Positions 1 to 64,000 of a stretch of DNA of 64,000 nt are shown piece by piece. This DNA comes from Haloarchaeobius salinus (GTDB lineage Archaea; Halobacteriota; Halobacteria; Halobacteriales; Natrialbaceae), in contig NZ_JANHAU010000002.1 in assembly GCF_024464185.1 (NCBI RefSeq), positions 372,001-436,000 of the forward strand. Reading direction: 5' to 3'. A program made the translations under genes and the position numbers. Under the pieces are notes generated by a model. It saw only the letters and a program-made list of their open reading frames with translations. It was not told the origin of the DNA and did no database searches. How positions within the stretch are numbered: position 1 is the stretch's first letter; every line of letters begins with the position of its first letter.

Positions 1-1
1 C

Positions 2-961
2 ACCGAGGACCGCCACGCCGACCTGCGCTACGGCGAGAACCCCCATCAGGACGCCGCGCTCTACGCCGACTACACCTGCGAGGAGCCGAGCGTCGTCCAC
101 GCCGACCAGCTGAACGAGGGCGCGAAGGCGCTCAGCTACAACAACTACAACGACGCCGACGGCGCGCTGAACCTCGTCAAGGAGTTCGACGAGCCCGCCG
201 CCGCCGTCATCAAGCACACGAACCCGGCCGGCTGTGCCACCGCCGACACGCTCGCCGAGGCGTACTCGGACGCGCTCTCGACCGACGCGAAGTCGGCCTA
301 CGGCGGCATCGTCGCCCTGAACCGCGAGTGCGACGCCGAGACCGCCGAGCTGATCAATGACTCGTTCAAGGAGGTCGTCGTCGCGCCCGGCTACACCGAC
401 GACGCGCTCGCGACCCTCACCGAGAAGAAGAACCTTCGCGTGCTCGACCTCGGCTGCGAGCCCGCCGCACTGCGCGAGCGTTCCGAGCCGATGACCAGCA
501 AGGACCTCGTCGGCGGCACGCTCGTGCAGGAGCGCGACCTCGCGGAGGTCACCCGCCGCGACCTCGAGGTCGTCACCGAGCGCGAGCCCACCGACGAGGA
601 GATCGAGACGATGCTGTTCGCCTGGAAGGTCCAGAAGCACGTGAAGTCCAACGGCATCGTGTTCGCCACGGACACGGAGACGGTCGGCCTCGGCGTCGGC
701 CAGGTCTCCCGAGTCGACGCGGTCGAGATCGCCGCGATGAAGGCCGACCGCGACGCCGAGGGCAAGTCCGCCGAGGGCGCCGTGATGGGATCGGACGCGT
801 TCTTCCCGTTCCCGGACGCTGTCGAGAAGGCCGCCGAGGCCGGCATCGAGGCCGTCATCCAGCCCGGCGGTTCGAAGCGCGACGACCAGGTCATCGAGGC
901 CTGCGACGAGCTCGGGATGGCGATGGTCATGACCGGGCAGCGGTGTTTCCGGCACGACTGA
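2..961 (+). CDS. purH: PurH-type AICAR formyltransferase/IMP cyclohydrolase, 3' part
   Basis: The window opens inside this gene; 319 codons are visible and the N-terminus is missing. The product performs the last two steps of purine synthesis: formylation of AICAR and closure to IMP. Family-typical stretches are visible in order: RYGENPHQ near the visible start, KHTNPAGCA, SAYGGIVALNR, the VQKHVKSNG region and SDAFFPFPD followed by QPGGSKRDD near the end. These belong to the AICAR transformylase domain. The frame is open from base 2 to the TGA at 959-961. The stop codon lies inside the first of several hairpins described in the next entry. In many haloarchaea this protein is fused to a PurN-like domain; the missing 5' part prevents a check. 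Confidence 0.93.
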   Translation, partial: TEDRHADLRYGENPHQDAALYADYTCEEPSVVHADQLNEGAKALSYNNYNDADGALNLVKEFDEPAAAVIKHTNPAGCATADTLAEAYSDALSTDAKSAYGGIVALNRECDAETAELINDSFKEVVVAPGYTDDALATLTEKKNLRVLDLGCEPAALRERSEPMTSKDLVGGTLVQERDLAEVTRRDLEVVTEREPTDEEIETMLFAWKVQKHVKSNGIVFATDTETVGLGVGQVSRVDAVEIAAMKADRDAEGKSAEGAVMGSDAFFPFPDAVEKAAEAGIEAVIQPGGSKRDDQVIEACDELGMAMVMTGQRCFRHD

Positions 962-1200
962 GCGCTAGCGAGGGAGTGCCGGAAAGCAGTGAGACGAGCG
1001 GAGCGAGTCTCACGCGCTTTCAGACACGATTGAGCGCCAGCGAGTGAGTGTCTGAAACTCGTGACAGCTCTGCTGTCACGGTGCTTTAGACACGACTGAG
1101 GCCACAGGCCGAATGAGTGTCTAAAGTCAGCGGGTCGCAGCGACCGAACGACCGCAGGGAGTAAGGTCGACCGTCTCGTGCGATTTCCGGCACGACCGAG
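946..1200. repeat. Array of hairpins repeating the 3' end of purH
   Basis: This stretch holds successive imperfect copies of the purH 3' end. Each is built as a hairpin. Arms are TTTCCGGCAC 946-955 with 976-985, TTTCAGACAC 1018-1027 with 1048-1057, and CTTTAGACAC 1084-1093 with 1117-1126. The first two share the loop GAGCGCTAGCGAG or GAGCGCCAGCGAG; the third has a different loop containing GGCC..GGCC. A fourth copy of the left arm plus stop region is at 1184-1200 and matches 946-962 at 16 of 17 bases. Between them are smaller hairpins: GTGAGAC 989-995 with GTCTCAC 1007-1013, GTGACAGC 1061-1068 with 1072-1079 (3-nt loop), and GGTCGC 1133-1138 with 1140-1145. A transcript terminator or 3' stabiliser is likely; the mechanism is inferred. 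Confidence 0.8.
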
Positions 1201-1209
1201 GGTCTGTCC

Positions 1210-2151
1210 TCAGTTCTCCCGCTCGATTGGGACCGTTCGCTCCATATTGCCGAACCCCCAGGAGGCGTCGATGGTCACCTCTTGAGCCTCCCTGACCGGG
1301 ACCCACACGGTCAGTGACGGACGCCGTTGCTCACCCGGCGGCACTGTCAGCTGTGCGGACCACCCGCCGTCTATAACTCTGTCGTGGTCGACCCGATAGT
1401 CGAGTGTCCACGACCGGTCACCGTCGTTCGTCACGAGGAACTCGATATCGACCTCGGCCGGGTCGTCCGCGGTCGCGATGGTCTCTGGGATAGAGGCCGT
1501 GACAGAGAGGTCCGGCGTATGGCCCATCGCGGTCCGGATGTGCTCGGGGATCGGGAGTCGGTACAGCCGGTCCGAGCCGTAGAACAGGAGCGCGGCAGTC
1601 TCGGGCACCTCGCCGACCGGCAAGGGGGCAGCGAGTCGGGCAGCCTGGCCGTCGAGATTCTCGCTGAAATCCGCTCCGAGTTCGGCGTACTCGAGCGATA
1701 TCGGGTCGCCGTTCACGGTCACCTCGCACTGGCTGCCGGCGATGATGTTCCTGCTGTCGTAGTCCGACAGGTCCGCGTCGAAGACGGCGTATATCCGGTC
1801 GTCACCGCCCAGGACACGTCCACCGTATCGACGCCACGTGCCGAAGTTCGCCTGGGGGCCGACGAACTCTCCGAGCGTGATGGGTCCCTGATACAGTTCC
1901 ACGTCGTCTCCGGGCTCGACGACGACGGTCTCGGTCGGTTCGTCGGTCGTCTCGGTCGGTTCATCGGTCGACTCCGTCGGAGAGTCGGTCTGCTCGGTCC
2001 GTGTCCGCGTCTGGGTGTCGTTGCTGGTCGTCCGAACCGTCGTCCCGTCTGTGGTCGACGGCGGATTCGTCGTCGACTCGGTGGGCTCGTCCCGTCCGGA
2101 ACAGCCGGCGAGACCGACTGCCAGGCCGGCGAGGAGGGCGCGGCGGCGCAT
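1210..2151 (-). CDS. Putative Tat-exported lipoprotein, unknown function
   Basis: A 313-residue protein. The chosen start gives MRRRALLAGLAVGLAGCSG, an Arg-rich n-region, hydrophobic core and a lipobox (LAGC) typical of haloarchaeal lipoproteins. It is followed by a long low-complexity linker of Thr, Ser, Glu and Asp (about residues 25-80), the usual spacer that holds a domain above the S-layer or membrane. The remaining 230 residues look like beta-rich extracellular domains; the C-terminal part (VEFLVTNDGDRSW and later PPGEQRRPSLTV) resembles CARDB/Ig-like folds. A longer open frame to 2247 would place the signal internally and was rejected. It is divergent from the small gene at 2213. No specific function can be assigned. 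Confidence 0.75.
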   Translation of the reverse strand: MRRRALLAGLAVGLAGCSGRDEPTESTTNPPSTTDGTTVRTTSNDTQTRTRTEQTDSPTESTDEPTETTDEPTETVVVEPGDDVELYQGPITLGEFVGPQANFGTWRRYGGRVLGGDDRIYAVFDADLSDYDSRNIIAGSQCEVTVNGDPISLEYAELGADFSENLDGQAARLAAPLPVGEVPETAALLFYGSDRLYRLPIPEHIRTAMGHTPDLSVTASIPETIATADDPAEVDIEFLVTNDGDRSWTLDYRVDHDRVIDGGWSAQLTVPPGEQRRPSLTVWVPVREAQEVTIDASWGFGNMERTVPIEREN

Positions 2152-2212
2152 ACTCGGAACCGGATTTCCAACGGTAAGTGCTTTACCCCATGGGTGACTC
2201 CGTCCGAACACC

Positions 2213-2434
2213 ATGCCGAACGGCAAACCGGGCGACAGCCCATACACCGACGTCGTGACCCACGGGAGAGATGTCTACAGCCCCGAGGTCGACGACCTGA
2301 TCCGGGAGCTCGACTCGATGGGTGCGGCCATCGACGTCCACGACGTGTTGAGCGAGCACGAGCCGGACCCCGACGAGGACGCGCTCGCGGCCGACCTCCG
2401 CGAGCTGAAGCGGGCGTACGAGTCCGACGACTGA
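2213..2434 (+). CDS. Small acidic protein, unknown function
   Basis: A 73-residue acidic soluble protein. No motif was recognised. The centre (YSPEVDDLIRELDSMG) and the end (LAADLRELKRAYESDD) are predicted helical, so a small helical bundle is plausible. It begins with ATG 61 bases from the divergent lipoprotein start and is followed 49 bases later by the SHOCT-type membrane gene, so the two may be cotranscribed. Coding is supported by the acidic composition and third-position GC bias. Confidence 0.65.
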   Translation: MPNGKPGDSPYTDVVTHGRDVYSPEVDDLIRELDSMGAAIDVHDVLSEHEPDPDEDALAADLRELKRAYESDD

Positions 2435-2483
2435 CCACGCGGCACCGTCCAGTTGAAGTGTCGCGACGGCATACCCCTCCGCA

Positions 2484-3155
2484 ATGGGACGCTTCGGCGA
2501 CACGAAGGTCAAGGCCCTCACCGTCGGGCTGGTGCTGAGCCTGTTCGCCCTCGTCGGGACGACCGTCTGGGGGCTGCTCCAGGGCCTGCTCGCGCTGCTC
2601 GCGCCCGGCAGCCAGCCCCTGCTCGCGGCGGTGGTCGGCGCGGTCGCGCCGTGGCTGCTCGCCTCCGTACTTCTGGTCCTGCTGTCGGGCGGACTGCTGC
2701 TCTGGCTCGTCATCGCGCTGGCGAGTCGCATCTCCCTCCCGTCGCCGCGGCTGGAGAGCGAGCGTCTCTCGCGGGCGGCTGCGTCCGTCGAGTACTACGT
2801 GCCGGCGGCGCGCGCAGCTGACCTCTCGGGCTGGCTCGCACCCCCCGAGCCGACGGCCGAGGAGAAGCTCGCGCAGGTCAAGGAGGACTACGTCGAGGGG
2901 AAGATATCGGGCGAGACGTTCGAGCGCAAGCTGGAGCAGCTCCATCGCGAGGAGGAGGAGCTGGACCGGAGTCGGATGCCCTCTCGACTCGACCGGCTGC
3001 TCGACGACGCTGACGCGCGGGCGGCCAGCACCGGCGACGACAGCGCCACCGGCGGTGACGACCTGTCGAGCACCGCCGTCGTCGACGCGACGGATGTGAC
3101 CGTCGTCGAGGAGTCCGGCGACGGCGACGACGAGCCGGCGACGGAGCAGGCCTGA
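2484..3155 (+). CDS. Membrane protein with SHOCT-like C-terminal motif
   Basis: A 223-residue protein with two strong hydrophobic segments (about residues 9-35 and 45-78), so a hairpin in the membrane. A cytoplasmic or surface part follows. The stretch TAEEKLAQVKEDYVEGKISG at about 113-132 matches the short SHOCT-type motif (lengthening helix, KEL..G.IS/E.F), which is often found at the end of membrane-associated oligomers. The tail (about 160-223) is a disordered Asp/Thr/Val-rich extension. Its function is unknown; SHOCT proteins are thought to act in oligomerisation. Its stop lies 1 base before the convergent cbiZ stop. Confidence 0.7.
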   Translation: MGRFGDTKVKALTVGLVLSLFALVGTTVWGLLQGLLALLAPGSQPLLAAVVGAVAPWLLASVLLVLLSGGLLLWLVIALASRISLPSPRLESERLSRAAASVEYYVPAARAADLSGWLAPPEPTAEEKLAQVKEDYVEGKISGETFERKLEQLHREEEELDRSRMPSRLDRLLDDADARAASTGDDSATGGDDLSSTAVVDATDVTVVEESGDGDDEPATEQA

Positions 3156-3156
3156 C

Positions 3157-3873
3157 TCACTCGCCGCCGAGTTCGAACACGTCCGCTCGGGCGTCGGTGC
3201 TGACGCCATAGCGCGCGTCCTCGACTCCAGTCGGCGGCTCGTCCTCACCGTATCTCGCCGCGAGCGCCGCCGACACCGACTCACGAACGCAGGCCCGAGC
3301 GGCCGCGCCGACACGCGTCGCGCTCCCGGAGAACGTCGTGGGCTCGCCGTCGGGGTCGCTCGCGACGACGACCGCGTCGCTCGTCGTGCCCGGGACGCCG
3401 ACCGCGTCGAGGAGCGTCGCGGCCTTCGCCTCCGCGGCGACCGCGACGAGGTTCGCGAGCGCGCCGTCGGCCAGCGACCGGGTCGTCCCGACGACGACGT
3501 TGACCGTCCCGGGGACGAGTTCGCCGTCGGGGAGCTCGCCGCCGGGAGGGTCCATCGGCAGCTCGGCGGGGTTCGAGACGCCCGCCGTGGCGACGGCGAC
3601 GACGGGGCCGAGACGTGCGCCCCGGGCGTGACGGGTCGCGACGCCGGTCAGCAGGACGGGCGCGCCGTCGTGGAACTCGGCGGCGTCGAAACCCGCGGAT
3701 TCGAGCCGGCCGGTGACGAACCGCGCCACGTCGTCGCAGCGCCAGTCCTCGGGGACGGTGACGCTGTAGGCCGCGTCGGCGCGTCGGCGGCCGCCACGCC
3801 AGCCCGTCGAGAGCCACTCCGTGCCCGGTGCACCGAGGCGGACCACGCCGTCACGCGTCGTCGGTTCGAACAT
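3157..3873 (-). CDS. cbiZ: CbiZ adenosylcobinamide amidohydrolase
   Basis: A 238-residue protein of the CbiZ family, the archaeal cobinamide-salvage enzyme. It cleaves adenosylcobinamide to adenosylcobyric acid, which re-enters the pathway at CbiB. Visible family features are LSTGWRGG near the start, the GVATRHARGA stretch, VGTTRSLADGALANLVAVAAEAK in the middle, and the GTTSDAVVVAS segment towards the end. The start at 3873 (MFEPTTRDG) was preferred over 3891 because it begins the conserved region; both overlap the end of cobD, by 23 bases for the chosen one. It is the last gene of the minus-strand cob operon. Confidence 0.9.
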   Translation of the reverse strand: MFEPTTRDGVVRLGAPGTEWLSTGWRGGRRRADAAYSVTVPEDWRCDDVARFVTGRLESAGFDAAEFHDGAPVLLTGVATRHARGARLGPVVAVATAGVSNPAELPMDPPGGELPDGELVPGTVNVVVGTTRSLADGALANLVAVAAEAKAATLLDAVGVPGTTSDAVVVASDPDGEPTTFSGSATRVGAAARACVRESVSAALAARYGEDEPPTGVEDARYGVSTDARADVFELGGE

Positions 3874-4894
3874 CCAACACCTCCAGCGCACGGTCGGTCG
3901 CCGCGTGGTCCTTCACCGCGACCCTGACGTGCGAGTCCAGCCCCCGGAACGTCCGGGCGTCGCGGAGGACCACGCCCTGGTCGCGGGCGTCGGCCAGCAG
4001 TTCATCCACGTCCTGCCCCCCGCAGTCGAGCAGCAGGAACGGCGCGGCCGAGGGGTGCACGTCGAACGCGGGCTCGAGGCCCTCCTGGAGCCGGTGGCGC
4101 TCTCGACGGACCGCCTCGCGCGTCTCCCGGACGAACTCGTGCTGGCGCAGGCAGTGCGTGCCCACGGCGGCCGCGGGTGCACCGAGGTTCCACGCACGGC
4201 GAGCCGTCGCGAGGTCGTCCCGCGCCGCGCCCGTCGCGACGGCGTAGCCCGCCCGGAGACCCGGCAGCCCGTACAGCTTCGTCAGCGACCGCGCGACGAC
4301 GACGGCCGGATGGCTGGCCAGCGACGCCTGCTCGGTGTACCCCAGGAACGCCTCGTCGGCGAGCAGGCGGGTGTCGGCATCGGCACAGCGGTCCACGAGC
4401 GCGACGAGGTCGCCCCGGTCGGGGAGCGCCCCGGTCGGGTTGTTCGGCGTGCAGACCACGACGACCGCGTAGTCGGTGGGATCCACGTCCAGGATTCCGT
4501 CCGACGGGACGAACTCGGGGTCACCACCCTGCAGGCGCACCTCGCGGGCGTACTCACCGAAACTCGGGGCGGGAACGGCGACGCGGTCGCCCGGGTCGAC
4601 GGCGGTCGCGAGTGCGAGCCGGATGGCCGCGAGCCCGCCCGGCGTCGGCACGACCTGCCCGGGCTCGCAGCCGACGACCGACGCTGCGGCCTCGCGGAAC
4701 TCGGGGTACCCGTCGTCGGGGTACCGTCTGGACGCCGCGAGCGCGGCCTCGTAGACGGCCGTCGTGCCGGGTGGCGACCGGGGGTTCGTGTTCGCGCTCA
4801 GGTCCAGCACGTCCCGGTCGGTCGTCCCGCCGTGGGGCACGCGGTCGGTGTCGCGGACGGACTCACGATCCACGCCGGTCCACCCCCGGGTCAC
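3851..4894 (-). CDS. cobD: CobD-like threonine-phosphate decarboxylase (class I/II aminotransferase fold)
   Basis: A 347-residue PLP enzyme of the HisC/CobD group. CobD makes (R)-1-amino-2-propanol phosphate, the linker that CbiB attaches to adenosylcobyric acid. Visible signs are the LSANTNPRSPP start motif, CTPNNPTGALP in the PLP-binding core, the DEAFLGY aspartate stretch, and the Schiff-base lysine in SLTKLYGLPGLRAGY. The C-terminal RVAVKD region binds the phosphate/carboxylate. Histidinol-phosphate aminotransferase is the alternative by sequence alone, but its position between cbiZ and cobY decides for CobD. The GTG start overlaps the cobY stop by 4 bases. Confidence 0.88.
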   Translation of the reverse strand: MTRGWTGVDRESVRDTDRVPHGGTTDRDVLDLSANTNPRSPPGTTAVYEAALAASRRYPDDGYPEFREAAASVVGCEPGQVVPTPGGLAAIRLALATAVDPGDRVAVPAPSFGEYAREVRLQGGDPEFVPSDGILDVDPTDYAVVVVCTPNNPTGALPDRGDLVALVDRCADADTRLLADEAFLGYTEQASLASHPAVVVARSLTKLYGLPGLRAGYAVATGAARDDLATARRAWNLGAPAAAVGTHCLRQHEFVRETREAVRRERHRLQEGLEPAFDVHPSAAPFLLLDCGGQDVDELLADARDQGVVLRDARTFRGLDSHVRVAVKDHAATDRALEVLDVRTDDA

Positions 4895-5484
4895 GACTCA
4901 CGGCTGTCCACCTCCCCGGCGAGCGCCTCGGCGACGGCCGCGTCGCCCGCCCTGTTCACGTTCACGGCGAGTCTGGCATCGAAGTTCACGTGCGTCTCGT
5001 CCTCGGCTTCGGGGCCGACCACGTTGAGTCCCGTGGGTGCGAGCCCGTCCATCTCGGTGTCGACGCTGACGCCGAGTTGCTCCTTCAGCGCGACGGGGAC
5101 GACCACACTCAGGCTCCGTACCGTGCCGTCGGCCGACAGCGCCGCGTCGAGCGCCCGGTCGACCGGCCCTGCCGCGAGCAGCGGCAGGTCGGCGGCGACG
5201 GTCAGGACGGGTCCGCCGCCGGTCGCCTCGATGGCCACGCCGAGGTCCGCGACGTAGCCCTCGCCCGGTGTCTCGATGGCTGTCACGTCGGGCCGTTCCG
5301 CGAGCCGCGTTCGAGTACTGGGTGCGTTCGGCGACACCGCGGCGTACACCTCGTCGACCCGGCTGGCCCCGAGCGCGTCGCAGACGCGGTCGACCATCGG
5401 GACGCCGTCGACTGGGAACAGGGGTTTCTCCACGTCGCCCTCGAACCGGCTGCCCTCGCCGCCACACATCACGAGAGCGTCCAC
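4891..5484 (-). CDS. cobY: CobY adenosylcobinamide-phosphate guanylyltransferase
   Basis: A 197-residue nucleotidyltransferase that activates adenosylcobinamide phosphate with GTP to AdoCbi-GDP, replacing bacterial CobU in archaea. The glycosyltransferase-A-like start motif MCGGEGSRF with K downstream (VEKPLFPVDG) binds the nucleotide; LTVAADLPLL is the metal/substrate motif; FDARLAVNVNRAGD near the end is typical of CobY. Start is GTG at 5484 (VDALVMCGGEG), because the motif should sit at residue 6-10 and the longer frame upstream is Arg-rich shadow sequence. It overlaps cobS by 16 bases and cobD by 4. Confidence 0.88.
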   Translation of the reverse strand: MDALVMCGGEGSRFEGDVEKPLFPVDGVPMVDRVCDALGASRVDEVYAAVSPNAPSTRTRLAERPDVTAIETPGEGYVADLGVAIEATGGGPVLTVAADLPLLAAGPVDRALDAALSADGTVRSLSVVVPVALKEQLGVSVDTEMDGLAPTGLNVVGPEAEDETHVNFDARLAVNVNRAGDAAVAEALAGEVDSRES

Positions 5485-6242
5485 GCGATCACCCCCACGT
5501 GGAGCCCGACGACGCGGGCGAGCTCGTTCGTCGCGCCGAACACGTCGCCGGAGACGCCGCCGAGCCGGCTCCGCGCCCAGCCGACCGCGACGGCGGCGAC
5601 GACGAGCGCGGCCGCGACGGGTGCACCGCCAGCGAGGAGTCCGGGGAGGTCCCCGCCGGCCCACCAGCCCACCCCCGATATCGGGAGTGCGACGGCGACC
5701 GCGGCGACGAGCGCGACCACGCCCGAGCCGTCGGCGAGCGCGCTCCCCAACCCCTCGTGGGGTGGGTCCGCGACCGACGCGACCGCCGCCATCGCCGCCT
5801 TCGCACCGACCTCGCTGGCGACGACGACGGCGACCGATTCCCCGACATCGAGCCCGGCGACCGCGACGGCACCGAGCGCGAGCCCGGCGACGACGACTGC
5901 GACCGCCACGACCGCGCCGACACCCGTCGTCGTGTCCTTCAGCACCTCACGGCGGCGCTCGGGGTCGCCGTGGACGACCGCCGCGTCGCCGCAGTCCGCG
6001 ACGCCGTCGAGGTGGGTGATGCCGGTGAGCCCGTAGGTGGCGACGAGGTAGGCGAACGCGACGACGGTGGCCGGCGCTGTCCCGGCCGCGACGAACGGCA
6101 GCGCGAGGCACGCACCGACGACGTACCCGACCGGGACGGCCGCGACGGGCGCGGCCGTGAAGGCGGTCCACGCGTGCTCGTCGTGGCCGACCGGGAGCCG
6201 CGTGAGGAAGCCGACCGCACCCCGGAGCGCGCTCAGAGCCAC
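5469..6242 (-). CDS. cobS: CobS adenosylcobinamide-GDP ribazoletransferase (cobalamin synthase)
   Basis: A 257-residue polytopic membrane enzyme joining AdoCbi-GDP to alpha-ribazole phosphate. Family features are the N-terminal GAVGFLTRLPVG, the acidic HLDGVADCGDA motif (metal-binding D residues, residues about 80-90), and ERRREVLKDTTTGVGA directly after it. At least six hydrophobic helices follow. GTG at 6242 gives VALSALRGAVGFLTR, the usual N-terminus; an in-frame extension to 7046 is antisense-like shadow over cbiB in another frame and was rejected. It overlaps the cbiB end by 10 bases. Confidence 0.9.
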   Translation of the reverse strand: MALSALRGAVGFLTRLPVGHDEHAWTAFTAAPVAAVPVGYVVGACLALPFVAAGTAPATVVAFAYLVATYGLTGITHLDGVADCGDAAVVHGDPERRREVLKDTTTGVGAVVAVAVVVAGLALGAVAVAGLDVGESVAVVVASEVGAKAAMAAVASVADPPHEGLGSALADGSGVVALVAAVAVALPISGVGWWAGGDLPGLLAGGAPVAAALVVAAVAVGWARSRLGGVSGDVFGATNELARVVGLHVGVIAWTLS

Positions 6243-7144
6243 GCCACCACCCCCGCGAGGATGGACGCGACGACGCCCGAGGAGGCCACCTGTAAGACAC
6301 CGCGCTGGGCCGACCGCGGCGACGGCAGCGACGCACCGGCGTTGAGCACGTACACGCCCGGTTTCTCGAGTCTGACCTCCAGTGCGGCCGCGACGGTCCC
6401 CATCGGCCAGCCGGAGTTCGGCGACGGCACCTCGGGGAGCCACTGCCGGGCCCGCAGCAGCGCCCACGGTCGCCCGGCGACCTGCGCGAGCAGCAGCGCC
6501 GAGAGTCGTGCCGGGAGCCACATCACGACGTCGTCGAGGCGCGCGCTCGGCCCGCCGACGGGCTTCGACCGGTAGCCGAGCATCGAGTCCAGCGTGTTCA
6601 CCGCCTTGACCCACGCCGCGCCCGCCGCCGCCAGCGTGAGCGAGAACGGTGCGAGGGCGGCGAACGCGCCGAGCGGGGCGACGAAGCCGTCCGCGAGGTT
6701 CTCCGCGGCGCTCTCGACGGCCGCGCTCCGGAGCAGCCCGGGCGAGAGCTCGCTGGCGTCCCGCCCCGCGAGCGAGCGCAGCGACTCCCGTGCCGCGTCG
6801 ACGTCCTCGGTCGAGAGTTCGACCACGTGGAGTGCCTCCGCGACGAGCATCCGCAGGCTCGTCGCGACCGCCAGCGCGAGGCCCGCGACGACCGCGCCCG
6901 CCCACGGGTCGACCTGTGCCGCCAGCCGGACGACGCCGGCGACGACCCCCGCGGCGAGCAGCGGGAGCGCGACGGCTGCGACCACGCCGACGAGCAGGGG
7001 TCGGTTCCACTCCCGGTCGACGGGTGCGACGAGTCGACCGAACCACGCGACCGGGTGGAGCCGGGTCGGGGGTTCACCGACGAGGACGTCGAGAGCGACC
7101 GCGACGACCACCGCTGCGGCTGCGGTCACCGGCACCGCGACCAC
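6233..7144 (-). CDS. cbiB: CbiB adenosylcobinamide-phosphate synthase
   Basis: A 303-residue membrane protein which joins aminopropanol phosphate (from CobD) to adenosylcobyric acid. Recognisable features are the N-terminal DVLVGEPPTRLHPVAWFGR, the ESAAENLADGFVAPL motif at about residues 143-157, VKAVNTLDSMLGYR, and SPNSGWPMGTVAAAL near the end, all classical for CbiB. There are several hydrophobic helices. The first start in the frame is GTG at 7144; no better internal start is seen. It lies 55 bases behind the HAD gene and overlaps cobS by 10 bases. Confidence 0.92.
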   Translation of the reverse strand: MVAVPVTAAAAVVVAVALDVLVGEPPTRLHPVAWFGRLVAPVDREWNRPLLVGVVAAVALPLLAAGVVAGVVRLAAQVDPWAGAVVAGLALAVATSLRMLVAEALHVVELSTEDVDAARESLRSLAGRDASELSPGLLRSAAVESAAENLADGFVAPLGAFAALAPFSLTLAAAGAAWVKAVNTLDSMLGYRSKPVGGPSARLDDVVMWLPARLSALLLAQVAGRPWALLRARQWLPEVPSPNSGWPMGTVAAALEVRLEKPGVYVLNAGASLPSPRSAQRGVLQVASSGVVASILAGVVAWL

Positions 7145-7199
7145 CTCGTACGCGCCTGTCGGCCACTCGACCGCGCCGGCCGGCCCCTCCGCCGCGTCG

Positions 7200-7829
7200 T
7201 CATCCCGACCACCCCAGCTCGTCGGCGAGCTCGGTGAGCGGGACGTCGGTCACGTCGACAAACCGCCCGCCCAGTGCCTCGATTCCGCCGTCCGTCCGGG
7301 GGTCGTCGCCGACGTGGACGAGGTCGGCGGGCTCGACGTCGAGCTGGCGTGCCGTCGTCTCGAACATCGCGGCGGTGGGCTTGCGCCAGCCACAGCCGAC
7401 GCTGCTCACGACCGCATCGAAGTCGCCTCTGGAGAGCTCGGAGCGGACCAGCGTGCGGCCGACGAGCTCCGGCACCGAACAGTTCGAGCAGAGCGCGACC
7501 GGGCCGTGCTCGCGAGCGGCCGCGACCGCGTCGACCGCGCCGTCGCGGGTACGTATCTCGGGGTCGAACGCGGCGACGACCGCCCGGCGGGCCGCGTTGC
7601 CCGGTGCGTCGACCCCGCGGCTCGCGAGCGCCGCGGAGACGTGCGCCGGGAGCGGTACCTCCGCGCCCTCCGGCGCGTCGATGTGTCTCTCGCGGTAGGC
7701 CGCCGCCCAGTCGTCCGGGACCGCCACGTCGCGGGTCGCCAGCTCGGCCGCGACACGCGCCGCCGGGTCGCCTGCCCCGGCGTCGACGCGCTCGACCAGC
7801 GTCCCGAACAGGTCGAACGAGACTGCCAC
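7200..7829 (-). CDS. HAD-superfamily hydrolase, first gene of the cob operon
   Basis: A 209-residue HAD phosphatase. Motif I is FDLFGTLV at the N-terminus, motif II is the LCSNCS stretch at about 112, motif III lysine is in GWRKPTAAMF, and motif IV is HVGDDPRTDG. A helical cap lies between motifs I and II. The start is GTG. Its position at the head of the cobalamin operon is notable: no phosphatase of the CobC or CobZ families is seen among the neighbours, so this enzyme could remove the phosphate from adenosylcobalamin-5'-phosphate or alpha-ribazole phosphate. That role is inferred from context only. A general phosphoglycolate-type phosphatase is the alternative. Confidence 0.85.
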   Translation of the reverse strand: MAVSFDLFGTLVERVDAGAGDPAARVAAELATRDVAVPDDWAAAYRERHIDAPEGAEVPLPAHVSAALASRGVDAPGNAARRAVVAAFDPEIRTRDGAVDAVAAAREHGPVALCSNCSVPELVGRTLVRSELSRGDFDAVVSSVGCGWRKPTAAMFETTARQLDVEPADLVHVGDDPRTDGGIEALGGRFVDVTDVPLTELADELGWSG

Positions 7830-7895
7830 TACCGTGAGACTAGCGCAATTCTACTTGAACGACGCGGTCCCGGTCGCCGACGAGCCAGCACCGTC

Positions 7896-8318
7896 TTACA
7901 GCCCGATGTGGGAGGTCGAACTCGGCATGTCGTCGTCATCGTCGTCGCCGTCGTCGTCCGCGCCGCCCTCGTGGCTGAACTCGTAGGTCGCATCGTCGAG
8001 GTACACCGTCCCGTCCTCGACGGTCACGTCCACGCCGACGAGCGTCGTCTCCGCCGCCTCGCCGTTGTCGCAGTAGCCCGAACAGCCGTCGAACATCGAT
8101 CCGTGCTTCGGACAGATGATCTGGCCGTCCCGCATCGCCGCGCCCATCCCCCGGTCGAGCTTCTGTGCCTCGTGCGTGCACCGGTTCACCCACGCCTCGA
8201 CCCCGTCCTCGCAGGGCACGAGGATGACCTCCTCGGGCTCGCCGTAGGGGTCCCGCGCGGTGAACAGCCACGACCGCTCGTCGTGGACCGTCTCGACGTC
8301 CGTGAGCTCCGTCGTCAT
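7896..8318 (-). CDS. Rieske [2Fe-2S] ferredoxin-like protein
   Basis: A 140-residue soluble Rieske domain. The cluster ligands are visible as C-T-H in NRCTHEAQKLDRG and C-P-K-H in ICPKHGSMFDGCSGYC, with the usual spacing. The C-terminus is a highly acidic Asp run, a haloarchaeal solubility tail. There is no signal or membrane segment, so it is probably a cytoplasmic electron carrier like those of dioxygenase or nitrite reductase small subunits. The start MTTELTDVETV (8318) is chosen because the longer open frame overlaps the tRNA gene. No partner oxygenase is next to it. Confidence 0.85.
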   Translation of the reverse strand: MTTELTDVETVHDERSWLFTARDPYGEPEEVILVPCEDGVEAWVNRCTHEAQKLDRGMGAAMRDGQIICPKHGSMFDGCSGYCDNGEAAETTLVGVDVTVEDGTVYLDDATYEFSHEGGADDDGDDDDDDMPSSTSHIGL

Positions 8319-8396
8319 ACCCGTCCGGTGGGAAGCCAGTGGCGTAACTCCTGTGGGTACTCGAGTATCGCTACTGTGAACCGTCTTCGAAAGAAG

Positions 8397-8470
8397 TCCG
8401 CCCTCCCCGATTTGAACGGGGGACAAGTCGATCTACAGTCGACTGCTCTACCAGTCTGAGCTAAGGGCGG
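8397..8470 (-). tRNA. tRNA-Tyr (anticodon GUA)
   Basis: The minus strand folds into a full 74-nt cloverleaf: acceptor CCGCCCT with AGGGCGG, D stem GCTC/GAGC, anticodon stem GTCGA/TCGAC around loop CTGTAGA (anticodon GTA), T stem CCCCG/CGGGG around TTCAAAT, discriminator A. The first pair is C1-G72, the identity element of archaeal tRNA-Tyr. The CCA end is not encoded; a T-rich CTTCTTT follows directly and may terminate transcription. No intron is present. Confidence 0.95.
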
Positions 8471-8498
8471 GCGCACTCTGACGTAGTCGCCGAGTCCG

Positions 8499-8505
8499 AT
8501 TTAAG
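8499..8505 (-). promoter_or_regulatory. TATA box of tRNA-Tyr
   Basis: On the minus strand the sequence CTTAAAT lies about 30 bases before the first base of the tRNA, the expected archaeal TBP site. It is AT-rich within otherwise GC-rich sequence. Confidence 0.6.
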
Positions 8506-8603
8506 GGTTATCATTCGTGGTTCCGCGACGTGTAGTACGACGCGTGTCAGACGCGGCAGATAGATTGAAATAGTTGGCGCATAGAACTGTGTGCGAAGCG
8601 GGT

Positions 8604-9116
8604 ATGAGTAAGATTACCGTGCGTGCGGACGACGAGCTGGTCGAGCGCCTGGAGGCGCGCGAGGAGTCGAAGAGCCAGCTCGTCCGGGAGGCGCTCCGGG
8701 CGTATCTCGACGACGGGTCCACCGAGCCATCGGGCGGATCGTCCGACGAGCCGGTGGACACGCTGGACGGCTTCCTCGCCGAGCGTGTGACCGAACTCGT
8801 CGACGAGCGCGTTGAGCACCACATGCGCACGCGACAGCAGGACGTGAACGTGAACCTCCGACTCGAGGGTGCGACGGCGGGTCGGGCGTCGGTGTCCGAC
8901 GAGCCGGTGGCGACGCCCGAGCACGAGGGGGTGGACCGGAGTTGCGGCCAGTGCGGCGAGGAGCTCGGTGAGGACCACGTGTACTGCCCGAACTGCGGCG
9001 AGAAGGCCTCGCGCCGGGTCTTCTGTGACTGCGGCGACGAGATCAGGTCGGACTGGGCGTTCTGCCCGGGCTGCGGGCGTCGGACGCCGGCGGCGGACGT
9101 GTTGGACTCCACGTAG
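8604..9116 (+). CDS. cdrL: CdrL: ribbon-helix-helix protein with C-terminal zinc ribbons
   Basis: A 170-residue protein. Residues 1-45 (KITVRADDELVERLEAREE.. KSQLVREALRAYL) form an RHH DNA-binding domain. A linker and a helical segment (FLAERVTELVDERVEHHM) follow. The C-terminus carries paired CxxC knuckles: CGQCGEE, CPNCGEK, CDCGDE and CPGCGRR, a double zinc ribbon. This architecture directly upstream of cdrS-ftsZ2 matches CdrL, known from work on haloarchaeal cell division as a regulator acting at the cdrS-ftsZ2 promoter. Start at 8604 puts the RHH beta strand at the N-terminus; 8574 is less likely. Confidence 0.85.
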   Translation: MSKITVRADDELVERLEAREESKSQLVREALRAYLDDGSTEPSGGSSDEPVDTLDGFLAERVTELVDERVEHHMRTRQQDVNVNLRLEGATAGRASVSDEPVATPEHEGVDRSCGQCGEELGEDHVYCPNCGEKASRRVFCDCGDEIRSDWAFCPGCGRRTPAADVLDST

Positions 9117-9175
9117 GACAGATCCGGGTCGTCGTCACACATGGCGACGAATCGGACCTCGAAATAGGCGGTACC

Positions 9176-9182
9176 TTTATTA
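9176..9182 (+). promoter_or_regulatory. Probable TATA box of cdrS-ftsZ2
   Basis: TTTATTA stands in an AT-rich island 60 bases after cdrL. It predicts a start site near 9205, giving a leader of roughly 130 bases before cdrS, long for a haloarchaeon. The leader begins exactly at the first of the palindromic sites listed next. Confidence 0.55.
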
Positions 9183-9207
9183 TGTATGACACAGTGCATA
9201 CAATTGC

Positions 9208-9319
9208 GTAAGACGGGTGTCTTACACACCACGGATTCGGGAGAATACGGGGCTCCCGCGTGCGAAATCGGTGTGTAAGACGGAACGCGTGCGAAAGAAT
9301 CCCACGCGGGACGTCTTAC
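9208..9319. promoter_or_regulatory. Cluster of four alternating GTAAGAC/GTCTTAC sites in the cdrS leader
   Basis: GTAAGAC occurs at 9208-9214 and 9275-9281, and its complement GTCTTAC at 9219-9225 and 9313-9319. The first two form a palindrome with a 4-base spacer. The 12-mer at 9219-9230 is the exact reverse complement of 9270-9281. A repeated, alternating motif placed from the predicted transcription start into the leader looks like an operator array; RHH proteins bind such short repeats as dimers, so CdrL or CdrS are the natural candidates. Binding is inferred. Confidence 0.65.
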
Positions 9320-9338
9320 CCAAAGGGGAATCAGAACC

Positions 9339-9515
9339 ATGGAGCGTGTGACACTGCGAATACCGAAGCAGCAGATCGAGGAGGTAGAACAGATGGTCGA
9401 GACGGGCGAGTACCCGAACCGGAGCGAAGCGATCCGGTCGGCAGTCCGTGAGATGCTCAACGAGCAGAACGACCGCTCGAACGAAAAGTCCCAGCGGACC
9501 TGGGCCAAGGTGTAA
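9339..9515 (+). CDS. cdrS: CdrS: short ribbon-helix-helix cell-division regulator
   Basis: A 58-residue RHH protein: [20 protein letters not shown] gives the beta strand and first helix, [19 protein letters not shown] the turn and second helix. It stops 2 bases before the ftsZ2 start, so the two are one transcript. In haloarchaea CdrS sits in the cdrS-ftsZ2 unit and regulates cell division genes. The size, position and sequence fit this protein fully. It is too short to be found by size-limited ORF callers. Confidence 0.9.
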
Positions 9516-9517
9516 CG

Positions 9518-10735
9518 ATGCAGGATATCGTCCAAGAAGCCCTCGAACACGAGGAACGAGAGCAGAAACAGCAGGCCGACGCGACGGGTGACGAGTTCGG
9601 CGATCCGCGCATCGTCATCGTCGGCTGCGGTGGTGCCGGCAACAACACCGTCAACCGACTGTACAACATCGGTGTCGACGGTGCCGACACGGTCGCCATC
9701 AACACCGACAAGCAGCACCTCAAGATGATCGAGGCCGACACGAAGATCCTGGTCGGCAAGTCCCTCACCAACGGGCTCGGCGCGGGCGGCGACCCCTCGA
9801 TGGGCGAGCGCGCGACCGAGATGGCCCAGGGCACGATCAAGGAGGTGCTCGGCGACGCGGACCTCGTGTTCGTGACCGCCGGCATGGGTGGCGGGACCGG
9901 CACCGGTGCCGCGCCCGTCGTCTCCAGTATCGCGAAGGAGCAGGGCGCGATCGTCGTCGGCATGGTGTCGACGCCGTTCAACGTCGAGCGCGCCCGCACG
10001 GTGAAGGCCGAGGAGGGCCTGGAGAAGCTCCGCGAGGAGGCCGACTCCATCATCGTGCTGGACAACAACCGGCTGCTCGACTACGTCCCGAACCTGCCCA
10101 TCGGCAAGGCGTTCTCGGTCATGGACCAGATCATCGCAGAGACCGTCAAGGGCATCTCGGAGACCATCACGCAGCCGAGTCTCATCAACCTGGACTACGC
10201 CGACATGACGTCCATCATGAACCAGGGTGGCGTCGCGGTGATGCTCGTCGGCGAGACACAGGACAAGAACAAGACGCGTGAGGTGGTGAACGACGCGATG
10301 AACCACCCACTGCTGGACGTGGACTACCGTGGTGCATCCGGTGGACTCGTCCACATCACGGGTGGCCCCGACCTCACGCTGAAGGAGGCCGAGGGCATCG
10401 CGAACAACATCACCGAGCGGCTGGAGGCCAGTGCGAACGTCATCTGGGGCGCACGCATCCAGGAGAACTACAAGGGCAAGGTCCGCGTCATGGCCATCAT
10501 GACCGGCGTCCAGAGCGCGCAGGTGCTCGGCCCGAGCACGCAGAAGCAGGCCAACAAGTCCCGCCAGGCCATCGACGGCGTCGACGAGGCGGAGTTCGAG
10601 GCCCAGCCCGGCGGACAGCCCGCCCAGAACGGCGGCAACCAGTCGCTGAACGGCGGCTCGAACTCCGGCAGCACCTGGGGCGACGGCGGCCAGGACGAGA
10701 TCGAGCAGAACAACGGACTCGACGTCATCCGCTGA
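9518..10735 (+). CDS. ftsZ2: FtsZ2, tubulin-like cell division GTPase
   Basis: A 405-residue FtsZ. It has [17 protein letters not shown] at about 34-50 for nucleotide binding, the tubulin signature [12 protein letters not shown] at about 127-138, and the T7 loop with catalytic acidic residues in [11 protein letters not shown]. After the GTPase core comes a low-complexity Gln/Asn/Gly linker and a short conserved end GLDVIR. The [16 protein letters not shown]-terminal helix and this C-terminus are those of the FtsZ2 family. FtsZ2 drives constriction in haloarchaea, FtsZ1 the ring scaffold. Upstream CdrS and downstream ncsA neighbours also fit the known FtsZ2 locus. Confidence 0.95.
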
Positions 10736-10813
10736 CTCGGTATCCGCACCCTTCTTTCGACCCGACCGGGCAGCGGCGGCGCTCGGTCGATGTGAGACGG
10801 CAGCCGTCGGTAG

Positions 10814-11353
10814 TCAGTCCAGCGCGGACGTAAACGTCGTCTCGGAGCGGAACGCGCCCGTCGCGATGGCGAACGGATCGACCGTCTCCTCGCCGTCGGT
10901 GACGACCCAGTCGCCGCGCTCGACCCACTCCCAGCCGGCGTCGCGGACGAGCGTCTCGCCGCAGTAGCTACCGAAGGAGCGGACGACGCGCTCGAACGCT
11001 CGTGCGTCTGGACTCCCACCGGAGTCGGGGTCGACGCCGACGAACCGGCGCGACTCGAACCGTTCGTCGACGGCGTCGTCGAGCCGCGAGAGGGAGTCGG
11101 TCGTGAAGTCGAGGTCGTAGTCGCTCCAGAAGTCGGCACACTCCGCTGCCTCGTGGGCGAACAGCTCGGGTGGGTCCGACGGGCGGTCGGTCCCGACGGG
11201 GTCGGGGTCCGGGCCGTCGCCGTCGTCCGACGGTGCGGTGGCGTACATCCGGTCGGGGTCGGCCGCCGGCGTCGCACGCTCTCCGGGGTCCTCGATGGAA
11301 TCGTCCGACCCCGACGACCGCAGCAGGCTCCGCAGCGTGTCGAGCAGTCCCAT
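10814..11353 (-). CDS. Hypothetical protein convergent with ftsZ2
   Basis: A 179-residue acidic protein. An N-terminal amphipathic helix (MGLLDTLRSLLRSS) and a disordered acidic linker (about 15-60) precede a compact domain (about 62-179) starting at ELFAHEAAECADFWSDYDLDF. Trp, Phe and Cys in the domain are conserved-looking but no family was recognised. An exact copy of the 11-mer found in the cdrS leader lies 64 bases before the start, so it may be controlled with the division genes. It converges with ftsZ2 across 78 bases. Confidence 0.65.
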   Translation of the reverse strand: MGLLDTLRSLLRSSGSDDSIEDPGERATPAADPDRMYATAPSDDGDGPDPDPVGTDRPSDPPELFAHEAAECADFWSDYDLDFTTDSLSRLDDAVDERFESRRFVGVDPDSGGSPDARAFERVVRSFGSYCGETLVRDAGWEWVERGDWVVTDGEETVDPFAIATGAFRSETTFTSALD

Positions 11354-11416
11354 GGTCGGCGTTTCGAGGCGCGTCGGAAATCCGTTTCGAGTACGTTGGG
11401 GATCGGCGGTGCGGGC

Positions 11417-11427
11417 GTGTCTTACAC
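11417..11427. promoter_or_regulatory. Extra GTGTCTTACAC site upstream of the 10814-11353 gene
   Basis: This 11-mer is identical to 9217-9227 in the cdrS leader and is followed, as there, by ACACACC (here after GTC). It lies in the 133-base gap between ncsA and the hypothetical gene. Confidence 0.55.
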
Positions 11428-11486
11428 GTCACACACCAGGCCGTCGACGCGTCTCACGTCCGAGGTGGACCGTGAAAACAGCCGGT

Positions 11487-12467
11487 TCAGACCGCCTCGA
11501 GGGAGTCGAGCAGCGAGCACTTCCGGCAGCGCTCTCTGGTCGTCGTCGCGCCGCAGTCCTCGCACTCGTTCAGGTCCGGCCCTGCGTCGTCCTCGTCGTA
11601 CCGATCCGCGAGCACGCCCGCCAGCTCCTCGTAGCCGGCCATGATGGAGTGGCGCGTACCGGGGTGGTTCTCCTCCAGCCCGTACAGCAGCTGCTGGATC
11701 TCCCCGCGGTAGGCCTCGCTGGAGTGCGGGCACTCGGTGATGTGCGCCGGGAGGTCGCGGAGGTGGCAGTAGAGTGCGACCTCCTTCTCGGGCACGTCGC
11801 GAAGCGGCTTCGCGCGGGGGACGAACTCGTCCTGCTCGCTCCGGGCGTCGTCGCCGTCGAAGCCGCCGATGGAGGCGTCGAAGTGCTTGGCCATCTGGGC
11901 GACGTCGCCCTCGAGGAAGTTCATCATCGCCGTCTGGGCCTCGTCGTCGAGGTTGTGGCCGGTCAGCAGCTTGTCCGCGCCGAACTCGTCGGCGTAGCGT
12001 TCGAGCAGGTCGCGACGGAACACGCCGCAGTACGCGCAGGCGGCCATGTTCTCGGGGTCGTCCTCGACCACGTCGTCCATGCGGACGCCGAACTCCTCTT
12101 CGTAGGTGACCAGCTCGTGGCGCATCGAGAGCTCGTCGGCGAGTTCGACGCAGGCGTCGACGCTCTCGTCGCGGTAGCCCTCGATACCCTCGTGGATGGT
12201 CAGCGCGAGGAGCTCGATGCGGGGGTCCTCGGCGAACGTCTCGTCGAGGATGTGGGTGAGGACGACGCTGTCCTTCCCGCCGGAGAGCCCGATGACCCAC
12301 GTCTCGGGGTCGTCGGGCGTCGCGTCGCGTGGCACCAGGTCGTCCTCGCGGACGCGCTTTCGCACCCGCTTCTCGACGGACTCGCAGAAGTGCGGTTCGC
12401 AGAGGTGCGCGCCGGAGTAGGCGGCGTGCATGACGGCCTCCCGGCCGCACCTGGTGCACTCGGTCAT
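11487..12467 (-). CDS. ncsA: NcsA/TtuA-family tRNA 2-thiolation protein
   Basis: A 326-residue PP-loop ATPase. The N-terminal zinc finger has CTRCGRE and CEPHFC. The PP-loop IGLSGGKDSVVL is at about residues 60-70. CAYCGVFRR holds catalytic/cluster cysteines, and a second CPHSSEAYRG element follows. The C-terminal finger has CEDCGATTTRERCRKC. In Haloferax the homologue NcsA lies beside ftsZ2 and is needed for 2-thiolation of tRNA-Lys(UUU), with SAMP2 as sulphur carrier. The gene is convergent with ftsZ2 but separated by one hypothetical gene. Confidence 0.9.
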   Translation of the reverse strand: MTECTRCGREAVMHAAYSGAHLCEPHFCESVEKRVRKRVREDDLVPRDATPDDPETWVIGLSGGKDSVVLTHILDETFAEDPRIELLALTIHEGIEGYRDESVDACVELADELSMRHELVTYEEEFGVRMDDVVEDDPENMAACAYCGVFRRDLLERYADEFGADKLLTGHNLDDEAQTAMMNFLEGDVAQMAKHFDASIGGFDGDDARSEQDEFVPRAKPLRDVPEKEVALYCHLRDLPAHITECPHSSEAYRGEIQQLLYGLEENHPGTRHSIMAGYEELAGVLADRYDEDDAGPDLNECEDCGATTTRERCRKCSLLDSLEAV

Positions 12468-12513
12468 CGACGACGCCTAGCTCGTCCGACGGGATACGGG
12501 TTTCGCTGTCGGC

Positions 12514-13230
12514 TCAGACCGCGTCGAGGCCGCAGTCGACCCCGGCGAGTCCGTCGTCGACGGCTGCGAGCACGTCCTCGACGTACTCGTCGCGGCGACG
12601 CGAGGAGAACAGCTCGTGGCCGCCCTCGTAGGGTCGGATCTGGTCGGCGTCGGCCGCGTCGCCCACTGCCCGCACGCTGACGACCCGGTCCCGGAGCGAG
12701 CAGAAGACGACGGCGTCGTCGTCGACGGCGGGCCGGTTCCGGTGGCCGCGGCTCGCCTCGCGGACGAATCTGGGCGAGACCTTCGACGGGATGTCCGACA
12801 GCTGCCGGTCGGTCGTCAGTTCGCCGATGACCGACCGGTCGTCCACCTCCGAGGGGACGAACTTCGCGTCGAACCCGAGTCTCGAGACGAGCGAGAACAG
12901 TACGCCCTTCGACTCCGGCGGGAAGTCCCACCACGGGCTCAGGTAGGTCGTCGTCTCGGCCCCGTCGAGGTACGCCGCGATGAGCCCGCCCGTGCTGTGG
13001 CCCACGAGCCGGAACCCGTCGAGGTCGCCGACGTACGACTGCACCGGTTCCACGTAGTCGGCGTAGAAGTCGTCGGGGAACACCGGAATCTGGAGCGCGT
13101 GGACCCGGTAGCCCGCGTCGGCGAACTGCCCGACGAGCCAGTCGACGGTCTCGTGCTCGTGGCGGTTCCCCCAGCCGAGGACGAACACCAGGTCCGAATT
13201 CCCGTCCTCGTTCGTGACTCGTGGTTTCAT
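12514..13230 (-). CDS. Alpha/beta hydrolase
   Basis: A 238-residue single-domain alpha/beta hydrolase. The nucleophile elbow is GHSTGG (serine at about residue 76). The N-terminal LVFVLGWGNRHEHETVDWL is the first strand and oxyanion-hole region. A late Asp (RDRVVSV) and His (YEGGHELFSS) complete the triad. There is no signal peptide, so it is probably cytoplasmic. Substrate unknown. Start MKPRVTNEDG is used; the upstream in-frame ATG adds nine Arg-rich residues without support. Confidence 0.8.
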   Translation of the reverse strand: MKPRVTNEDGNSDLVFVLGWGNRHEHETVDWLVGQFADAGYRVHALQIPVFPDDFYADYVEPVQSYVGDLDGFRLVGHSTGGLIAAYLDGAETTTYLSPWWDFPPESKGVLFSLVSRLGFDAKFVPSEVDDRSVIGELTTDRQLSDIPSKVSPRFVREASRGHRNRPAVDDDAVVFCSLRDRVVSVRAVGDAADADQIRPYEGGHELFSSRRRDEYVEDVLAAVDDGLAGVDCGLDAV

Positions 13231-13346
13231 ACCACGCCCGTCGACCCGGCGCGTCATAAACGTCCCAGAACTGTCGACCCACTGTCCCGGGTTTCCGACC
13301 GCCCCCGTCGCACACGTATTTGTACCCTCCCCTGCAAGCCGGTGCC

Positions 13347-13778
13347 ATGCACCCGGCGTCCCGCCGTGCCGTCCTGACCGCCGCCGTCGCGAGCCTCGGC
13401 GGCTGTCTCAGCACGTTCGACACCGTCGAGCCCCCCGGCACCCACCCGCCCGACGCCGAGCTCCGGCTCGACATCGAACGCCCCGGCGAGAACGGCGAGC
13501 GCGTCTACGTCCACAACGACGGCACCACCGACGTGCCGATGCGCGGCTACCTGCTGGAGTACGACGACGGCATCGTCTACGAGTTCGACCGCCTCACGCT
13601 CGAACCCGGGAGCTGGGTCGCCGTCGAGTCCACCAGCGTCCTCGAGGGCATGGACCGCTCAGACCCCCCGAAGTTCGTCCGCGGCGCGAACCGCGACGAC
13701 CGGCTCTGCCCCGACGGCCGCGTCACCCTCGTCGGCCCGCAGGGCACCATCGTCGGCAGTACGACGTGTCCGGCCTGA
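13347..13778 (+). CDS. Small lipoprotein with lamin-tail-like fold
   Basis: A 143-residue protein. The N-terminus MHPASRRAVLTAAVASLGGC is a twin-arginine signal followed by a lipobox Cys. The body has short beta strands (VYVHNDGTTDVPMRGYLLEY, LEPGSWVAVES, VTLVGPQGTIVGS) that resemble lamin-tail domains, in which the final strand TLVGPQGTIV is typical. Cell-surface anchored; function unknown. It is a monocistronic gene between oppositely oriented hydrolase and thioesterase-like genes. Confidence 0.65.
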   Translation: MHPASRRAVLTAAVASLGGCLSTFDTVEPPGTHPPDAELRLDIERPGENGERVYVHNDGTTDVPMRGYLLEYDDGIVYEFDRLTLEPGSWVAVESTSVLEGMDRSDPPKFVRGANRDDRLCPDGRVTLVGPQGTIVGSTTCPA

Positions 13779-13971
13779 CCCAGCGTTCGTCGTCTGTTAC
13801 CCGGGACTTTCTGGGCGATGTCGATCGCAGCGATACCATCGACGGGCGGGGCATCTGGCTGTCTCCGCCACACGCGACTCCGTCGACCGAGCACAGCGGC
13901 GTCGAAAACACGAGACGACGCGACATCAGTTCCACAGCACTCACAACCTCGAACGGCCTCGAACAGAACCA

Positions 13972-14424
13972 ATGAGCGAATCGTGGCGCACCCGACTGCA
14001 GCGGCTCGGGTTCAACCTGTGGCCGTCGTATCGGGGGACGGGCGGACGGGTCCGGTACATCGCCGAGGACTGGCAGGAGGTGAGGGTCGAGATCCCGCGG
14101 AACCTCCGGACGCGGAACTACATGGGGACGACGTTCGGCGGGAGCATCTACGGGGCGTGTGACCCCATCTACGCGATGATGCTCATCCAGGCGTTGCCGG
14201 ACGAGTACACGGTGTGGGACAGGGCTGCGTCGGTGGCGTTCAAACGCCCCGGCACCGAGGACCTGTACGCCCGGTTCCGGCTGTCCGACGAGGAACTGAC
14301 GACGATCCGGGAGCGCCTGCGGAGCGAGGAGAGCGTCGACCGCGAGTACGAGGTCGACGTCATCTCGGCCGACGGGACGACGCACGCGACCGTCGAGAAG
14401 ACGGTGTACGTCGGGCGGGACTGA
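13972..14424 (+). CDS. DUF4442-type hotdog-fold protein
   Basis: A 150-residue hotdog-fold protein. NYMGTTFGGSIYGACDPIYAMML is the hallmark helix with small residues, and the protein ends in the typical beta strand DGTTHATVEKTVYVGRD. Family members resemble PaaI-type thioesterases but usually lack a clear catalytic aspartate at the normal place; here D in GACDPIY is the only candidate. An acyl-CoA substrate is inferred. The 193 bases upstream hold no other gene. Confidence 0.75.
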   Translation: MSESWRTRLQRLGFNLWPSYRGTGGRVRYIAEDWQEVRVEIPRNLRTRNYMGTTFGGSIYGACDPIYAMMLIQALPDEYTVWDRAASVAFKRPGTEDLYARFRLSDEELTTIRERLRSEESVDREYEVDVISADGTTHATVEKTVYVGRD

Positions 14425-14557
14425 CGGCAACAACCTTCTTTGGCGTCTGGGCCTCATACCAGACGATTATCGTCCTTCGTCCCCCCCGTCGGTCGCCGTC
14501 GTTCGAGCGGCAGCCAGCCGTGGGTCCGCGGGACGGACCGCTCCGCTGGGGTGAGCG

Positions 14558-16690
14558 ATGGCGCTGCAGCTGACGCCGTACCACCTGCCGCTGGTCTGCT
14601 CGCTGGTGCTCTCGGTCGCGGTCGCCGCATTCGCGGTCCGGAACCGGGACGTGCCGGGTGGTGCACCGCTCGCGGTGTTCGCGGCCGCGACGGCGGTCTG
14701 GACGGCCGGCGAGCTCGGCAACGTCAGCGCGACGGGGACGGCCGCGAAGACACTGTGGACGAACGTCGAGATCACGGCCTCGACGCTGGTTCCGCCGGCG
14801 TTCCTGCTGCTCGCGCTGGAGTACACGGGCCGGCTCGATGGGCTGGACCGTCGACTGCTCGGCGCGCTGGGCGTCGAACCCGTGGTGCTCTCCCTGCTCG
14901 TCTGGACGTCGGGCCACGGTCTCGTCAGACGGGTGACCGGCCGTCGGCTCGCCGACGGTGGCTACTGGATCATCACCGAGTCGCTCGGCCCGGCCTTTTT
15001 CGCACACGTCGCCTACTCCTACCTCGTCATCGGCCTCGGTATCGCCCTCATCGTGCGGACGTCGCTGCTCTCCCGCGGGGTGTACCTCGTCCAGGGGACT
15101 GCGTTCGTCCTCGGGGTCGCCGTCGTCCTCGTGGCGAACGTCGCCTACGTCTCCGGCCTCACCCCGCCGGGGCTCGACCCGACGAACATGGCCTTCGCGG
15201 TCTGTAGCGCGCTCCTGCTCGCGGCCATCCGCAGTCAGCGCCTGCTCGACGTGTCGCCGGCGACGCGGGAGCTCGCCCGCGACGAACTCATCGCGACGCT
15301 CCCCGACGCCATCGTCGTCCTCAACGAGTCGGACCAGGTGGTCGACGCGAACCCGGCCGCCCAGGAGGTGTTCGACGCGACGACGCCCGACATCGTCGGC
15401 GAGCCGCTCGGGGCGGTCGCACCGCCGCTGGCCGATGCCCTCGCGGACGGGACGCACATGCTCACGCTCGAGCGTGGCGACGAGACCAGACACTACGACC
15501 TGCGGGAGTCGGGGCTCGACCGGGGCTACGGCACCGTCACCGGCCGTGTCGTCACGCTCCGGGACGTCACCGACCGCAAGCAGACGGAGGAGCGCTACCA
15601 GACGCTGCTCGACCGCTCGCTCGACATCGTCACCGTCATCGACGAGGACGGCACCATCACCTACGAGACGCCGTCGGTCGAGGAGGTGCTCGGCTACGCA
15701 CAGCCCGAACTCGTCGGCGAGTCGGCACTGGAGTACGTCCACCCGGACGACCGCGGGGCCATCGTGGAGTCGCTGACCGGGCAGCTCGCCGAACCGGGCT
15801 CCGAGGCGACGCTGGAGTTCCGATTCCTGCACGCCGACGGCTCCTGGCGCTGGCTGGAGGCCCGCGCCCGCAACCGGACCGACGACCCCATCGTCGACGG
15901 TATCATCGTCAACTCCCGGGACGTGACCGAGCGCAAGCGTCGCGAGCAGCAGACCGACGTGATGCGCCGGCTGCTTCGGCACAACCTCCGCAACGACATG
16001 ACCGTCGTCGAGGGCTACGCCGACCTGCTCTCCGAGGCGGCGGTCGACAGCGAGGGGGACACGGCTCCCGGCGACGGCTCAGCCGCCGATCAGCCAATCG
16101 CGGAGTACGTCGACGCCATCGAGGAGCGCGTCGAGAAGGTCGTCGAGCGCAGCGACAAGCTCCAGCGTGTCACCACCCAGCTACGGGACGACGAACGCCG
16201 ACTGGTCGACCCGACCGCGGTCATCGAGGAGACCGTCGACTCCGTCCGGCTCTCACACCCCGAGGTGACCGTCGAGACCGACCTCGGCGACCTCCCGCCG
16301 GTGCGGGCCGGAGACGCCTTCGAGGTCGCGTTCGCCGAGCTGGTGGAGAACAGCATCGAGCACTGCGACGGCGAGCCCGGGATCACCGTCACGGCGACGG
16401 CCGAGCCCGAAGACGTCCGCGTGCGGATCAGCGACGACGGTCCGGGCATCCCCGTCGACGAGCTCGACCCGCTGCGGAACCGCGAGGAGACGGCGCTCGA
16501 GCACGGCAGCGGTGTCGGCCTCTGGCTCGTCATCTGGGTCGTCCGCTCGGTCCGGGGCGACCTCGAGTTCGACGTCGAGGACGGCACGACCGTCACCCTC
16601 CGGCTCCCCCGGGCCGACGCGGCGACCGGTGTCAGCGCGTCCGACGCACCAACCGACGGAGCGAGGGCGTTATCCACCTCCGACGAGTAA
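14558..16690 (+). CDS. Membrane histidine kinase with 7TM sensor and two PAS domains
   Basis: A 710-residue sensor kinase. Residues 1-220 contain about seven hydrophobic helices of the HisKA_7TM type. A PAS domain (about 240-345, LPDAIVVLNESDQVVDANPA) and a second one (about 350-465, TLLDRSLDIVTVIDEDGTI, ending in RDVTERKRRE) follow. The phospho-accepting His is in LLRHNLRND at about 473. The ATPase shows N box ELVENSIEHC, G1 DDGPGIP and G2 GSGVGLWL. No response regulator is adjacent; haloarchaeal kinases of this class are often orphans. The next gene follows 8 bases later and may be cotranscribed. Confidence 0.92.
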   Translation: MALQLTPYHLPLVCSLVLSVAVAAFAVRNRDVPGGAPLAVFAAATAVWTAGELGNVSATGTAAKTLWTNVEITASTLVPPAFLLLALEYTGRLDGLDRRLLGALGVEPVVLSLLVWTSGHGLVRRVTGRRLADGGYWIITESLGPAFFAHVAYSYLVIGLGIALIVRTSLLSRGVYLVQGTAFVLGVAVVLVANVAYVSGLTPPGLDPTNMAFAVCSALLLAAIRSQRLLDVSPATRELARDELIATLPDAIVVLNESDQVVDANPAAQEVFDATTPDIVGEPLGAVAPPLADALADGTHMLTLERGDETRHYDLRESGLDRGYGTVTGRVVTLRDVTDRKQTEERYQTLLDRSLDIVTVIDEDGTITYETPSVEEVLGYAQPELVGESALEYVHPDDRGAIVESLTGQLAEPGSEATLEFRFLHADGSWRWLEARARNRTDDPIVDGIIVNSRDVTERKRREQQTDVMRRLLRHNLRNDMTVVEGYADLLSEAAVDSEGDTAPGDGSAADQPIAEYVDAIEERVEKVVERSDKLQRVTTQLRDDERRLVDPTAVIEETVDSVRLSHPEVTVETDLGDLPPVRAGDAFEVAFAELVENSIEHCDGEPGITVTATAEPEDVRVRISDDGPGIPVDELDPLRNREETALEHGSGVGLWLVIWVVRSVRGDLEFDVEDGTTVTLRLPRADAATGVSASDAPTDGARALSTSDE

Positions 16691-16698
16691 CCGCGGGT

Positions 16699-17352
16699 AT
16701 GAGCCTCCCACGCGACGACGCGCTCGACCGCGTCGCGGCCATCCTCGACACGGTCGAGCACGAGGAGATGCCCGTGCCGGTCCGCGAGGTCTGGGTGTAC
16801 GGTGACGTGGCGCTCGGGCTGGACCCAGTCGACCGCCTCGACGTCTACCTCACGAAGGACATCCTGCTCGGTGGCGACGCCAGCCGCGCCGAGGAGTTCG
16901 AGGCCGAGTACGGCGTCCAGGGCGTCGGCCAGACCGTCCGGACGGAGTGGGCCGACGAGCACCCGGAGCACCTGCGTGCGAACGCCAACGGCCACGCCGC
17001 CCCCGAGAAGTGCCTGGGGGCGCACCTGCTCCCCGACGAGGAGGAGCCGGTCCACCTGGAGGTCTGCAACGCCAGCTTCGAGGACAACGTCACCCAGCGC
17101 CTCGCCGGAGCCAAGCGCCGCGAGGACTGGTCGACGCTGCTCGACCCCCGCGGCGTCTGCCTCTGGGTCGACGGCCAGCGCAGCGACGAGGCGATGCGCA
17201 AGCTCCGCGAGTCCGAACTGGCGCTGCCGACGCTCTCCCGGGCGCTCGGGATGCTGGGACTGGCGGACGAGCAGGCGGAGGCGGCCGCCGGCGAACTGCA
17301 CGAGTGGCGCGAACAGCAGGAGGGCGCGACGGTTCGGGGAGACGTGGTGTAG
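16699..17352 (+). CDS. Conserved haloarchaeal-type protein, unknown function
   Basis: A 217-residue acidic soluble protein. The start resembles a nucleotidyltransferase fold (VREVWVYGDVALGLDPVDRLDVYLTKD: a G-D and spaced D..D), followed by helical regions. Known haloarchaeal homologues are annotated only as domains of unknown function. The visible G-D-x-A-L-G-L-D-x-x-D-x-x-D-V pattern is suggestive, but the nucleotidyltransferase idea is inference. It begins 8 bases after the kinase stop. Confidence 0.7.
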   Translation: MSLPRDDALDRVAAILDTVEHEEMPVPVREVWVYGDVALGLDPVDRLDVYLTKDILLGGDASRAEEFEAEYGVQGVGQTVRTEWADEHPEHLRANANGHAAPEKCLGAHLLPDEEEPVHLEVCNASFEDNVTQRLAGAKRREDWSTLLDPRGVCLWVDGQRSDEAMRKLRESELALPTLSRALGMLGLADEQAEAAAGELHEWREQQEGATVRGDVV

Positions 17353-17384
17353 ACGCGCTCCCGCTCGCGGGTCGCTCGCATCTC

Positions 17385-17551
17385 GGAGACGCCTCCCTGC
17401 GTTCGGCGTCTCCCTACTCCTCTACGGCTCGCTGCGCTCGCCGTTTCGGTTCGAGGTTTCTCGCTGGCGATCGAACCCTCGCTACTGCTCGCGGGTCGCT
17501 CGCGCTCCCCGCTCGCCTTTCGGAGACGCCTCGCTGGCGCTCGGCGTCTCC
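17385..17551. repeat. 3' hairpin array behind the first M29 gene
   Basis: Directly after the stop codon of the minus-strand peptidase is a stem of GGAGACGCC (17522-17530) with GGCGTCTCC (17543-17551), loop GAGCGCCAGCGA on the minus strand. The same stem recurs at 17385-17393 with 17405-17413. Between them are GGTTCGA 17448-17454 with TCGAACC 17471-17477 and ACGGC 17424-17428 with GCCGT 17440-17444. Stems differ; the loop pattern (GAGCG..AGCGAG) matches that behind purH. Confidence 0.75.
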
Positions 17552-18652
17552 CTATCCCTCGAACCCGTCTTCGAACCAGAACGTCCCGTCTTTCTGCACG
17601 AGTTCGCCGTCGATGGTGATGCTCGAATCCTCGCTCATGTCGACGATCATGTCCATGTGGATGGCGGACTCGTTGCGCTCGACGTCGCAGTCCTCGGGGA
17701 CGTTCTCCTCGTAGGCGCGACCGAGCGCCATGTGGACGGTGTCGCCCATCTTCTCGTCGAACAGCATGTTGTAGGTGAACCGGTCGATGTCGCGGTTCAT
17801 CCCGATGCCGAGTTCGCCGATGCGCTTCGCGCCGTCGTCGGTGTCCAGCACCGCGGCCAGCACCTCCTCGTTCTTCTCCGCGCTGTAGTCCACGACCTCG
17901 CCGTCCTCGAACTCCAGGTGCACGTCCTGCACCTCCCGCCCGTGGGCCATCAGCGGCATGTCGAACAGCACCTCGCCCTCGACGCTGTCGGGCACCGGTG
18001 CGGTGAACACCTCGCCACCGGGGAGGTTGTTCTCTGCGTGGTCGTTCTTCCCGACGGTGCCCTCGATGCTCATCACGATGTCCGTGGCGTCACCCGAGAC
18101 GATGTGGACCTCGCTGCCCTCGTCGAGCCTTTCGGCCATCGGCTGCTGGAACTCGCGCTGTTCGTCCCAGTCCTTGTTGATGGCGTTCCAGACGAACTCC
18201 TCGTACGCTTCGGTGCTCATCTCGGCGTCCTGTGCGTTCCCCGGGGCGGGGTACTGCGTGCCGACCCAGCGTTTCTCCATCATCTGGGACTGGATGGGCT
18301 GGAACAGCGTCGCCATCGCCGTGTTCTTCTCCGGCGGGATGTCGCCCTGCTCGTGGGTGTTCCGCGCCGCCCGGATCCCCACAGTGGCGTCGACGTGCTC
18401 GACCATCGCCGCCAGCGTGTCCGGGACGTCGTCGTAGTTCTCGGGGTCCATCGCGTGCATGAACGCCCGATGCGCCCGCGACGGCCGACTCCACACGACG
18501 GGGAACGCGCCCCGTTTGCCGATCTCCTCGTGGAGCGCGATGAGCAGGTCCTCGGCGAGTTCGCCGCCGGAGAGGAGGACCTCGTCGCCCTCCTGCAGGT
18601 CGATGGAGTGCTCGACGATGATGCGTGCGTGTTCGCGGACTCTGTCGTCCAT
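17552..18652 (-). CDS. M29-family metallo-aminopeptidase (copy B)
   Basis: A 366-residue thermophilic-type aminopeptidase (AmpS/AmpT family). Metal ligands characteristic of the family are visible: Glu in NLPGGEVFTAPV, Glu in GELGIGMN, His in GDTVHMALG, and His/Asp in SAIHMDMIVD. The N-terminal MDDRVREHARIIVEHS and GTQYPAPGNAQDAEM stretches are family standards. It cleaves N-terminal residues from peptides in the cytoplasm. It is a close paralogue of the gene at 18898-19977, with the same operator at the same distance. ATG at 18652 is chosen by match to that paralogue. Confidence 0.92.
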   Translation of the reverse strand: MDDRVREHARIIVEHSIDLQEGDEVLLSGGELAEDLLIALHEEIGKRGAFPVVWSRPSRAHRAFMHAMDPENYDDVPDTLAAMVEHVDATVGIRAARNTHEQGDIPPEKNTAMATLFQPIQSQMMEKRWVGTQYPAPGNAQDAEMSTEAYEEFVWNAINKDWDEQREFQQPMAERLDEGSEVHIVSGDATDIVMSIEGTVGKNDHAENNLPGGEVFTAPVPDSVEGEVLFDMPLMAHGREVQDVHLEFEDGEVVDYSAEKNEEVLAAVLDTDDGAKRIGELGIGMNRDIDRFTYNMLFDEKMGDTVHMALGRAYEENVPEDCDVERNESAIHMDMIVDMSEDSSITIDGELVQKDGTFWFEDGFEG

Positions 18653-18688
18653 ACAGCCGTGGTCGCCGCGTCGGCGGATAATGGTTTT

Positions 18689-18704
18689 CAGAACGATTGT
18701 TCTG
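18689..18704. promoter_or_regulatory. Palindromic operator of M29 copy B
   Basis: CAGAACGATTGTTCTG: two perfect 6-base arms with a 4-base spacer, beginning 37 bases upstream of the start codon. The following AAAACC on the minus strand and a TATA-like CATTAT also appear in the promoter of copy A. Confidence 0.6.
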
Positions 18705-18734
18705 TATAGCAATTGATGGTTTGTCGCCGGCGTC

Positions 18735-18897
18735 CCGACTACTCGAACCCGTCTTTCACGGCTCGCTGGCGCTCGCCGTTCCAGTACGCGGTTCTCGCTC
18801 GCTAGCGCTCACTCCGAACCGCGCTACTGCTCACGGGTCGTTCCTCCCCGCTCGCGTCTCGGAGATTCTCACTCGCTAGCGCTCGCTCCGAATCTCC
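18735..18897. repeat. 3' hairpin array behind M29 copy A, with a remnant of a paralogue end
   Basis: GGAGATTC 18861-18868 pairs with GAATCTCC 18890-18897, touching the stop codon of the minus-strand gene. CGCGGTTC 18787-18794 pairs with 18816-18823, ACGGC 18758-18762 with 18775-18779. All three hairpins have a GAGCGC(T/C)AGCGAG-type loop on the minus strand. At about 18739-18755 the minus strand reads AAGACGGGTTCGAGTAG, nearly the last codons of copy B (GACGGGTTCGAGGGATAG), so it looks like a leftover 3' end. Confidence 0.7.
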
Positions 18898-19977
18898 CTA
18901 CTCCTCGAACACGAACGTCCCGTCGCGCTGGACGACTTCACCGTCGACCTCGATGAACGAGTCCTCGCTCATGTCGACGATCATGTCCATGTGCATCGCG
19001 CTCTCGTTGAACGGCTGGCCGTCGGGCACGGTGTGCTCGATGGCCTGCCCGATGGCGAGGTGGATGGTGTCGCCCATCTTCTCGTCGAACAGGACGTTGT
19101 AGGTGAACCGGTCGATGTCGCGGTTCATGCCGATACCGAGCTCGCCCAGCCGACGCGCACCCTCGTCCGTGTCCAGTACGGCACCGAGCACGTCCTCGTT
19201 CTTCTCGGCGGCGTGCTCGACGACCTCGCCGCCCTCGAAGCGGAGCCAGGCGTCCTCTATCTCGCGGCCCTGCGCCATCAGCGGCTTGTCGAACAGCACC
19301 TCGCCCTCGACGCTGTCGGGCACCGGCGCGGTGTACACCTCGCCGCCGGGCAGGTTGAGTTCGGCGTAGTCGTTCGCGGTGACCATGCCGTCGACGCTCA
19401 TCCGGATGTCGGTCGTCTCGCCGGAGACGATGCGGACCTCGTCGGCTGGGTCCAGGATCTCGACCATGTTCGCCTGGAACTCGCGCTGTTCGTCCCAGTC
19501 CTTGTTGACGGCGTCGTAGAGGAACTCCTCGTAGGCGGCGGTGCTCATCTCGGCGTCCTGTGCGTTGCCCGGGGCAGGATACTGCGTCCCCACCCAGCGC
19601 TTGCCCATGCGCTCCACCTGGACCGGCTTCCAGGCCTGTGCCAGCGCGCCACGGGTCTCGGGGTCCACGTCGCCCGTCTCGCTCGTGTTCTCGTCGGCGC
19701 GGACGATGATGACCACGTCGGTCTCCTCCATCTCCGCGAGCTTGTGCTCGGGCAGGCTGAACTCCCCGGGGTCCGAGGCGCGCATGAACGCCCGGCTCGC
19801 TCGCGAACTGCTCATGCTGTAGGTCGGGTTCGCACCCTTCTCGCCCAGTTTCTCCGCGATGGCGACGACCAGGTTCTCGGCGACCGGCGGTGCGCTGACG
19901 ATGACGTTGTCGTCTTCCTCGACCTGCGTGGAGTGCTCGACGATGATCTCTGCGTGCTGTCGGACTCGTGGGTCCAT
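18898..19977 (-). CDS. M29-family metallo-aminopeptidase (copy A)
   Basis: A 359-residue protein, paralogue of the neighbouring peptidase. The same ligand motifs are intact: NLPGGEVYTAPV, GELGIGMN, GDTIHLAIG and SAMHMDMIVD. It ends TFVFEE, six residues shorter than copy B. The start MDPRVRQHAEIIVEHS was chosen by match to copy B. Tandem copies with separate promoters suggest a recent-to-moderate duplication with possible divergence in substrate. A third, more distant relative is at 42505. Confidence 0.92.
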   Translation of the reverse strand: MDPRVRQHAEIIVEHSTQVEEDDNVIVSAPPVAENLVVAIAEKLGEKGANPTYSMSSSRASRAFMRASDPGEFSLPEHKLAEMEETDVVIIVRADENTSETGDVDPETRGALAQAWKPVQVERMGKRWVGTQYPAPGNAQDAEMSTAAYEEFLYDAVNKDWDEQREFQANMVEILDPADEVRIVSGETTDIRMSVDGMVTANDYAELNLPGGEVYTAPVPDSVEGEVLFDKPLMAQGREIEDAWLRFEGGEVVEHAAEKNEDVLGAVLDTDEGARRLGELGIGMNRDIDRFTYNVLFDEKMGDTIHLAIGQAIEHTVPDGQPFNESAMHMDMIVDMSEDSFIEVDGEVVQRDGTFVFEE

Positions 19978-20013
19978 GTCCGAGTGGTATCGCGTCGGGA
20001 TGGTAAGGGTTTC

Positions 20014-20029
20014 CAGAAGGAACGTTCTG
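20014..20029. promoter_or_regulatory. Operator of M29 copy A
   Basis: CAGAAGGAACGTTCTG is the counterpart of the palindrome at 18689, with one arm mismatch, and also begins 37 bases before its start codon. GAAACC and CTTA after it on the minus strand line up with AAAACC and ATTA of copy B. Confidence 0.55.
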
Positions 20030-20052
20030 TCACGCAACGAACCGGTCGGCGC

Positions 20053-20943
20053 TCAGATGGGGGTTCGCTCGGTGGCGACGACGACGCCGCGTTCGTCGAG
20101 GATGAGGTCGAGCCGTTCGTCGTCGACCTCGACACGCACCCGGTACCGCGGCGGGCCCTCGTCCGTCTGGACCGTCTCGCCATCGGTGAGGAACGGGAGC
20201 GTCCACGGGAGCCGGTCGGCCACGTCGATACCGTGGTCGTCGCAGAACGCGATGAACGTCTGGTCGCGGAGCACCACGACGCCGGCCGACGAGCGGGTGA
20301 ACGCGCCGCAGCGCTCGCAGCTGGTCCGGAACGTGTAGTCGATGTCGGCGTCGTCGGGAGCCGCGACGATCTCGCGCTCGACCCGTCCAGTGCACTCGTG
20401 ACAGATACCGCCGACGAGCAGTTCGATGCGGGCGTACGTCGTCCGCGTCGCGAGCGCGACGAGCTCGCGCATCGACCGGTCGGTCGCGGCTCCCGGCGGC
20501 ACCGTCGTGCGGAGGATGGTGTGATCGTTCTCGCAGCCGACGTCGAGGTCGCCGCTGTCGAACCGGGCGACGAGCTCGGCGTCGCACCTCGTGCACGTAT
20601 CGCCGAGTGGTTCCGGGTCGAGTTCGACGTCCGTGTCGTACGTGCCCCCGAGGATCGCTCCGACGACCTCGCGCCCGGCGTAGGTGAGCAGGTAGCCCTC
20701 GTCGGTCTCCTCGACGAACCGGCCGCGGAGCTTCCCGAGGTGGTAGTTGAACCGTCCCGAGTCGGTGACGCCGGTGCGGTCGCGGAGTTCGGAGAACGTC
20801 ATCGCGCGGTTCTCGGGGTCCTCGCGTCGTGCCTCGACGAACGCCTCCAGGATGGCCACGCGCGTCTCGTCCCCCAGCGCGGCGAAGGCGTCGGACACCG
20901 GCGCGTCGTCGGCTGCCACCCCCTCTGCCGTGTCGTCGCTCAT
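20053..20943 (-). CDS. ArsR-like winged-HTH regulator with zinc-ribbon C-terminal domains
   Basis: A 296-residue regulator. Residues about 15-85 form a winged helix (AFAALGDETRVAILEAFVEA, then TFSELRDRTGVTDSGRFNYHLGKL). The rest has Cys pairs: CTRCDAE, a lone Cys in VGCENDH, CHECTGR and CERCGAF, indicating zinc-binding ribbons, and a hydrophobic sensory part. A second protein with the same layout is at 53181-54041. Signal unknown. Start MSDDTAEG at 20943 is chosen over 20970. Confidence 0.8.
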   Translation of the reverse strand: MSDDTAEGVAADDAPVSDAFAALGDETRVAILEAFVEARREDPENRAMTFSELRDRTGVTDSGRFNYHLGKLRGRFVEETDEGYLLTYAGREVVGAILGGTYDTDVELDPEPLGDTCTRCDAELVARFDSGDLDVGCENDHTILRTTVPPGAATDRSMRELVALATRTTYARIELLVGGICHECTGRVEREIVAAPDDADIDYTFRTSCERCGAFTRSSAGVVVLRDQTFIAFCDDHGIDVADRLPWTLPFLTDGETVQTDEGPPRYRVRVEVDDERLDLILDERGVVVATERTPI

Positions 20944-21008
20944 GTCGGACCGGTCGCCGTGGCGTATCAAAAGCGTCCCGGCGGGCGGCAGCTCCCGGCA
21001 CGAGCGGC

Positions 21009-21812
21009 CTACTCGTCGCCGGCGACGCGCCCGGCCGTCACGTAGAACGGCACCGTCTCGACCCGTCGGTAGTCGCCGTCGGCGGCCTGCGCGGCGGCCT
21101 CGCGACCCATCTCGCGCCAGGACTCCCGGAGGTCGTCGTACTCGGCGTCGGACAGCGTCGCCCGCAGGCTCGCCTCGTCGCTCGCCAGTCCCGCGCCGCT
21201 GGCCTTCTTCGCGACGGCCCGGAGGTCCGCCTCGTCGTACGGCGGTGCGAGCGTCCGGACGTGCTCGTACCGCCGCGTCTCCACGTCGACCAGCCCGGCG
21301 GTTTCGAGGAGTCCAGCCGCGTCGCTCCCGAGTGCGGGGTCCACCTCGCTGCCGGCGATGTACGCCGCTCGCGCCGCCCGCGCCAGCCCGGCCTCGCGGT
21401 CGACCGTCGACTCCACGGTGACGGCGGCGTTGTCCGGCTCCACGACCGCCACCCGCTTCCCGGCGACCCTGGCGAACTCCCGCACCGCGACGGCCGGGTC
21501 GGGGAGGTTCACCAGCAGCGCCTGGCAGGTCACGAGGTCGAACGCGCCGTCGCGGAACGGGAGCCGCGTCGCGTCCCCCGCCACGACCGGGACGAACTCG
21601 CGGGCCACCGCCAGCAGCGCCGGGTCGGCGTCACAGCCCACGACCCGCCCCGCCGTCTCCTCGGCGAGCACCCGCGAGAACTCGCCCGTGCCACAGCCCA
21701 CGTCGAGCACGTCGTCGGCGCGCCCGAGTTCGAGTGGGTCGAGCGCCGCCCGCGAGTCCGCCCACATCCCGCTGCGGGTGTGTTCGAGGTACTCCGCGTC
21801 GAATCGTCGCAC
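21009..21812 (-). CDS. SAM-dependent methyltransferase
   Basis: A 267-residue class I methyltransferase. Motif I is VLDVGCGTGEFSRVL (about residues 36-50), motif II the CDADPAL acidic loop, motif III VVAGDATRLPFRDGAFDLV and the post-motif ALLVNLPDP. Methyltransf_11/25 family. The acceptor cannot be seen. Start is set at the GTG giving VRRFDAEYLEHTRSGMW; the frame upstream to 21962 is Pro-rich and unlikely to be translated. Confidence 0.85.
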   Translation of the reverse strand: MRRFDAEYLEHTRSGMWADSRAALDPLELGRADDVLDVGCGTGEFSRVLAEETAGRVVGCDADPALLAVAREFVPVVAGDATRLPFRDGAFDLVTCQALLVNLPDPAVAVREFARVAGKRVAVVEPDNAAVTVESTVDREAGLARAARAAYIAGSEVDPALGSDAAGLLETAGLVDVETRRYEHVRTLAPPYDEADLRAVAKKASGAGLASDEASLRATLSDAEYDDLRESWREMGREAAAQAADGDYRRVETVPFYVTAGRVAGDE

Positions 21813-21987
21813 GGACGGGCTTGGAGAGCACGGGTGAAAAGCGATTGGAAGCGGGGCGGGAGCCGGTAGCGATGGTGGCGGAGCAGCCGGCAGACGCGAC
21901 TCGCGGGCCCGGGAGTCGAGAACCTCGGGGCTCTCCGGCTGTTCGTCGGGCTTCGTCACCATCCGAAACCGAGCCGAAGAACCAGTC

Positions 21988-22824
21988 TCAGACGTCGTCC
22001 CGGAGCTCCCGGACCTTGTCGACGTTCCAGGCGAAGCTCCGGCCGTCCTCGGTCGGGGTCTCCAGCACGAGCGGCACGTCGCGAACCTGCTCGTGGTTGA
22101 CGAACGCGCGCATGCCGTCGTCGCCGATGTAGCCGTCGCCGATGTGGGCGTGTTCGTCCTTGTTGGTGCCGCACTCGTGCTTGGAGTCGTTGAGGTGGAC
22201 GCAGGCCAGTTTCTCCGCGCCGACGACGTCGTCGAACTCGGCCATCGTCTCCGCGACGGCCTCGGGCGTGGAGAGGTCGTAGCCCGCGGCGAACATGTGC
22301 GCGGTGTCGAGACACACCTCGAGGTCGTGGTCGGACTGCTCGAGGACGCTCGTGAGGTGCTCGAACTGGCCGCCGAGCTTGGTGCCCGAGCCGGCGTCGG
22401 ACTCGACGAGCACGGTGACGCCGTCGGGGACGTCGAGTTCGTCGAGCGCGCTCGCGGCGTTCGCGATGCCGCCCTCGACGCCCGCGCCGGTGTGCGCGCC
22501 GAGGTGGACGTTCACGTAGTCGATGTCCAGTTCGGCGGCGGCGTCGACCTCCTGCTGCATGGAGTCGATGGACTTCTCGCGCAGGCCGTCCTTGGGCGTA
22601 CAGAGGTTCACGAGGTAGGAGGCGTGGATGACCCACGGCCCCGCCAGCGACTCAGCGGTTCCCTCGCGGAAGGCTGTGGCCTCGTCGTCCTCGATGCTGC
22701 CGTGGTCCCACACCTGCGGGGAGTGGGTGAAGATCTGTCCGCAGTTGCCGCCGATCTCGAGCTGGTTCTCGACCGCGTTGTCGACACCGCCCGCGATGGA
22801 GACGTGTGCGCCTACCTTGACCAT
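21988..22824 (-). CDS. nfo: Endonuclease IV (AP endonuclease)
   Basis: A 278-residue TIM-barrel DNA repair enzyme. It cleaves abasic sites 5' to the lesion. Zinc ligand regions are visible: [57 protein letters not shown] (E), [41 protein letters not shown] and [11 protein letters not shown] at the end. The full set of Nfo motifs is present. It begins at ATG 22824, with no partner gene in the same orientation close by. Confidence 0.95.
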
Positions 22825-22910
22825 ATTCTGCCGTAGTGGTACCCGTTCAAAGTGGCTTCGGAAGCGGTTGAATAGAGGATTGGTAGATAACTGCGCTTGG
22901 ATTCCCATCA

Positions 22911-23131
22911 GTCAGAAAGCCCCCGTCAGCTCGCCGCCTGCGACTCGCTGTGGTCCTCGTCCCTGCGGTCCTTGCGTCGTCTCGGCTGGCGAGCTGACGG
23001 CCCCTTTCAGCCCCACCCGACCGCAACCGCACCTCACGCCTCCCCAGCCGATTGCGATGCTCGCTGCGCTGCGCTTCTCATCCCTCGCGCGAGCTTAGAC
23101 GAGACGCGCTCGCTTCGCTCGCGCAGTCTCG
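22911..23131. repeat. Dispersed structured repeat, copy 1
   Basis: The 389-base gap 22825-23213 holds no gene but one copy of a repeat also found at 42011. Order on the plus strand: CAGAAAGCCCC, a stem arm CCGTCAGCTCGCC (22923-22935), a core with CTCGTCCCTGCGGTCCTTG, the complementary arm GGCGAGCTGACGG (22988-23000), CCCCTTTCAG, then CCGCAACCGCACCTCACGCC and on to CGATTGCGATGCTCGCTG. It closes near TTCTCATCCCTCGCGCG. A further hairpin follows, CGAGAC 23100-23105 with GTCTCG 23126-23131. Confidence 0.75.
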
Positions 23132-23213
23132 CCAGTCCGCGCGCCACCCGGCTGGTCAGTCGTCGCTGCAGGCGAAAGTTCCCAATATCCGGCTGCCCCC
23201 GTCCGAAAACGGT

Positions 23214-24029
23214 CTACCGCGAGTCGTCCCGGTCGCGCACCCACGCGTCGGCGGCGTACTTCGACTCGGCCAGCTCCGCGGCGGCGTCGAGTTCGCCCTC
23301 GGTCCAGGCTCCCTCGTCCGCGGCCGCCCAGTCCGCAAGCGAGTCCTCCAGCGCGGCGACGAACGTCTCGCGGTCGACGTCGGCCTGCTGGCGGACACCG
23401 GTGACGCGCTCGCGGAACTGTTCGGGGGTCACGTCGTGGTCGGCGAACACGCCGAGGTGGCGGTCGGGCGCGAGGTCGAAGGAGATGGAGCCGTGCTGGA
23501 TGACGGCGTCTCGCTGGCGGTACTGGGCGTTACCGGAGAGCTTCCGGGGCTCGTCGTCGCCGTAGGCGAGCACGTCGTGGGCGGGGTGGATGCCCCGGAG
23601 GTAGCAGGCGGGCTGGTGGATGCGGGGGTACTCCTCGTCGGCGAAGTCGGCGTCCACGCCCACGGACCGGATGGCGTCGAGGACGGGTTCACAGAGCAGT
23701 TCGTAGCAGTCCATGAGCGAGCCCGGCAGCTCGTCGGCGGGCGCGATGATGCTGTAGGAGACGTCGGCGTGGCTGTCGTGGTAGATGCCGCCGCCGCCGG
23801 TCTGCCGGCGCGTCACGTCGATGCCCTCGCGCTCGCAGAACGCCCAGTCGACGCTCTCTTCGGCCTGCTGGTAGCCCATCGAGAGGCAGCTGGGCTCCCA
23901 CCGGTAGACGCGGAGCGTGCGGACGCCGTCGGTCGTGGCCGACGCTGCCGCGACCTCGTCCAGCGCCATGTTCGTCGGGCCGTCGCGTGACTCCTCGCGT
24001 ATCAGTCGCCACTCCCTGTCCGCAAGCAT
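23214..24029 (-). CDS. lplA: Lipoate-protein ligase family protein
   Basis: A 271-residue BPL/LplA-fold enzyme that attaches lipoate (or octanoate) to lipoyl domains of 2-oxoacid dehydrogenases or GcvH. Visible are GPTNMALDEVAAA, VTRRQTGGGGIYHD (the lipoyl-AMP loop RRxTGGG), SVGVDADF, and the catalytic-type lysine in RKLSGNAQYRQRDAVIQHGSISFD. These are all standard LplA features. ATG 24029 is the first start before the conserved EWRLIREESRDGPTNM block. Confidence 0.88.
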   Translation of the reverse strand: MLADREWRLIREESRDGPTNMALDEVAAASATTDGVRTLRVYRWEPSCLSMGYQQAEESVDWAFCEREGIDVTRRQTGGGGIYHDSHADVSYSIIAPADELPGSLMDCYELLCEPVLDAIRSVGVDADFADEEYPRIHQPACYLRGIHPAHDVLAYGDDEPRKLSGNAQYRQRDAVIQHGSISFDLAPDRHLGVFADHDVTPEQFRERVTGVRQQADVDRETFVAALEDSLADWAAADEGAWTEGELDAAAELAESKYAADAWVRDRDDSR

Positions 24030-24093
24030 ACCTGCGGGTTCGTGGGGTCGGGGCAAAGGCGTTGCGTGACGTCTCACCCCATGCGGCAGGGCG

Positions 24094-24297
24094 CTACCCG
24101 GCGTCGGTGTCGGGTGCCTCGACGGCCTCACCGAGCCCGTCGTCCCGGGCGGTCCGCTCGACGTACGACTCGATCTCGTCGTCGACCTGGCGCTCCGTCT
24201 CGGCAGCACTCTCGTCCTGCTCGTCGACGAACTCCGTCTCGCCGGTCACCTTCTGGAACAGTGCGCTGTAATCCGAAACTGACTGTGATTTGGACAT
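24094..24297 (-). CDS. Small acidic protein, unknown
   Basis: A 67-residue acidic protein starting MSKSQSVSDYSALFQKVTGE, then mostly charged residues. A good Shine-Dalgarno (GGAGG) stands 8-9 bases before the ATG, and it overlaps the end of a hairpin (24309-24326). No family was recognised. The gene is divergent from the DUF2071 gene. Confidence 0.55.
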   Translation of the reverse strand: MSKSQSVSDYSALFQKVTGETEFVDEQDESAAETERQVDDEIESYVERTARDDGLGEAVEAPDTDAG

Positions 24298-24308
24298 CGG
24301 TGGTTCCT

Positions 24309-24326
24309 CCGTACCGTCGGGTACGG
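24309..24326. promoter_or_regulatory. Leader hairpin at the Shine-Dalgarno of the small acidic gene
   Basis: CCGTACC 24309-24315 pairs with GGTACGG 24320-24326 around a 4-base loop. On the minus strand its 3' arm runs into GGAGG, so the ribosome binding site is partly in the stem. The regulatory effect is inferred. Confidence 0.4.
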
Positions 24327-24421
24327 ACGGACGGGCTTGGGGACCCTACCTACCTGGTTTGGCCCGCGCTGGACACCGTGCTCCCCAAAGGTGTTTCACA
24401 CTGCAAGTCCCAGCGAGCGGC

Positions 24422-25174
24422 ATGCGCTGGGTGCCGACGTTCCGTGGGGTCATCGACCGTCGCATCCTCGTGAACTTCGCCGTCGAGCCCGCGGCACTCG
24501 ACCCGGTTCTCCCCGACCGCTTCCGTCCCCGAACCGTCGACGGCCCGGCGGGCGAGCGTGCCATCGGTGGGGTCTGCTGTATCCGTCTGACGGCGATGCG
24601 GCCGCGTGGACTCCCGGCGGCGATTGGCGTCACCGCCGAGAACGCGGCCCACCGCATCGGCGTCGAGTGGGAGGGCGACGACGGTGAGACGCGATCGGGC
24701 GTGTACGTCCCCCGTCGGGACACCTCCTCGCGCCTCGTCAGCGTCTTCGGCTCGCGGAGCTTCGGCCGGCACCACCACGCCGACTTCGCGGTCAGCGAAG
24801 GCGACGGTCGCTACCAGCTCCGGATGGCGAACGTCGCCCACGACGTGACCGTCGAGGTCGACGCCACGGCGACGGACGGACTGCCCGAGGGGAGTGTCTT
24901 CCCCGACCTGGCGGCGGCGTCAGCCTACCACGAGTGCGGGGCCGTCGGCTACTGTCCGACCCCGAGCGGCGACCGGCTCGCGGGCGTCGAACTCGCCACC
25001 GACGAGTGGCACGTCGAGCCGCTCTCGGTGGCCTCTGTCCGCGCCAGCTTCTTCGAGCAGCTCCCCGACGATGCCGTCGCCTTCGACAACGCGCTGTTGA
25101 TGCGCGACATCGGCCACGAGTGGCGTCCGCGACGGTCGTTCACGGTCGAGCAGTCGCCCCCTCCGGAACGGTGA
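24422..25174 (+). CDS. DUF2071-family protein (acetoacetate-decarboxylase-like fold)
   Basis: A 250-residue protein. The start MRWVPTFRGVIDRRILVNFAV and PAALDPVLPDRFRPRTVDG are characteristic of DUF2071, as are SVFGSRSFGRHHHADF and DEWHVEPLSVASVRASFFE. The fold is related to acetoacetate decarboxylase, yet no enzyme activity is known. An open frame extending 5' to 24290 was rejected because it crosses the start of the divergent gene. Confidence 0.7.
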   Translation: MRWVPTFRGVIDRRILVNFAVEPAALDPVLPDRFRPRTVDGPAGERAIGGVCCIRLTAMRPRGLPAAIGVTAENAAHRIGVEWEGDDGETRSGVYVPRRDTSSRLVSVFGSRSFGRHHHADFAVSEGDGRYQLRMANVAHDVTVEVDATATDGLPEGSVFPDLAAASAYHECGAVGYCPTPSGDRLAGVELATDEWHVEPLSVASVRASFFEQLPDDAVAFDNALLMRDIGHEWRPRRSFTVEQSPPPER

Positions 25175-25365
25175 TGCGTGTCCTCGTCGAGTTTCGCGTC
25201 GACTGACGGGACCGCCAGGTCCTGATATCCGCACTCGGAATGGGTCCGGTGCCGGGATTTTGGGTTCCACCGCCGTCGCGAGACGAGTACTCGCACGTCG
25301 TTCCGATGCCGACACGCCGAGCGACCGTTTCCCACGAGAGACCGATTTCATATCGCAGTATATCA

Positions 25366-25371
25366 TTTATA
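25366..25371 (+). promoter_or_regulatory. TATA box of rio2
   Basis: TTTATA in an AT-rich patch after GCAGTATATCA, 57 bases before the rio2 ATG; a transcription start near 25395 and a short leader are predicted. Confidence 0.5.
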
Positions 25372-25427
25372 CCACGTGCGGACGGGGACACATCGGGCTT
25401 TTACCTCCCCACCGGCTACGGGTCGCC

Positions 25428-26336
25428 ATGGTACAGAACGTCGCCCCGCTCGTCGCCGAGCTGGAGCCCGAGGACTTCCACCTGCTCTCGGGCGTCGAGC
25501 AGGGGATGCGCTTTTCCGAGTGGGTCCAGCGCTCGAAGATCCCGAAGTTCTCGCGACTCACCGCCGAGGAGGTCGACTACCGGCTGGACCGCTGTCTCGA
25601 CCGGGGGCTGCTGGAACGCAAGACGATCCAGTACGAGGGCTACAAGCTGCAGTTCGAGGGCTACGACGCGCTCGCGCTGCACACCTTCGCGGAGCGGGAC
25701 ACCGTCACGGGTTTCGGCTCCTCGCTGGGCGTCGGCAAGGAGTCCGACGTGTACGAGGTGCAGTCCTACCGCCCGATGGCGCTGAAGTACCACCGGGAGG
25801 GGTTCACCAACTTCCGCGAGGTGATGAAAGAGCGCGACTACACCTCCGACCGCGAGCACGTCTCCTGGCTCTACACCGCGCGCAAGGCCGCCGAACGCGA
25901 GTACGAGCGCCTCGAGGCGCTCTACCCCGACGTGTCGGTCCCCCGACCCATCGACCAGAACCGCCACGCCATCGTGATGGAGAAGATGGAGGGTGTCGAG
26001 CTCTCGCGGGCGAAACTCGACGACGCGCAGGTCGTCGGCGTGCTCGATCTGGTGCTCGCGGAGGTGAGCGAGGCCTACAACCAGGGGTTCGTCCACGCCG
26101 ACATGAGCGAGTACAACGTGTTCGTCGACGAGAGCGGCGTCACGGTGTTCGACTGGCCGCAGGCCGTCGAGAGCGACCACGAGAACGCCGCCGAGTTCCT
26201 CGCGCGTGACGTTCGGAACATCGTCGGCTACTTCGCGCGGAAGTACCCGGCACAGGTACCGGATATCGACGAGGAGGCGGTCGTCGGCACCATCGAGTCG
26301 GGCGAGTTCGAGTCGGTCCGGGAGCACAGCGACTGA
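25428..26336 (+). CDS. rio2: Rio2 atypical protein kinase/ATPase
   Basis: A 302-residue RIO2. Residues 1-85 form the winged helix typical of Rio2 (EDFHLLSGVEQGMRFSEWVQ, then LTAEEVDYRLDRCLDRGL). The RIO kinase domain follows: P-loop-like GVGKESDVYEV, lysine in MALKYHREG, FVHADMSEYNV as catalytic loop with Asp and Asn, and FDWPQAV as the metal-binding DxxP loop. Rio2 acts in maturation of the small ribosomal subunit. ATG 25428 is the start by the family N-terminus. Confidence 0.95.
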   Translation: MVQNVAPLVAELEPEDFHLLSGVEQGMRFSEWVQRSKIPKFSRLTAEEVDYRLDRCLDRGLLERKTIQYEGYKLQFEGYDALALHTFAERDTVTGFGSSLGVGKESDVYEVQSYRPMALKYHREGFTNFREVMKERDYTSDREHVSWLYTARKAAEREYERLEALYPDVSVPRPIDQNRHAIVMEKMEGVELSRAKLDDAQVVGVLDLVLAEVSEAYNQGFVHADMSEYNVFVDESGVTVFDWPQAVESDHENAAEFLARDVRNIVGYFARKYPAQVPDIDEEAVVGTIESGEFESVREHSD

Positions 26337-26534
26337 GTCGGTCGGTTTTTCGCTGCCGGTCTCGGTTTCGGGGCTCCCTCCGCGCACCGTGTGATACACT
26401 CCATTCTACGATACCAATTCGACGCGCTCGTTTCGGGTCCGGAACGTCACCCGGCCAGTGCTCCGGTCGACATCCCCAGCGTCGTGGTCGGTATTCCGTG
26501 TAGACCGCCCGACGAGCCGTCGAATGGAAGGTAG

Positions 26535-26542
26535 TATAAATA
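26535..26542 (+). promoter_or_regulatory. TATA box before the 26614 lipoprotein
   Basis: TATAAATA within GTAGTATAAATAACTTC, the most AT-rich site in the 277-base gap. Transcription would begin near 26565, 20-50 bases upstream of the two possible ATGs (26587, 26614). Confidence 0.55.
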
Positions 26543-26613
26543 ACTTCTCTCGGCTTTCCGAACCGGTGGGAGGACGGTCCGGTATTATGTCACTGCCCCC
26601 TGTTCGGAGTGGT

Positions 26614-27852
26614 ATGACAGGACGAGACGACGCCGGCGGCCACAGCAGGCGGGAGCTGCTGACCGCCGGCGGTGCGGCGCTGGCGACGGCCGCCACCGCG
26701 TCGCTGTCGGGCTGTACCGCGGCGATGCCCCCGCTCGGACAGGAGATCCGGTACGGGCGGGTCGACGTTCCCCCGGCCGGTGACCCCGTCTACCGCCGCT
26801 GGGTCCCTCCTGTCGACGAGAGTGCCGACAGGAACAGCCCGCTCTGGGACGACCTCATGGTCACGACACCACGACAGACCGGGAGCGACGCGGTCGACCG
26901 TGTCCACGTCGGTCGCGGCTTCCTCAAGTCGAGCATGGACTACTTCGGCCTCGGCTACGACAACTACGACCGCATCATCGGGAACCTCGTGACGCTGGTC
27001 GCGGAGGTCGACGTCGACCGCGCGACCGTCGACGAGACGCTGCTCGGAAGCGGCTACGAGGCACAGGGGTCCTACGGAGCGTTCGAGATGTACGGACGCT
27101 CCGATCTCCCGCGGACCGTGGCCGTCGGCGACGAGGCCATCGTCTTCTCCCGCTCGTCCCACCACGAGACGGACGTTCGACGTATCGTCGACACCGGCTC
27201 GGGACGCATTCGACCGCGTCACACGCGGGACGAGCAGTTCGCCAGGGTGACCGAGGCCGCGGGTGCACACCCGTTCACGTGGACCGGCTCGGTTCCGTTC
27301 CAGGACTGGGAGTCGCTCGACATGTGGGCGATGTCGACTGTGTACGACGACTCGGCGGCGTACTTCGTCCACACCCTGCTGTTCCCCGAGAACGACGTGC
27401 CCACCATGAGCCGCATCAAGGAGGAGATGGCGGATGTGCAACGAGCCATCGACGCCCACTCCGTCGACATCTCGCTGGAGGGGGCCCTCGCGACCATCGA
27501 GATGCACCAGCCGCTCGAACGCTACTTCCAGGACCTCGACGTGAACCGCCTCAACCCCCAGATAACGTGGGGGCTCGACCACGACACCGACGCCGGAACC
27601 GTGACGATTCGCCACGACGCCGGCGACGCCGTGCGTGCGGAGCTGCTGACTGTGTACGTCGACGGGTCGAACGGGGGCGAGGACGTGGCTCCGTCACAGT
27701 TCGCCGACGAGTACACGACGGTCACGTCCGGCGACTCGCTCACCGTCGAGGTCGGCGGGCTGGACGAGTCCGTCCGGCTCGTCTTCGAGAGTTCGGACGG
27801 CGACACGATGATGACGCTCGTCGATTACGACCTGGATGGTCCGGACGGGTGA
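26614..27852 (+). CDS. Tat-type surface lipoprotein, unknown function
   Basis: A 412-residue protein. The N-terminus carries the twin arginines in GGHSRRELLTAGGAALATA and a lipobox Cys in SLSGCTAAMPP. The mature part shows alternating alpha/beta segments (FLKSSMDYFGLGYDNYDRII, AYFVHTLLFPEN) and a C-terminal beta-sandwich-like region (GTVTIRHDAGDAVRAELLTVY, DSLTVEVGGLDESVRLVFES). No enzyme motif was recognised. Start at 26614 is preferred because the twin-arginine motif then lies near residue 12; 26587 (MSLPPVR) is possible. Confidence 0.7.
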   Translation: MTGRDDAGGHSRRELLTAGGAALATAATASLSGCTAAMPPLGQEIRYGRVDVPPAGDPVYRRWVPPVDESADRNSPLWDDLMVTTPRQTGSDAVDRVHVGRGFLKSSMDYFGLGYDNYDRIIGNLVTLVAEVDVDRATVDETLLGSGYEAQGSYGAFEMYGRSDLPRTVAVGDEAIVFSRSSHHETDVRRIVDTGSGRIRPRHTRDEQFARVTEAAGAHPFTWTGSVPFQDWESLDMWAMSTVYDDSAAYFVHTLLFPENDVPTMSRIKEEMADVQRAIDAHSVDISLEGALATIEMHQPLERYFQDLDVNRLNPQITWGLDHDTDAGTVTIRHDAGDAVRAELLTVYVDGSNGGEDVAPSQFADEYTTVTSGDSLTVEVGGLDESVRLVFESSDGDTMMTLVDYDLDGPDG

Positions 27853-27933
27853 ACCGGTCGTCGTCCGGAGCGTCGCGGTCCTTTCACAGGTCGACACAGT
27901 CCCGAAATCTATAGCTTCCCACCGAAAGACAGG

Positions 27934-28284
27934 ATGGACGTGAGTGAGGAACCGACTCTGGAGACCGTCGTCGGCCTGCTCGACGACCAGTACGCACGCA
28001 CCATCCTCACCGCGGTCAGCACCGAACACATGTCCGCAACAGAACTCGCCGACCACTGCGACTGCTCGCTCCCGACGGCGTACCGCCGCCTCGAACGACT
28101 GGAGGCCGCCGGCCTCGTCGCCGAACGGACCCGCCCCCGGACCGACGGACATCACGACACCGTCTACGCCGCGACGCTCGACCAGGTGGCCATCCGCCTC
28201 CGCGACGGCCAGCTCCAGCTGACGGTCGAACGGCGCGACGACGACCCCGCCGGCCGACTCGCGGACCTCTGGGGTGACCTCTGA
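27934..28284 (+). CDS. Winged-HTH regulator paired with a small 3-TM protein
   Basis: A 116-residue ArsR-like regulator. The HTH is in MSATELADHCDCSLPTAYRR, followed by recognition helix RLEAAGLVAE and a wing (TDGHHDTVYAA). A CTATAG TATA box about 24 bases upstream suggests a leaderless ATG. It stops 1 base before the ATG of the 3-TM gene (GTG of that gene would overlap it), so they are translated together. The same gene pair is seen at 48892-49530. Confidence 0.8.
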   Translation: MDVSEEPTLETVVGLLDDQYARTILTAVSTEHMSATELADHCDCSLPTAYRRLERLEAAGLVAERTRPRTDGHHDTVYAATLDQVAIRLRDGQLQLTVERRDDDPAGRLADLWGDL

Positions 28285-28285
28285 G

Positions 28286-28600
28286 ATGGTCGGCTTCGCG
28301 TTCACGACCGTCGAACTCGCCGTCATCGCGGCGGCCTCGCTGTCGACGCTGGTCGGCCTCTACATCGGCTACCAGGCGTTCCGCGCACTCGGACGGTACG
28401 ACAACCGGCCGATGTGGTACCTCTCCGTCGGGCTCATCGTCCTGACCGCGGTCACCTACAGCGTCGCGTTCGTCGGGACCGTCCTGCTGCAGGGGCGCGT
28501 GCTCCCGCTGCCGTACCAGGACTACTTCAGACTCGGGGTGCGGGTGCTCCAGCTGGCCGGACTCCTCTGTATCGCCTACTCGCTGCACATCCGCGAATGA
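28286..28600 (+). CDS. Small 3-TM protein of an HTH-linked module
   Basis: A 104-residue protein with three hydrophobic helices (about 6-28, 42-65, 83-101). A motif IGYQAFRALGRYDNRPM follows helix 1. It has no catalytic residues. With its HTH partner it may form a membrane-signal or anti-regulator pair; this is inference. An alternative GTG start at 28274 overlaps the HTH stop. Confidence 0.7.
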   Translation: MVGFAFTTVELAVIAAASLSTLVGLYIGYQAFRALGRYDNRPMWYLSVGLIVLTAVTYSVAFVGTVLLQGRVLPLPYQDYFRLGVRVLQLAGLLCIAYSLHIRE

Positions 28601-28616
28601 CGGCCACGATACCTCC

Positions 28617-28631
28617 GAGGAATAAATCCTC
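28617..28631 (+). terminator. Small hairpin behind the 3-TM gene
   Basis: GAGGA pairs with TCCTC around ATAAA, 16 bases after the stop codon. It is short, so terminator function is tentative. Confidence 0.3.
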
Positions 28632-28640
28632 ACGGACAAA

Positions 28641-28657
28641 TTACTAAGAATTGGTAA
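28641..28657. promoter_or_regulatory. Inverted repeat upstream of the transsulfuration gene
   Basis: TTACTAA-GAA-TTGGTAA: 7-base arms with one mismatch, 34 bases before the start codon and in the region where a TATA box is expected. It may be an operator controlling the following gene. Confidence 0.4.
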
Positions 28658-28690
28658 GTTATTAGCCCAGCCGTCTCGTTTTCGTGAAGC

Positions 28691-29926
28691 ATGGACGACG
28701 AACGGTCACCGAAGCGGTTCGAGACGCTCGCAGTCGCACACGGCGAGGAGGCCACCCCCGGCGCGCCGGACGTCGGGGACGTGGTCTCGCCGATCCACCT
28801 CTCCTCGACGTTCGCGCTCCCGGGACTGGACACGGAGATGAGTCTCGAGGACGTGGACCCGTCGAAGGGCGAGTTCCTGTACTCCCGGCTCTCGAACCCG
28901 ACCCGGCACGCCCTCGAGGAGCGGCTCGCGGCGCTCGAGGGCGGCGAGCACGCCTACGCGTTCTCCTCGGGCACGGCCGCCATCTTCACGAGCGTCCTCG
29001 CGGTCGTCGAGCCGGGCGACCACGTCGTCGCCTTCGACGACCTCTACGCCGGCACCCGTCGGATGTTCGAGAACACCTTCCGGGACCGTCTCGCCGTCGA
29101 CGTGTCGTTCGTCGACGCGACCGACACCGACAACGTCGCGGACGCGATGACCGACGAGACCGCACTCGTCTGGATGGAGACGCCGACGAACCCCCGGATG
29201 AAGCTCTGTGACCTCGCGGCCATCGCCGAGGTCGCCGACCGCCACGACGCGGTCCTCGGCGTCGACAACACGTTCATGAGCCCGTACTTCCAGGCACCGC
29301 TGGCTCTCGGCGCGGACCTCGTCGCGCACTCGACGACGAAGTTCATCAACGGACACTCGGACTCCATCGGCGGTGCGGTCGTCACGAACGACGACGCCAT
29401 CGCCGACGAGGTCGTCTTCCTGCAGCAGGTCGGCATCGGGGACATGCTCTCGCCGTTCGACAGCTACCTCGTCCTCCGGGGGACGAAGACGCTCCCGATG
29501 CGGATGCGCCAGCACGAGGCCAACGCCACCGCCATCGCCGAGTACCTCGAAGACCACGAGCTCGTCGAGTCGGTGTACTACCCGGGGCTCCCGAGTCACC
29601 CGCAGCACGAGCTCGCGAGCGAGCAGATGTCGGGCTACGGCGGCGTCCTCAGCTTCGAGCTGGCCGGCGGCCTGGAGGACGCGAAGGCGTTCTTAGAGCA
29701 CCTCGAGACGTTCACGCTCGCCGTCTCGCTCGGCGGAGTCGAGTCGCTCGTCGAGCACCCGGCCGCGATGACCCACGAACCGGTCCCACGGGAGGAGCGA
29801 GAGGCGCTCGGTATCACCGACACGCTCATCCGCGTCTCCGTCGGCGTCGAACACGTCGACGACCTCGTCGACGACCTCGAACGCGGGTTCGCGGTGCTCG
29901 AAGACCGGGTCGCCACCGCGGACTGA
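28691..29926 (+). CDS. Cystathionine gamma-synthase/lyase family PLP enzyme
   Basis: A 411-residue Cys/Met metabolism enzyme. PLP motifs are YSRLSNPTRHALEERLAALEGG, AFSSGTAAIF, TPTNPRMKL, GVDNTFMSPYFQ and the Schiff-base lysine in AHSTTKFINGHSDSIGGAV. The C-terminus shows LGGVESLVEHPAAMTH. The family joins or splits cystathionine or uses O-acetylhomoserine; sequence alone does not separate these. It stands alone, preceded by a possible operator. Confidence 0.9.
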   Translation: MDDERSPKRFETLAVAHGEEATPGAPDVGDVVSPIHLSSTFALPGLDTEMSLEDVDPSKGEFLYSRLSNPTRHALEERLAALEGGEHAYAFSSGTAAIFTSVLAVVEPGDHVVAFDDLYAGTRRMFENTFRDRLAVDVSFVDATDTDNVADAMTDETALVWMETPTNPRMKLCDLAAIAEVADRHDAVLGVDNTFMSPYFQAPLALGADLVAHSTTKFINGHSDSIGGAVVTNDDAIADEVVFLQQVGIGDMLSPFDSYLVLRGTKTLPMRMRQHEANATAIAEYLEDHELVESVYYPGLPSHPQHELASEQMSGYGGVLSFELAGGLEDAKAFLEHLETFTLAVSLGGVESLVEHPAAMTHEPVPREEREALGITDTLIRVSVGVEHVDDLVDDLERGFAVLEDRVATAD

Positions 29927-30051
29927 GACAGCCACACCGTCGCACTCGGCTTCGGTGCGGAGGGCGAAGCCTGCACTGACGGCCGACCAGCACCCCGGCG
30001 CTCCTTCGGAAGACCGATAGTCCTCCTGTTCGTCCTTCACTGTGACAAGCG

Positions 30052-30717
30052 ATGCCATCCTCGTCCGATGCGCCCGGCGGACTGGAGACCGTCGCCGAGG
30101 TCCGCCTCTCGCACGACGAGTTCCTCCTCGGGGAGACCATCGGGAGCCATCCCGGACTGAACGTGGAGCTGACCGCACAGGCACCGACGCCCGACGGCGA
30201 CTGGGTGGTCTTCCTCACGGCGACGGGGGCAGATGCACCCCGGGTCGACGAGGCACTCCATGCCGACTCGACCGTCGCAGACCCGACCCCCCTCACCGTG
30301 ACGGAGAGCCACTGCGTCTACCGGGTCCGTGTCGTCGACGGCCTGCGCGTCTCCGGCATCCTCGGCGACCTCGGCTTCCGCGTGCTCGACGTCAGCAGCG
30401 ACGACGGCGACTGGTGCTACCGGGTACAGGGTCCGGACCGGGCCGCCCTCACGGCGTTCTTCGACTACTGCCAGACGGTTGGAATCGGCTTCGAACTCGA
30501 ACGCATCTACCGGGTTCCGGGGGCAGACAACCCGGCACCGCGCAGTCTCACGGACGCACAGGCCGAGGCACTCCGACTCGCGAACGAGGGCGGCTACTTC
30601 GCCGTCCCCCGCGAGATGACGCTCCGGGACCTCGCCGACGAGCTCGACATCTCCCGGCAGGCCGCCTCCGAGCGGCTCCGACGTGCCGTCGGCTCGCTGC
30701 TCGCGGAGACGTTCTGA
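30052..30717 (+). CDS. Bat-type HTH-10 transcription regulator
   Basis: A 221-residue member of the bacterio-opsin activator family. Residues 1-160 form a ligand/sensor part (CVYRVRVVDGLRVSGIL, WCYRVQGPDRAALTAFFDYC). The C-terminal HTH_10 is classical: SLTDAQAEALRLANEGGYFA, VPREMTLRDLADELDISRQAASERLRRA. It lies 39 bases before the MFS gene, same direction, and may regulate it. Confidence 0.88.
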   Translation: MPSSSDAPGGLETVAEVRLSHDEFLLGETIGSHPGLNVELTAQAPTPDGDWVVFLTATGADAPRVDEALHADSTVADPTPLTVTESHCVYRVRVVDGLRVSGILGDLGFRVLDVSSDDGDWCYRVQGPDRAALTAFFDYCQTVGIGFELERIYRVPGADNPAPRSLTDAQAEALRLANEGGYFAVPREMTLRDLADELDISRQAASERLRRAVGSLLAETF

Positions 30718-30756
30718 ATCGAAACGGTTTCACTGGCGACCCTCCGAGTCCCGGTC

Positions 30757-32043
30757 GTGTCCGACGACGCCAGGCAGTTCTACGCGCTCTACCTCGCCCG
30801 CTTCGCCACCGGCTTCGGCTTCGTCACGCTGGCGACCCTGCTACCGACCTACATCACCCTGTTCGACCCATCGGGGTTCGTCATCGGCCTGTTCACGACG
30901 GCGTTCACCCTCGCCCAGACCGTCGCCGTCGTCCCGCTCGCGTGGGCTGGCGACCGGTACGACAAGCGTACCGTGCTCGTCGCGAGCCTGCTCGTCGGCA
31001 TCGTCGCCTACGCCGGCTTCGGGGCCATCGCGCTGTTCGACGGTGCGAGCCTCGAGTTCATCGCGGCCCGCGCGGTCCAGGGCATCGCCGTCACCGGCTC
31101 CGGGCTGATGACGCTCTCGCTCGTCGGCGAGCGCTCCGCCTACGACGAGCGCGCGAGCCGCATCGGCACCGCCAACGCCGCCCGGTTCGCGGCGGCCATC
31201 GTCGGCGGGCTCGCCGCGGGCGTGGTCTACGACGCCTTCGGCTTCACGCCCATCTACACCACCATCGTCGTGCTGCTCGCCGCGGTGACGCTGTGGCTCT
31301 GGCTCGATCTCGAACCCGACGACACCCGCATCGAGGGCTTTCCGTTCTCCGACCTCGCGCTGAACGAGCGCATCCTCACGCTTTCGAGCTTCCGCGCGCA
31401 GTACGCCTTCGCGGTGACGCTCGTCCGGACGTGGGTGCCGATCTACGCCGGCGTCACCGTCGCACAGGGCGGGCTCGGCTACGAGTCGGCGTTCGTCGTC
31501 AGCGTCGTCCTCATCTCCGAGAAGACGACGAACATGCTGCTCCAGCCCTACACCGGACGGCTCTCCGACCGGTTCAACCGCTCCTTCTTCGTCTTCTTCG
31601 GCGGCGCGATGTACGCCACGGTCGCCGTGCTCGTGCCGTTCTCGCCGTTCCTCGGCGGCTGGCTCGGGCTCCCGACCTCGTACCCGGTCGTCGGGTCGCT
31701 GTCGGCGGCGTTCCCCGTCGTCGTCGGCCTGAACATGCTGCTCGGGGTGGCCGACTCCTTCCGCGAGCCCGCGAGCATGGCGCTGTTCGCCGACGAGGGC
31801 AGCGACGGGGCGGGCGTCGCCTCCAGCTTCGGGGTGCGAGAGCTCGTCTGGCGGCCCGGGAGCGTGCTCGCGCCGATGCTCGGCGGCTTCCTCATGACCG
31901 GCCCCGGCATGCACTGGGTGTTCCTCGTCGGTGGCGGGTTCGCACTGACCGGCGTCGTCGCCTTCCTCGGCGCGACGTGGTACACCGAGGGCTACGGCGC
32001 GATGACCGACTTCGGTGTCGACGGGACGGCTATCGACCCGTAG
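30757..32043 (+). CDS. MFS transporter
   Basis: A 428-residue major facilitator with about 12 hydrophobic helices. Motif A-like sequence GDRYDKRTV follows the second helix, and a corresponding GRLSDRFNRS is in the second half. It starts with GTG. The N-terminal FYALYLARFATGFGFVTL and RAVQGIAVTGSGLMTLSLVGERS suit drug/sugar efflux types, but the substrate is unknown. The preceding Bat-type regulator may control it. Confidence 0.88.
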   Translation: MSDDARQFYALYLARFATGFGFVTLATLLPTYITLFDPSGFVIGLFTTAFTLAQTVAVVPLAWAGDRYDKRTVLVASLLVGIVAYAGFGAIALFDGASLEFIAARAVQGIAVTGSGLMTLSLVGERSAYDERASRIGTANAARFAAAIVGGLAAGVVYDAFGFTPIYTTIVVLLAAVTLWLWLDLEPDDTRIEGFPFSDLALNERILTLSSFRAQYAFAVTLVRTWVPIYAGVTVAQGGLGYESAFVVSVVLISEKTTNMLLQPYTGRLSDRFNRSFFVFFGGAMYATVAVLVPFSPFLGGWLGLPTSYPVVGSLSAAFPVVVGLNMLLGVADSFREPASMALFADEGSDGAGVASSFGVRELVWRPGSVLAPMLGGFLMTGPGMHWVFLVGGGFALTGVVAFLGATWYTEGYGAMTDFGVDGTAIDP

Positions 32044-32070
32044 CGCCCCCCGAACGCGGGGCCACCGGTC

Positions 32071-32649
32071 CTACACCCGTGGGACGTACTCCATCTCCGT
32101 CGCGACCGCGTCACCCACCTCGTCCCCGCACTCCCGGCGGACGATGTAGAGCGCCAGGTCCAGCCCCGCGGTGACGCCGCCGCAGGTGAGTACGTCGCCG
32201 TCGTCGACGATGCGCTCCTCCCGCACGTCGGCGAACACCGAGAGGTCGTCCATCGCGCTCTGGTGTGTCGTCGCCGGGCGGTTCGTCAGCACGCCCGCCG
32301 CCGCGAGCAGCATCGCGCCGGTGCAGACGCTCGCCAGCTGTGTCGTCGGGGCGAGCGTGCGGAGCACGTCGGGGACGGTGCCATCGTCGAACTCCCGGCG
32401 CGCACCCGGGGCGTCACCGTCGCTCCAGCCGCCGCCCGGGACGAGTACCAGGTCCGGGTCCACGTCCTCCAGCGCGGCGTCGGGCTCGACACGGAGCCCG
32501 TGACTGGCCGTCACCGTCGCTGCACCGTCGACGGTCACCAGCGTCGCACTCATCTCACCGCCCAGCTCGCCGGCGGTCTGGAACACCTCGTACGGTCCCA
32601 CTGCATCCAGTTCGTCGAACCCCTCGAACAACACGATCGCGACGTTCAT
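32071..32649 (-). CDS. DJ-1/PfpI family protein
   Basis: A 192-residue glutamine-amidotransferase-like protein. The reactive Cys is in QLASVCTGAMLLAAAG and an acidic residue lies in LFEGFDELDAVGPYEVF. This ThiJ/IsiA-like subgroup often has isonitrile hydratase or unknown activity. It is convergent with the MFS gene and divergent from the deoxyhypusine synthase, 51 bases away. Confidence 0.85.
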   Translation of the reverse strand: MNVAIVLFEGFDELDAVGPYEVFQTAGELGGEMSATLVTVDGAATVTASHGLRVEPDAALEDVDPDLVLVPGGGWSDGDAPGARREFDDGTVPDVLRTLAPTTQLASVCTGAMLLAAAGVLTNRPATTHQSAMDDLSVFADVREERIVDDGDVLTCGGVTAGLDLALYIVRRECGDEVGDAVATEMEYVPRV

Positions 32650-32700
32650 AGCTCGACTAGGAGTGTAACGCTCTTATCTGTCGGGGACGATTTTCCGGCC

Positions 32701-33726
32701 ATGACCGACGACGACACGAAGGACAACGTGGTTCCGGGCTCCGAGGAGGAGCTCGCCACACCCGACGTTCGCGGCTACGACTTCACAGGCGAGTTCGACC
32801 TCGGCGAGCTGCTCGCGAGCTACGAGACCACCGGCTTCCAGGCGACCCACCTCGCGGAGGCCATCGACATCGTGAAACGGATGCGCGACGAGGGCGCGAC
32901 GATCTACTGCACCTACACCTCGAACATCGTCTCCTCGGGCCTGCGCGAGACGCTCGCGTACCTCGCCCGGGAGGACCTCGTCGACGTGATGATAACCACC
33001 TCCGGCTCCATCACCGAGGACGTCATCAAGACCGAGAGGCCGTTCAAGATGGGCGAGTGGGACGTCGACGAGGCCGCGATGCGCGAGCGCGGCATCAACA
33101 GGCTGGGGAACATCTTCGTCCCCTCGGACCGCTACGTCTGGCTGGAGGAGTACCTCAACGACTTCTTCCCCGACTTCTTCGCCGAGGAGAAGGTCCGCAC
33201 GCCCGTCGAGTTCTCGCGGGAGCTCGGCGAGACCATCGACGACGAGCACTCCATCCTGGCCAACGCCGCCGACAACGACATCCCCATCTTCTGTCCGGCG
33301 CTCACCGACGCCGAGGTCGGCAACTTCCTCTACTACTACAAGCAGGGCTACGACAGCGAGGTCGGCATCGAGATCCTCCAGGACTACGACGACCTCATCG
33401 AGGAGGGCCTGCTCGCGGACAAGACCGGCCTCGTCGTCATCGGCGGGGGCATCCCGAAGCACCACGCCATCATGACGAACCTGTTCCGCGGTGGCGCGGA
33501 CTACGCGGTCTACATCTCGACCGGCGTCGAGGGCGACGGCTCGCTCTCCGGTGCGCCGCCGGACGAGGCCGTCTCGTGGGGGAAGATCAAGGAGGAGGCG
33601 ACGAACCACGTCGAGGTGAAGGCGGAGGCGACGCTCGTCACGCCGCTGCTGGTCGCGGAAGCGTTCAAGAAGTACGAGCCGGAGCCGGTCGAAGACGGAG
33701 CGGAGGCGACCGCCGCCGACGACTGA
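32701..33726 (+). CDS. dys: Deoxyhypusine synthase
   Basis: A 341-residue enzyme that uses spermidine and NAD to modify a lysine of aIF5A, the translation factor. Family motifs are TYTSNIVSSGLRETLAYL, TTSGSITEDVIKT, RIGN-type INRLGNIFVP, IPIFCPALTDAEVGNF and the catalytic lysine region GGGIPKHHAIMTNL. The C-terminus has DGSLSGAPPDEAVSWGKI. ATG 32701 is the first methionine after a divergent gene; a longer frame is shadow sequence. Confidence 0.95.
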   Translation: MTDDDTKDNVVPGSEEELATPDVRGYDFTGEFDLGELLASYETTGFQATHLAEAIDIVKRMRDEGATIYCTYTSNIVSSGLRETLAYLAREDLVDVMITTSGSITEDVIKTERPFKMGEWDVDEAAMRERGINRLGNIFVPSDRYVWLEEYLNDFFPDFFAEEKVRTPVEFSRELGETIDDEHSILANAADNDIPIFCPALTDAEVGNFLYYYKQGYDSEVGIEILQDYDDLIEEGLLADKTGLVVIGGGIPKHHAIMTNLFRGGADYAVYISTGVEGDGSLSGAPPDEAVSWGKIKEEATNHVEVKAEATLVTPLLVAEAFKKYEPEPVEDGAEATAADD

Positions 33727-33732
33727 CGCCCG

Positions 33733-34839
33733 CTAATCCTCCAGCAGTTCGTCGTCCCCGAACTCCTCGCGGAGCCGGCGGAGGTACTCGCGCTGCCGGT
33801 CGAGCTTCGGCGGTCGCTCCGCGTAGGTGTCCTCGAAGATGTCGTCCGGGTCCGGCTCGAACGACTCGGCCTCCTGCACCGCGGCCTCGATGCGCTCGTC
33901 GATGTCGGCCTCGAGGGCGTCGACGCCCTCCTCGTCGATGCGACCGCTCTCGAGCATGAACGACTCCAGCCGCGGCACCGGGTCGTACTGCTTCCACTCC
34001 TCGGTTCGCGCCTCGTCGCGGTAGACACCGGGGTCGTCGGAGGTCGAGTGTGCGCCGAGGCGGTACTGGATGGCCTCGATCAGTGTCGGGCGCTTCTCCC
34101 CGTCGATGGGGTCGCGTGCGCCGTCGACGGCGTCGCGGGTCACCTCGTAGACGGCGAGAGGGTCCATCCCGTCGACGCGGACGCCGTCGAAGCCGTAGGC
34201 GGTGGCCTTCTGGGCGATGGTCTCGCTGGCGGTCTGCTTCTCCCGCGGGACCGAGATGGCCCACTGGTTGTTGTTGCAGAAGAAGACGACGGGCGCGTCG
34301 AACACGCCGGCGAAGTTCATCCCCTCGTGGAAGTCGCCCTCGCTCGTCGCGCCGTCGCCGAAGTGGACGAGCGAGACGCGCGTGTCGCCGTCGAGCCGGG
34401 AGGCCCAGCCGTGGCCGACGGCGTGGGGGACCTGCGTCGCGATGGGGTTGGCGACCGGGAACACGTTCCGGTCGTGGAGGCTGGCGTTGCCGGACTCGGA
34501 GCCCATCCAGTACTCGAGGTTCGCCGCCATGGGCGCGCCGCGGGCCAGCATCGCGCCGTTCTCGCGGTAGGAGGGGAACAGCCAGTCCTCGTCGTCGAGC
34601 GCGTGGACGCTCGCGACCTGTGCGCCCTCCTGCCCGTAGATGGGTGGGTAGGTGCCCATCCGGCCCTGCCGCTGGAGGGAGACGGCCTTGCGGTCGAACT
34701 GTCGGGCGAGTTTGAGGTCCTCGTAGAGGTCCCGGAGGGCGTCGTCGGAGAGCGGGACGGATGCCCCGTCGGCCAGGGAGCCGTCGACGTCGAGCACCCG
34801 GTGAACGTCGTCATCGTCGGTAGTGATGCCCAGAGACAT
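33733..34839 (-). CDS. 2-oxoacid dehydrogenase E1 component, alpha subunit (orphan)
   Basis: A 368-residue thiamine pyrophosphate enzyme subunit. The TPP motif is HFGDGATSEGDFHEGMNF to FFCNNNQWAIS; phosphorylation-loop-like YRLGAHSTSDDPGVYR is also visible. N-terminal LARQFDRKAVSLQRQGRMGTY is the family start. It would decarboxylate pyruvate or a branched-chain 2-oxoacid with a beta subunit and a lipoyl E2. Neither E1-beta, E2 nor E3 is adjacent: on one side lies convergent dys, on the other a divergent hydrolase. Confidence 0.9.
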   Translation of the reverse strand: MSLGITTDDDDVHRVLDVDGSLADGASVPLSDDALRDLYEDLKLARQFDRKAVSLQRQGRMGTYPPIYGQEGAQVASVHALDDEDWLFPSYRENGAMLARGAPMAANLEYWMGSESGNASLHDRNVFPVANPIATQVPHAVGHGWASRLDGDTRVSLVHFGDGATSEGDFHEGMNFAGVFDAPVVFFCNNNQWAISVPREKQTASETIAQKATAYGFDGVRVDGMDPLAVYEVTRDAVDGARDPIDGEKRPTLIEAIQYRLGAHSTSDDPGVYRDEARTEEWKQYDPVPRLESFMLESGRIDEEGVDALEADIDERIEAAVQEAESFEPDPDDIFEDTYAERPPKLDRQREYLRRLREEFGDDELLED

Positions 34840-34872
34840 GCGAAGCTACCTGAAACCATGGCAGTATCTGCG

Positions 34873-34878
34873 ATAAAA
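34873..34878 (-). promoter_or_regulatory. TATA box of the E1-alpha gene
   Basis: TTTTAT on the minus strand, 34 bases before the ATG, in GC-rich surroundings. The remaining 258-base gap to 35104 holds no gene; a second AT-rich site, CATAAA near 35042, probably serves the divergent hydrolase. Confidence 0.5.
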
Positions 34879-35103
34879 CTGCCGCCGGGCAGCGTCGCTG
34901 GTGGACGTGTGGCGAGCAGGCGACGCGTGAGCCGCCGTGGAACGACCTCGGTGGCGGCGTCGTCGCACACGGACGCGTCGCACACCCGCTGGCCCGCGTG
35001 CGGTGGCGGTCAGGGCACGCCGGGTCTGGTCCCGGCATCGCTCATAAAGGTCGGGTGGCCGGAACCCCGACGGTTAACGCACGGCGGCGCGTACGTCGTG
35101 GCA

Positions 35104-36033
35104 GTGACAGAGCTCGACCCTGCGTTCGAACGCGCCATCGCGGCGTTCCCCGACAGCCCCGAGTGGCACGAGCTCGGCGTCGACCGGGCGAGGGAGCTGG
35201 AGGCGGAGCTGTTCTCGCGGTCGGCCGACGGCGATGTGGAGACGACCGACCGAATCGTCGATACGGCGAGCGGGGGGACGGTTCCGAGCCGCGTGTACCG
35301 GCCGTCCGGGGTCGACGACCCGGCACCGGCGCTCGTGTTCGCCCACGGCGGCGGCTTCGTCCTCGGGACGCTCGACTCCGCGGACGACCTCGCACGGCGG
35401 CTGGCGGCGACCACCGGGAGCGTCGTCGTCTCGGTCGACTACCGGCTGGCACCGGAGCACCCGTGTCCGGCCGGCCTGGACGACGTGACGGCCGTCCTCG
35501 AGTGGACCGTCGAGTCGGCGGCCGACCTCGGCGTCGACGCCGAACGTGTCGGCGTCGCGGGCTCCAGTGCGGGCGCGAACCTCGCCGCACTGGGCGCCCG
35601 ACGGGCCGACGTGGCCGTCTCGATTGCCGTGCTGTTCTACCCGATGCTCGACCCGACGCTCGACGCGCCGTCCCACGAGGAGCACGCCGACGCCCCGCTG
35701 CTCACCCGGGACGACCTCGACTGGTTCTGGCGGCTCTACCGCGACGACGGGGCGATACCGGTGGACGACCCGCGGCTCTCGCCGCTTCCGGCTGTGGGCG
35801 AGGGACCGTCGTCGTTCGCCGACTCGCCGCCGACGGTCGTCGCTACCGCCGGCTGCGACCCGCTCCGGGACGACGGCGCGCGGTACGCCGACGCGCTGGC
35901 GGACACGGACGTGTCGGTCGAACGGCTCCACTATCCGGGTGCGCCCCACGGGTTCCTCTCGCTGGCGGACGCGGTGCCGGCGGCGGCCGACGCCTGGGAC
36001 GACCTCGCAGCGGCCGTGCTGGCCCGTCGCTGA
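35104..36033 (+). CDS. HSL-family alpha/beta hydrolase (esterase/lipase)
   Basis: A 309-residue esterase of the hormone-sensitive lipase family. The oxyanion motif is FAHGGGFVLG, the nucleophile elbow GSSAGANLA, the acid Asp in AGCDPLRDDG and the His in GAPHGFLSLADA. SVDYRLAPEHPCPAG is the typical spacer. No signal peptide is seen. The start is uncertain: GTG at 35104 gives MTELDPAFERA; GTG at 35098 adds two residues. Confidence 0.88.
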   Translation: MTELDPAFERAIAAFPDSPEWHELGVDRARELEAELFSRSADGDVETTDRIVDTASGGTVPSRVYRPSGVDDPAPALVFAHGGGFVLGTLDSADDLARRLAATTGSVVVSVDYRLAPEHPCPAGLDDVTAVLEWTVESAADLGVDAERVGVAGSSAGANLAALGARRADVAVSIAVLFYPMLDPTLDAPSHEEHADAPLLTRDDLDWFWRLYRDDGAIPVDDPRLSPLPAVGEGPSSFADSPPTVVATAGCDPLRDDGARYADALADTDVSVERLHYPGAPHGFLSLADAVPAAADAWDDLAAAVLARR

Positions 36034-36118
36034 TTGAATCGGTCTCGTGGTCCGGCGGTGGTGCGCGGGCCGCGTCACCCGGCGGTGCCGTTACGGTGCT
36101 CGACCGGGTACTGGTGGT

Positions 36119-36466
36119 ATGAGCACACGAAGCGACGCCAAGCCCGTCCGACTCGCGGACGGGGACGAACTCGACGAGCTCCTCGCCGAGGAGCCACTCG
36201 TCCTCCTCGAGCTGTACACGAACGGCTGTGGCAAGTGCCAGGCGATGGAGCCGGTCATCGGCACGGTCGCCCGGGTCACCGACGCGACCGTCGCGATGGT
36301 CAACCCCGGCGACGACATGACGCTGCTCGACCGGTTCGAGGTCCGGAGCACGCCGACGTTCGTCCTCATCGCCGACGGCGAGCAGGTCGCGACGCTGGCC
36401 GACGGCTTCGTCGAGACCGACCGGATGGTCGCGTTCGTCGAGTCGGGCGGGGAGAGCGAGACGTGA
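36119..36466 (+). CDS. Thioredoxin-fold protein (CGKC)
   Basis: A 115-residue thioredoxin. Active site is NGCGKCQAMEPVI with redox pair CGKC; the cis-Pro is in RSTPTFVLIADGE. The fold is complete. CGKC instead of CGPC is a variant that suits specialised reductases. Thioredoxin reductase is not next to it. Start MSTRSDAK is ATG 36119. Confidence 0.85.
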   Translation: MSTRSDAKPVRLADGDELDELLAEEPLVLLELYTNGCGKCQAMEPVIGTVARVTDATVAMVNPGDDMTLLDRFEVRSTPTFVLIADGEQVATLADGFVETDRMVAFVESGGESET

Positions 36467-36610
36467 ACGGCGGGTCGGGTGCCGCGTGAACGCGTGTCGT
36501 AACACCGCTGTAACCTGCTTACACCGCCGTCCGAGAGCAGTTATGGGCGTCGCGCCCCGAGTGTGAGTCGAACCGCGGCGGCCCCGGTCGTCGCGTGACC
36601 ACCACCCACC

Positions 36611-37264
36611 ATGTCAGAAAAAGCGGAGTATCTCACGACGGTATCTGCGGACGAATCGTACGACCAGCTCCCCGACGAGGAGACGGTGCAGGCGACGGTC
36701 GAGAGCCTCGAGGCCCGCGGCTTCGACGTCGTCGTCGTCGACACCGCCGAGGAGGCGCGCGACGAACTCGTCGACGCCATCCCGGCCGGGGCGTCGGTGA
36801 TGAACGGCCACTCGACGACGCTGGAGGAGATCGGCTTCGTCGACCACCTGAACGGCGACGGCCACGACTGGGAGAACCTCGCCGGGCAGGTCTGGGAGAT
36901 CGACGACGACGCGGAGCGCCACCAGTTCCGCCGCGAGGCACAGGCCGCCGACTACTTCCTCGGGAGCGTCAACGCCATCGCGGAGACGGGCGAGCTCGTC
37001 GCGGCCGACGCCTCGGGCAGCCGGGTCGGTGCGTACCCGTTCGCGGCCGGCAACCTGCTGCTCGTCTCGGGCGTGAACAAGATCGTGGACGACCTCGACG
37101 CCGCCCTCGACCGCGTCGAGGAGTTCGTCTTCCCGCTGGAGGACGCCCGTGCACAGGACGCCTACGGCGCTGGCTCGGTCGTCGCCAAGCAGCTCATCTA
37201 CCGCCAGGAGAACGAGGCGGGCCGGACGACGGTCGTGCTCGTGCGCGACGACCTCGGCTACTGA
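36611..37264 (+). CDS. LUD-domain (LutC/YkgG-like) protein
   Basis: A 217-residue protein. GHSTTLEEIGFVDHL and YFLGSVNAIAETGELVAADASGSRVGA are hallmark LUD segments, followed by VSGVNKIVDDLDAALDRV. In LutABC this subunit is part of lactate oxidation, but here no LutA or LutB gene is adjacent, and stand-alone LUD proteins have no clear role. The C-terminus, RTTVVLVRDDLGY, is complete. Confidence 0.82.
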   Translation: MSEKAEYLTTVSADESYDQLPDEETVQATVESLEARGFDVVVVDTAEEARDELVDAIPAGASVMNGHSTTLEEIGFVDHLNGDGHDWENLAGQVWEIDDDAERHQFRREAQAADYFLGSVNAIAETGELVAADASGSRVGAYPFAAGNLLLVSGVNKIVDDLDAALDRVEEFVFPLEDARAQDAYGAGSVVAKQLIYRQENEAGRTTVVLVRDDLGY

Positions 37265-37329
37265 GCCGGCTCGCATCGCGACCTGGCAACGCGTCTGATT
37301 TTATGTGTCGTGCCTCGGTAGGGGAGCGT

Positions 37330-37563
37330 ATGGAGGACGTGGACTTCGACGAGCTCGTGGCGTCGCTGACGCTGCGGGAGGAGAACCAGTCGGTGAAGAG
37401 CTACCAGAACACGGTCGCGGTCGCCTGTCCGGCCTGCGAGGAGCCGTTCGACGACCTCGTCGTCTGCAAGGAGAACCCGACGAGCCTGAACCTCTCGAAG
37501 CAGCTCGACCTCTGTGTCGGCACGGTCGACGACCAGGCGGTCATCTTCACGCACAAGCAGTAG
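37330..37563 (+). CDS. Small zinc-finger-like protein, haloarchaeal
   Basis: A 77-residue protein with CPACEEPFDDLVVC, a possible single zinc knuckle, and a conserved LREENQSVKSYQNTVAV start. Similar haloarchaeal proteins are often labelled flagella cluster protein, but no archaellum gene is here and the name has no support. It ends 1 base before the convergent HAD gene. Confidence 0.7.
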   Translation: MEDVDFDELVASLTLREENQSVKSYQNTVAVACPACEEPFDDLVVCKENPTSLNLSKQLDLCVGTVDDQAVIFTHKQ

Positions 37564-37564
37564 C

Positions 37565-38365
37565 TCAGAGTATCGTGGCCACGTCGCCGAGCGAGTCGAT
37601 GACGTGGTCGGGCTCGACGCCGGAGCCACCGATCTCCTCGCGTCGGGTCGCACCCGTGAGCACCAGCGCCGTCTCCATCCCGGCGCGTTCGCCCATCAGG
37701 ATGTCGGTATGGAGGTTGTCCCCGACGACGAGACAGTCGCTGGGGGCGACATCGAGGCGTTCGGTGACGGCGTCGGCCATGTGCTCCGACGGCTTGCCGA
37801 CGACCAGCGGGTCGCGCCCGGTCATCCCCTCGATGGCCCCGATGGTACAGCCCGCACCGGGTTTCAGTCCGTCCTCCGTGGGGAACGTCCGGTCGGTGTT
37901 CGTCGCGACGAACAGCGTCCCCGGGTCGAACGCCCAGAGCGTCTCGGTGAGGAGGTCGAAGTCGATGTCGTAGGCCTTCCCGGCGGCGACCACGTCCGCG
38001 GGCTCCCGCTTGGTCGGTCGCGATTCCGGGTCCGGCTCGGAGACGACGGTCAGTCCCGCCCGCCGAATCTCGTCGTAGAGCACCTCGGAGCCGACGACGT
38101 ACACGTCGGCGTCCGGGTGGTGCTCGGCGAGGTACGTCGCCGTCGCCGAGGCCGCGGTCGAGAGCCCGCCCACGTCGCCCGGGATGCCCATCGAGTCGAG
38201 CGTCTCGGGGAACGTCTCGCGGTCGACACCCGTGCTGTTCGTGACGAACTGGACGGCGAGCCCGGCGTCGACGAGGGCGTCGATGCCCGCGGCCGCGCCC
38301 GGGATCACCGCCTCGCCGCGCCAGACGGTCCCGTCGAGGTCGACGATTGCCGCGCGTCGTGTCAT
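37565..38365 (-). CDS. NagD-like HAD phosphatase
   Basis: A 266-residue HAD of subclass IIA. Motif I IVDLDGTVWRGE, motif II FVTNSTGVDRE, motif III lysine in VVGKPSEHM, motif IV VVGDNLHTDILMG are all intact. The C2 cap is between motif II and III. Members dephosphorylate sugar or nucleotide monophosphates; substrate unknown. Confidence 0.9.
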   Translation of the reverse strand: MTRRAAIVDLDGTVWRGEAVIPGAAAGIDALVDAGLAVQFVTNSTGVDRETFPETLDSMGIPGDVGGLSTAASATATYLAEHHPDADVYVVGSEVLYDEIRRAGLTVVSEPDPESRPTKREPADVVAAGKAYDIDFDLLTETLWAFDPGTLFVATNTDRTFPTEDGLKPGAGCTIGAIEGMTGRDPLVVGKPSEHMADAVTERLDVAPSDCLVVGDNLHTDILMGERAGMETALVLTGATRREEIGGSGVEPDHVIDSLGDVATIL

Positions 38366-38405
38366 CGGGTGGGACTTGTGGCGGTGGGGACGTAACGCTT
38401 CCCGG

Positions 38406-39317
38406 TCAGCGCGCCGTCGCCAGCTCCGACAGCGGCGCGGCCACCTCGCGCGACGGCGTCTCGAACTCCCTGTGGAGCACGCCCGCGAGGTGCTCCAGCG
38501 AGTCGACGACGCGCGGCCCGGGACGGTTCAGGAAGTGGTTGCCGTCGATGGCCCAGACGTCGCCGTCCTGGACGGCCGTCAGCTCCCCCCAGCCGGGCCG
38601 GTCTGTCAGGTCCGACAGGTTCTCGCGGGTCTGGTCGAGGTCGTAGCCACAGGGCGCGACGACCAGTCCCTCGGGGTCGTACGCGCGCACGTCGGCCCAC
38701 TCCCGCGGCGTGGAGGCGTCGCCGGGGTCGGCCATGCCGTACTCGCAGTTCGCCCACTCGACGAGCTCGGGCACCCAGTGACCCGCGACCATGGCGGGGT
38801 CGGTCCAGTCGAGCACCGCCACTCGTTTCGGCTCGCAGTCGGCTGCGCGGTCGCGGACCGCCTCGACGCGCTCGCGGAGGGAGGCGACGAGGTCGCGGGC
38901 CTCGGCCTCGCGGCCGAGCGCCGCGCCCACCGACCGCACGTCGTCGAACACGTCGCCGACGCTGTGGGGGTCCGTCGTCAGCACCTCGGGGTTCGCGTCG
39001 ATCTCCCGAACCGCGTCCTCGACGAGCACCTCGTCGACGGCGCAGACGTCGCAGACGCCCTGCGTGACGACGAGGTCCGGGTCGAGCTCGTCCAGCAGCT
39101 CGACGTCGATGCCGTAGACGCCGCCCGATTCCTCGGCTTCCTGCACCTGCCGGTCGATCTCGGCGGTCGAGGCGTCGGCGTCGATGCGGCTGTACTCGAC
39201 GGCGGGCAGGTCGACGGCCGCGGGCGGGTAGTCGCACTCGTGGGACACCCCGACGGGCTCCACACCGAGCGCGAAGACGACCTCCGTTGCGGAGGGGAGC
39301 AGCGTCACGACGTTCAT
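38406..39317 (-). CDS. BtuF-like cobalamin-binding protein without a signal peptide
   Basis: A 303-residue periplasmic-binding-protein-like fold. MNVVTLLPSATEVVFALGVEPVGVSHECDYP and DLVVTQGVCDVCAVDEV are as in the cobalamin-binding group of BtuF-like proteins. The ORF begins with the first beta strand of the domain; there is no signal peptide, lipobox or upstream in-frame start with one. No BtuC/BtuD is adjacent. It may bind B12 in the cytoplasm, or the start may be truncated; the sequence gives no upstream evidence for the latter. Confidence 0.82.
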   Translation of the reverse strand: MNVVTLLPSATEVVFALGVEPVGVSHECDYPPAAVDLPAVEYSRIDADASTAEIDRQVQEAEESGGVYGIDVELLDELDPDLVVTQGVCDVCAVDEVLVEDAVREIDANPEVLTTDPHSVGDVFDDVRSVGAALGREAEARDLVASLRERVEAVRDRAADCEPKRVAVLDWTDPAMVAGHWVPELVEWANCEYGMADPGDASTPREWADVRAYDPEGLVVAPCGYDLDQTRENLSDLTDRPGWGELTAVQDGDVWAIDGNHFLNRPGPRVVDSLEHLAGVLHREFETPSREVAAPLSELATAR

Positions 39318-39365
39318 ACCCGGGGTTGGGGGCGGTGGCAGTATAAATCGCCGGTCCGGAACGCG

Positions 39366-39713
39366 TTACAGCAGCCCGACGACGACCACGACCAGGCCGC
39401 CGGCGACCATCAACAGCGCGCCGCGGCGTCGCTGGGACACCTCGTCGTCCGACACCGCGACCGCGTCGAGGTCCGCGACACCTTCCATCCGGGCGCTCAG
39501 CCAGACCGCGAGTATCTCCGCGTGGGCCACGTACGTCGCGCCGACGGCGGCGAGAAAGAGCCCGATGACCGCGGTGCGCGTCGCCGTCGCGTCGAGCCCC
39601 AGCGCGGACACCGACGCGCCGGTCGCGACGACGGCGACGACGAGCGCGCCGAAGCCGACGATGACGCCGGCGAGGCTCCACTTCGCACGGGTGAGCGCCT
39701 GTTCCCTGCTCAT
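39366..39713 (-). CDS. Small 3-4 TM membrane protein
   Basis: A 115-residue protein with hydrophobic helices at about 12-35, 43-63 and 98-115 and a short polar loop (RMEGVADLDAVAVSDDEVSQRRR). Unknown function. ATG 39713 is the first reasonable start. Confidence 0.6.
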   Translation of the reverse strand: MSREQALTRAKWSLAGVIVGFGALVVAVVATGASVSALGLDATATRTAVIGLFLAAVGATYVAHAEILAVWLSARMEGVADLDAVAVSDDEVSQRRRGALLMVAGGLVVVVVGLL

Positions 39714-39842
39714 GTTCGGGGCGTGACGCCCCGGCGGTTTAGCCCTGCCGAAGCGTGGTCGACGGCGGGGAACGGCGGTGGGCTCGGAGCCTGTCGAGAC
39801 CCGTACCCCAGACTTTTGCCGTTGCCAACGGTTACAGGACGT

Positions 39843-40487
39843 ATGCATCGGCGAGCCCTCCTCTCGACGGTCGCCGCCGCGGGCGCGGCCGGTCTCGGCG
39901 GTTGCCTCGCGTCGGTCGGCATCGGGACCAGCGGTCCCGCGAACCCTGTCGACGACGAGGAGCGACGCATCTCGCTGCTCGGTGTCGATTCGGTCCCCGA
40001 CGAGTCGGGCCTGCAGATCGACGTCCGGGTCCTCGACGACCGCATCACCGTCTCGGAGACGGCCGAAATCGTGGTCGAGACGACGGTGGTCGGCGACACC
40101 ACGGTGCTGCCGGTCACGCAGGGGTCGTGCGCGATACTCAACCGTCGGACCTGTTCGAGCGCCCCGCGCGGGCTGTGGCTGGAATCCACGGACGGGGCCG
40201 GTGGGACCGCGACGCCGGACGGCGAGGGCTGGGTGCGACGGGGGCTCCCGACTGGTGAGCAGGGGTTCGGCGGCTACGGCTGTCGCCGGGTCGAGTACCA
40301 GCCGGGCGAGTCGGTCCGGAACACGTTCGCGGTGTGGGACGACGGCCGGGTCGACGGCTACCTCGACCCCGGCGAGTACCGTTGGGGCGAGGACGTCTCG
40401 GTTCGCTCCGCGTCGTCGGACTCTGAGGAGTTCCGCGGTTTCGACTGGGGGTTCTCGCTCGAACTCACCCGCGTCGAACGCGAGTAA
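39843..40487 (+). CDS. Putative lipoprotein, unknown function
   Basis: A 214-residue protein. Its N-terminus MHRRALLSTVAAAGAAGLGGC is a Tat-type signal plus lipobox. The rest has beta-strand rich segments (LQIDVRVLDDRITVSETAEIVVETTVVG) that resemble an extracellular Ig-like domain, with cysteines at SCAIL, RTCSS and GYGCRR. Divergent from 39366-39713. Confidence 0.7.
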   Translation: MHRRALLSTVAAAGAAGLGGCLASVGIGTSGPANPVDDEERRISLLGVDSVPDESGLQIDVRVLDDRITVSETAEIVVETTVVGDTTVLPVTQGSCAILNRRTCSSAPRGLWLESTDGAGGTATPDGEGWVRRGLPTGEQGFGGYGCRRVEYQPGESVRNTFAVWDDGRVDGYLDPGEYRWGEDVSVRSASSDSEEFRGFDWGFSLELTRVERE

Positions 40488-40496
40488 CGGAGCTGG

Positions 40497-41873
40497 TTAC
40501 TCGTCGTCCGCTTCCTGCACCCACACCGTCTTCCGGTTGACGAACTCGCGGATGCCGTCGGCGGCCAGCTCGCGACCGTAGCCCGAGATGCCGACGCCAC
40601 CGAACGGCAGGCGCGGGTCGGACTTCACCATCTCGTTGACGAACGTCGCGCCCGCGTCGATCTCGTGGGCGACGCGCTCGCCGCGGTCCAGGTCGTCGGT
40701 CCACACCGACGCCCCGAGCCCGTACGGCGAATCGTTCGCGAGTTCGACGGCCTCGGCCTCGCTCTCGACGCGGAACACCGCCGCGACCGGCCCGAACGTC
40801 TCTTCGCAGGCGACGGCCATGTCGGGGTCGAGGTCGGCCAGCACCGTCGGCGGGTAGTAGTAGCCGTCGCGGTCCATCGGCTCGCCGCCGAGCAGGCAGT
40901 CCGCGCCGGCGTCGACGCTGCGCTCGACCTGGTCGTGCAGGTCCTGCATCAGGTCCTCGCGGGCCTGCGGACCGACCTCCGTCTCGTCGTCCATCGGGTC
41001 GCCGACGGTCCAGGCGTCCAGCTCAGCGACGAACTGCTCGACGAACTCGTCGTAGACCTCGTCGTGGACGATGAACCGCTTCGCCGCGATGCAGGACTGC
41101 CCGCTGTTCTGGAGCCGGGCCAGCGCCGCCGTCTCGACGGCCGCATCGACGTTCGCGTCGTCGAGCACGACGAACGGGTCGGAGCCGCCGAGTTCGAGGA
41201 CGGTCTTCTTCAGCTCCTCGCCCGCCGTCTTCGCGACCTGCTTGCCCGCGAACTCGCTCCCGGTCAGCGTCACCGCCCGGACCCGGTCGTCGCGGATGAC
41301 CTCGTTCGCCTCCGAGCCGCCGACGAGCAGCGTCTGGAACGCCCCCTCGGGGAAGCCCGCCTCCCGGAACACCTCCTCGATGGCCAGCGCGCACTTCGGC
41401 ACGTTCGACGCGTGCTTGAGGAGGCCGACGTTGCCCGCCGCCAGGCTCGGTGCGGCGAACCGGAACACCTGCCAGAACGGGAAGTTCCAGGGCATCACGG
41501 CCAGCACCGGCCCGATGGGTTCGTGGCGCACGTACGTCTTCGCGTGGCTCGCCCCGCCGATGACCTCGTCCTGCAGATATTCGGGGGCCTTCTCCGCGTA
41601 GTGCTCGCAGACCCAGGCGCACTTGCGGACCTCGCCTCTCGCCTGCGAGATGGGCTTGCCCATCTCCACCGTCATCAGCTCCGCGTAGTGCTCCTCGTTC
41701 TCGCGAAGCACGTCGGCGGCCTCCTCCAGCAGCTGTCGCCGCTCGTTCATCGGCACCTCGCGCCAGGACTCGTAGGTGTCCGCCGCCGTGGCGAGGCGCT
41801 CCTCGACCGCCGCGTCGTCGTGCTCCTCGACCGTCTCGACGTGCTCACCGGTCGCTGGGTTGATGCGCTCCAT
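40497..41873 (-). CDS. NAD(P)-dependent aldehyde dehydrogenase (succinate-semialdehyde type)
   Basis: A 458-residue ALDH. Catalytic Cys is in NSGQSCIAAKRF, the general-base Glu in LELGGSDPFVV, and Asn in MPWNFPFWQ is the cofactor/oxyanion motif. C-terminal ETFGPVAAVFRV and PFGGVGISGYGREL complete the fold. The sequence type fits succinate-semialdehyde dehydrogenase (GabD/Sad class) without an adjacent GABA aminotransferase, so the substrate is unsure. Confidence 0.88.
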   Translation of the reverse strand: MERINPATGEHVETVEEHDDAAVEERLATAADTYESWREVPMNERRQLLEEAADVLRENEEHYAELMTVEMGKPISQARGEVRKCAWVCEHYAEKAPEYLQDEVIGGASHAKTYVRHEPIGPVLAVMPWNFPFWQVFRFAAPSLAAGNVGLLKHASNVPKCALAIEEVFREAGFPEGAFQTLLVGGSEANEVIRDDRVRAVTLTGSEFAGKQVAKTAGEELKKTVLELGGSDPFVVLDDANVDAAVETAALARLQNSGQSCIAAKRFIVHDEVYDEFVEQFVAELDAWTVGDPMDDETEVGPQAREDLMQDLHDQVERSVDAGADCLLGGEPMDRDGYYYPPTVLADLDPDMAVACEETFGPVAAVFRVESEAEAVELANDSPYGLGASVWTDDLDRGERVAHEIDAGATFVNEMVKSDPRLPFGGVGISGYGRELAADGIREFVNRKTVWVQEADDE

Positions 41874-42010
41874 GTCCCGTGATTCGCGGACTTGGTACTA
41901 CTAGTTTTGGCCGCCGGAACCGATAGTTGTGGGTGAGTGACGTGGTGGAGTGTGTCGATTCGGGCCCGGTGGAATGCGCTGATTGTCATGGGAATACACT
42001 CGAACACGAA

Positions 42011-42430
42011 CAGCCAGAAAGCCCCGAGCGTCTCGACTCCCGCGGCTCGTTGTGCTCCTCGTTCCTGCGGTGCTTGGCTGGCGAGACTCCTCCGTCGTCT
42101 CGCTGCTTCCCGCTCGGTCGCAGGCTCCCTCGCGGGAACGTCGCCGGGGTTCGTCGAGACGCTCGCCCCTTTCAGTCCCACCGTCGGACCTGCGGACCGA
42201 CGAGCCCCCGTTCGCTCGCAAGCTCGCTCACGGGGACACCCCACCGCAACCGCACCGCACCTCACGCCTCCCCAACCGATTGCGATGCTCGCTGGCGCTG
42301 TCGCCCGAAAATCGGAGATTTTCGGGATGTGGCCAGAAATCTACGATTTCTGGCTGCCTGCCGGACGTAGTCCGGCACTGACGAGAGAGCAAGCTCTCTC
42401 GAACCACGCTTCTCATCCCTCGCGCGGAAT
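42011..42430. repeat. Dispersed structured repeat, copy 2 (with hairpin insertion)
   Basis: The 631-base gap 41874-42504 has no gene but carries a longer version of the repeat at 22911. Shared parts, in order: CCAGAAAGCCCC, stem arm CGAGCGTCTCGAC (42025-42037), core with CTCGTTCCTGCGGTGCTTG, complementary arm GTCGAGACGCTCG (42153-42165), CCCCTTTCAG, CACCTCACGCCTCCCCAACC and CGATTGCGATGCTCGCTGG, ending in TTCTCATCCCTCGCGCG. Stem sequences differ completely from copy 1 but each is perfectly self-complementary. The core between the arms is about 60 bases longer than in copy 1. Confidence 0.75.
42304..42400. repeat. Four short-loop perfect hairpins inserted in the repeat
   Basis: CCCGAAAATC 42304-42313 with 42317-42326, CCAGAAATC 42333-42341 with 42345-42353, GCCGGAC 42360-42366 with 42370-42376, and GAGAGAGC 42383-42390 with 42393-42400; loops are 3, 3, 3 and 2 bases. 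Copy 1 lacks this whole block, so it looks inserted between GCGCTG and CGCTTCTCATC. Confidence 0.75.
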
Positions 42431-42504
42431 GGCTCGCGGCCTTCGGCACGCTCGCCAGCGCGCGCCGGTGGTGGAAAATCGGCAGAAGTGGTACGTCCTC
42501 GGGT

Positions 42505-43455
42505 TCACTCCACCGTCGGCAGGTCGACTTCCTCCCCGTCGGCGTAGACGGTGGGGTCGCGGATGATGCCGTCCTGGTGGAGGGGTGCGCTGGTGTCGCC
42601 GCCGATGCCGGCGTCGTCGCCGAAGGCGATGTGGACGGTGCCGCCGGCCTTCTCGTCGAGCAGGACGCTCCCGACGAGTTCGGTGACGGCGACGTTGGTG
42701 CCGATGCCGAGTTCGGCGAGGTTGTAGGCGTCCTGGCCTACTTCCTCGGCGGCAGTCTCGAGCATCGCGTCGATCTCCTCGGAGTCGGTGGCGGTGACGT
42801 AGCCGTCCTCGACCTCGATGGTCACCGTCTCGCCCGCCTCGAGCAGGCCGTGGGGGTCGATGGTGCCGTCGACGACGTAGGTGCCGTTCGCGGTCTCGGG
42901 GGAGACGAACACCTCGCCGGCGGGGAGGTTGGAGAACTCGCCGGGCTCGTGGACCATGCCGGTGTCCGAGCGCCAGTCGCGGTCGCCCGGCTCGAACGTG
43001 ATGTCGGTGCCCAGTTCGGTGGTGACGCGGATCTCGTCGGCGTCTGCGACCTGTTCGAGCATCGACTCGCACTCGGCGGCGATGTTCGCGTAGTCGGCGT
43101 CCAGCCCGGTCAGGAACACCTCCTCGGTGATGCCGGGGAGGGTCGCGCCGCGCGCGCCGGCCTCGCAGGCGTCGCCGCGGGCGCGGGTGTGGCTGATGCT
43201 CTTCGTCGTCGGTGCGAGGAACACGTCGCTGGCCGCCATCGCGGCGGCGACGGGTTCGGGCGGTTCCTCGCCGTGCTGGTTCCCCGGCGGGTAGCGGAGC
43301 AGGGTGGCGTCGTCCGTTATCTCGCTCGCGACCTCGTACAATGCCTCGCCGATGGGGCGGCGCTTGTCGTCGGTGACGACGGCGCAGGACTCGTCGCTGG
43401 CGAGGTTCAGACACTGGCGGATTGCGGTTTCGGCGGGTTCGCGGAGGTCGGTCAT
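42505..43455 (-). CDS. M29-like aminopeptidase (third, divergent copy)
   Basis: A 316-residue protein related to the M29 pair at 17.5-20 kb but shorter. Ligand motifs are kept: NLPAGEVFVSPE, AELGIGTN, GGTVHIAFGDD and SAPLHQDGIIRD. The N-terminal half differs (ESCAVVTDDKRRPIGEALY), as in leucyl aminopeptidase-like haloarchaeal members. Cytoplasmic. The gene follows the repeat copy 2, with its stop about 75 bases after the repeat end. Confidence 0.85.
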   Translation of the reverse strand: MTDLREPAETAIRQCLNLASDESCAVVTDDKRRPIGEALYEVASEITDDATLLRYPPGNQHGEEPPEPVAAAMAASDVFLAPTTKSISHTRARGDACEAGARGATLPGITEEVFLTGLDADYANIAAECESMLEQVADADEIRVTTELGTDITFEPGDRDWRSDTGMVHEPGEFSNLPAGEVFVSPETANGTYVVDGTIDPHGLLEAGETVTIEVEDGYVTATDSEEIDAMLETAAEEVGQDAYNLAELGIGTNVAVTELVGSVLLDEKAGGTVHIAFGDDAGIGGDTSAPLHQDGIIRDPTVYADGEEVDLPTVE

Positions 43456-43500
43456 ACCCGACCGGTCGGCCGGAGCCCTGTTAGGGTTTGCCGTCTGCGC

Positions 43501-43719
43501 TCAGAGCAGCGTCGTCCCGAGCATCACGAGCAGACCGAGGATACCGAGCACCGCGCCGTCGACCTGCACGTAGTCCATCGGGCCGTCGCGGTGGTGGCGG
43601 CGGGCGCGGCCGGTGAGGAAGGTGTCCGCGGGCTCTGTCCCGCCCGGCGTGGTCCGGATGGCACTCACGCCGCCGACGAACAGCACCAGCCCGGCGACGA
43701 ACATCCCCGCGGAGAGCAT
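43501..43719 (-). CDS. Small 2-TM membrane protein
   Basis: A 72-residue protein with two hydrophobic helices (about 3-21 and 53-72) and a polar middle. The upstream minus-strand TATA-like CGTATATATCC patch (43754-43765) lies 35-45 bases before the ATG. Its stop lies 45 bases upstream of the M29-like gene start on the same strand, so the two may share a transcript. Confidence 0.6.
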   Translation of the reverse strand: MLSAGMFVAGLVLFVGGVSAIRTTPGGTEPADTFLTGRARRHHRDGPMDYVQVDGAVLGILGLLVMLGTTLL

Positions 43720-43936
43720 GGTTGATTCCGGCTACGCGAACAGCTACTAAAAGAATTTTCATCGTATATATCCAGAAATGAAGTGTTATCGCTGCCGGGT
43801 GACGGGTGCTGACCGCCTAACGACCGATTAGATCCGTCCGGGACGGGAGCCGGTTCCGTCGCGCGAGGACTTACTCGCCGACGAAGTAGGGCGGAGCCTC
43901 GAAACGGTTATCTCGCGGGGCTATCGACGTTCCGGT

Positions 43937-44950
43937 ATGATCCAGGTGGCCATCAACGGCTACGGTACCATCGGCAAGCGCGTCGCGGACGCGGTGCGAG
44001 CCCAGCCCGACATGGAGGTCGTCGGCGTCGCCAAGACACGTCCCAACTTCGAGGCCGAGACGGCCGTCGACAAGGGCTACCCCCTCTACGCCGCCATCGA
44101 GGACCGCATCCCACTGTTCGACGACGCCGATATCGAGCTCGCGGGCACGGTCGACGAGCTCGTCGCGGCCGCCGACGTGGTCGTCGACGCCTGTCCCTCG
44201 GGCATCGGCGCGGACAACGTCTCCATGTACCGCGAGCACGACACGCCCGCGCTCCTCCAGGGCGGCGAGGACGCCGACGCCGCCGACGTGAGCTTCAACG
44301 CCCGAGCGAACTTCGACGAGACCACCGGCGCGGACGTCGCCCGCGTCGTCTCCTGCAACACGACCGGGCTCTCCCGGCTGGTCGCGCCGCTCCAGGAGGA
44401 GTACGGCATCGAGAAGGTGCGCGCGACGCTGGTCCGTCGCGGCGGCGACCCCGCCCAGACCGGCCGCGGCCCCATCAACGACATCCTGCCGAACCCGGTC
44501 AGCCTCCCCTCACACCACGGCCCCGACGTGAACACCATCTTCCCCGACCTCGCCATCGACACGCTCGGGCTGAAGGTGCCCGCGACGCTCATGCACACCC
44601 ACAGCGTCAACGTCGAGCTCGAATCGACGCCCGACGCGGGCGAGGTCCGCGAGCTGCTCGAGTCCCAGTCCCGAACGTTCGTCATCGACGAGCACATGGC
44701 CATCGACGGCGCGGGCAAGCTCAAGGAGTACGCCCAGGACGTGGGCCGGCCGCGCGCCGACATCTGGGAGAACTGCATCTGGGGCGAGTCCATCACGATG
44801 GAGGGCAACGACCTGTACCTGTTCCAGGCCATCCACCAGGAGTCCGACGTGGTGCCGGAGAACGTCGACGCGGTGCGGGCCATCCTCGGCGAGAGCGACG
44901 CCGCCGACAGCATCGAGACGACGAACGAGGCCCTCGGGATGGGGCTGTAG
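43937..44950 (+). CDS. gap: Type II glyceraldehyde-3-phosphate dehydrogenase
   Basis: A 337-residue archaeal GAPDH. N-terminal [17 protein letters not shown] binds the nucleotide; catalytic Cys is in [28 protein letters not shown] and [12 protein letters not shown] are archaeal hallmarks, with [12 protein letters not shown] in the first half. It takes NAD(P) and works in glycolysis or gluconeogenesis. A GTTATC box about 28 bases upstream may be the promoter. Confidence 0.95.
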
Positions 44951-45055
44951 GGTGGACGCTCCCGTTCCGGCAGATTTCGAACGCTAGCACGGCCCGGAAC
45001 CGGCGACGTTGACCGGGACAGAAGGCTTTTGACGTGACGGCCGCAAGGAACTGCC

Positions 45056-45445
45056 ATGCGTCGTGACGACCGTGACGAGCCGTTCGACGACTTCTTCAAG
45101 GAGATCGAGCGGATGATGAACGAGATGATGGGAGACCGGTCGGTCGACATGCAGTTCGAGGGCGACGCAGGCTTCGGCTCGGACACGCACGTCGACATCC
45201 ACGAGACCGACGACGAGATCCGCGTGGTGGCGGACCTCCCGGGTGTCGAGAAAGAGAACATCAAGCTGGAGTGCGACGGCGAGGCACTCACCATCGGTGC
45301 AGAGAGCGAGCACCGACAGTACCACGAGCGCGTCGAACTTCCGAGCCGCGTCGACGAGCACAACGCGACAGCGACCTACAACAACGGCGTGCTCGAGGTC
45401 GTCTTCGAGCGACTGGACACCTCCGCGGGCATCGACCTGAAGTAG
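45056..45445 (+). CDS. hsp20: Hsp20/alpha-crystallin family chaperone
   Basis: A 129-residue small heat shock protein. A short N-terminal helix region (FDDFFKEIERMMNEMMGD) precedes the alpha-crystallin domain (HVDIHETDDEIRVVADLPGV to YNNGVLEVVFERL). A C-terminal IxI motif is missing; the end is SAGIDLK. Similar haloarchaeal proteins can be stress chaperones or gas-vesicle associated; no gvp gene is present, so the former is favoured. Confidence 0.88.
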   Translation: MRRDDRDEPFDDFFKEIERMMNEMMGDRSVDMQFEGDAGFGSDTHVDIHETDDEIRVVADLPGVEKENIKLECDGEALTIGAESEHRQYHERVELPSRVDEHNATATYNNGVLEVVFERLDTSAGIDLK

Positions 45446-45484
45446 CGACCTGCCGTCCTCCGTCTTTCCGCCGCGAGCCGCCGG

Positions 45485-46360
45485 CTACGCGCTCGCGGTC
45501 TCCCGAATCGCCTCTGCGAGCCGGTCCCAGAACCCGTCCTCGTACTTCGCGGCGTCGTCGATCGTCGGGCGCGCGTTCGTCTCGTTGACCAGCACGTCTT
45601 CCGTCCCGACGAGCAGGTCGACGCCGAGGAAGCGGACCCCGAGCTCGTCGGCGACCCGTTCTGCGAGCCGCCGGTACCCGGGGTCGAGGTCGACGGGCGT
45701 CGCCTCGGCTCCCCGGTGGACGTTGTGCTTCCAGCGCCCGGCCTCGCGGTCGGCATCCGAGAGCCGGCGTTCGACCGCGCCGACGTACTCGCCGTCGAGC
45801 ACCATCACCCGGTAGTCGCGGGCGTCGGGGACGAACTCCTGGACGAGGTAGGAGCGGTCGCCGGTCGCCCGGAAGTCGTGGACGAGGTTCAGGTAGTCCG
45901 TGACGCCGAGCGCCGAGTCGAGGTCGGGCACCTTCGCGACGCCGATGCCCCTCGTCGTGGAGTTCGGTTTGAGGACGACCGGCGGGTCGAGCGACGCGAC
46001 GGCATCGGCCACGGCGGACTCGTCGGCCGGATTCGAGACGTAGACCGACCGCGGCACGGGAACTCCGGCGCGTTCGAGCCGCGCGAGGATGCCCGCCTTG
46101 TTGCGCGAGGTGAGCACCGCGTCGCGGCCGTTGAGCCAGGGCACGTCGAGTAGCGCGTCGGCGACGCCACCCTCCATCATCCGGCCCGGATAGACGAAGC
46201 CGGCGTCGAACTGGTCGCGGGAGAACGGTGCCGAATCGGGTGAGAGCGCGAGGGTGCGCTCTTTCACCTGGGCGTGGTGGACGGAGATGCCGCGCTCGGC
46301 GAGCGGCTCGCGCATCCGCTCGAACGTCTCGGCACGGTTGACGACTGCGAGGTCGACCAT
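45485..46360 (-). CDS. RimK-like ATP-grasp ligase
   Basis: A 291-residue ATP-grasp protein. TSRNKAGILARLERAGVPVP marks the N-terminal part; PPVVLKPNSTTRGIGVAKV contains the ATP-binding lysine and Gly-rich loop; YLVQEFVPDARDYRVMVLDGE and LGVDLLVGTEDVLVNETNARP are the Mg/ATP motifs. It may add glutamate or a related residue to a peptide or cofactor. Substrate unknown; lysine/coenzyme F420 and MptN-like tails are possible. Confidence 0.85.
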   Translation of the reverse strand: MVDLAVVNRAETFERMREPLAERGISVHHAQVKERTLALSPDSAPFSRDQFDAGFVYPGRMMEGGVADALLDVPWLNGRDAVLTSRNKAGILARLERAGVPVPRSVYVSNPADESAVADAVASLDPPVVLKPNSTTRGIGVAKVPDLDSALGVTDYLNLVHDFRATGDRSYLVQEFVPDARDYRVMVLDGEYVGAVERRLSDADREAGRWKHNVHRGAEATPVDLDPGYRRLAERVADELGVRFLGVDLLVGTEDVLVNETNARPTIDDAAKYEDGFWDRLAEAIRETASA

Positions 46361-46390
46361 GTGACAGGGTTCGACCCCGGAACAAAAAGC

Positions 46391-46921
46391 CTACGCGATG
46401 AGTTTCTCCTCGCCGCGCTCGACGACGACGCGACAGGGCGGGGAGATCTTGTTGTAGGCGCGGCGGAAGGCGTCCTTGACCTCGGGGGCCTGCTCGACGG
46501 TGCACCAGCAGGTGAACAGTCGCTCACCGTTCGGGACGCGGGCGGCGGTGCCGACGATCTTCCCGAAGGACTGGCGCATGCCGTCGGAGACACGGTCGGC
46601 ACCCGCGCCGGTGGCCTGCTTGTTCTCGCGGATGACGTGGTGCGGGAACTTCCGGAGGATCATGTAGTAGTTGCCCTCGCCGAGGGTCTTGATGAGGTGG
46701 CGGTTGGCCGACAGCCGGGAGGCCTCGAGCGAGCCGTGGCGCAGCTGGCACTCCTCCTCGAGCACCAGCGAGATCTGGACGGGCCAGTCGTCGGGGTCGC
46801 TGGCGGTGTCGCCCATCTTGTGCTGTGCGATCTTCGAGCCGGGGATGCCGGTGATGTACTCGCGTCGTGTGTACGCGGGCTTGGAGATCTCCCGGTACAT
46901 CGACGCCGGTTTGTCGGACAT
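46391..46921 (-). CDS. rpl10e: Ribosomal protein L10e (uL16 family)
   Basis: A 176-residue large-subunit protein. Start [21 protein letters not shown], central [42 protein letters not shown] and [10 protein letters not shown] are all conserved. It has a TTTATTCG-like promoter 33 bases upstream on the minus strand and probably a very short leader. The longer open frame to 47251 overlaps an HTH gene and was rejected. Confidence 0.96.
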
Positions 46922-47010
46922 GGTTATTACGGGCAACTGAGGCCGAGCGCGCGAATAAAGGCTTCGAAGCGGAGCGGGCAGGAGAGAGAACGGCCGGTCG
47001 AACGGCGGAC

Positions 47011-47241
47011 TCAGCTGGCGGCGTAGCAGTCGCCGTCGCACTCGACGAGGCCGGAGTCGGTCAGCGAGCCGAGGACCGAGAACAGCGCGAGCTTCGGGAC
47101 GTCGAGCGACTGCTGCATCTCGTCGACGGTCGACTGACCGGCGGTGTCGAGGTAGAGGTAGATCAGCTTCGCCGTCGGCGACGTGAGCTCCGCGGGAATC
47201 GGTTCGGTGGTCTGTCTGAGGGCAGCGCGTTGGGTGCTCAT
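47011..47241 (-). CDS. TrmB-like small HTH protein
   Basis: A 76-residue winged-HTH protein: [44 protein letters not shown] has the order helix, turn, recognition helix expected for TrmB-type domains. Alone it is a minimal DNA-binding module. A TTTATATC box about 27 bases before the ATG suggests leaderless transcription. It lies 89 bases upstream of L10e on the same strand. Confidence 0.75.
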
Positions 47242-47858
47242 TGTATCTCAAACGACGTCTGCATCAGATATAAAGCTATGCCCAATGCGATGAAAATACC
47301 TAATATTGCCTTCGATATGTAATGATACACGCTCCCTCGGCTGGGTGTGTATCGCACAGTGCGGCTCGCCGTCTGGGGCGACGGGGACAGCCGTCGCTCC
47401 GTGGTGTGTAGGACACGGGGACGGCGGCCGTGCAGCCACTCACGGCCGCCGTCAGAGCATGAGTGACGGCAGCACACGGAGATCCTGCAGACTCGCGTCG
47501 ACAGGTGCACTCCAGCGCACAGCGGGTCACCGCTGCAAGCATGGCTACGTGCCGGTGTATTAAAATCTTGCCCAATAGCGCAAGTTTGGACACTTATATT
47601 CCTATAATAGTGCTGTCTCAGATAGTTATCTGGACAGAATCTGCCTGAATGTGTGTCTCGGAGGGGTGTGGAGTCGGGAAACTGTCCGTTCGTGTACGCA
47701 CCCGCCGTAATCGCCACGGACGGCGTCGTCACTGACCGGCGAGCGACCGTTCGCAGGATGGATGCGAGGAGCGGTGCTCCTCGTGGTCGAAGTTGTGGCT
47801 CGCGCCGAAAGGGGCGCGAGCGTGAATCGGATCGTGGGCGTCCGTTAGGAGCCGACGC
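47242..47858. other. 617-base gap without clear gene, with hairpins and AT-rich islands
   Basis: No convincing gene is seen. GACGGCGGCCGTG (47420-47432) pairs with CACGGCCGCCGTC (47441-47453), a 13-bp perfect stem. AT-rich islands are at 47274-47320 and 47570-47625. Smaller hairpins are GAGGAGC 47766-47772 with 47776-47782 (3-base loop) and GCTCGCGCC 47798-47806 with 47813-47821, both behind cspA. An unannotated RNA is possible around 47330-47570. Confidence 0.5.
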
Positions 47859-48053
47859 TCAGAGACGGGTTACGTTCTTTGCGCGCGGGCCCTTCGGGGC
47901 GTCCTCGATCTCGAATTCGATCTCCTGTCCCTCTTCGAGGTCCGGTCCGCCAACGTCCTCCATGTGGAAGAAAACGTCCTCGTCCGCGTCCTCAGTGTCG
48001 ATGAAACCGTAGCCGCCAGTGTCGTTGAAGAAATCAACCTTGCCTTTCGCCAT
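47859..48053 (-). CDS. cspA: CspA-type cold-shock domain protein
   Basis: A 64-residue cold-shock protein. RNP1-like GYGFIDTED and RNP2-like DVFFHMEDV, with GKVDFFNDTG at the start, define the single OB fold. It binds single-stranded RNA/DNA. CCTTATCG about 30 bases upstream is a likely TATA site, so the leader is very short. The start at 48053 is the only one giving the family N-terminus. Confidence 0.95.
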   Translation of the reverse strand: MAKGKVDFFNDTGGYGFIDTEDADEDVFFHMEDVGGPDLEEGQEIEFEIEDAPKGPRAKNVTRL

Positions 48054-48202
48054 TGCAACTGGACTAACGAGCGGGAGACCGATAAGGCTTCCGCGTTCGG
48101 TTCGAGCCCGATATCGGGGGTGTATCCGGGCGCTCTCGGGCGAATTCGAGCCAGATTGGCACTTCACGGCGGTGCTCGGCCGCGAGTGATCGCTCGGAGG
48201 TG

Positions 48203-48793
48203 TCAGTAGGGACCAGGACCGCCGCCACCGTCGGTCGTCGTGTCGGTCGGTCGGACCGGCGAGCCATCGGGTGCGAGCACCCACCAGACGTCGTTCGCGC
48301 CCTGACCCGTCGCATCACCCGCCTCGGTGTCGCTGGCGTAGTAGTACAGCGGCCAGCCGTCCGCGGCGACCTGCGTCGAGCCGTCGTCACGGTCGAACGT
48401 CGTCAACATCGCGTCGACACCGTCGCCCGCCACTGCGTCGCCGTCGACCGTCAGCGGGGGCCACGCGTCGGCACAGCCACCGGTGCAGCTACTCGCGCCC
48501 GACCCCTGCTCGTCCTGGTCGAACATGTACAGGGTCAGTCCGTCGGGACCGACGAGGATGTCGCCGTGGTCGGGATGGCCGCGAACCTGGACCGTCCCAC
48601 CGCCGCCGGCGTCATCTGTGGTCGTCCCGGCCACCGTGGTCTCGGCGGCGGTGGTCTCCGCCGCCGCGGGCTGGGTCGTCGGGGGTGCGGTCGTCGTCCC
48701 GTCACCGGCACCGCCGCCGCCGTCACCGAGGCAGCCGGCGACCGCGAGCGTTCCCGCGACCGCGCCGAGCAACGTCCGTCGTGTACGTTCCAT
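48203..48793 (-). CDS. Secreted COG4315-type lipoprotein
   Basis: A 196-residue protein. MERTRRTLLGAVAGTLAVAGC is a Tat-type signal with lipobox. A Thr/Ala/Glu-rich linker follows (about 25-60). The mature domain has the two COG4315 repeats, LVGPDGLTLYMFDQDEQG..CTGGCADAWPPL and QVAADGWPLYYYASDTEAGDATGQGANDVWW, in which CxxxCAxxWPP and GxPLYYxxxD are typical. Unknown function; possibly redox/haem-related. Confidence 0.85.
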   Translation of the reverse strand: MERTRRTLLGAVAGTLAVAGCLGDGGGGAGDGTTTAPPTTQPAAAETTAAETTVAGTTTDDAGGGGTVQVRGHPDHGDILVGPDGLTLYMFDQDEQGSGASSCTGGCADAWPPLTVDGDAVAGDGVDAMLTTFDRDDGSTQVAADGWPLYYYASDTEAGDATGQGANDVWWVLAPDGSPVRPTDTTTDGGGGPGPY

Positions 48794-48891
48794 GTGAGAA
48801 CTGTTGGCACAGTTGCTGAAGAGGGTTTTCCGAACTCAGTCCAAAATTCGTCCGACATCGCGCGCGTCGACGGGGGCTCGGTCCGGCCGTC

Positions 48892-49194
48892 TCACCGCCA
48901 CGTGATGCGCACGAGGAACAGCAGGGCGACGAGCTCCAGCCCGCAGAGCATCGTCATCCCCACCTGCACCTCGGTGGTGGTCGCCTCGAACCAGCCGACG
49001 AACGCGGGGTGGAGCAGGTAGAAGTACACCCACAGCAGGTTCTCGACGAGGAGGAAGCCCGCGAACACCAGCAGGCCGAGGGTGTGCTGGGCACCGTGCT
49101 GTCGGTAGCCCCGGAGCCACACCGAGCCCAGCGCGAGCAGCAACAGCACGTTGACTCCAGCGGCGGCCAGGGCCACCTCAAGCCAGACCGTCAT
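48892..49194 (-). CDS. Small 3-TM protein of the second HTH-linked module
   Basis: A 100-residue protein with three hydrophobic helices (about 5-27, 40-61, 77-97); the loop after helix 1 is WLRGYRQHGAQHTLG. It resembles in size and layout the 28286-28600 protein, though identity is low. It starts 54 bases after the HTH gene in the same orientation. Confidence 0.7.
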   Translation of the reverse strand: MTVWLEVALAAAGVNVLLLLALGSVWLRGYRQHGAQHTLGLLVFAGFLLVENLLWVYFYLLHPAFVGWFEATTTEVQVGMTMLCGLELVALLFLVRITWR

Positions 49195-49248
49195 CGTTCA
49201 CCCCTCGTGTGCGGACCGTAATCCGTGTTGTCCAAATTTCGTCCATAC

Positions 49249-49530
49249 TTAGTCCTCTCCCACCGTCGCCAGTATCTCCTCGACGATGTCCCAGTTCGCC
49301 CGTGTGGCGTCGGTGAACGTGTACACCGCCGCGTACTCGTCGCCACTCCGGTCCACGACGTTGTTCTCGAGCAGCACGTCGAGGTGGTGGCGCACCGTGG
49401 TGTAGTCGAGGTCGAGCTCGGTCGCGAGCTGGTTGGCGTTGCGCGGGCGCTCGTCGAGCGCGCGCACGATACGGACACGTGACGGCCCCCCGCGTGAACT
49501 CGCCAGCACGTACCAGAGCACGCCCTCCAT
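49249..49530 (-). CDS. Winged-HTH regulator of the second HTH-3TM module
   Basis: A 93-residue ArsR-like protein. MEGVLWYVLASSRGGPSRVRIVRALDERPRNANQLATELDLDYTTVRHHLDVLLENNVV is a complete HTH with recognition helix YTTVRHHLDVL. The wing is SGDEYAAVYTF. ATG 49530 is preferred because it begins the conserved part; a leaderless GTG at 49608, 21 bases from a shared TATA, would add 26 residues. Both are possible. Confidence 0.75.
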   Translation of the reverse strand: MEGVLWYVLASSRGGPSRVRIVRALDERPRNANQLATELDLDYTTVRHHLDVLLENNVVDRSGDEYAAVYTFTDATRANWDIVEEILATVGED

Positions 49531-49628
49531 CCGTCCGACGGTACTCGGGAGGTGCTTGTAAACGTACACGGTGGACACCGGGCCCGCCCCGGGATAGCGA
49601 TAGCTCACTGTTTCCCCTTCCCAAAGTA

Positions 49629-49636
49629 CTATATAT
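49629..49636. promoter_or_regulatory. Shared divergent TATA box (HTH gene and DUF4234 gene)
   Basis: CTATATAT lies 24 bases before the ATG at 49660 and 21 bases past the GTG at 49608 on the other strand. It may serve either direction; leaderless initiation fits both. Confidence 0.45.
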
Positions 49637-49659
49637 GGGCCTTGTAATTGATAGGCTGT

Positions 49660-49992
49660 ATGTCAGGAAGACCGCAGGTGACGGACCCGACAGCGTTCGA
49701 ACAGAAATCACTCGGAAAGCAGGTCCTGTTCTCGATCGTAACGTTCGGCCTGTATATGCTATACTGGAACTACACCACCGCCGAACAACTCGACCAGGGC
49801 ACCGACCAGAGTCTGTCGCCGATTCTGGTCTTCATCCCGTTCGTCAACCTCCTCGTGATCTGGCAGATGGCCGGTGCCGCCGAGGCTGTGACGGACAAGG
49901 ACCGAATGGTCATCCTGCTCGGCTGGATCTTCACCGGCGTCCTGGCGTGGTACTGGATCCAGTCCGGCATCAACGACGTAGCCGCTAACTGA
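49660..49992 (+). CDS. DUF4234-like membrane protein
   Basis: A 110-residue protein with FEQKSLGKQVLFSIVTFGLYMLYW as a signature of the DUF4234 type. Three hydrophobic segments follow. Its role is unknown. A small hairpin GGTCC/GGAAC-type at 50024-50037 may mark the end of the transcript. Confidence 0.75.
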   Translation: MSGRPQVTDPTAFEQKSLGKQVLFSIVTFGLYMLYWNYTTAEQLDQGTDQSLSPILVFIPFVNLLVIWQMAGAAEAVTDKDRMVILLGWIFTGVLAWYWIQSGINDVAAN

Positions 49993-50153
49993 GTGGGTGC
50001 GGACCCCAGAGCCAGACTGAAGGGTCCTTCGGAACCGCCAGACGGCGATATATTTTACAGTCCCGGTACCCGGCTCGCCCAGCCGTTGACGGAGCGGTCT
50101 CTCACCGAGCGCACCCAGTCGTCGCCGCGATCGCTGTCGCGGGTCGAGTGGGA

Positions 50154-50639
50154 CTATCCCTCCTCTCCCGCCCAGTAGTCCACGTCGTCGTCGATGCGGT
50201 AGTAGCCGTGGACGCTGCGCTCGCCCGACCCGCCCGGTGGTGAGCCGACGAACACGCCGATCTTCCCGGAGTCGGGGTACACCGTCACGTCCGGCTCCGC
50301 CATGGTCGACATCGCGAGGTACCTGACCGGGCCGTCGCTGTCGTTGACCACCCGGTGTGCGCCGCGCTCGTCCGCCGGCAGCGCCACGTAGTCGCCCGCC
50401 GTCAGTGCGATCATCTCGCCGTCGAGCCGGAGCGTACACTCGCCGTCGAGGACGTACATCGCCTCCTCGTTGGCCGTGTGGTAGTGATATGGCCACGACT
50501 TCCCGCCGGCCGGGAGCTCGTACAGGCTGCAACCAAGCGCCTCGCCGCCGGCCGGGTCGGCCAGCTTCCTGCGGCGGAGGGCGTCCTCCCCGTCGCCGAC
50601 CGTCGTCCACTCCAGGTCGTCCGCGTTGACGATTGGCAT
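50154..50639 (-). CDS. Cupin-domain protein
   Basis: A 161-residue single cupin. Metal ligands are visible in the first motif (SWPYHYHTANEEAMYVLDGE) and second motif (YVALPADERGAHRVVN). Such proteins are often sugar isomerase-like or unknown. C-terminal SVHGYYRIDDDVDYWAGEEG is an extra segment. ATG 50639 is chosen. Confidence 0.85.
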   Translation of the reverse strand: MPIVNADDLEWTTVGDGEDALRRRKLADPAGGEALGCSLYELPAGGKSWPYHYHTANEEAMYVLDGECTLRLDGEMIALTAGDYVALPADERGAHRVVNDSDGPVRYLAMSTMAEPDVTVYPDSGKIGVFVGSPPGGSGERSVHGYYRIDDDVDYWAGEEG

Positions 50640-50741
50640 GGTTCGCTGTTCCGAAAGGAGCGACGTAAGCGTTCGCCCGTGGGCGGTCGTGGTGCTCCGT
50701 CGGTGGGAAATCTGCGGTAGAAAGTCCGACAGCATGGGTCG

Positions 50742-50867
50742 CTAGGACCCGAGCCAGCTCGCGAATCCGCCTGCCAGCACGACGAGTGCACCGGTGATGA
50801 ACGTACCGGGAATCGGGAGCACGAACAGGCCCAGTCCAACTGCGATGGCGAGTGTAGATGCTTTCAT
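50742..50867 (-). CDS. 41-residue membrane peptide
   Basis: The minus-strand frame starts MKASTLAIAVGLGLFVLPIPG and ends ASWLGS. It is almost entirely hydrophobic with a Pro kink, so one or two membrane helices. It is below the size normally annotated, but coding is supported by the hydrophobic order and a proper ATG and stop. Unknown function. Confidence 0.55.
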   Translation of the reverse strand: MKASTLAIAVGLGLFVLPIPGTFITGALVVLAGGFASWLGS

Positions 50868-50920
50868 GCTGTGGGTTGGAGCGCCGACGGCGTGGTTGGC
50901 GGCCCGATGCGACCCGCCCG

Positions 50921-51157
50921 CTACGACTGGAACGGCTCGTCGTCGCGGTGGTTGTCCGGGTTCTCCTGTTCACTGGCCTCCGTCTCGCGGAGCTCGGACT
51001 CCTGTTCGATGTCGTGTTCCGTCTGTCGCTGCTCCGCACGACGTTCCGCCTCGCGGGCCTCGGCTTCGGCCTCCTCGCGGTCCTCCTCGTCGGCGTCGTC
51101 GGCCGTCTCCAGCTCGGTGTCCTCCTCGATGTCGATGCCGTGTTTGTCTTCCCCCAT
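50921..51157 (-). CDS. Acidic coiled-coil protein, small
   Basis: A 78-residue highly charged protein (MGEDKHGIDIEEDTELETAD..., then repeated EAE/REAE units). A coiled coil is predicted by eye in EEDREEAEAEAREAERRAEQ. Its function is unknown. The start (ATG 51157) and absence of a competing frame support it. Confidence 0.5.
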   Translation of the reverse strand: MGEDKHGIDIEEDTELETADDADEEDREEAEAEAREAERRAEQRQTEHDIEQESELRETEASEQENPDNHRDDEPFQS

Positions 51158-51231
51158 GGGAGGACGAACGGGCGCGAACCGATTCGAAGCCGGGCCTACA
51201 CAGTGAGCCACGCCGCCTTTAGTTGGTTCTC

Positions 51232-51624
51232 TCACCCGTCGAGGCTGACACCGTCGCCCCTCGCCACGCCCGCGAGCAGGAACTCGGCGCTCGACCGGGT
51301 CGTCGCAAGCGGCGTGTCGTGGACGTCGCAGATGCGCAACAGCGCGGAGATGTCGGGCTCGTGGGGCTGGGCCGTGAGCGGGTCGCGAAGGAAGACGATG
51401 CCGTCGAGGCGTTCGTCGACGACCTCGGCACCGATCTGGAGGTCGCCACCCATCGGGCCGGAGGCCTTGCGTTCGACCTCGATGCCGACCTCCTCCTGGA
51501 TGCGGGTGCCGGTCGTGCCGGTCGTCACGATGTCGATGCCGTCGAGGTACGAGCGGTGCGTGGCGGCGAAGTCGAGCATCTCCGGCTTCTCGTCGTCGTG
51601 TGCGATGAGCGCGATGCGTGTCAT
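51232..51624 (-). CDS. mgsA: Methylglyoxal synthase
   Basis: A 130-residue MgsA. ALIAHDDEKPEM at the start, GTTGTRI, SGPMGGDLQIGA and FLRDPLTAQPHEPDISALLRICDVHDTPLATTRSSAEFLL are the full set of family motifs, with the catalytic Asp in the GGDLQIGA region. It converts dihydroxyacetone phosphate to methylglyoxal. In haloarchaea it may release triose phosphate pressure. Together with type II GAPDH it suggests glycolytic regulation. Confidence 0.93.
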   Translation of the reverse strand: MTRIALIAHDDEKPEMLDFAATHRSYLDGIDIVTTGTTGTRIQEEVGIEVERKASGPMGGDLQIGAEVVDERLDGIVFLRDPLTAQPHEPDISALLRICDVHDTPLATTRSSAEFLLAGVARGDGVSLDG

Positions 51625-51705
51625 GTACACCGTGTCGGTCGCCGGCGGCAAGAGCGTTCCTGCGTCGGCGGAAACACCTATGTTCCCGACGTGACACGAC
51701 AGTTC

Positions 51706-53136
51706 ATGGGCAGAGACGTCACGCGACGCCGGGTGCTCGGTGCGGGCGCGACCATCGGCATGGGGAGCATCGCGGGCTGCTCCGGCAGCGACGACCCGGG
51801 GACGGCGACCGAGACCGACGGGGCGACCACCGTGGAGACGACCGCAGAGCCGACCGAGGGGACGGAGACGACGACCGAGGGGCAGGAGCCGGTCGCCGAC
51901 GGCTCCGGCCTGCTTCCGGCGGCCTACGTCGTCACGAAGGAGGACGACGAGATACGCGCCTACAACGGCCAGACGCTCGAAGTCGAGTTCAGCGGCGCGG
52001 CCGGCTCCGACGACGGCCGCGTCCTGCAGGCAACGTTCGACGCGCTGGCGGACGGCCACGTCGAGGGCGGCCGCGTGTTCATCCGCCGCGCGGAGTACAC
52101 GCCGGACCGCCAGCTGGACATGACCAGCAGCCACACCGAGGTCCGTTCTGACTTCGCGCGGTTGACGTTCCAAGACCACCCCCGTGACGACGGCGAGTCC
52201 CAGACCGACTTCGCCATCGAATCCGATGACGGGTCGACAGAGCACGTCACACTCCAGGGGCTCGTCCTCGACGGCAACAAGGACGCACGGACGACACGGA
52301 CCAGAACGGCCGACGTTCGGGCCAACGTCCGCCACGTGACGTTCCGCGACTGCGTCGTCTTCGGCGGGAAGAGCGTCGACGGCAACGGCGGCTACGGTAT
52401 CGGCGAGGACAACGACGCCGACCACGTCACCATCGACAACTGCATAATTCGCGACAGCGACCGCCACGGCTACCACACCTCCGCGCCCCACCTCCGCATC
52501 GTCGACTCGACGTTCCTGAACAACGGGCTCGAGACGGGCGACGTGTTCGACCTCGCCGCCACGGACGCCGTCATCGCGAACAACCACTTCGAGAACAACG
52601 GGCACGGGATCAAGATAGACGACTCCGACAGGGCGGGCGGCAACATCGTCATCACGGGAAACGTGTTCGTGGACAACTACCTGCCCGACATCGCCTCCGG
52701 GCAGATCGAGTTCGCGGACACCACCGTCGACTCGGTCCACATCTCGGACAACACGTTCGTCCTCCCCGACATCGACGCCAGCGAGACGTCGGCGCACATC
52801 CTCTTCGACTCCGACGAGTCGCTCGGGAGCGTCCGCATCCGGAACAACCACTTCGAGGGCGGCGGGCCCAACGCGCTCACCTGGTTCACCGAGACCGGTC
52901 GTCGCCTCCGGACGCTCGTCGTCGAGCACAACACGTTCGAACGGATCCCGAACGACGTGGGCCTGCTCGCCAGCGCCGAACGCCTCCTCGTGCGCGACAA
53001 CCTGTTCGACTGTTCTGGTGGTGGCCGACTCGAGATCAAGGAGTGCTCGACCGGCGTCGTCTCCGGCAACGTCAGCTACGACGCCAGTCTCGACGTGCAG
53101 GCTGACCTCGTCGTCGAGCGGAACTACGAGTTCTGA
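51706..53136 (+). CDS. Right-handed beta-helix surface lipoprotein
   Basis: A 476-residue protein. MGRDVTRRRVLGAGATIGMGSIAGC has a twin-arginine motif and lipobox. A Thr/Glu linker (about 28-70) follows. The body has repeated beta-helix rungs: VTLQGLVLDGNKD, VTFRDCVVFGGK, VTIDNCIIRDSDRHGYH, LRIVDSTFLNNG, AVIANNHFENNGHGIKI, IVITGNVFVDNY, VRIRNNHFEGGG, and so on. Parallel-beta-helix proteins often bind or cleave polysaccharides (pectate-lyase-like). No catalytic triad was recognised. Confidence 0.88.
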   Translation: MGRDVTRRRVLGAGATIGMGSIAGCSGSDDPGTATETDGATTVETTAEPTEGTETTTEGQEPVADGSGLLPAAYVVTKEDDEIRAYNGQTLEVEFSGAAGSDDGRVLQATFDALADGHVEGGRVFIRRAEYTPDRQLDMTSSHTEVRSDFARLTFQDHPRDDGESQTDFAIESDDGSTEHVTLQGLVLDGNKDARTTRTRTADVRANVRHVTFRDCVVFGGKSVDGNGGYGIGEDNDADHVTIDNCIIRDSDRHGYHTSAPHLRIVDSTFLNNGLETGDVFDLAATDAVIANNHFENNGHGIKIDDSDRAGGNIVITGNVFVDNYLPDIASGQIEFADTTVDSVHISDNTFVLPDIDASETSAHILFDSDESLGSVRIRNNHFEGGGPNALTWFTETGRRLRTLVVEHNTFERIPNDVGLLASAERLLVRDNLFDCSGGGRLEIKECSTGVVSGNVSYDASLDVQADLVVERNYEF

Positions 53137-53180
53137 GGGGCCGGCGAGCGGGCGGCCGCGGTCGCCCCCGGGGCGGACGG

Positions 53181-54041
53181 CTACAGGGGGTCACCGTCCA
53201 CCGTCACGGACAGCACGTCGAGCGCCTCGTCGAGCCTGACCGTCGCGGTCCGGCCGTCCTCCTCGAGCTCGAGTTCGTACACGTCCCCGTCGCTCGCGAC
53301 GCTCGGCTCGGGATACTCCCACATGTACAGGTCGTCGATGGGCACGTCGAGCGCGGTCAGGGCGGCTACGACCCGGAAGTCGAGGCTGAGCGCGAACAGG
53401 ACCGGGACGACGACGAGCCACGAGCAGGCGTCGCAGGCGAGACGTCCGTAGCCCGGGATGTCGTCCTCCAGCAGACTCGGGCTGACCGTCCCGGCGCAGG
53501 CCGGGCACTGCCCGCTCCGGGCGAGCGAGACGTGGTGGCGGGTGCGTCGGTGGACCGCCTCGACCAGCGCCGGGCCGTCGCGACCGTCGAGTCCCCGGGC
53601 CGGGAACGTGATGGTGAACCGCTCGGGGGTGGCCTCGCAAGCGGGACAGTGGACGGTGAAGAAGCCGTGCTCGTACCGGCCGGTCAGCTCGCTCCCGCAG
53701 TCCGAACAGGTCGAGTCCACGTCGACCTCGGTCCGGTCGGGGCTCGCCGTCGGGCGCATCGCCAGGGCGGTCCGGTAGAGCGCGGTCGCGCTGGCGGTCG
53801 GCACGTAGCCGCCCTCCACGTCGCGGAGGTAGGTCCCGAGGAGCGACTGGAGGTGGTAGTTGAACTTCCCGCTGTCCGCCAGCCCGACGGCGGCCATCAG
53901 CTCGGAGTACGACTGCGGTTCGGTCCGGGAGCCACGCCAGTTCGACAGCGACGCGAGGACGATGTCGAGTCGGGTGTCGTGTGCGAGCAGGGAGAACGCC
54001 TCGCGTGGGTCCGCGGTCGGTTCGCCATCGCCGTCCGTCAT
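53181..54041 (-). CDS. Winged-HTH regulator with zinc ribbons (paralogue of 20053-20943)
   Basis: A 286-residue regulator. HTH part: AFSLLAHDTRLDIVLASLSN, then SYSELMAAVGLADSGKFNYHLQSL, similar to the gene at 20 kb. Cys pairs CSDCGSE, CPACEAT, CPACAGT and CDACSW mark four zinc-knuckle elements. A hydrophobic segment (WLVVVPVLFALSLDF) may be sensory or membrane-contacting. Sits alone between two convergently/divergently placed genes. Start MTDGDGEP at 54041. Confidence 0.82.
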   Translation of the reverse strand: MTDGDGEPTADPREAFSLLAHDTRLDIVLASLSNWRGSRTEPQSYSELMAAVGLADSGKFNYHLQSLLGTYLRDVEGGYVPTASATALYRTALAMRPTASPDRTEVDVDSTCSDCGSELTGRYEHGFFTVHCPACEATPERFTITFPARGLDGRDGPALVEAVHRRTRHHVSLARSGQCPACAGTVSPSLLEDDIPGYGRLACDACSWLVVVPVLFALSLDFRVVAALTALDVPIDDLYMWEYPEPSVASDGDVYELELEEDGRTATVRLDEALDVLSVTVDGDPL

Positions 54042-54167
54042 GGCTGTCTGTTGGCCCGAGTGCACAATCAGGCTGCTGGTCGTCCTGGTGTCGCGTGATG
54101 TGTCAACAGGGCTTGTGAACTCGAACTCGCAAAACCACTAAGACGCGGTCGACAGCAGGATGGAGTG

Positions 54168-55292
54168 ATGACGACGGATTCGGTCTCCCACCCGGTCGGC
54201 GAGGGGCGAACCCGGACCGACCGGTGGTTCGAGTGGATCAACACGTGGAGCTTCCGCCTCGGACTGCTCGGTCCCGTCGGACTGCTGGGCTATCTGGAGT
54301 CCGCGGTCCCCGCGCTCGCGATCATGGAGCTGTTCATGCTGTTCTGGCTCTTCTTCCTCGTGCCGCCGGCACTCGCCCTCGTGCGCTACGCGGTCGACGG
54401 GCTCCTGTCGCGCTTCGGTGACGGGTCGGACCCGGCGGACGGTACGGCGGTCGACGGCCCGGGCGACTGGATCGAGTCGGGCTACGAGTCGAGCCCGCTC
54501 AAGGCGCTCCAGATCCTGCTGGTGATGGTGCACCCGGCCATCGTGGTCCAGGGCATGTTCCAGATCGTCGGGACGGTCCTCGCGGTCGTGCGCCACCGGG
54601 GTTCGCCGCCGTCGCCGGCCACGCACGAGAGCGACGTGGACTACCGCCTCCCCTTCGACGGGGAGTGGACGACCGTCAACGGGAGCCCCGACCGCTGGTA
54701 CTCCCACTCGTGGTTCCCCATCCAGCAGCGGTACGCGTACGACTTCGTCGTCACCGACGCGGACGGCCGGAGCCACGACGGGAGCGGCGGCGTCGAGTCG
54801 TTCTACTGCTTCGACGAACCGATGCTCGCCCCCGCCGACGGGACGGTCGTCGCGGCGAAGGACGGCCACCGGGACAGCCCCCACACGACGGGCTGGCTCG
54901 ACCCGCTCCAGTACCGCATCTTCGGGAACTACGTCGTCGTCGACCACGGCGACGAGTACAGCGTCCTGGCGCACCTGCGGGAGGGGAGCGTCGCCGTCTC
55001 GCCCGGGGACCGGGTCGAGCGCGGCGAGCCGGTGGGCCGCTGTGGACACTCGGGCAACTCCAGCGAGCCACACCTGCACTTCCAGGTACAGGACCACCCG
55101 AGGCTGTACCTCGGTGCGGGACTGCCGGTGCAGTTCGACGACGTGACGACCGACCACCCGGACGCCGGGCGGACGCACTACGAGCGCGGCTACGTCCACA
55201 GCGGCCAGCGGGTCAGCTACGAGCCGACGACGGACCCGGCATCGGCCGGCGAGGACGACACGGAATCGGCGGCCGTCGCGCCCGAGGACTGA
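54168..55292 (+). CDS. Membrane-anchored M23-like (LytM) protein, degenerate site
   Basis: A 374-residue protein with N-terminal hydrophobic helices (about 25-70 and 112-140) and a C-terminal M23 domain (about 165-330). The later zinc ligands are kept: RCGHSGNSSEPHLHFQV has the HxH. In the usual HxGxD motif the sequence is RYAYDF, so the first His ligand appears missing while Asp is present. Haloarchaea have no peptidoglycan. Activity is thus doubtful; binding of S-layer or polysaccharide is possible. Confidence 0.8.
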   Translation: MTTDSVSHPVGEGRTRTDRWFEWINTWSFRLGLLGPVGLLGYLESAVPALAIMELFMLFWLFFLVPPALALVRYAVDGLLSRFGDGSDPADGTAVDGPGDWIESGYESSPLKALQILLVMVHPAIVVQGMFQIVGTVLAVVRHRGSPPSPATHESDVDYRLPFDGEWTTVNGSPDRWYSHSWFPIQQRYAYDFVVTDADGRSHDGSGGVESFYCFDEPMLAPADGTVVAAKDGHRDSPHTTGWLDPLQYRIFGNYVVVDHGDEYSVLAHLREGSVAVSPGDRVERGEPVGRCGHSGNSSEPHLHFQVQDHPRLYLGAGLPVQFDDVTTDHPDAGRTHYERGYVHSGQRVSYEPTTDPASAGEDDTESAAVAPED

Positions 55293-55350
55293 CCGCACCT
55301 CGCGCTCCGGCTGTGCCTGTCCCGCACTGCCGAAGAGCGTGGCGGACCGC

Positions 55351-56490
55351 TCAGAGCAGCCGGTCGGCGATGATGTTCTTCTGGATCTCGCTGGTGCCCT
55401 CGTAGATCTTCGTGATGCGGGCGTCGCGGTAGAACCGCTCGACGGGGTGGTCGGTGACGTAGCCCGCGCCCCCGTGGACCTGGATCGCCTCGTCGGCGAC
55501 GTCGACGGCGTGCTCGCTGGCGAACAGCTTCGCCATGCTGGCGAACTTCGCGGCGACGTCGTCGTCGCCCGACTCGACGTGGGTGGCGGCCCGATACGCC
55601 AGCGACCGCGCGGCCTCGACGTTCGTCGCCATCTCGCTGATCTTGTGCCGGATGGCCTGGTACTCGGCGATGGGCTGGCCGCCCTGCTCGCGCTCGCCGG
55701 CGTAGTCGACCGCGGCGTCGAGGGCGGCCTGGGCCGTCCCGATGGCCTGCGCGGCGACGTTCGTCCGACCGTCCGCGAAGAACGCCATGAGCTGGTAGAA
55801 CCCCCGGTTCTCCTCGCCGATGACGTTCTCCGCGGGGATGCATACGTCGTCCAGGACGATCTCGGCGAGGTCGGAGGCGCGGATGCCGAGCTTGTTGTCG
55901 ATCTTCGTCGTCTCGAAGCCGTCGAGGTCAGTAGGGACGAGGAACGCGGTGATGCCCCGGTGGCCGGCACCGGGGTCGGTCTTGGCCATGACGACGGCGA
56001 CGTCGGCGACCGTCCCGTTCGTTATCCACATCTTGTTCCCGTTCAGGACCCACCCGTCGCCGTCCTTCTCGGCGCGCGTCTCGATGCCGGCGACGTTCGA
56101 GCCGTGGGCCGGCTCGGAGATGCAGGAGCAGGTCGCGGACTCGCCGCTCGCGACCCGGGGCAGCCACTCCTCCTTCATCCAGTCGTCGCCGAACTCCTGT
56201 ATCATCGTCGAACCGAACCCGCGGGAGCCGATGGCGCTCCCGATGCCCGGGTCGGCCCGCCAGAGCTCCTCGGTGACGAGTACGCTCTCTAGCAGGTCCA
56301 TCCCCGCGCCGCCGTACTCGGGGTCGATGGTCGGCGCGACGAGGTCGTACTCGGCGGCCTGCTGGACGAGGTCGTGCGGGTACTGCTTCGCCTCGTCGTG
56401 CTCGCGGGCCACCGGTCTGATCTCGTTGTCGCCGAACTCGCGGACCGCGTCGCGGATGGCCCGCTGTTCGGCGGACAGCTGGAACGACAT
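55351..56490 (-). CDS. Acyl-CoA dehydrogenase
   Basis: A 379-residue FAD flavoprotein. CISEPAHGSNVAGIETRAEKDGDGWVLNGNKMWITNG binds FAD and substrate, QVHGGAGYVTDHPVERFYRDARITKIYEGTSEIQKNIIA is the classical C-terminal end with the active-site Glu in YEGTSEI. Oxidises a short- or branched-chain acyl-CoA to enoyl-CoA. Lies 63 bases behind livF in the same direction, so probably in the uptake/catabolism unit. Confidence 0.93.
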   Translation of the reverse strand: MSFQLSAEQRAIRDAVREFGDNEIRPVAREHDEAKQYPHDLVQQAAEYDLVAPTIDPEYGGAGMDLLESVLVTEELWRADPGIGSAIGSRGFGSTMIQEFGDDWMKEEWLPRVASGESATCSCISEPAHGSNVAGIETRAEKDGDGWVLNGNKMWITNGTVADVAVVMAKTDPGAGHRGITAFLVPTDLDGFETTKIDNKLGIRASDLAEIVLDDVCIPAENVIGEENRGFYQLMAFFADGRTNVAAQAIGTAQAALDAAVDYAGEREQGGQPIAEYQAIRHKISEMATNVEAARSLAYRAATHVESGDDDVAAKFASMAKLFASEHAVDVADEAIQVHGGAGYVTDHPVERFYRDARITKIYEGTSEIQKNIIADRLL

Positions 56491-56553
56491 ACCCCAACCA
56501 CGGATTCCATCGTAAAGAATGTGTTCCAGAGTGTTACTACTGTTAACCTCCGG

Positions 56554-57252
56554 TCAGGTCCCGAGGTACACCTCGCGGACGTACTCGTCGTCGCGGAGCA
56601 GATCCGGGTCGCCGTCGCGCTGAATCTGGCCGTTCTCCAGCAGGTAGACGCGGTCGGCGTGCTGGAGCGCGAACGTGACGTTCTGCTCGCAGAGCAGCAC
56701 GGAGACGCCGTCGTCGCGGATGCGGTCGAGCCCGTCGCTGATGTCGTCGAGGACGACCGGCGCGAGCCCGAGCGTCGGCTCGTCGAGCACGAGCAGCGAC
56801 GGGTCGCCCATCAGCGCGCGGCCGATGGCGAGCATCTGCTGTTCGCCGCCGCTCATCGTCCGGGCGGGCTGGTTCCGGCGCTCCTCGAGGCGCGGGAACA
56901 GGTCGTAGACGGCGTCGAGCCCCGCCCGTGCGTCGGACTTCGCGTAGGCTCCCAGCGTGAGGTTGTCCTCGACGGAGAGGTAGCCGAACAGGTCGCGCGA
57001 CTCGGTGCAGTGGATGAGCCCACGCTGCACGAGCTCCTGGGTCGACAGCCCGGCGATGTCCGCCTCCCGGTAGCTGATGCGCCCCGAGTAGGGCAGGAAG
57101 CCCGAGACCGTGTTAGCGAGTGTGGACTTCCCGGCTCCGTTCGGGCCGACGACGGCGACCATCTCGTCGTCGCTGACGGTGAGATCCACGTCGCGGAGCG
57201 CGGTTATCTGTCCGTACCGGACTTCGAGGTCCTCGACGGCGAGCGTCGTCAC
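56554..57252 (-). CDS. livF: Liv-type ABC transporter ATPase LivF
   Basis: A 232-residue ABC ATPase. Walker A GPNGAGKST, signature TMSGGEQQMLAIGRAL, Walker B LLVLDEPTLGLAP are intact, and NQPARTMSGGEQQ shows the LivF type. Energises uptake of branched-chain amino acids or related organic acids together with LivG. Its start overlaps the LivG stop by 4 bases. Confidence 0.95.
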   Translation of the reverse strand: MTTLAVEDLEVRYGQITALRDVDLTVSDDEMVAVVGPNGAGKSTLANTVSGFLPYSGRISYREADIAGLSTQELVQRGLIHCTESRDLFGYLSVEDNLTLGAYAKSDARAGLDAVYDLFPRLEERRNQPARTMSGGEQQMLAIGRALMGDPSLLVLDEPTLGLAPVVLDDISDGLDRIRDDGVSVLLCEQNVTFALQHADRVYLLENGQIQRDGDPDLLRDDEYVREVYLGT

Positions 57253-58061
57253 AGCGTGTCACCCCCGAGGTACGCCTCCTGCACGGTCGGGTCGTCGCGG
57301 ATCTCCTCCGGCGTCCCCTCCGCTATCTTCGCGCCGAACTGGATGACGACGGCGCGGTCGATGAGCGAGAGCAGCCCGCGCATGTTGTGGTCGACGACGA
57401 CGAGCGTGATGCCCTCCTCGCGGAGCGACTCGAACAGTTCGGACAGCTCCGCGACCTCGTTCCCGGCGAGCCCGGCGAACGGCTCGTCGACGAGCAGCAG
57501 GTCGGGGTCGGTCGCCAGCGCCCGGGCCAGCTCCAGCCGGAGCATCCCGGCGTGAGGGAGCTCGTCCGGGGTCTGGTGTAACCGGTCGCCGAGGCCGACG
57601 CGCTCGCACATCTCGACGGCCCGCTGGTGGGTCGTCCCGCGCAGTCCCGACAGCGAGAACAGCCGGTCGGGCGTCAGCGCGAGCCGCACGTTGTCGACGA
57701 CCGAGCGGTCGTGGAGCGGCCGGAACGACTGGAAGGTCCGCGCCAGTCCCCGGCCGACCATCTCGTGGGTCGCGACGCCGGTCACGTCCTCGCCGCGGTA
57801 CCAGACGGTCCCCGAAGTCGGGCGATACGTGCCGGTGACGCAGTTGAACGTCGTCGACTTCCCCGCACCGTTGGGGCCGATAAAGCCCAGTATCTCGCCC
57901 TCCTCGACCGCGAGGGAGAGGTCGTCGACGGCGGTCAGGCCGCCGAACCGTTTCGTCAGGTTCCGGATGACGAGCAGGCCGTCGTCAGGGTCGAGGCTGT
58001 CCGCGTCGTCGCCCGACTCGGCGTCCCAGTCCGCGGGCCGCTCGTCGGCGTCGGTGCTCAT
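57249..58061 (-). CDS. livG: Liv-type ABC transporter ATPase LivG
   Basis: A 270-residue ABC ATPase. A 30-residue acidic extension precedes Walker A GPNGAGKSTTFN; Walker B is LLLVDEPFAGLA. The signature sequence is unusual: ELPHAGMLRLELARAL in place of the typical LSYGxQRRLEIARAL, so the conserved Gly-rich contact is altered (PHAG). ARTFQSFRPL is as in LivG. Overlaps both neighbours by 4 bases. Confidence 0.93.
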   Translation of the reverse strand: MSTDADERPADWDAESGDDADSLDPDDGLLVIRNLTKRFGGLTAVDDLSLAVEEGEILGFIGPNGAGKSTTFNCVTGTYRPTSGTVWYRGEDVTGVATHEMVGRGLARTFQSFRPLHDRSVVDNVRLALTPDRLFSLSGLRGTTHQRAVEMCERVGLGDRLHQTPDELPHAGMLRLELARALATDPDLLLVDEPFAGLAGNEVAELSELFESLREEGITLVVVDHNMRGLLSLIDRAVVIQFGAKIAEGTPEEIRDDPTVQEAYLGGDTL

Positions 58062-59218
58062 CGGCGCCCACCTCCGACCCTGGCCTGGAGATCGGCGACG
58101 TCTTCGCGCCAGCGTTCCTGCACCGCATCGAGGACGTCGCGGTCGGGCGGATCGCGCCCGCCGTCGGTCGCCGCGTCGCGCCCCCTGATGTTGTCGAGCG
58201 CCGTGCCGCCGCCGTGGACGGCCCAGCGGACGATGCCGCCGGGCAGCGCGAACAGCAGGACGAGCGTCACCAGCGAGAACAGCAGCAGGTCCACGTCCGC
58301 GACGGCAGTGTCGAGGACGGGGACGACGTACTCGACGGTGCCGAGGTAGAGCTGGAACAGCCGCAGGAAGATGCCCGCGACGGCCGCGCCGACGATGGTG
58401 CCCATCCCGCCGAGGATGGCGGCGATGATGACCTCGATACTCACCGTCAGCGCGAGCAGCTGCGAGGGGTTCGGGTTGCCGACGGGCGTGTGGACGAACA
58501 CCGCGCCGGCGAGGCCGCCGACGGCGGCGCTCAGCGCGAACGCGAACACCTTGAACTTCGCCGGGTTGAGCCCGGAGGCGGCGACGGCGTCCTCGTCCTC
58601 GCGGATTGCGGTGAACACCGCGCCGGCGTCGGACCGGGTCACCGCGAGCAGCACGGCGAGGATGCCGACGAACAGCGCGAACGCGAGGTAGTAGTTCGCC
58701 ACCAGCGTGACGACGAGATCGTCGAAGCTGAGGATGGGGGCCGGCGAGTCCAGCCCGAGCTCGCCGCCGAACGTGCCGCTGAACAGGATGAAGACGTTCA
58801 GCAGGATGGTCGGCGCGACCAACGTCACCAGCGAGAAGTACGGCCCGCGCAGTCGCAGTGCGGGGACGCCGACGAGCAGGCCGGCGACGACGGTGACGAC
58901 GACGGCGATGGGCACCGTCACGACCGGCGGCAGGCCGAGTTCCAGGTTGAGCAGCGCCGACGAGTAGCCCCCGATGGCGAAGAAGAAGGCGTGCCCGAAG
59001 CTGATTTGCCCGGTGTAGCCCGACACCACGTCCCAGCTCATCGCGAACATCGCGAAGAACAGTGCGATGGTGAGGTTCCGGACCCAGACCGTCGGCACGA
59101 GGTAGGGTGCGAACGCGAGCAGCACGAGGCCGACCGCGCCGACCTGGTGGCGGATCCCGTAGCGCCGCGGGTCGAGCCACCCGGTCAGTCCGCGGGTAGC
59201 GGTCGCGTCGGCGCTCAT
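58058..59218 (-). CDS. livM: Liv-type ABC transporter permease LivM
   Basis: A 386-residue permease with about 9-10 hydrophobic helices. SGYTGQISFGHAFFFAIGGYSSALL and MGTIVGAAVAGIFL are the family cores, and GLNPAKFKVFAFALSAAVGGLAGAVFVH is the EAA-like coupling region. A soluble C-terminal tail (about 325-386) is longer than usual. It overlaps the LivH stop by 4 bases. Confidence 0.94.
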   Translation of the reverse strand: MSADATATRGLTGWLDPRRYGIRHQVGAVGLVLLAFAPYLVPTVWVRNLTIALFFAMFAMSWDVVSGYTGQISFGHAFFFAIGGYSSALLNLELGLPPVVTVPIAVVVTVVAGLLVGVPALRLRGPYFSLVTLVAPTILLNVFILFSGTFGGELGLDSPAPILSFDDLVVTLVANYYLAFALFVGILAVLLAVTRSDAGAVFTAIREDEDAVAASGLNPAKFKVFAFALSAAVGGLAGAVFVHTPVGNPNPSQLLALTVSIEVIIAAILGGMGTIVGAAVAGIFLRLFQLYLGTVEYVVPVLDTAVADVDLLLFSLVTLVLLFALPGGIVRWAVHGGGTALDNIRGRDAATDGGRDPPDRDVLDAVQERWREDVADLQARVGGGRR

Positions 59219-60078
59219 TCGGCGAGCTCCCTCCCGAACAGGCCTTCAGGTTTGACGAGCAGGACGAGGATGAGCAACAGGAGCGGGACGAGCCCGGTCA
59301 GCCGTGTGCTCACCGCCCCGGTCAGGACCTCAGCCGTGCCGATGACGTACGCCCCGACGAGGCTGCCCTTGACGCTCCCGATGCCGCCGATGACGACGAT
59401 GGCGAAGGAGAGCATCAGCGGCCCGCGGCCCATCGCGAAGTTCGCGGTCTGGAACGAGCCGAGGAACAGCCCGGCGACCCCGGCGAGCGCGCCCGCGACG
59501 ACCCAGGTGTAGAGGTTGACGCGGTCGCTCTCGATGCCGACCAGCGCGGCCCCCTTCGTCGTCATGCTCGTCGCGAGGATGGCCTTGCCCGTCTCGGTGT
59601 TGTTGATGGTGTAGAACAGCGCGGCGATGATGAGCCACGAGAGCGCGAACACGACCAGCAGGTTCGTCTGGAACTTGCTCCCGCCGAGTGCGACCGTCCC
59701 GTCGAGCAGCGACGGGATGGACTTCGGCTGTGTGCCCTCGGCGACGAGGAACACCTGTTCGACGGCGATGGCGACGACCAGCGTCAGTATCATCACCATG
59801 ATGGGCTGGTCCTGGATGCGCTCGATGAGCCCCTTGTAGACGACCGCGCTGAACAGCGCCGGGACGACGATGGCGGCGAGGACGGCCCCGCCGACGCCCG
59901 CCTCGACGATGCCGCCGCTGGCGTAGTAGGCTGCGAAGGCTCCGAGCGTGATGGTCGCACCGTGGGAGAGGTTGAGGACGCCGCCGACGCCGAAGATGAG
60001 CGTGAACCCGATGGCGACCAGCGCGTACAGCGCACTGATGATGACCGAGTTCACGGCCAGTGTAGCCACGTCGACCAT
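59215..60078 (-). CDS. livH: Liv-type ABC transporter permease LivH
   Basis: A 287-residue permease. GGVLNLSHGATITLGAFAAYYA, GIESDRVNLYTWVVAGALAGVAG and VVIGGIGSVKGSLVGAYVIGTAEVL are LivH landmarks. About eight hydrophobic helices. Starts 3 bases after the LivK stop. An upstream in-frame extension over livK is shadow sequence. Confidence 0.95.
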   Translation of the reverse strand: MVDVATLAVNSVIISALYALVAIGFTLIFGVGGVLNLSHGATITLGAFAAYYASGGIVEAGVGGAVLAAIVVPALFSAVVYKGLIERIQDQPIMVMILTLVVAIAVEQVFLVAEGTQPKSIPSLLDGTVALGGSKFQTNLLVVFALSWLIIAALFYTINNTETGKAILATSMTTKGAALVGIESDRVNLYTWVVAGALAGVAGLFLGSFQTANFAMGRGPLMLSFAIVVIGGIGSVKGSLVGAYVIGTAEVLTGAVSTRLTGLVPLLLLILVLLVKPEGLFGRELAE

Positions 60079-60080
60079 GC

Positions 60081-61424
60081 TCAGATCCAGGGTGGGCTGG
60101 CGTAGTCGGCGGTGGCGAGGCTCTCGGGGTAGATGACCTCCTGGCTGCCGTCCTGCCACTGCTGGAACAGCGGCCAGACCGTGTCCTGCCCGTACTTCAC
60201 GTCGTGGGCGTACTCGTGGTCCGAGGCGTAGTACTCGATGGTGCCCGCCGTGCCCCGGTAGGAGCTGTCCTCGAGCGCCGTGACGACCTCGTCGGAGCTG
60301 ACGTAGCCAGCAGTCGAGACGGCCTGTGCGTACTGCTTGACCGCGTCGAACGTGATGTAGCCGGTGTAGACGGGATAGCTCCCGAACTCGGACTGGTAGG
60401 CGTTCGCGAACGGCACCGTCTTCTCGGTCACCTCCGAGGTGGGCGTCGCCGAGTTCTGGGTGATGCCGAACTGGCAGGCCCCCTCGGTCGCCGCCGAGTA
60501 GGAGGGGAGCTGCATCGGCACGTGGATGCCGCCGAACTCGAAGCCGCGCTGCTGTCGTGCCCACTGGACGATGGCGGGCGTCCCGGTGTGGGCCATCGCC
60601 GTCAGCACCGCGTCCGCCCCGGACGACTCGACCTCGTCGTAGATTGGCGTGAAGTTCTCCGTGCCGCTGGCGTAGCGCTCGCGCATCACGACCTCGACGC
60701 CGGTGTCGCCCAGCTGGTCGTCGAGCGCCCGCGAGACGGGGCGGGTCCACTCGTAGTCCTCGACGAGGACCGCGATCTGCTCCCAGCCCATCTCGTCGAA
60801 CATCTCCTCGCCGAAGTCGACGAGGTTCGTGCCGAGGTGGTAGGCGTTGATGGGGCCGGTCCGGAAGTGGTACTTGTACTCGTCGTAGTCCTCGTTGACC
60901 CGGGCGCTCGCCTCGGGCGTCGCCGCGCCGGTCGTCAGGTGGACCTTCTGCTGGTCGGCGATGTCGTCGAGGATGTTCAGGAGCACCTCGCTGGTGAAGA
61001 TGCCCGTGGTCGCGTGGACCTCGTCGTCGAGGATGAACTCCTGGTACTTCTGCTTGCCAGTGCCGGGGTCCTCCTTCGTGTCCTTGACGACGACCTCCAC
61101 GTCGTTGCCGTCGACCCCGCCGTTCTCGGTGAGCTGCTGTGCCGCGAGGCGTGCCCCGTTCGCGATGGACGCGCCGATGGGATTGTTCGCCGGCTCGGGC
61201 GCGAGCACGCCGATCTTCAGCGGGCCGTCGAGCTCCTCCCGTCCGCCGCCACCGCCTCCGGCGAAGCTGTCGAGACAGCCCGCCGACAGCGCCAGTCCGG
61301 TGCCGGCACCGGCCGCCTTCAGCAGCGGTCGGCGGCGGAGGATGGCCTCGCGAGTCCCACCCCGCCCCGCAGTTTCTTTGCCCTGTGAGTCTCTGACCGT
61401 ATTTTGGTTACCATCGTTAACCAT
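60081..61424 (-). CDS. livK: Liv-type substrate-binding lipoprotein LivK
   Basis: A 447-residue binding protein. Tat-type signal AILRRRPLLKAAGAGTGLALSAGC with lipobox Cys is near residue 50, followed by a Gly-rich linker. LKIGVLAPEPANNPIGASIANGARLAAQQL opens the periplasmic-binding fold; VNEDYDEYKYHFRTGPINAYHL and VYTGYITFDAVKQYAQAV are further landmarks. A TATTAAG TATA box is 30 bases upstream, so the operon may start leaderless. Substrate could be a branched-chain amino acid, amide or short-chain organic acid. Confidence 0.93.
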   Translation of the reverse strand: MVNDGNQNTVRDSQGKETAGRGGTREAILRRRPLLKAAGAGTGLALSAGCLDSFAGGGGGGREELDGPLKIGVLAPEPANNPIGASIANGARLAAQQLTENGGVDGNDVEVVVKDTKEDPGTGKQKYQEFILDDEVHATTGIFTSEVLLNILDDIADQQKVHLTTGAATPEASARVNEDYDEYKYHFRTGPINAYHLGTNLVDFGEEMFDEMGWEQIAVLVEDYEWTRPVSRALDDQLGDTGVEVVMRERYASGTENFTPIYDEVESSGADAVLTAMAHTGTPAIVQWARQQRGFEFGGIHVPMQLPSYSAATEGACQFGITQNSATPTSEVTEKTVPFANAYQSEFGSYPVYTGYITFDAVKQYAQAVSTAGYVSSDEVVTALEDSSYRGTAGTIEYYASDHEYAHDVKYGQDTVWPLFQQWQDGSQEVIYPESLATADYASPPWI

Positions 61425-61590
61425 ACTCGACTGTCTGCTTTACCCCAATGGTACTTAATACACGGGGTCTGTTGCCATATGACATGGAAGGAGTTCGATG
61501 ACTCGAAGGACGTATTAGGTGGCGTCTTGCCGCCGGACTCGCCTCGATGGTGGCCGAAGCCTTATGCGACCGAACGCGTATGTCCAAGCG

Positions 61591-63525
61591 ATGACCGGGT
61601 CGGACGAACCGCAGGTGGGTGAGGTGGTGGACCCGCCGGCGGCGTTCGTCGCGCAGGCCGCCGTCGGGTCGGCCGGTTCGACGGCGTTCGACGCGCCGTG
61701 GCCGGACTGCTGGGCGGCGGCGGCCGACCGGCTCGACTGGCACCGCGAGTACGGGGCGGTCCTCGAGTCGGCCGACGGCCGACCGCCGTTCCGCTGGTTC
61801 GCGGACGGCGAGCTGAACGCCTCCGTCAACTGCCTCGACCGGCACCTCGACGAGCGTGGCGACGACGTCGCGCTCGTCTGGGAGGGCCACCTCGACGAGC
61901 ACGTCACGTACACCTACCGCGAGCTGTTCGACGAGGTGAACGCCGTCGCGGCCGGCCTGCGCGACCTCGGCGTCGGGGCCGACGACGTGGTGACGACGTA
62001 CCTGCCCTCGATCCCGGAGGCGGTCGCGGTGATGCTCGCCTGCGCCCGTATCGGTGCCGTTCACAACGTCGTCTTCGCGGGCTTCTCGGCGGACGCGCTC
62101 GCCACCCGGATGGAGCGTGCGGAGTCGCGCTACCTCGTCACCTGCGACGGCTACTACCGTCGCGGCGAGGCGGTGAACCAGCGCCGCCGGGCGGACAACG
62201 CGCGGATGGCGCTCCCGTACGAGCTCGAGGCGACGGTCGTCGTCGACCGGCTCGCCGCCGGCAGCGGGCGCGACGGCGGCGACGACACCGCCCGCTACGA
62301 CGACATCCTCGCGGCGAACGAGGGTGCGACCGTCGACCCCGTCCCGCGCGAGGCCTCGGCCCCGCTCTTCCGGATGTACACCTCGGGCACGACCGGCGAG
62401 CCCAAAGCCGTCACCCACACCACCGGCGGCTACCTCGCGCAGGTCGTCTGGACGAGCGAGCGCGTGCTCGACGTCGACCCCGGGACGACGGTCTGGAGCA
62501 CCGCCGACCTCGGCTGGATCACCGGCCACAGCTACGTCGTCTACGGCCCGCTCTCGCTCGGCGCGACGACCGTCCTGAGCGAGGGGAGCCCCGACGCGGC
62601 CGACCGCGACCGGCCGTGGGAGGTCGTCGAGCGGAACGGCGTGAACGTCCTCTACACCGCCCCGACCGTCGTCCGCTCGTTCATGAAGTGGGGGACGGCG
62701 TCGCCCGATGCGCACGACCTCTCCAGCCTCCGGCTCCTCGGCAGCGTCGGCGAGCCGCTCGACGCGGAGACGTGGCACTGGTACCACGAGCACGTCGGCG
62801 GCGGCGACTGCCCCGTGGTCGACACCTGGTGGCAGACCGAGACGGGTGCGGTGCTGCTGACGACGCTGCCGGGGGTCGACGCGATGAAGCCCGGCTCGGT
62901 CGGCCGGCCACTGGCCGGTATCGACGCCACCGTCCGCGACGACGCCGACGCGGTCTGTCCCCCGGGCGAGCGGGGCTGGCTCTCGGTCGACCGGCCCTGG
63001 CCCGCGATGGCGCGCGAGCTCGCCACCGCCAGCGAGTGGGGCGCGGCGGCCGACGCGGCCGGGCGCTGGCGCTACCGCGTCGGCGACGAGGCGGTGACCG
63101 ACGCGGACGGCTACGTCACCGTGCTCGGTCGGGTCGACGACGTGCTGAACGTGGGTGGCCGGCGGTTCAGCACCGCCGAGATAGAGCACGCCATCGTCGA
63201 GGTCGACGGCGTCGCCGAGGCGGCCGTCATCGGTCGCGACGATCCAGACGTCGGGACCGCCATCGTCGCCTACGTCACCACCGAGGACGGTCCGGCCGGC
63301 GCGACCGTCTCGCACGACGACGTCGACGCGGCGGTCTCGGCTGCCATCGGCGCGGGCTCGACGCCCGACGAGGTCGTGTTCACGCCCGACCTGCCGAAGA
63401 CCCGCTCCGGGAAGATCATGCGCAGACTGCTCGGCGACATCGCCAACGGCGAGGACTACGGCGACACGAGCGCGCTGCGCAACCCGGAGGTCGTCGGCGA
63501 GCTGGAGGCGCGCCAGCGCGAGTAG
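61591..63525 (+). CDS. acs: AMP-forming acetyl-CoA synthetase-type enzyme
   Basis: A 644-residue acyl-AMP enzyme. Core motifs are FRMYTSGTTGEPKAVTHTTGG (P-loop), DTWWQTETGAV, YRVGDEAV, GRVDDVLNVGGRR and the C-terminal catalytic lysine in PKTRSGKIMRRLLGD. Overall length and ACS-type N-terminal DRLDWHREYGAVLE..RWFADGELNASVNCLDRHL match acetyl-CoA synthetase; propionyl-CoA activity is possible. ATG 61591 (MTGSDEPQ) is used; 61564 adds nine residues. It is divergent from livK with a short shared promoter region. Confidence 0.92.
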   Translation: MTGSDEPQVGEVVDPPAAFVAQAAVGSAGSTAFDAPWPDCWAAAADRLDWHREYGAVLESADGRPPFRWFADGELNASVNCLDRHLDERGDDVALVWEGHLDEHVTYTYRELFDEVNAVAAGLRDLGVGADDVVTTYLPSIPEAVAVMLACARIGAVHNVVFAGFSADALATRMERAESRYLVTCDGYYRRGEAVNQRRRADNARMALPYELEATVVVDRLAAGSGRDGGDDTARYDDILAANEGATVDPVPREASAPLFRMYTSGTTGEPKAVTHTTGGYLAQVVWTSERVLDVDPGTTVWSTADLGWITGHSYVVYGPLSLGATTVLSEGSPDAADRDRPWEVVERNGVNVLYTAPTVVRSFMKWGTASPDAHDLSSLRLLGSVGEPLDAETWHWYHEHVGGGDCPVVDTWWQTETGAVLLTTLPGVDAMKPGSVGRPLAGIDATVRDDADAVCPPGERGWLSVDRPWPAMARELATASEWGAAADAAGRWRYRVGDEAVTDADGYVTVLGRVDDVLNVGGRRFSTAEIEHAIVEVDGVAEAAVIGRDDPDVGTAIVAYVTTEDGPAGATVSHDDVDAAVSAAIGAGSTPDEVVFTPDLPKTRSGKIMRRLLGDIANGEDYGDTSALRNPEVVGELEARQRE

Positions 63526-63684
63526 CTCGTCTCGCCAGGCCAACACGAGTTCGCTGCTGACAGAGAGCCGAAATAGAGATGGTCGATTGTAGTCGAACGG
63601 ACTCCGGCCAGCGTCCAGTCCCCGAGCTGGACGGAACTGAAGCGGCGATACAACTATTTCGCTGGCTGTGGATAGCCGAAACAC

Positions 63685-64000
63685 ATGGGTCGACCGCTCA
63701 CTGACGCGGGCTACGACCGCCTCCGACGGCACGCCGAGAGCCACCGCGAGGACCTCGTCTGCCGGCTCTGTGCCGAGGCCGGACTCCGTCCAGCGGAGGT
63801 GACGCAGGTGACGCCGGACTCGGTCGTCGCGGTCGACGACGCGTTCCTGCTCGACCTCCCGGACCGGACGGCGTTCCTGCCGGCCGACGTGGCGCACGAC
63901 CTGCGGCTGTACGCCGACGCGACGGACTGCGCGCCCGACGAGCCCGTCGTCGACGTGTCGCCGCGCCGGGTACAGATGCTCGTCCGCGAGGTCGCCGACC
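63685..64000 (+). CDS. Probable Bat-like transcriptional regulator, 5' part
   Basis: The window ends inside this gene (105 codons). MGRPLTDAGYDRLRRHAESHREDLVCRLCAEAGLRPAEVTQV has the helical layout of the integrase-like N-terminal domain seen in bacterio-opsin activator (Bat) proteins: a start of LT..Y..L, then CRLCxEAGLRPxEV. The rest of the protein (PAS, GAF, HTH_10) would lie outside the window. Starts at ATG 63685; a TACAACTATTTC stretch upstream may be its promoter. Confidence 0.5.
   Translation, partial: MGRPLTDAGYDRLRRHAESHREDLVCRLCAEAGLRPAEVTQVTPDSVVAVDDAFLLDLPDRTAFLPADVAHDLRLYADATDCAPDEPVVDVSPRRVQMLVREVAD

What the first reader, a model, noticed from the sequence alone, without database searches (positions are those of the whole stretch)
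22911..23131. Repeat copy 1: stem sequences co-vary with copy 2
Copies at 22911 and 42011 share flanks (AGAAAGCCCC, CCCCTTTCAG, ACCTCACGCCTCCCC, CGATTGCGATGCTCGCTG) but their 13-bp stems (CCGTCAGCTCGCC versus CGAGCGTCTCGAC) have unrelated sequence while each remains perfectly self-complementary. That is a textbook sign of structure under selection. A core of about 50 bases in copy 1 is partly conserved (CTCGTCCCTGCGGTCCTTG). This may be an RNA element, a non-autonomous mobile element, or a protein binding platform.
Basis: partly seen in the sequence, partly recalled or inferred. Interest (0 to 1): 0.66.

Follow-up and report, generated by a model that had tools for sequence, protein, structure and literature searches.

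The report
Covarying hairpin repeat of haloarchaeal genomes
The window carries two copies of a short hairpin-forming repeat that is scattered between genes throughout the salt-loving archaea (found in 167 of 194 genomes checked), whose paired arms keep changing together, so the folded shape rather than the letters is what is being preserved, for a purpose still to be found.

Summary
Copy 1 (22914-23017) and copy 2 (42016-42182) share invariant flanks but have unrelated, perfectly complementary arms. They belong to a family with about 40 dispersed loci in this genome, found in 167/194 Halobacteria genomes and in no sampled genome of the phylum outside the class. It matches no Rfam family. Across 101 hairpins, 21 of 26 pairs show compensatory changes (covariation score 0.578 against 0.146 +/- 0.007 shuffled, 0/500). 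Non-Watson-Crick pairs are asymmetric (A.C 74, G.T 18 on the strand as read), pointing to the complementary strand as the folded single strand. Unpaired loop positions show no such bias. At orthologous sites in a congener, 42 of 46 changed stem pairs are compensated, several by whole-arm replacement. In other lineages the hairpin sits inside elements with 14-bp terminal inverted repeats and 8-bp target duplications, like an IS6/IS240-type insertion sequence. So this is a non-autonomous, MITE-like family whose core hairpin is maintained as a structured single strand, more likely RNA than ssDNA. The window genome's copies lack those terminal repeats, sit at sites shared with congeners, and carry two-hairpin insert modules; the module tested (M1) occurs only inside copies. 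Transcription and function are untested.

The parts
22914..23017 (-). Copy 1, domain D1: about 104-nt hairpin; the structured single strand inferred here is the complement (5'-GGTGGGGCTGAAAGGGGC..stem..GGGGCTTTC-3')
22924..22935 (+). Copy 1, 5' arm CGTCAGCTCGCC
   Evidence: pairs 12/12 with 22988-22999
22988..22999 (+). Copy 1, 3' arm GGCGAGCTGACG
23000..23017 (+). Copy 1, invariant tail GCCCCTTTCAGCCCCACC
   Evidence: the tail GCCCCTTTCAGTCCCACC recurs class-wide
23018..23092 (.). Copy 1, domain D2 (CACCTCACGCCTCCCCAGCCGATTGCGATGCTCGCTG..CATCCCTCGCGCG)
   Evidence: shared by 30 of 35 own-genome D1 copies
23093..23155 (.). Copy 1, domain D3: third hairpin with variable stem (CGAGAC 23100-23105 / GTCTCG 23126-23131) and the conserved CCGCGCGCCACCCGGCTGG
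   Evidence: stems differ among copies (GTGCTGCG/CGCAGCAC, CGTGTGCTG/CAGCACACG, GGCGAGAC/GTCTCGCC)
42016..42182 (-). Copy 2, domain D1, with a two-hairpin insert in its loop
42079..42139 (.). Copy 2, insert module of two hairpins (GGCGAGACTCCTCCGTCGTCTCGC / CCCGCTCGG..CTCGCGGG), boundaries approximate
   Evidence: also present in the orthologous copy in G002
42183..42240 (.). Copy 2, insert module M4 (GTCGGACC..GGGGACAC+C), 58 bp, absent at the orthologous site in G002
42241..42426 (.). Copy 2, domain D2, interrupted by the insert below
42301..42406 (.). Copy 2, insert of four consecutive perfect hairpins (M1-type ends TCG..CGAACCA), absent in G002
42430..42457 (.). Copy 2, domain D3 hairpin TGGCTCGCGGCC..GGCACGCTCGCCA
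21991..22824 (-). Flanking gene: AP_endonuc_2 (xylose-isomerase-like TIM barrel)
23217..24029 (-). Flanking gene: lipoate-protein ligase A/B family
40500..41873 (-). Flanking gene of copy 2: aldehyde dehydrogenase
42508..43455 (-). Flanking gene of copy 2: M29-type metallopeptidase-like protein

Best explanation
The finding is a member of a haloarchaea-wide family of short, non-autonomous, MITE-like dispersed repeats found almost only between genes, whose core (D1) is a hairpin of about 100-125 nt. SHOWN: the flanks and apical-loop sequences are nearly invariant while the arms covary; the family is class-wide; in several lineages it is bounded by terminal inverted repeats with 8-bp target duplications, like an IS6/IS240-type insertion sequence; in the window's genus the copies are old (orthologous sites) and rearrange internally. 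INFERRED: the hairpin is kept because a single strand, the one reading 5'-GGTGGGACTGAAAGGGGC..., folds and works in that form, most likely as RNA carried in transcripts that run through the element, where a protein would recognise the fold plus the invariant flanks/loops and not the arm sequence. Arms are free to drift by compensatory change and are also swapped as whole cassettes between copies. The two-hairpin inserts lie in D1 loop or bulge positions, or outside D1, and so leave the stem intact. What the RNA does (protecting or processing transcripts, insulating the next promoter, or helping the element spread) is not established.
For: Covariation: 21 of 26 pairs doubly changed, 94.7% of cells paired, score 0.578 against 0.146 +/- 0.007 in shuffles (0/500) and at most 0.085 when slid by 1-3 columns. 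Wobble asymmetry: A.C 74 against G.T 18 in 168 unique stems (p 1.6e-9, not corrected for relatedness), spread over some 60 loci, same direction in an added set, 18:7, p 0.02; unpaired loop positions show no G>A over C>T bias (8.5% v 7.0%, 4.0% v 5.8%). Distribution: 167/194 class genomes, 58/66 genera, none of the sampled genomes outside the class, on 36 plasmid records. Mobility: 20 TIR-bounded elements, 6 with at least 7/8 matching 8-mers at both ends (null 0.25%); a 697-bp IS with DDE_Tnp_IS240 transposase and TIR GGTCGTGTTTAGTT in genome G062, which also carries a D1 element ending in the complementary CTAAACACGACC (L286). In-situ change: 42 of 46 changed stem pairs compensated at orthologous sites. 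Clean insertion/loss of modules at an orthologous site. Orientation: single copies codirectional with tandem genes 44:25, p 0.03; 5'-facing gene on the GGGGCTTTC side 88:57, p 0.012. No Rfam match, even at E 1 for copy 1.
Against: No expression data could be consulted, so transcription is not shown. The wobble asymmetry is strong in the class-wide set but not resolvable in the window's own genome (3 G.T, 2 A.C), and the added set was picked with a model built on that strand. The GAAAG/CTTTC closing helix is invariant and gives no covariation support. Orientation biases are modest and rest on a simple codon-usage gene caller of my own. No TIR and no IS240-type transposase were found in the window genome, so the mobility evidence comes from other genera. 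Whole-cassette replacement between paralogues weakens the inference of selection from any single pair of copies.
Confidence: 0.55

Rival explanations
1. Single-stranded DNA hairpin for a HUH-type (Y1, IS200/IS605 or RAYT-like) transposase: the fold is kept because ssDNA of one strand is the recognition substrate, as in REPINs or PATEs.
For: Single-strand asymmetry is equally expected for ssDNA. Two-hairpin modules come and go without target duplication. Tail-to-tail pairs with 17-30-nt, nearly palindromic spacers are common (84 copies), reminiscent of REPINs. Hairpin-less remnants such as GAAAGCCCCCGGCCCCTTTC exist.
Against: The TIR-bounded copies carry 8-bp duplications, as DDE transposases make, not HUH enzymes. 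The genome has one Y1 transposase gene, about 1 kb from a TnpB-like gene in the same contig. Its IS605-type ends do not look like the element. Copies in a genome are diverged and at sites shared with congeners, unlike recently spread REPINs.
Confidence: 0.2
2. No function: palindromes are kept perfect by a mutational process (replication template switching between arms, plus ectopic gene conversion of whole hairpin cassettes between copies).
For: Interior of D1 is inverted in one copy (L055), hairpins are lost, fused or replaced at orthologous sites, and some new arms match arms present at other loci (GACGTGCTCGTC, GAGTCGCTGGAG). The short module hairpins are perfect (72 of 88) with no wobble asymmetry.
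Against: Template switching does not predict a 4:1 excess of A.C over G.T on one strand when loops show no strand bias. It does not explain near-invariant flanks and loops across a whole class, nor the orientation bias relative to genes.
Confidence: 0.2
3. Cis-acting RNA feature recruited by the host, for example a processing, termination or insulating element upstream of promoters.
For: The GGGGCUUUC end faces the 5' end of the neighbouring gene in 88 of 145 single copies, about 100 nt from its start. Copies are vertically kept at orthologous sites.
Against: No conserved neighbour gene type was seen at the two window copies. Presence is patchy (1 to at least 19 copies, absent from 27 of 194 genomes). 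No poly-T run follows the hairpin on either strand.
Confidence: 0.15
4. CRISPR-repeat-derived or G-quadruplex element, suggested by GTGGGACTGAAAG and by the four G tracts.
For: Resemblance of GTGGGACTGAAAG to type I-B repeat 3' ends (from memory); G tracts are nearly invariant.
Against: All 21 genomic GTGGGAYTGAAR sites are in element copies, none in an array; no G-quadruplex in the minimum free energy structure of any of 220 hairpins with the quadruplex model on.
Confidence: 0.02

Closest known systems
MITEs of IS6/IS240-type haloarchaeal insertion sequences
   Same: Short, non-coding; in several lineages bounded by TIR (GGTAGTGTTCAGATAAG-like) and 8-bp TSD, with an IS240-type IS of matching TIR in one of the genomes
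   Different: The core is a conserved covarying hairpin unrelated to the IS; copies in the window's genus lack the TIR; class-wide and old
PATEs and SMR-A small mobile repeats of Haloquadratum walsbyi (PMC3119063)
   Same: Transposase-free, about 110 bp, prominent inverted repeats, no target duplication, sometimes nested in other elements, tens of copies
   Different: SMR types are described as more than 95% identical within a type and as inserting in IS605/PATE palindromes; here each copy has its own arms with fixed flanks. Sequences of the Haloquadratum families could not be compared
REP/REPIN (BIME) elements with RAYT transposases
   Same: Palindromic units between genes, also as inverted pairs with a short spacer
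   Different: Hairpin of about 100 nt, not 20-40; no RAYT-like partner found; arms free to vary while loops and flanks are fixed
Rfam structured RNA families
   Same: Covariation of the kind used to define such families
   Different: No Rfam 15 family matches; dispersed multicopy rather than one locus

Membership tests
MITE (IS6/IS240-type) | Terminal inverted repeats shared with an autonomous IS | tested here: met
   About 20 class elements with GGTAGTGTTCAGAT-type TIR; IS240-type IS L306 (697 bp) has GGTCGTGTTTAGTT, and a D1 element of the same genome ends in the complementary CTAAACACGACC
MITE (IS6/IS240-type) | 8-bp target site duplication | tested here: met
   3 of 20 perfect and 6 of 20 at least 7/8, null 0.25%
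MITE (IS6/IS240-type) | TIR/TSD on the window copies themselves | tested here: not met
   No TIR-like sequence in own-genome loci or the window; no PF13610 hit in G000
Structured RNA family | Compensatory covariation beyond controls | tested here: met
Structured RNA family | Single-strand (G.U v A.C) asymmetry | tested here: met
   control; not resolvable within the window genome alone
Structured RNA family | Transcription | not testable with these tools
   No RNA data available
PATE / SMR-A (Haloquadratum) | Sequence relation to the described families, insertion in IS605-type palindromes | tested here: inconclusive
REPIN | Cognate RAYT (stand-alone Y1) transposase | tested here: inconclusive
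   One Y1_Tnp gene in the genome, about 1 kb from a TnpB-like gene; RAYT subfamily not examined
Rfam families | Match above or below gathering score | tested here: not met

The most novel reading that the evidence does not exclude
A previously unrecognised, class-wide structured RNA of Halobacteria, spread as the core of MITE-like elements and then retained by the host, in which any self-complementary arms serve as long as the invariant flanks and loop motif are presented, with internal hairpin modules acting like expansion segments.
Probability: 0.35. Interest if true: 0.82.

Novelty: new variant of a known kind. Interest (0 to 1): 0.62.

Why it matters
Non-autonomous palindromic repeats are usually treated as dead baggage. 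Here is a family in most haloarchaeal genera in which the fold of one strand is held constant while the letters of the arms turn over, even between orthologous sites of sister species. That gives a natural, replicated experiment for a long-standing question: are genomic palindromes kept by selection on RNA or ssDNA structure, or by mutational correction? Related copies exist in cultured named species (for example Haloarcula marismortui pNG600), so it can be tested directly. It also gives an unlisted RNA-like family that could be added to annotation libraries.

Tried and rejected
CRISPR-repeat origin (all GTGGGAYTGAAR sites lie in the element). G-quadruplex at the base (0 of 220). Known RNA family (no Rfam match). 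Virus-borne element (0 exact tail matches in IMG/VR). IS605/TnpB ends as the source (no matching ends in the genome's own TnpB/TnpA loci). Insert module M1 as a free mobile element (strong matches all inside known copies; the one other place, C1:347709, lies next to D2-D3-like sequence). Mutational strand bias as the cause of wobble asymmetry (loops unbiased). Wobble asymmetry in module and D3 hairpins: none (4 G.T, 5 A.C). Literature searches found only the Haloquadratum MITE/PATE/SMR description as a near relative; searches for the flank sequences in papers gave unrelated papers.

Full report
WHAT WAS CLAIMED AND WHAT IS THERE. Copy 1 and copy 2 read exactly as described: invariant AGAAAGCCCC and GCCCCTTTCAG(T/C)CCCACC flanks around arms that are unrelated in sequence but complementary within each copy. 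A search of the window's genome with copy 1 gave 52 matching pieces at roughly 40 places, dispersed over the contigs.

ANATOMY. Oriented as in the window, the own-genus element is: D1, GAAAG-CCCC-arm-(inner helix, conserved loop)-arm'-GCCCCTTTCAGTCCCACC, about 104 nt; D2, a linker with CACCTCACGCCTCCCCAGCC...CATCCCTCGCGCG; D3, a further hairpin whose stem also differs among copies; CCGCGCGCCACCCGGCTGG; and in some copies an AT-rich palindrome GTTTACAATATTTGTAAAC. At fixed positions many copies carry inserts of about 50-60 nt made of two adjacent, nearly always perfect hairpins. Copy 2 has three inserts: in the D1 loop, after D1, and a four-hairpin one in D2. The M1 module's strong matches in the genome all lie inside element copies.

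THE STEMS REALLY COVARY. In 232 anchored copies, 162 pair at 11-12 of the first 12 positions against 1.1% when arms are swapped between copies; among the 199 well-paired copies there are 152 different 12-nt arms. On an alignment of 101 hairpins from many genera, RNAalifold gives 26 pairs, 21 with compensatory double changes. The given structure scores 0.578 against 0.146 +/- 0.007 in 500 shuffles and at most 0.085 when slid. The outer GAAAG/CTTTC helix is invariant and therefore neutral evidence.

WHICH STRAND. If a single strand is selected, G-U is tolerated and A-C is not. Read on the window's strand, unique stems have 74 A.C and 18 G.T (p 1.6e-9 ignoring relatedness), from some 60 loci; an additional set of 73 stems gives 18 and 7 (p 0.02; that set was chosen with a model of this strand, a mild bias). 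Unpaired loop columns show no excess of G>A over C>T, so strand-biased mutation is not the cause. The folded strand is thus the complement, 5'-GGTGGGACTGAAAGGGGC... The window's own genome alone is too small a sample (3 v 2).

DISTRIBUTION. A covariance model hits 167 of 194 Halobacteria genomes, 58 of 66 genera, with 1 to at least 19 copies (19 is the scoring cap). In a phylum-wide sample of 197, all 25 genomes with hits belong to the window's order. An exact 18-nt tail search returned only haloarchaeal records, and none in viral contigs. 36 plasmid records carry copies, including Haloarcula marismortui pNG600. No Rfam family matches.

MOBILITY. In other genera 84 copies stand in tail-to-tail inverted pairs with spacers mostly 25-30 nt and nearly palindromic. 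About 20 elements are bounded by GGTAGTGTTCAGAT-type inverted repeats; the 8-mers outside match at 7 or 8 positions in 6 of 20 (3 perfect) against 0.25% by chance. An IS with a DDE_Tnp_IS240 domain in genome G062 is 697 bp long with the TIR GGTCGTGTTTAGTT, and a D1 element of the same genome ends in the complementary CTAAACACGACC (L286). So in those lineages the element is a MITE. The window genome shows neither TIRs nor such a transposase.

EVOLUTION IN PLACE. About 20 own-genome copies have counterparts at the same site in congener G002 (flanks mostly 85-97% identical). Copy 2's site holds the element in G002, without M4 and the four-hairpin insert but with a different two-hairpin insert; truncated forms are in G004 and G005. 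Copy 1's site has remnants in G002 and G004, and nothing in G005. Among comparable orthologous hairpins, 46 stem pairs differ and 42 of them are changed on both sides with pairing kept. Several are complete replacements by arms found elsewhere in the genome, so cassette exchange contributes. One copy has its interior inverted, and others have lost or swapped the hairpin.

CONTEXT. 270 of 280 copies lie outside called genes. Single copies sit codirectionally with tandem genes 44:25 (p 0.03), and a gene start faces the GGGGCTTTC end in 88 of 145 (p 0.012), while the other side shows no bias. These are modest effects from a home-made gene caller. Both window copies lie between two genes on the minus strand, codirectional with the inferred strand.

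MECHANISM, WITH STATUS. Shown: covarying hairpin, near-invariant flanks and loop, class-wide spread, MITE features in some lineages, internal turnover at old sites. Inferred: selection on a folded single strand; RNA preferred over ssDNA because of the orientation relative to genes and the DDE-type target duplications. Unknown: the binding partner and the benefit. The main rivals are an ssDNA substrate for a HUH transposase, and purely mutational upkeep of palindromes by template switching and gene conversion. The strand asymmetry argues against the second, and both remain open.

COMPARISON. It works like a MITE with an RNA-like core. It is a MITE by tested criteria only in some other lineages. 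It resembles the SMR-A and PATE repeats of Haloquadratum, which could not be compared by sequence. REPIN membership is not supported by a known partner gene.

VERDICT. Confirmed observation; interpretation partly right. A new variant of a known kind (non-autonomous palindromic repeat) with an unusually clear signature of structure selection and no described function.

Noticed in passing
own genome, e.g. G000:C1:8798, C2:49964; copy 1 degenerate near 23180: An AT-rich palindrome GTTTACNNNNNNNGTAAAC occurs 14 times in the genome (control 0); about 8 of these lie just downstream of element copies. It may be a regulator or recombinase site, or a further part of the element.
   Followed up: partly
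window 42301-42406: Four perfect short hairpins in a row (CCCGAAAATC/GATTTTCGGG, CCAGAAATC/GATTTCTGG, TGCCGGAC/GTCCGGCA, CGAGAGAGC/GCTCTCTCG-type) inside copy 2; modules of this kind are swapped in order between copies (L050 v L066).
   Followed up: partly
L055 (G000:C2:45921-46982): The interior of D1 is inverted between its arms while the outer flanks keep orientation.
   Followed up: no
L041, L044, L036, L066 upstream of D1: Tandem partial duplication (about 45 nt) of the CGAACAGCCAGAAAGCCCC...GTGGGAC segment just upstream of D1.
   Followed up: no
L306, L309 (G062): Two 697-bp IS240/IS6-type insertion sequences about 5.7 kb apart with GGTCGTGTTTAGTT / GGTAGTGTTTAGTC termini.
   Followed up: partly
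window 8397-8470: tRNA gene on the minus strand, the only Rfam match in the window.
   Followed up: no
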